Part shown: piece by piece, positions 1 to 12,150 of the stretch
How the letters are laid out: each line of letters opens with the position of its first letter
Numbering within the stretch: position 1 is the stretch's first letter
Assembly (NCBI GenBank): GCA_020430865.1
Contig: JAGQIY010001212.1
Span: 1-12,150 of the forward strand
Source: Myxococcales bacterium
GTDB lineage: Bacteria; Myxococcota; Polyangia; Polyangiales; Polyangiaceae
Direction: 5' to 3'
Length of the DNA stretch: 12,150 nt
Notes under the pieces: model-generated
The model's database searches: none
The model's input: the letters and a program-made list of their open reading frames with translations, nothing else
Told to the model about the DNA's origin: nothing
Made by a program: the position numbers and the translations under genes

Positions 1-10
1 GGACCGACGC

Positions 11-1231
11 TCAGCCGGCGACGCCCAGGCTCTGCCAGGTGCCAGGTGAGAGCGCGAGCTCCTGCATCGGCACCACGGTGAGACCCGAAGCGTGCAGCCA
101 CTCGACCTCGGGCGCGTCCACGTCGACACCCCAGCACACGACCGCACGCACCTTGCGGCCCAGTAGTTCTCGCGCCCGCGCCCAGACGAGGGAGTCCGCG
201 ACGGCCACCTGCGCGCCGAGCTTCATCCCCATGGAGGTGCCCGAACGCCGGCGCGCCGCCGCCTCGAGCCCCACGCGGCGCGCCCACTCGTAGGCAGGCC
301 GCTGCGCAGGCGAGCTCGCGAGCGCCTCCACCCGCCGCGCGAAATGCGCCAGCTCCGCCCGACCGAGCAGCAGCACGCTGGGGTTGATTCGACTCAGGCA
401 ATCGTCGAGGTCGGCGAGCGACTGGAGCTTCGCGCAGGGCATGTAGGACGTCGTCAAGCCAGCGATCGCCCGCGCGTACATGCCGAGGGCGTGCTCTGCC
501 GGATCGTGCATCGGCAGCACGGGCATCGCGACGTCATCGCCGTTGAGCTGCACGGCGTAAGTCAACGAGCGCGCGAGCTCCACCAGCTGGCAGTGGCTCA
601 AGCGCACGAACGAGCCCCTTTGGTAGAGCAGGACCGCGAGCTGCTGGGGCGCGGGCCGATGTACGCCGCGACGCTGCATGGCGCCCGAGCGCGAACTCGG
701 GGGTCGGGAGCTACGCACACAGTCTTCGAGCTCTCGCCCCTTGCCCATCAGATCCCCGAGAGGCAGCACCCCATCGACCGAGGCGGCCGCAGCGAAACCC
801 ACCAGCTTCTCCAGCGCCGGCAGGCGAGGCTTGACGTTGCACAGCATCTCTGCATCCGCGCGGCAACCACACACCACGACCCTCGCCTCCAGCGCGGCGA
901 GCTGACGCTCGAGCTCGGCCTCCGGCAGACCGCTCGGCAGCGCGACCGCGACGGCTCCCGCCGCCAGCACACCCAGGTCCGCAATCGCCCACTCGGGCCC
1001 CTGCTCTGCGATCACTGCGACCCGCGCCCCGGGAGGCAAGCCCAGCGCCTGGAGGCCAAGGGAGAACAGGCGCACCTGCGTACCAAACTCGCGGTAGCTG
1101 ACGTCCCGCTGTCGCGTGGGACGTTCGAAGTAGCGGTAAGCGATGTGCTCCGGCTGTTCCTGCGCCCGCTGAAAGAACAGCTCGCAAACGCTCGCGAAGT
1201 GGCTCTCGGTGGATGGCAGCTCAAGCGACAT
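11..1231 (-). CDS. Truncated long-chain acyl-CoA synthetase-like protein, probably catalytically dead
   Basis: The 406-residue protein follows the N-terminal domain of long-chain fatty-acid CoA ligases (FadD15 type, adenylate-forming superfamily, usually about 600 aa). Landmarks are a SYREF stretch near residue 45, GARVAVIAEQGPEW at 68-81, a LPMHDPAEH-like segment at 239-247 (LPLxHxxE in the family), RINPSVLLLGRAEL at 281-294 and an EWARRVG stretch at 315-321. In active enzymes the A3 loop reads YTSGTTGxPKG followed by LSH. Here Y203 runs straight through QRGSFVR to L211-S-H, so about five residues are gone and the TSG/TTG/PKG core is absent. The A5 motif YGxTE is replaced by VPMQELA (387-393), and the protein stops 13 residues later without the C-terminal lid domain. 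No frameshift is visible. An AAGGA Shine-Dalgarno lies 8 nt before the ATG. Family assignment is solid; loss of ligase activity is inferred. Confidence 0.8.
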   Translation of the reverse strand: MSLELPSTESHFASVCELFFQRAQEQPEHIAYRYFERPTRQRDVSYREFGTQVRLFSLGLQALGLPPGARVAVIAEQGPEWAIADLGVLAAGAVAVALPSGLPEAELERQLAALEARVVVCGCRADAEMLCNVKPRLPALEKLVGFAAAASVDGVLPLGDLMGKGRELEDCVRSSRPPSSRSGAMQRRGVHRPAPQQLAVLLYQRGSFVRLSHCQLVELARSLTYAVQLNGDDVAMPVLPMHDPAEHALGMYARAIAGLTTSYMPCAKLQSLADLDDCLSRINPSVLLLGRAELAHFARRVEALASSPAQRPAYEWARRVGLEAAARRRSGTSMGMKLGAQVAVADSLVWARARELLGRKVRAVVCWGVDVDAPEVEWLHASGLTVVPMQELALSPGTWQSLGVAG

Positions 1232-1244
1232 AAGGACAATCCTT
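1232..1244 (-). promoter_or_regulatory. Shine-Dalgarno inside a small inverted repeat
   Basis: Read on the minus strand, AAGGA-TTG-TCCTT sits immediately before the ATG of the acyl-CoA-synthetase-like gene. AAGGA is the ribosome binding site (8 nt from the ATG), and it is complementary to the TCCTT touching the start codon. A 5-bp, 3-nt-loop hairpin could partly mask the site. The inverted repeat is seen directly; an effect on translation is inference, and the stem is weak. Confidence 0.4.
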
Positions 1245-1283
1245 GGAGGTTACACGGCGCTCACGGGGCGCCTGGGCTCCACA

Positions 1284-1322
1284 GATCGAACACGATCGAA
1301 CCGCTCCGCTTCGGAACGGAGC
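1284..1322. repeat. Direct repeat plus inverted repeat in the 1232-1517 intergenic region
   Basis: GATCGAAC occurs at 1284-1291 and again at 1294-1301, exactly 10 bp (one helical turn) apart. It is followed by an inverted repeat, GCTCCG (1303-1308) and CGGAGC (1317-1322). They lie 53-91 bp upstream of the minus-strand start at 1231, so they may be regulator binding sites for that gene. Apart from these and the ECF-type promoter at 1481-1508, nothing convincing is seen in this 286-bp gap. Confidence 0.35.
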
Positions 1323-1480
1323 AAGCCAGAGGGGACCAGAAGCATCCCCGACTCCCGCTGGCCTTTCAAGTCGAGCCCTCGCGGAATGTGAGCTGCGCTC
1401 TCCCGCGACCCCGGGTGGGAACCCTTTCCGCCCCGGGAGGCACTCACCCTCGAGATGTCAGCTCGTATCAGCAGTGGGCT

Positions 1481-1508
1481 GGAAACCTCGAGGCGATTCG
1501 AGCGTATA
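1481..1508 (+). promoter_or_regulatory. ECF-sigma-type promoter of the secreted protein/amidase pair
   Basis: GGAAAC (1481-1486), a 16-nt spacer and CGTATA (1503-1508) match the general ECF promoter form, with an AAC-containing -35 and a CGT -10. It closely resembles the Bacillus SigW consensus TGAAAC-N16-CGTA. The same AAACC-N15-CGTA core stands in front of the ECF sigma gene at 10414-10441. The overlapping TATACT (1505-1510) could also act as a housekeeping -10 box, but no good TTGACA-like -35 is present. Expected transcription start is about 1514-1518, at or next to the ATG. Confidence 0.55.
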
Positions 1509-1517
1509 CTGAGGGTA

Positions 1518-2045
1518 ATGCGCGTCCCCTCGAGACGTTCCCTTGCTTGGCCCGCCGTCAGTGGTGTGCTTTTCACCTGCATCGTCGCTGGCACCCACGC
1601 TCACGCGGCAGCCGCAGAGCGCTCCCATCTGGGAGGCCCGAGCGAAGCAAAACGGCTCACCTCGCCCACCGAGCTCAGCCAGTCGATTCGCGCCGAAGGC
1701 CAGCTCGGCCCCGGCAAGGGGACGCTGTACGTCGGTCTCGAGCCCCCTCCAGGGGCGAAGCTGACGGAGGGCTCCCCGGTGGTTATCGAAGCGTCGGGTC
1801 AGGGCCTGAAGTTCCCTGCAAAGCTCAAGACCCGGATGCAGCCCGGTACGCCCGTCGCCATCCCGGTGGAAGTGGACGAGTCGAGTCCGGGCAAGGCCAA
1901 GCTCGCGCTGTCCTACTACTGGTGCCACTCCGGCGACTCCGGTCAGTGCGTGCGGGAGCACGCGGATCTGACGGTGACCCTCGACCTCAGCGGCGATGCC
2001 CCTGGAGGCGAGGCCTACTTCCGCTACCGCGCGACGACGAAGTAG
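1518..2045 (+). CDS. Secreted small beta-domain protein with a CX7C pair
   Basis: The 175-residue product has a clear signal peptide: basic n-region RVPSRR, hydrophobic stretch about residues 9-25, and a likely cut after AHA at about residue 30. The mature part is rich in predicted beta strands and has no transmembrane segment. The most distinctive segment is YYWC (C136) followed by seven residues to C144 in QCV, then a strand reading LTVTLDL. This resembles the C-terminal beta domain of NHLRC2-type thioredoxin proteins and the N-terminal domain of DsbD, where two cysteines lie in a similar place. That similarity is by eye and remote. The two cysteines could form a disulfide or bind metal; function is unknown. 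ATG 1518 is preferred over an upstream in-frame ATG at 1455, because only 1518 puts a signal peptide at the N-terminus and it follows the predicted promoter. The amidase gene starts 40 bp downstream. Confidence 0.75.
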   Translation: MRVPSRRSLAWPAVSGVLFTCIVAGTHAHAAAAERSHLGGPSEAKRLTSPTELSQSIRAEGQLGPGKGTLYVGLEPPPGAKLTEGSPVVIEASGQGLKFPAKLKTRMQPGTPVAIPVEVDESSPGKAKLALSYYWCHSGDSGQCVREHADLTVTLDLSGDAPGGEAYFRYRATTK

Positions 2046-2047
2046 CG

Positions 2048-2060
2048 CCAGGGAACCTGG
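2048..2060 (+). other. Intercistronic hairpin
   Basis: A perfect inverted repeat, CCAGG-GAA-CCTGG, begins three bases after the stop of the secreted-protein gene and lies before the amidase. There is no T-tract, so it is not a standard terminator. It may mark a processing or stability point between co-transcribed genes, or be chance. Confidence 0.3.
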
Positions 2061-2085
2061 ACGAGTTCCGTGTAGAGTGCGGAGC

Positions 2086-3762
2086 ATGTTCGAGCTTCCT
2101 CAAGGCCGGATCACCGGCACCGCGCTGCGCGCCCTGGTCAAGGCAGTCCGTCACACCCCCGCCCATCGACTCACCAGCGCCGTGCTCCGACAGCAGCTCG
2201 GGATCGAAGACCTCAAGCGCTTGCCGGAAGACGCGCGCCTGGCGCTGCCCATGAACTACCTCCCGGTGAGGGCGCGCCCCGACCACGGTCGCGCGAGCGA
2301 GGATCTGGGCACCCCGGCGGATCAGGCGTGGCCTCGCACGACCCAGAGCTACGCCCGAGCCCTCCGGGAGGGGCGCATCACCTCGGACGAGCTATGCGAG
2401 CGAGCCTTCGTTGCGGCCAGAGATCTCGAGCGACAGCAGCCGAGTCTCGGACCGCTCTGCGAGACCGACGAGCAGGGCGCGCTGGAGGCGGCCCGGGCAG
2501 CGGCGGAACGTTTCCGCAACGGAAATCCGCTAGGCCCTCTCGATGGCGTCCCCCTGGCCATCAAGGAGGAAATCGACTTCGCTGGTCTACCCACGCGGCT
2601 CGGCACGGGCTGGATGCCGAACACGCCGGCTGGAAAGGACTCGACGTGCGTCGATCGACTGCGCAAGGCGGGCGCCGTGCTACTCGGCCAGACCCCGATG
2701 ACGGAGTACGGGTTGTCTCCCCTGGGCGGCAACGTACACCGCGCGATGCCCCGCAACGCCCACAACCCCGGGCACCTTCCCGGCGGAAGCAGCAGCGGGT
2801 CAGGCGTCGCGGTCGCGACCGGCGTCACTCCAGTGACGCTGGGAGTGGATGGTGGTGGCTCGATCCGCATCCCCGCCTGCTTCAACGGCGTGTTCGGGCT
2901 CAAGCCCACGTTCGGCCTGATCCCCGCCACCGGGCATGGCTCCTCCGGTGGCAGCTCGGTCGTGCACCTGGGCCCAATCGGGGCATCGAGCTACGATCTC
3001 GCGGTGTTCCTCGAGGCAACGGCCGGCACCGACTGGACGGACACCGCGTCGCTACCGGCCCCAGCGTTCAAGAACGGTGAGCTAGTCGAAGCCCTGGGTC
3101 GGGGGGTGAGGGGTCTGAAGATCGGCGTCATCGAGTCGGAGTGGGACGCCGCGAGTCACGAAGTCAGCGACGCTGGACACCGCGCGCTCAGGGCCCTGGA
3201 AGCAGCTGGCGCCGAGCTGGTGCAGGTCAAGCTACCGCTGATCCGTCACGCTGCAGCCATGGGGTACCTGACGATTGGCCTCGAGATCTTCAGCTCCATG
3301 CGCCTCGAGCGAGCCGAGCACATGGATCGCCTTGGTCTGGACGTTCAGCTGTTGATGCGTGGGATGGAAGCCTTCGCTTCGGATGATTACCTCGACGCGC
3401 AGCGCCTGCGGGCTCGTTTGCGCACGGAAACCGCGAAGCTGCTATCGGAGGTCGATGTGCTGGCGCTGCCCACGACGGCCGCAACCGCGCCGCCGATCAG
3501 CGACGCCGAAGCCGCTCAGGGCTTCGTCGACCCGCCGGCGCTCGAGGACGCCTGCCGCTTCGCGTTCCTGGGCAACCTCACCGGCATCCCTGCTGGCACG
3601 GCCCCGGTCGGCCTGGGCGCGAAGGGCCTGCCCATCGGCTTGCAGATCCTCGGGGATGCATACGACGAAGCCTGCGTGCTGGCGGTGCTCGCCGCCCTGG
3701 AGCGCACCGGTGCGGCGCGGGCAGAGCGACCCGCGAGCGGTCTCGACCTCCTCGACCTCTGA
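2086..3762 (+). CDS. Amidase-signature family hydrolase
   Basis: The 558-residue protein belongs to the amidase signature family (GatA, FAAH, bacterial amidases), which hydrolyses amide bonds with a Ser-cisSer-Lys triad. All three residues are in place: K160 in LAIKEEID, S235 in PGGSSSGSG, and nucleophile S259 in GVDGGGSIRIPA. The 24-residue gap between the serines equals that of FAAH (S217/S241). C-terminal family landmarks include a LALPTTAATAPP stretch and GLPIGLQILGDAYDE near the end. About 85 residues precede the catalytic domain, are rich in charged residues, and lack a signal peptide, so the enzyme is probably cytoplasmic. The substrate cannot be read from sequence. A role as GatA is unlikely because no gatB or gatC is nearby and GatA is usually about 480-490 aa. 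GGAG lies only 1 nt before ATG 2086, so GTG 2077 remains a possible start. The gene lies 40 bp after the secreted CX7C protein and probably shares its promoter. Confidence 0.9.
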   Translation: MFELPQGRITGTALRALVKAVRHTPAHRLTSAVLRQQLGIEDLKRLPEDARLALPMNYLPVRARPDHGRASEDLGTPADQAWPRTTQSYARALREGRITSDELCERAFVAARDLERQQPSLGPLCETDEQGALEAARAAAERFRNGNPLGPLDGVPLAIKEEIDFAGLPTRLGTGWMPNTPAGKDSTCVDRLRKAGAVLLGQTPMTEYGLSPLGGNVHRAMPRNAHNPGHLPGGSSSGSGVAVATGVTPVTLGVDGGGSIRIPACFNGVFGLKPTFGLIPATGHGSSGGSSVVHLGPIGASSYDLAVFLEATAGTDWTDTASLPAPAFKNGELVEALGRGVRGLKIGVIESEWDAASHEVSDAGHRALRALEAAGAELVQVKLPLIRHAAAMGYLTIGLEIFSSMRLERAEHMDRLGLDVQLLMRGMEAFASDDYLDAQRLRARLRTETAKLLSEVDVLALPTTAATAPPISDAEAAQGFVDPPALEDACRFAFLGNLTGIPAGTAPVGLGAKGLPIGLQILGDAYDEACVLAVLAALERTGAARAERPASGLDLLDL

Positions 3763-3779
3763 GCGCGCACAAAACACGT

Positions 3780-3802
3780 GCGGCGCCCGCGAGGGGCGCC
3801 GC
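3780..3802. terminator. Two-way hairpin terminator between convergent genes
   Basis: GCGGCGCCC (3780-3788) and GGGCGCCGC (3794-3802) form a perfect 9-bp stem with a 5-nt loop, 17 bp after the amidase stop. Read on the minus strand, the stem is followed after a few bases by TTTT (3771-3774 complement). On the plus strand the following sequence is only weakly T-rich. It probably ends transcripts from both the amidase and the PHA-system gene. Confidence 0.7.
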
Positions 3803-3850
3803 GCTTGGTCTCCTCTCGCCGCGGCGAGCAGGGGACGACATGGGCAGCGT

Positions 3851-4162
3851 TCAGAGCTCGCCGGCCTTCGCCTTGCCGACCCACTTCTGGATCTCTTCTT
3901 CGATCACCCCGAGCGCCTTGCCCTTGAACGGCTTGAGCAGGAAGGGAACGTCGAGTTCCATCTCGATCACGTCGTCCTTCACCTCGAGGTCTCCGTTCAA
4001 GCTGACCCCCTTGGCGGTGAAGCCGATGCTCGCCTTGTCGTCGGAGACCCAGTTCGCCGTCGGGTTGTACTTGGCGAAGCGCTCCTTGTAGGAGTCGAAC
4101 GCCTTCTTGCAGACCTCGACCGCTTTCTCTTTCCCTAGTCCGTGATTTACCGTGTGCTTCAT
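3851..4162 (-). CDS. Polyhydroxyalkanoic acid system family protein (PHA_gran_rgn-like)
   Basis: The 103-residue protein matches the form of the small PHA_gran_rgn family (PF09650): an N-terminal HGLGKEKAVEVCKKAFDSY helix, a middle beta region with GVSLNGDLEVKDDVIEMELD, and the characteristic FLLKPFKGKA near residues 74-83. A final amphipathic helix reads IEEEIQKWVGKAKAG. Members are found near polyhydroxyalkanoate genes and are thought to act at storage granules, but here no phaC, phaA or phasin is adjacent. The overall fold, a helix followed by strands, also resembles SRPBCC-type small proteins. ATG 4162 is chosen over an ATG 27 bases further out because GGAGA lies 4 nt upstream of it and family proteins begin close to this point. 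It is monocistronic, convergent with the amidase and followed by the hairpin at 3780-3802. Confidence 0.7.
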   Translation of the reverse strand: MKHTVNHGLGKEKAVEVCKKAFDSYKERFAKYNPTANWVSDDKASIGFTAKGVSLNGDLEVKDDVIEMELDVPFLLKPFKGKALGVIEEEIQKWVGKAKAGEL

Positions 4163-4304
4163 ATCGTCTCCGGGGGCGGACCCTAGCACTTGTTCGAAGA
4201 GCTGAGGGCAATTCGCGGGGCTTTTTTAGGTATTCCTCGCGAGCATTGCAAGCTGCAGACCGCAACGTGGGGCCCGGCGTTTCCGGCTGCTCGATGGGGC
4301 ATGA

Positions 4305-4323
4305 GACGCCCTTGCGGGGCGTC
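4305..4323 (-). terminator. Hairpin overlapping the stop of the acyl-CoA-dehydrogenase-like gene
   Basis: GACGCCC (4305-4311) and GGGCGTC (4317-4323) form a 7-bp stem with a 5-nt loop that includes part of the minus-strand stop codon (4322-4324). No T-tract follows on the minus strand, so this is a weak terminator candidate. The rest of the gap 4163-4321 shows a T6 run at 4222-4227 with no matching stem and nothing else recognisable. Confidence 0.35.
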
Positions 4324-5365
4324 AAGCCTCCACACGAACCGCGGCCATGCGCGAGGCGAGCTGCCGGCGCGCAGCCTCACGCCGCGCGTCGCGCGCGCCC
4401 TGAGCTACCCGCAGCAGCGCCCGATCTCGCTCCCAGGCGTGCCACTCGGCGCCTCCGACGTCGCTCCAGGCCTCCTCGAAGCCCGGGATCAGCTCGGCGA
4501 CTTGACGCTCGAGGCCCGCGAGCGCGGCGTGGGTCGTGCTCTGCTTGGGATCGAGACCAGCGACGCTCCAGCACGACAGGAGCAGCGCGCTCAGCACCTC
4601 CGACCACGCGGGAGCCAGCCCGAGGCGCCCGCTCACGCCGATGAAATAGGCGCAGACGGCGAGCTGGACGTGGCTGTCCTCTACCGTACGGAAAGGCTTG
4701 AGGTAGTCTGCATAGCCATCACCTGGAAGCAGGTCCGCACCGTCGATCACCGTATCGAACCCGAACCCGCAGTGGGTGATTTCTGGGCAGAACGGCGTGG
4801 GGCGCGCTGCTGTCCGGGTCACCCCAGGCGCCGTCGCATCGACTCGCGCGACGACGAGCTTCGGACGCCCGTCTGACCGCTCCCCCTGACGGCACACCAC
4901 CAGGAGTTCCTCGGCGGATCCCCCGAGGGTTGCCCAGGTCTTTTCCCCATGGATACGAAAGCCGCTCCCCTCGGGCGCCAGGCTGGTCTTGATGGCGCGT
5001 GGGTGCGCGCCTTCGGCTTCGGTCGCGCAGAACGCCACTCGGCGCACGCCGCAGGGATCGAGTCCGCCGCCTAGCCGCGCCAGCGCGGCGTGGAAGCCCC
5101 CGGCGAACGCCAGGCCCAGGCGGCCGCTCTCCCCAGCCAGGACGATCGCGCGAGCGGTCGGATCTCCCAGCTCCTCGCGCAGTCGGCGCTCGCGCTGCCA
5201 CCAGTCCTCGAGCTGGGTCAACGGCGCCGGGACGGGACGCATGAGGAGGCGCTGGAGCGCGATTTCCAGTTGAGTCACTCGGAACGCGTAGCCGGGATAC
5301 CAGACGACGCAAAGGCCCCGGCGCGCAGCTTCGAGCTGCACCCCCGCAGCGCGGCCCGCCCTCAT
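4322..5365 (-). CDS. Short acyl-CoA-dehydrogenase-like protein
   Basis: The product has 347 residues. Its centre carries the acyl-CoA dehydrogenase middle-domain signature: ATEAEGAHPRAIKTSLAPEG (114-133), FRIHGEKTWATLGGSAEELL (136-155) and a substrate-domain stretch to about residue 210, the part that packs on flavin and acyl chain. The usual N-terminal helical domain is short, and the C-terminal four-helix domain is reduced. I cannot place the catalytic glutamate or the usual terminal RDAR/GT-type flavin-contact motif, although a WERDRALL stretch (311-318) may be its remnant. It may be a divergent dehydrogenase or a non-catalytic relative. ATG 5365 is preferred. An extension to ATG 5425 has a passable AGGA site, but its codons (TTA, ATT, TTT, AAA, CGT) lack the strong GC third-position bias seen downstream, and it would overlap the divergent gene's start codon. 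GTG 5341 is another option. Confidence 0.7.
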   Translation of the reverse strand: MRAGRAAGVQLEAARRGLCVVWYPGYAFRVTQLEIALQRLLMRPVPAPLTQLEDWWQRERRLREELGDPTARAIVLAGESGRLGLAFAGGFHAALARLGGGLDPCGVRRVAFCATEAEGAHPRAIKTSLAPEGSGFRIHGEKTWATLGGSAEELLVVCRQGERSDGRPKLVVARVDATAPGVTRTAARPTPFCPEITHCGFGFDTVIDGADLLPGDGYADYLKPFRTVEDSHVQLAVCAYFIGVSGRLGLAPAWSEVLSALLLSCWSVAGLDPKQSTTHAALAGLERQVAELIPGFEEAWSDVGGAEWHAWERDRALLRVAQGARDARREAARRQLASRMAAVRVEA

Positions 5366-5372
5366 ACGACGT

Positions 5373-5406
5373 AACTCAAAAATGAGTTGCGCCTGTTTCC
5401 GACAGG
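5373..5406. promoter_or_regulatory. Two palindromes in the divergent 58-bp intergenic region
   Basis: AACTCA-AAAA-TGAGTT (5373-5388) is a perfect 6-bp inverted repeat with an AT centre. CCTGT-TTCCG-ACAGG (5392-5406) follows it directly. They fill most of the space between the starts of the acyl-CoA-dehydrogenase-like gene (5365, minus) and the lipoprotein gene (5424, plus), the position expected for a shared operator. Acyl-CoA genes are often controlled by TetR- or GntR-type repressors with such sites, but no regulator gene is present here. Alternatively the first is a chance feature of an AT-rich promoter. Confidence 0.45.
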
Positions 5407-5423
5407 TTTCACCATCCAGCGCC

Positions 5424-7028
5424 ATGCGCCGATTCCTAGCCCTCGCCGTGCTGTCCCCCGCCTTGGTCCTCGCCTGCGGGAGCGAAGACGAAGAATCCAG
5501 CTCCTGCGCTGGGAGCGCCTGCGCGGGCAGCGCGGGGACGGGTGGCAGAGCCGGTTCCGCAGGGAAACCATCGAGCGGGGGCGCTGCCGGGACAGGCGCA
5601 GGCGCGGGGGGAGCCACAGCAGGCGCCGGAGGAGCCACAGCAGGTGCCGGAGGAGCCACAGCAGGTGCCGGAGGAGCCACAGCAGGTGCCGGAGGAGCCA
5701 CAGCAGGCGCCGGAGGAGCCACAGCAGGCGCCGGAGGAGCCACAGCAGGCGCCGGAGGAGCCACAGCAGGCGCTGGCGGTTCCGCGGGGAGCAGCGCCTG
5801 CACGACCTGCGGCCCAGTCAGCGCGCTCCGCATCTCCGAGGTGCTGTACGACGCGCCGGCGGGCGACGCCGGACGCGAGTGGATCGAGCTGTACAACCCG
5901 GGCTCTGAGCCGGTGGATCTGGCTGCCGCTGCGCTGGGCTACGGCGGCAGCACGTTGACCTCCGTCACCCTCGACCTGCCAGCCCTGATTCTGGCTCCTG
6001 GCGCCTGCGTCGTCGTCGGCGGCCCCGACGCCTCCGCTGATATTGGCTCGCCGAGCTACGCGGCCACGCTGAACCTGGGTGGACTGCAGAACGCCACGAG
6101 CGACACGGCGGACGGCGTAGCGCTGTTCGTTGGTCCCGCGAGCAGCCTGAACGCCGGCTCGCTGCCTTTCGACGTGGTCCTCTACGGCGCCGCAAACAGC
6201 AACTCCCTGCCCAGCAGCGACGGCAGCGTCCCGAGCCAAGGCTATGTCATGGCGAGCGCGGCGGGTCAGAGCCTCTACTCGTCCCTCGGTGGGTCACGGT
6301 CCGCCGCGTGGGGGATCGCCAGTGTTCCGTCTCCAGGCCGCTGCTTCGGCCTCGTGGCGAGCGATCTCGGCAACGGTGACAGCCAGGTGTTCAGCGGGCG
6401 ACGCCGCGGTCCCGAAGCAGGCGGGCAAACGCTGGGGCTGAAGACCTTCAACGTCGACGCGAGCACGACCACCGTGCTCTTTGGAACTCGAGCCGCGAGC
6501 TGTATCGACGACGCGCAGGGTCTGTCCTGCACCGTGCCGGGGGGGACCGGCGTCGTGGATCTCACCCTGCGACAGGCAGGCGGTGATGTCGTGTATCCCA
6601 GCTTCTACAGCTACGAGCCCATCGACTACTGCATCCTCCAGTACCCCAAGGATCACACGGGTGCCGTGGCCGCCACGACGACGTTCTTCGGCCGCGTCTA
6701 CGAGAGTGGCCTCACCGAGGCCGCCGGTGACTCCGGCGCGCTGGACGTCGAGTGGGGGTACGGTCCGCTGGGTGTGGACCCAGGCCTAGCTCCGAGCGCG
6801 TTCACCTGGCTCGGCGCGAGCTTCAACGTCCAGAGTGGCAACGACGACGAGTATGCCGCAGACGTGACGCTCCCCGGTCCGGCGGACGTGTACGCCCACG
6901 TGTTCCGCGTGCGTCCCAGCAGCGGCGGTGTCTGGACCTACTGCGACCGCGATGGCACCGTGAACAACGACCCGGGCGGAGCCAACTTCTTCGACGTGAA
7001 CGACGTCGGGCTCCTGGAAACCCAGTGA
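5424..7028 (+). CDS. Lamin-tail-domain lipoprotein with a Gly/Ala/Thr repeat linker
   Basis: The 534-residue protein begins with a lipoprotein signal (MRRFLALAVLSPALVLAC, lipobox LVLAC, lipidated C18). A flexible linker contains eight copies of GATAGAG (residues 63-118). A lamin-tail domain (LTD, an Ig-like beta fold common in secreted bacterial proteins) runs from about 135 to 306 and opens with LRISEVLYDAP and REWIELYNPGSEPVDL. A short IPT/TIG-like segment follows (about 325-400). The C-terminal beta domain (about 405-534) has FFGRVYESGLTE, GYGPLGVDP, ASFNVQSGNDDEY, VFRVRP and WTYCDRDG landmarks that recur in secreted myxobacterial proteins. It is probably outer-membrane or surface anchored, holding binding domains away from the membrane. 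LTD domains in bacteria often accompany nucleases or adhesins, but no catalytic residues are seen here. ATG 5424 is chosen because it alone gives the signal peptide; the Shine-Dalgarno is poor. Confidence 0.88.
   Translation: MRRFLALAVLSPALVLACGSEDEESSSCAGSACAGSAGTGGRAGSAGKPSSGGAAGTGAGAGGATAGAGGATAGAGGATAGAGGATAGAGGATAGAGGATAGAGGATAGAGGATAGAGGSAGSSACTTCGPVSALRISEVLYDAPAGDAGREWIELYNPGSEPVDLAAAALGYGGSTLTSVTLDLPALILAPGACVVVGGPDASADIGSPSYAATLNLGGLQNATSDTADGVALFVGPASSLNAGSLPFDVVLYGAANSNSLPSSDGSVPSQGYVMASAAGQSLYSSLGGSRSAAWGIASVPSPGRCFGLVASDLGNGDSQVFSGRRRGPEAGGQTLGLKTFNVDASTTTVLFGTRAASCIDDAQGLSCTVPGGTGVVDLTLRQAGGDVVYPSFYSYEPIDYCILQYPKDHTGAVAATTTFFGRVYESGLTEAAGDSGALDVEWGYGPLGVDPGLAPSAFTWLGASFNVQSGNDDEYAADVTLPGPADVYAHVFRVRPSSGGVWTYCDRDGTVNNDPGGANFFDVNDVGLLETQ
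5610..5777 (+). repeat. Eight tandem 21-bp repeats, in frame
   Basis: The unit GGAGCCACAGCAGGYGCC plus GGA is repeated eight times without gaps (168 bp), encoding GATAGAG each time. Apart from the last unit (GCT GGC at its end), the only variation is one synonymous base: GGC, GGT, GGT, GGT, GGC, GGC, GGC, GGC in units 1-8. This block pattern suggests recent expansion by duplication of neighbouring units. The length is a whole number of codons, so changes in copy number would alter linker length without breaking the frame. Confidence 0.95.
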
Positions 7029-7045
7029 GCGAACGCGGGTTCGCT
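7028..7045 (+). terminator. Hairpin directly after the lipoprotein stop
   Basis: GCGAAC (7029-7034), loop GCGG and GTTCGC (7039-7044) form a perfect stem, extended by A7028-T7045 to 7 bp. It starts at the last base of the stop codon. No T-tract follows, so termination is plausible but unproven. Confidence 0.4.
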
Positions 7046-7135
7046 GCGCTCTTGGCCGCTCTGGGCCCCTCGAGTCGCGTGGCTCGCAATTGTGGCGCGC
7101 GCTCTGCGTCCGAAGGCGCGTAGACTTCCTCTTTG

Positions 7136-9433
7136 GTGAGTCAGCTCGAGTCCAAGATCCCGTTCGAGGCCTTGATCGCCGTCGCTCCCGGCGCCGTGCT
7201 GGGGTGTGACGGCGAGCGCTGGGTGTATGCCAACGACCGCGCGCGGGAGTTGCTGGGGGAGCCGGCTTGCGCCGTTGGCGAGCGGGTAACCAAGGCGTTT
7301 CTCGAGACCGAAGCGCCCTTGGTGGAGGCCTGGCTCCAAGCCGCGCGCCTCACCCCCACGATCAAGACACTCACTTGCTCGAAGTGGGAGACGTCCGTCG
7401 AAGCTCGCGCGCAGCGCATCTCCGATGGCGTCATCGCCGTGTTCCTGCGCGATCTCACGCTCCAGGAAACGCTCGCGGCGCGCCTGCGGGAGAGCGAAGA
7501 CTTCAAGCAGCAGGTGCTGGAGATGCACCCGGGCGTGATCTACGTCTTCGATCTCGTCGCGCGACGCCCGGTGTTCGTGAATCCTCGATTCGCCACGCTC
7601 CTCGGCTACCCGGCGGAAGAGAGCGACGCCCTGATCGAGCGCTTCACCGAGCTGATGCACCCGGCAGATCTCGAGGCAGCTCGCGAGCAGGTCGCGCGCT
7701 GGGAGCTGGCTTCGGACGACGAGGTCCTCGAGACGATGCATCGCATCCGCGCCGCCTCGGGCAGCTGGCGCTGGTTCCTCGGCCGAGACCGGGTGTTTCG
7801 TCGCGACGAGGCCGGACGGGTCACCCACGTGATCGGCATCACCACCGACGTAACGGATCGGGTTCTCGACGAGCAGGCGCTGCGCGCCAGCGAGGCGCGT
7901 TTCCGCGCGATCTACGCCGGCGCAGGCATGGGGATCGCGCTGTGCAGCTTGCGCGGGAGGGTGCTCGAGTCCAACGACGCCCTGGCGGGCATGCTCGCGT
8001 TGCCGACCGAAGCGCTTCGCAGCGTGCAGCTCGAAGACCTGATCGTTCCAGGTGAACGCGCGGCGCTGCGCGCTGGCTTGCGCGCGCTCGATGCCGGTGC
8101 GATTCATCGCGCCGAGCACCGCCTGGAGCAGCCCTCGGGAGCTCCGCGCTGGGCTCAGCTGACGATCACGACGGCGGGCACGGAGGAGGCCCCCGGCTAC
8201 CTGATCGCGATGCTCGAAGACATAACCGCGAGGAAACAAACTGAGCAGGCGCGTGACCAGCGTGCGGCGGAGCAACTGCAGTCGAAGAAGCTCGAGAGCC
8301 TCGGTCTCCTGGCGGGCGGGATCGCCCACGACTTCAACAACTTGCTGCTGGGCATGCTGGGGAACGCGGCGCTGGCGCGCAAGTTCATCGACCTGCAATC
8401 ACCCGCGGCGCGTCACCTCGAGTTGATCGAGGCCGCCGCGGTCGCCGCAGGCGAACTCACCACCCAGATGCTCGCGTTCACCGGTCGGGGCGAGCTCAAC
8501 AAGAGCACGTTGGCGCTGGGCAACTTGCTGCGCGAGACGGTGGATCTGCTCGCGGTTCGCACCGCGGCTGGCAGCTCCAGACGTCCGGAGTTCCGCTTCG
8601 AGATCGAGGACGCCTTGCCAGAGGTCTGGGGCGACGCAGGTCAGCTACGTCAGGTGTGCATGAACCTGGTGGCGAACGCAACCGACGCGCTGAGGAGTCG
8701 CAACGGGACGATTCACCTGCGCGCAACCGCCCAGGCTGCGCCCGACCTGACGACTCGCGTGGACCGCTTTCAGGCCATGATCCCCGAGGCGTCGCCACCC
8801 CCGAGCGCGGAGAACGGCTTCGTCTGCGTCGACGTCGAGGACGACGGCGATGGCATGAGCGAGGACACCTTGAGTCGGATCTTCGATCCGTTCTTCACCA
8901 CCAAGCCTGGCGGCAAGGGGTTGGGGCTAGCGTCGGTGCTGGGCATCGTCCGGGCCCACCATGGAATTATCCACGCAGAAAGTGCTCCGGATCGCGGGAC
9001 GCGTTTTCGTGTCTGGCTACCCTGCCAGCGCCCGACGACACCCGCGCCGGCGTTGGGGGCGAGCAAGCGTCGCGGTCTCGCGCTCTTGATCGACGACGAC
9101 GAGATGGTGCGCGACGTCACCAAGAGCATGCTGGAGCTCGAGGGCTTCGAGGTGTTGAGCGCGGCCAGTGGCGGCGAGGGGCTCGCGCTCTTCGAGGCTC
9201 ATTCCATCGACGTGGTGATCCTCGACCTGACCATGCCTGGCCTGGGTGGCGAAGAGGTGTTCGAGCGCCTGCGAGCGCGCAACCCGCATCTACCCGTGGT
9301 CTTCACCACCGGGTTCACGGCGCACGAAGCGAGCGACCGCCTGCTGCGCCATCGCCGAGTGGCGCTCCTCCACAAGCCATACCGACTCCAGGCGTTGAAG
9401 GAGCACCTCGAACTCGCCATCGCCACCAGCTGA
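7136..9433 (+). CDS. Three-PAS hybrid sensor histidine kinase with C-terminal receiver
   Basis: The 765-residue protein has no transmembrane segment and should be cytoplasmic. Order: PAS 1 (about 8-110), PAS 2 (about 123-245, with a PAC-type end GITTDVTDR), PAS 3 (about 255-365, ending LEDITARK), a HisKA dimerisation helix with phospho-acceptor H398 in GGIAHDFNNLL, and a HATPase_c domain with N-box NLVANATDAL, G1 DDGDGMS, F-box FDPFFTTK and G2 GGKGLGLA. A receiver domain follows, with an acidic pocket IDDDE (about 650), phospho-acceptor D697 in ILDLTMPG, a switch Thr in FTTGF and Lys in LHKPY. All catalytic residues are present. The HDFNN type is common in kinases with PAS input and receiver output; the last PAS domains may sense small ligands or redox state. 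No DNA-binding output or partner regulator is adjacent. The start is GTG 7136; TTG 7133 is directly before it, and an in-frame stop at 7121 excludes anything longer. No good Shine-Dalgarno is seen. Confidence 0.9.
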   Translation: MSQLESKIPFEALIAVAPGAVLGCDGERWVYANDRARELLGEPACAVGERVTKAFLETEAPLVEAWLQAARLTPTIKTLTCSKWETSVEARAQRISDGVIAVFLRDLTLQETLAARLRESEDFKQQVLEMHPGVIYVFDLVARRPVFVNPRFATLLGYPAEESDALIERFTELMHPADLEAAREQVARWELASDDEVLETMHRIRAASGSWRWFLGRDRVFRRDEAGRVTHVIGITTDVTDRVLDEQALRASEARFRAIYAGAGMGIALCSLRGRVLESNDALAGMLALPTEALRSVQLEDLIVPGERAALRAGLRALDAGAIHRAEHRLEQPSGAPRWAQLTITTAGTEEAPGYLIAMLEDITARKQTEQARDQRAAEQLQSKKLESLGLLAGGIAHDFNNLLLGMLGNAALARKFIDLQSPAARHLELIEAAAVAAGELTTQMLAFTGRGELNKSTLALGNLLRETVDLLAVRTAAGSSRRPEFRFEIEDALPEVWGDAGQLRQVCMNLVANATDALRSRNGTIHLRATAQAAPDLTTRVDRFQAMIPEASPPPSAENGFVCVDVEDDGDGMSEDTLSRIFDPFFTTKPGGKGLGLASVLGIVRAHHGIIHAESAPDRGTRFRVWLPCQRPTTPAPALGASKRRGLALLIDDDEMVRDVTKSMLELEGFEVLSAASGGEGLALFEAHSIDVVILDLTMPGLGGEEVFERLRARNPHLPVVFTTGFTAHEASDRLLRHRRVALLHKPYRLQALKEHLELAIATS

Positions 9434-9624
9434 GACGAACCCGTACCCATGGGCGACGCTCCGCCGTTTGCACAGCGCGCCTCACCCCCAAGACCGGGTG
9501 CGAACCCGAAGTATCCGGCGGCCCGGTGTGATACGCTTTCGGGGGCGCTCGCCGCCCACGCATCGGCTTCCTCCGACCCCTCTCCGCGTTCACCCAGCAC
9601 GGGTGTCGCACCTCGCGACCCAAG

Positions 9625-10359
9625 ATGCCCACGGTTCACCACGGCAGAAAAGAAGTCCTGCTGAAGCTGGTCTACTACGGGCCCGGTTTGGGCGGGAAGA
9701 CCACCAACCTCGAGTACATCCACGCCCACAGCCGCCCGGAGTACCGAGGGAAGCTGCTCAGCCTGACCACCGAGAGCGAGCGCACGATCTTCTTCGATCT
9801 GCTGCCGGTGCACCTCGGCAAGTTCAAGGGCTACTCGATTCGACTCCACGTGTGCACCGTCCCTGGCCAGATCGCCTACGACGACACCCGACGCCTGATC
9901 CTGCGCAACGTGGACGGCGTGGTGTTCGTCGTCGACAGCCAGGAAGCCGCCCTCGAGGCCAACATTCAGAGCATGCACAACCTGGAGATCAACCTCGCGC
10001 GTCAGGGCATGGAGTACGCGCGTGTGCCCATGGTGGTGCAGTACAACAAGCGAGATCTTGCCGACATCCTCGCCCCCGAGGAGCTACGGAGAGCCCTCGG
10101 GCTGTCGGCGGATCTGACTCAGATCCCCGCCTGCGCCCGCGACGGCAAGGGGGTGTTCGAGACGCTGAAATCGATGGTCAAGGAGTGCCTCAAGCTGGTT
10201 GGCGACCCGGCGCACGCTCACGAGGGCCGTACTCCATCGATCCTGCCGGGCCGCCGCGCCAGCATGTTTCCGGAGTCGCGTCCGTCAGCGCTGACGGACC
10301 CTTCCAGTTCCGCGCTGCGGCCTCCTCCGGTCCCACGCGGCGACGCCGGCTCCAGCTGA
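9625..10359 (+). CDS. MglA-like Ras-family GTPase with extra C-terminal tail
   Basis: The first 195 or so residues align without gaps to Myxococcus xanthus MglA, the polarity switch for gliding and type IV pilus motility, recalled from knowledge. The P-loop GPGLGGKTTN is at 19-28, the switch I region TTESERTIFFDLLP includes R53 (MglA's intrinsic arginine finger), and TVPGQ places T78 and Q82 at MglA numbering in place of the Ras DxxG. NKRD is at 141-144. All nucleotide-binding residues are kept, so it should bind and hydrolyse GTP. A further stretch of about 50 residues, rich in Pro, Ser and Arg and probably disordered, follows and is absent from MglA (195 aa). No roadblock-type MglB gene is next to it, unlike the mglBA operon. 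It is probably an MglA paralog rather than the motility gene itself. Start ATG 9625 fits the family start; the Shine-Dalgarno is weak. The gap 9434-9624 shows no recognisable gene or promoter. Confidence 0.88.
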   Translation: MPTVHHGRKEVLLKLVYYGPGLGGKTTNLEYIHAHSRPEYRGKLLSLTTESERTIFFDLLPVHLGKFKGYSIRLHVCTVPGQIAYDDTRRLILRNVDGVVFVVDSQEAALEANIQSMHNLEINLARQGMEYARVPMVVQYNKRDLADILAPEELRRALGLSADLTQIPACARDGKGVFETLKSMVKECLKLVGDPAHAHEGRTPSILPGRRASMFPESRPSALTDPSSSALRPPPVPRGDAGSS

Positions 10360-10376
10360 GGTAGCGGGCGAGCGCT

Positions 10377-10402
10377 GGATTCTGCACCTGGTGAGTGAAT
10401 CC
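10377..10402 (+). repeat. Nested inverted repeat after the MglA-like gene
   Basis: GGATTC (10377-10382) pairs with GAATCC (10397-10402) around an inner CACCTGGTG near-palindrome (10385-10393). It begins 17 bp after the MglA-like stop and ends 11 bp before the predicted ECF promoter. It could end the upstream transcript, although it lacks a T-tract, or bind a regulator. Confidence 0.35.
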
Positions 10403-10413
10403 CGGAGCCTCGA

Positions 10414-10441
10414 TCAAACCGCCAGGACCGCTGACCGTAGA
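10414..10441 (+). promoter_or_regulatory. ECF-type promoter of the sigma factor operon (autoregulation)
   Basis: TCAAAC (10414-10419), a 16-nt spacer and CGTAGA (10436-10441) share the AAACC-N15-CGTA core and spacing with the promoter at 1481-1508. ECF sigma factors commonly transcribe their own operon. Predicted transcription start is about 10447-10450, giving a leader of roughly 90 nt. A small inverted repeat AGGGC/GCCCT (10441-10457) spans that start. Confidence 0.6.
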
Positions 10442-10536
10442 GGGCACGGTAGGCCCTGCTCTCATGTCGCCATTGACCCAGACTCGCGTTTTCGCTTGCA
10501 TGCTCACCCATTGGAGCCTGGGGCGCAGTCTTGTCG

Positions 10537-11148
10537 ATGAGCAGCCAAGAGCCGGACACGAGCGCACTGGACGCCGCGATGGATCGCTACGCCGCTGGCG
10601 ACGACGCGGCGTTCAACGAGCTCTACGCGCCGATAGCCCAGCGCTTGCTGCCCTTTCTCCGCAGGATGTGTGGGTCCCTGGAGCGGGCCGAGGATTTGCT
10701 GCAGGAGACGTTCGTGCGCATGCATCGCGCTCGCGGGTCATTTGGCAGGGGCGCGGCGGTCATGCCCTGGGCCTATGCGATCGCGCGGAACTGCTACATC
10801 GACTCCTATCGCGCGAAGAAGAGTCGTCCCAAGGAGGTCTCTCGCACCCGAGACAGCGATGCGCCCCCCTACCCCGAACCTCACGCGGGGCCGGACGCCA
10901 GCGGAGAAGCTCAGCTCGCCGCATCACAGATGGCGGAGGTGGTGCAACACGCGCTGGACAGCATGACGGTCGCGCGCCGGGAGGCGTTCGTGCTGGTGCG
11001 CTACGAGGGTCACAGTATCCGCGAGGCAGCGGAGGTCCTGGGAACCACGGAGGGCGCGGTGAAGCTTCGGGCATTTCACGCGTATCAAGAGATCCGCACC
11101 GCACTCGAACAGGCGGGCTTGCTCTCCGCAGGAGGGGGTGAGAGATGA
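10537..11148 (+). CDS. ECF-family RNA polymerase sigma factor
   Basis: The 203-residue protein has the two-domain form of extracytoplasmic-function sigma factors. Region 2 (about 20-92) contains AAFNELYAPIAQRLLPFLRR, the RAEDLLQETFVRMHRAR core-binding helix and MPWAYAIARNCYIDSYR, which recognises the -10 element. A charged, Pro-rich linker (about 95-125) leads to region 4 (about 130-195), with LDSMTVARREAFVLVRYEGH and the helix-turn-helix SIREAAEVLGTTEGAVKLRA that reads the -35. No region 1 or 3 and no C-terminal extension are present. The stop overlaps the start of the NrsF-like membrane protein by ATGA, the usual arrangement with an anti-sigma factor. ATG 10537 is chosen; TTG 10531 is in frame just before it. 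Only a weak GGGGCG ribosome binding site is seen. Its probable promoter is at 10414-10441. Confidence 0.93.
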   Translation: MSSQEPDTSALDAAMDRYAAGDDAAFNELYAPIAQRLLPFLRRMCGSLERAEDLLQETFVRMHRARGSFGRGAAVMPWAYAIARNCYIDSYRAKKSRPKEVSRTRDSDAPPYPEPHAGPDASGEAQLAASQMAEVVQHALDSMTVARREAFVLVRYEGHSIREAAEVLGTTEGAVKLRAFHAYQEIRTALEQAGLLSAGGGER

Positions 11149-11855
11149 CCACTCGCCAACCGCCCGAGGCCCTCGATGAGATTCACGGCCTGCGGCTGGA
11201 TCAGCTGGGCAACATCCCGGATCCGCTACTCGGGAGCAGCGCCTCACCCGCTCCTCCCCCCAAGCTCGGGGCGGCCCCGACCCGGGCTCAGTTCTGGCGA
11301 ACCCGGAGCTGGGCCCTGGTCGGAGCGGCGCTCTGGGCGTTTGGGCACCTGGGGATCCGCGCCGCCAAGGGCAGCTTCGACCGGCTCCCGCTCTGGTACT
11401 CGGCGTCCCACGTGATCGTGCCGTTCGTGCTCGGCGGCGCGCTGGCGTTCCTGGCTCTGCGCGGCGGCCGCCGAGGACTCGGCAGCGCCACGAGCCGGCT
11501 GATGGCCCTGGTGTTTGTGAGCATCGCCACGTTCTGGGCGCTGGCCATGTTGCTGCCTTCGCTGAACCCGGTGGCACCGGAACCGGCTGGCACGATGAGC
11601 TGCATGGGGCATACCCTGGCTTGGGTGGCGGGCCCGCTGGTGCTCGTCGCAATCGGCGTGCGGGGTTGTTTCCCCGCGGGTTCGCGCTGGCGCAGCGCAG
11701 GCCTGGGCGCGGCAGCCGGGCTCTTCGCTGGGGCGCTCACGAACCTGCAATGCTCGGCCGGTGGGCACCTGCACATGATGCTGGGTCACGGCTCGTCGGC
11801 GGTGGTCGCGGCTCTCGTGGGTGGCCTGTTGATCGCGAAGCTTTCCCGCGCCTGA
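11145..11855 (+). CDS. DUF1109/NrsF-like six-helix membrane protein, probable anti-sigma factor
   Basis: The 236-residue protein has a soluble N-terminal segment of about 50 residues that could hold the sigma factor. Six hydrophobic helices follow, approximately 54-72, 87-109, 122-142, 154-172, 186-205 and 212-233. That layout, and translational coupling to an ECF sigma (ATGA overlap, GGAGG 9 nt upstream at 11131-11135), match NrsF of Caulobacter, the negative regulator of SigF in the DUF1109 family. NrsF needs two conserved cysteines to respond to chromium and cadmium. Here cysteines are at 153 (SCMGHTLAW), 175 (RGCF) and 203 (LQCSAGGHLHMMLGH); 153 and 203 fall in the places expected for the conserved pair, and the histidines after 203 add possible metal ligands. 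Family membership is by eye. The inducing signal is inferred and could differ. Confidence 0.8.
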   Translation: MTTRQPPEALDEIHGLRLDQLGNIPDPLLGSSASPAPPPKLGAAPTRAQFWRTRSWALVGAALWAFGHLGIRAAKGSFDRLPLWYSASHVIVPFVLGGALAFLALRGGRRGLGSATSRLMALVFVSIATFWALAMLLPSLNPVAPEPAGTMSCMGHTLAWVAGPLVLVAIGVRGCFPAGSRWRSAGLGAAAGLFAGALTNLQCSAGGHLHMMLGHGSSAVVAALVGGLLIAKLSRA

Positions 11856-11885
11856 GCGATCCAGGCGGAACACATTGTCAGTACT

Positions 11886-11909
11886 CCCGCGGACTTCGGC
11901 GGGGTTTTT
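11886..11909 (+). terminator. Rho-independent terminator of the sigma/anti-sigma operon
   Basis: CCCGC (11886-11890) and GCGGG (11899-11903), with an 8-nt loop containing CTTC, are followed by G and TTTTT (11905-11909). It lies 31 bp after the anti-sigma stop and closes the two-gene operon. This is the clearest intrinsic terminator on the plus strand. Confidence 0.8.
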
Positions 11910-11946
11910 GTCCTTAACGCTCGCTGGGACGTAGGCTTCTGCCGGA

Positions 11947-12150
11947 GTGAGTCGAGAAGCGAAAGATCCCCGCGTCGACTGCTGGTCGGGTCCCTGGAGC
12001 CGACCCCCGGCAGGCCTCGGAGCCAAGCTCTGCGGGCTCCTGGTGGCTCTGAGCGCCCTCGGGGGCTGTGCCCACGAAGGCGAGCCCGCACGCGTGCCCA
12101 GCAGCGCCTACCAAGGCCCATGGAGTCCGCAGTCGTACTACTACCTGCCC
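11947..12150 (+). CDS. N-terminal part of a lipoprotein (runs off the window)
   Basis: An open frame from GTG 11947 runs to the last base (68 codons, no stop). It encodes an unusually long, partly basic leader of about 26 residues, then a hydrophobic stretch GLLVALSALGG and C42 in a lipobox-like ALGGC, followed by AHEGEPARVPSSAYQGPWSP and a YYYLP end. This is the pattern of a bacterial lipoprotein signal. An in-frame stop at 11932 and the lack of other start codons before the hydrophobic stretch make GTG 11947 the likely start, although GGAG almost touches it and so is a poor ribosome binding site. The function is not recognisable. It lies after the sigma operon's terminator, so it is probably a separate transcript. 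Confidence 0.65.
   Translation, partial: MSREAKDPRVDCWSGPWSRPPAGLGAKLCGLLVALSALGGCAHEGEPARVPSSAYQGPWSPQSYYYLP

Follow-up and report, generated by a model that had tools for sequence, protein, structure and literature searches.

A sigmaF/NrsF-like sigma operon of Polyangiaceae and its probable promoter links to bufferin operons and a secreted CX7C protein

The window, by which we mean the whole 12,150-nt stretch of DNA analyzed here (from a Myxococcales bacterium of the Polyangiaceae), carries a gene for a small secreted CX7C protein and, at a distance, a sigma/anti-sigma operon, each preceded by a putative ECF-type promoter:

1481–1508, + strand: predicted ECF-type promoter of the CX7C gene (−35 GGAAAC(C), 16-nt gap, −10 CGTATA)
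1518–2045, + strand: CX7C secreted protein, 175 aa, probable stand-alone SOQ1/NHLRC2-type C-terminal beta domain
2086–3762, + strand: amidase (PF01425), 40 nt after the CX7C stop codon
10414–10441, + strand: predicted ECF-type promoter of the sigma/anti-sigma operon (−35 TCAAAC(C), 16-nt gap, −10 CGTAGA)
10537–11148, + strand: ECF sigma factor, 203 aa, with sigma-70 regions 2 and 4
11145–11855, + strand: NrsF-like membrane anti-sigma factor, 236 aa, with Cys153 and Cys203

The sigma gene product, which has no further sigma domain, is identified as an ECF sigma factor by PF04542, PF08281, and TIGR02937, all above cut-off; its closest relative, in genome G032, is 97% identical. The anti-sigma gene follows directly, overlapping the sigma gene by 4 bp (11145 versus 11148), and simple hydropathy gives its product four transmembrane helices (four to seven across nine aligned proteins). 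Cys153 and Cys203 lie 50 residues apart, a spacing kept in 9/9 aligned proteins. Against the Pfam NrsF family (PF06532), this protein scores 10.9 bits (E 0.4; cut-off 26.8), and because the cut-off is missed we refer to it as NrsF-like rather than NrsF; PF06532 is present in its homologues P0167–P0169 (39–41% identity). With the best 26 candidates per genome scored, NrsF-like genes occur in at least 26 of the 108 genomes from the family to which G001 belongs. A contig profile search with the sigma alignment A1 returned, among the matches listed, mostly unrelated ECF factors. A contig titled as a Bifidobacterium breve MAG (L021) encodes a relative of the window sigma at 33% identity, although its title or binning may be wrong. 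Elsewhere in the window, a small GTPase gene (9625–10359) lies upstream of the sigma operon; the neighbor in G032 is 91% identical, and related genes are found in CX7C–amidase–PHA neighborhoods of G054 and G031. A 21-bp unit repeated 8.4 times with 97% matches (5598–5773), inside a lamin-tail-domain lipoprotein-like gene, encodes a Gly/Ala-rich linker, probably of variable length.

The original prediction, made by eye, was that the two promoter-like sites are the only ones of their kind in the window and that the sigma factor recognizes both. Scanning of both strands for AAACC-N15-CGTA bears out the first part: there are exactly two matches (1483–1506 and 10416–10439, both on the + strand), with the predicted hexamers (GGAAAC/CGTATA and TCAAAC/CGTAGA) and 16-nt gap, each upstream of a gene (CX7C and sigma, respectively) in the sense orientation. 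In 200 shuffles of the window the mean count was 0.01 and none contained two, and relaxing AAAC-N16-CGTA to at most one mismatch revealed zero extra sites in the window, where chance would give 2.0. The window statistic alone is weak, since the pattern was picked after both sites had been seen. The sigma ATG (10537) lies 101 nt after the CGT of its promoter; for CX7C (ATG at 1518) this distance is 15 nt, which would leave its mRNA with little or no leader.

Comparison of the upstream regions in relatives that retain the sigma gene, as originally proposed, found the motif kept in G032 (TCAAACC-N15-CGTAGA, 108 nt before the sigma start) and in about half of a wider set. This set comprises 25 sigmas of the window's own type, hereafter A (22 fetched as A, two placed by the tree, and that of the window); xAAC-CGTA precedes 13/25 of their genes, window counted (12 with gap 16, one with gap 17), and no xAAC-N15..18-CGTA was found within 320 nt upstream of 12/25. 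A paralogous sigma/NrsF-like pair, type B, has a main group of sigmas 64–75% identical to that of G054, and one at 50%. The B sigma gene precedes its NrsF-like gene (the G054 partner matches PF06532 at 37.3 bits, E 3e-9); several genomes also have a thioredoxin-like gene downstream. The motif stands before 12 of 13 B sigma genes, 11 times with gap 17 and once with gap 16; the B promoters thus have −35 and −10 elements in common with A and one extra spacer base. In a midpoint-rooted sigma tree without support values, built from Polyangiaceae sequences only, most A sigmas fall apart from B. Both examined genomes of the G032 genus (G032 and G031) hold a B sigma with its NrsF-like partner. Its conservation before A-type sigma genes and its enrichment before bufferin operons (below) make the motif a very probable ECF promoter, and autoregulation of the sigma gene probable.

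The same motif recurs before operons for MNIO maturases. MNIO genes are present in 28 of 29 genomes searched, and of 14 control genomes, Caulobacter alone matched. AAAC-CGTA with gap 16 or 17 lies in the sense orientation within 1.5 kb upstream at 17 of 30 fetched MNIO loci (14/25 in one batch, 3/5 in another). The loci lacking it are 13/30 (G103, G104, G001, two of G082, G048, the second of G068, G085, G092, G033, G063, G013, and G071); among the final three named are loci with a short or truncated upstream region or an incomplete gene. Within the batch of 25 loci, downstream stretches hold no sense site and one antisense site. In 14/14 loci inspected by eye, a Cys-rich BufA2-like small ORF sits between motif and MNIO gene. 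The exact AAACC-N15-CGTA form, counted by hand (for G108, from 14 of 40 sites listed), occurs at least 10 times within 1.5 kb upstream of MNIO genes in nine genomes against 0.06 expected, an enrichment of about 150-fold from that minimum count. In G032, where the operon encodes a BufB-like maturase above cut-off (NF050167, 352 bits versus 310) and a BufA2-like precursor below it (36 versus 60), one promoter type precedes both the sigma operon (C720:2580) and the bufferin operon (C910:5476), as expected of a single regulon. In six genomes (G001, G047, G068, G074, G076, and G101) an NrsF-like gene and an MNIO gene are neighbors, at most 2.4 kb apart; for the NrsF-like gene of G076, no adjacent sigma gene was found.

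The shared motif might instead be some other repeated element or binding site; we give this almost no credence, given that the bipartite spacing is fixed, that the batch of 25 MNIO loci has 15 sense sites upstream versus one antisense, and that the motif resembles GTAACC-N16-CGAA, the 5′-RACE-supported promoter of Caulobacter sigmaF described in the available part of PMC3511200.

A promoter role is less evident from genome-wide counts, which the original prediction had proposed as a check and which we ran in relatives. G032 holds 25 exact sites in its 7.9-Mb genome, 11 of them intergenic, and more motif than reversed-control sites were counted in just three of nine genomes (G032, G082, and G106). 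For gaps N13 to N18, G032 has 6, 17, 25, 11, 12, and 19 sites; the excess at N15 has p 0.002–0.006, whereas all gaps pooled give 90 sites versus 126 for the reversed control. Promoter-like placement is seen for 8/25 N15 sites versus 9/65 at other gaps (p = 0.051), with N16 (4/11) and N17 (4/12) as good as N15. The scan came out strong before bufferin operons and mixed on intragenic versus upstream sites, and the reversed controls led us to discard genome-wide over-representation as proof of the motif.

Other G032 sites lie before genes with a thiol/oxidative-stress theme: in the set L215, L216, and L217, the exact motif stands 201 nt before EgtD, 113 nt before a gene fusing OsmC to a hydrolase, and 47 nt before the gene of a YceI-like lipoprotein. 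A further exact motif lies 164 nt before a gene about 3 kb from an MNIO gene (L207:1445–1882, G032:C50), encoding a lipoprotein-like protein with GCGAGSCG and GCGAGTCG ends that is possibly a further MNIO substrate. We treat the EgtD, OsmC-hydrolase, YceI-like, and GCGAGxCG lipoprotein genes as leads only. On the minus strand of L278 (G032:C730), TGAAACC-N16-CGTAGG, with the B-type gap, lies about 14 nt before an ATG at 1290, directly before a peroxiredoxin/AhpC-TSA gene and in the near-leaderless geometry seen at CX7C.

For the CX7C gene itself, a profile (A3) matched in 11 of 108 genomes of the family, and a search of 183 genomes of the order returned these 11 again; ten relatives were scanned upstream, the cut-off locus L120 being left out. 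Two carry a like promoter at a like distance: G054 (TGAAACT, gap 16, CGTAGA, 15 nt to the ATG) and G016 (TGAAACT, gap 17, CGTACT, 16 nt). G071 has a weaker site (gap 15, CGTTTA), and no motif of such form precedes CX7C in G022, G023, G024, G070, G001, G052, or G087, with GGAAC-N17-CGTT noted by eye upstream in G023 and G024. G001 is the only examined genome with both an A-type sigma and CX7C, and there the motif is absent before the sigma gene, CX7C, and the fetched MNIO gene alike; its CX7C lies 52 nt behind another gene and so may have no promoter of its own. CX7C was not found in the fragmented G032 assembly. Near gene starts, GAAAC-N15..17-CGT occurs at 3/7 CX7C, 3/8 sigma, and 1/153 other genes (p = 2e-4 with the window; CX7C 2/6 without it), the sole other gene belonging to the G074 bufferin cluster. 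This count covers 168 called starts (17/185 genes too near an end were dropped) from a simple GC3 scheme that missed CX7C in G023, G024, and G071 and bufA2 in G032.

Could the site before CX7C be a chance match, with CX7C and the amidase using another promoter? It was found post hoc, most CX7C relatives are without it, and its −10 is so near the ATG that the mRNA would be almost leaderless. At G032 density, however, only 0.001 sites would be expected by chance in the 60 nt preceding any of about 10 genes. Element and distance recur in G054 and G016, and the single case among 153 other genes shows how seldom such a site stands before a gene; we find chance very unlikely. Since two relatives have such a promoter 15–16 nt before the start, the CX7C gene likely belongs to the regulon, with its absence in G001 and most CX7C relatives telling against.

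Which sigma factor would serve this promoter is a separate matter. An A-type sigma was not found in G054 or G016, and the CX7C promoter there must therefore serve another sigma. It may be that the window CX7C promoter is real and used by a B sigma or other ECF factor, the window sigma keeping to its own operon, bufferins, and the like: B is present in G032 and G031 and so may exist in the genome of the window, only B was found in G054 and G016 even though the promoter is present, and B promoters have the same −35 and −10. Spacer length speaks against such an assignment, in that the window CX7C gap (16) equals that of the window A promoter, whereas the gap is 17 in 11 of the 12 B promoters that carry a site; G016, with only B found, has CX7C gap 17, and G054, likewise with only B found, is the exception at 16. 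We judge use by another sigma to be unlikely. The original claim that the sigma at 10537 recognizes both sites holds as probable for its own operon; at CX7C either A or B may act. The link that it drew was right in kind, CX7C probably falling within a sigmaF/NrsF-like regulon.

Spacer length also separates the bufferin promoters. Their gap is 16 in 11 genomes with A (G032, G047, G068, G074, G075, G076, G101, G102, G106, G107, and G108) and 17 in six with only B found (G016, G022, G023, G024, G031, and G054), with p = 8e-5 on the assumption of independent genomes, which they are not; four of the 11 (G032, G074, G075, and G076) also hold B, whose own gap there is 17. According to the available part of PMC6411747, ECF sigmaH requires a rigid spacer. 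A tentative idea, which we would sooner doubt than accept, is that A and B switches in the same genomes, with near-identical −35 and −10 elements, are separated by one spacer base, and that bufferin operons, and probably CX7C, moved between regulons via that base. Whether one spacer base can insulate paralogous ECF factors could be tested directly on the A/B pattern; this one-base difference between paralogous switches and the bufferin link go beyond the original prediction.

The CX7C protein gave zero matches in a Pfam scan and none at E ≤ 10 in a sequence search of the PDB. Its family comprises 38 relatives including the window protein, and both cysteines of the motif are invariant across 22 aligned sequences. 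An AlphaFold model (mean pLDDT 82.7) predicts the domain confidently, with block pLDDT values of 82–98 from residue 51 on. Foldseek matched this model at E ≤ 0.001 to four chains only, all of 7djl/7djm (E 2e-7 to 9e-6), with 10% sequence identity to 7djl, which we take to be SOQ1, as fits the 7djl title and reference 16 of the available part of PMC10173003. The N-terminal domain of DsbD was rejected as nearest fold (rank 47, E 0.028, rmsd 17.6). In G052, a 670-aa protein with thioredoxin-like and NHL domains ends in a CX7C-like domain, its C-terminal part being 47% identical to CX7C over 122 residues. Because of the Foldseek matches and this fusion link, CX7C is, as far as modeled fold and sequence indicate, a stand-alone C-terminal domain of SOQ1/NHLRC2-type thioredoxin-NHL proteins; those carry both thioredoxin and NHL parts, whereas the CX7C protein is free, secreted, and without either. 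We infer a redox role for it.

The amidase was originally suggested as a further regulon member, and here the picture is divided. In the window the amidase starts 40 nt behind CX7C; the gap is 52 nt in G054 and 43 nt in G070. In G022, however, the two lie 8.4 kb apart, G016 has them on separate contigs, and G031 has the amidase without CX7C; in the fragmented G032 assembly none was found at E ≤ 1e-60. The operon layout makes co-transcription plausible, with the amidase the probable second gene of the CX7C transcript and probably carried along with it.

Promoter pairs, their conservation and enrichment, and gene identities are read from the sequence; sigma recognition and the stress signal we infer as follows. 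The NrsF-like protein would tether the ECF sigma at the membrane until metal or oxidative stress acts on its two cysteines facing the periplasm, upon which the freed sigma, with RNA polymerase, would transcribe from YGAAACC-N15-CGTA-type promoters. One of these would drive the sigma and anti-sigma genes themselves; in relatives, such a promoter would drive operons for a small Cys-rich peptide and an MNIO maturase (bufferin type); and in the genome of the window, a second copy would drive CX7C, with the amidase reached by read-through. We favor with fair confidence this whole reading, an envelope-stress switch of sigmaF/NrsF type using both window promoters and including CX7C. The small disulfide-type secreted protein would then be a probable new member of an envelope-stress response, and a free SOQ1-type domain would join a defined stress response.

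Bufferins (BufA/BufB, MNIO-modified peptides) are copper-binding according to the literature, and the G032 operon resembles theirs in its BufB-class maturase and BufA2-like precursor. The closest known system, by sequence, appears to be sigmaF–NrsF of Caulobacter crescentus (ECF16 group). In the available part of PMC3511200, it too couples an ECF sigma to a membrane anti-sigma, encoded next, whose two signal cysteines (C131/C181) are spaced by 50 residues; it is autoregulated, as is probable here, and controls MNIO (DUF692) operons, again as is probable here. It differs in its promoter (GTAACC-N16-CGAA; here AAACC-N15-CGTA), in its targets (DUF2282 (Buf1) operons and YedY; here BufA2-like precursors and CX7C), and in that the window anti-sigma falls below the Pfam cut-off. 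Brucella BcrS/AbcS likewise pairs an ECF16-type sigma with a six-helix DUF1109/NrsF anti-sigma whose signal cysteines also lie 50 apart (C129/C179), but is alphaproteobacterial and responds to hypochlorous acid (PMC8315932, available part). Among the open-access literature matches listed, none concerned such a system in Polyangiaceae. If our reading is true, the sigmaF–NrsF metal/oxidative-stress circuit known from Proteobacteria extends to Polyangiaceae with another promoter, and is linked to Buf2-like bufferin operons: the sigma-type promoter stands here before Buf2-like operons, whereas the available part of PMC12452194 places sigma and NrsF genes in Buf1 clusters only, and not in Buf2 clusters.
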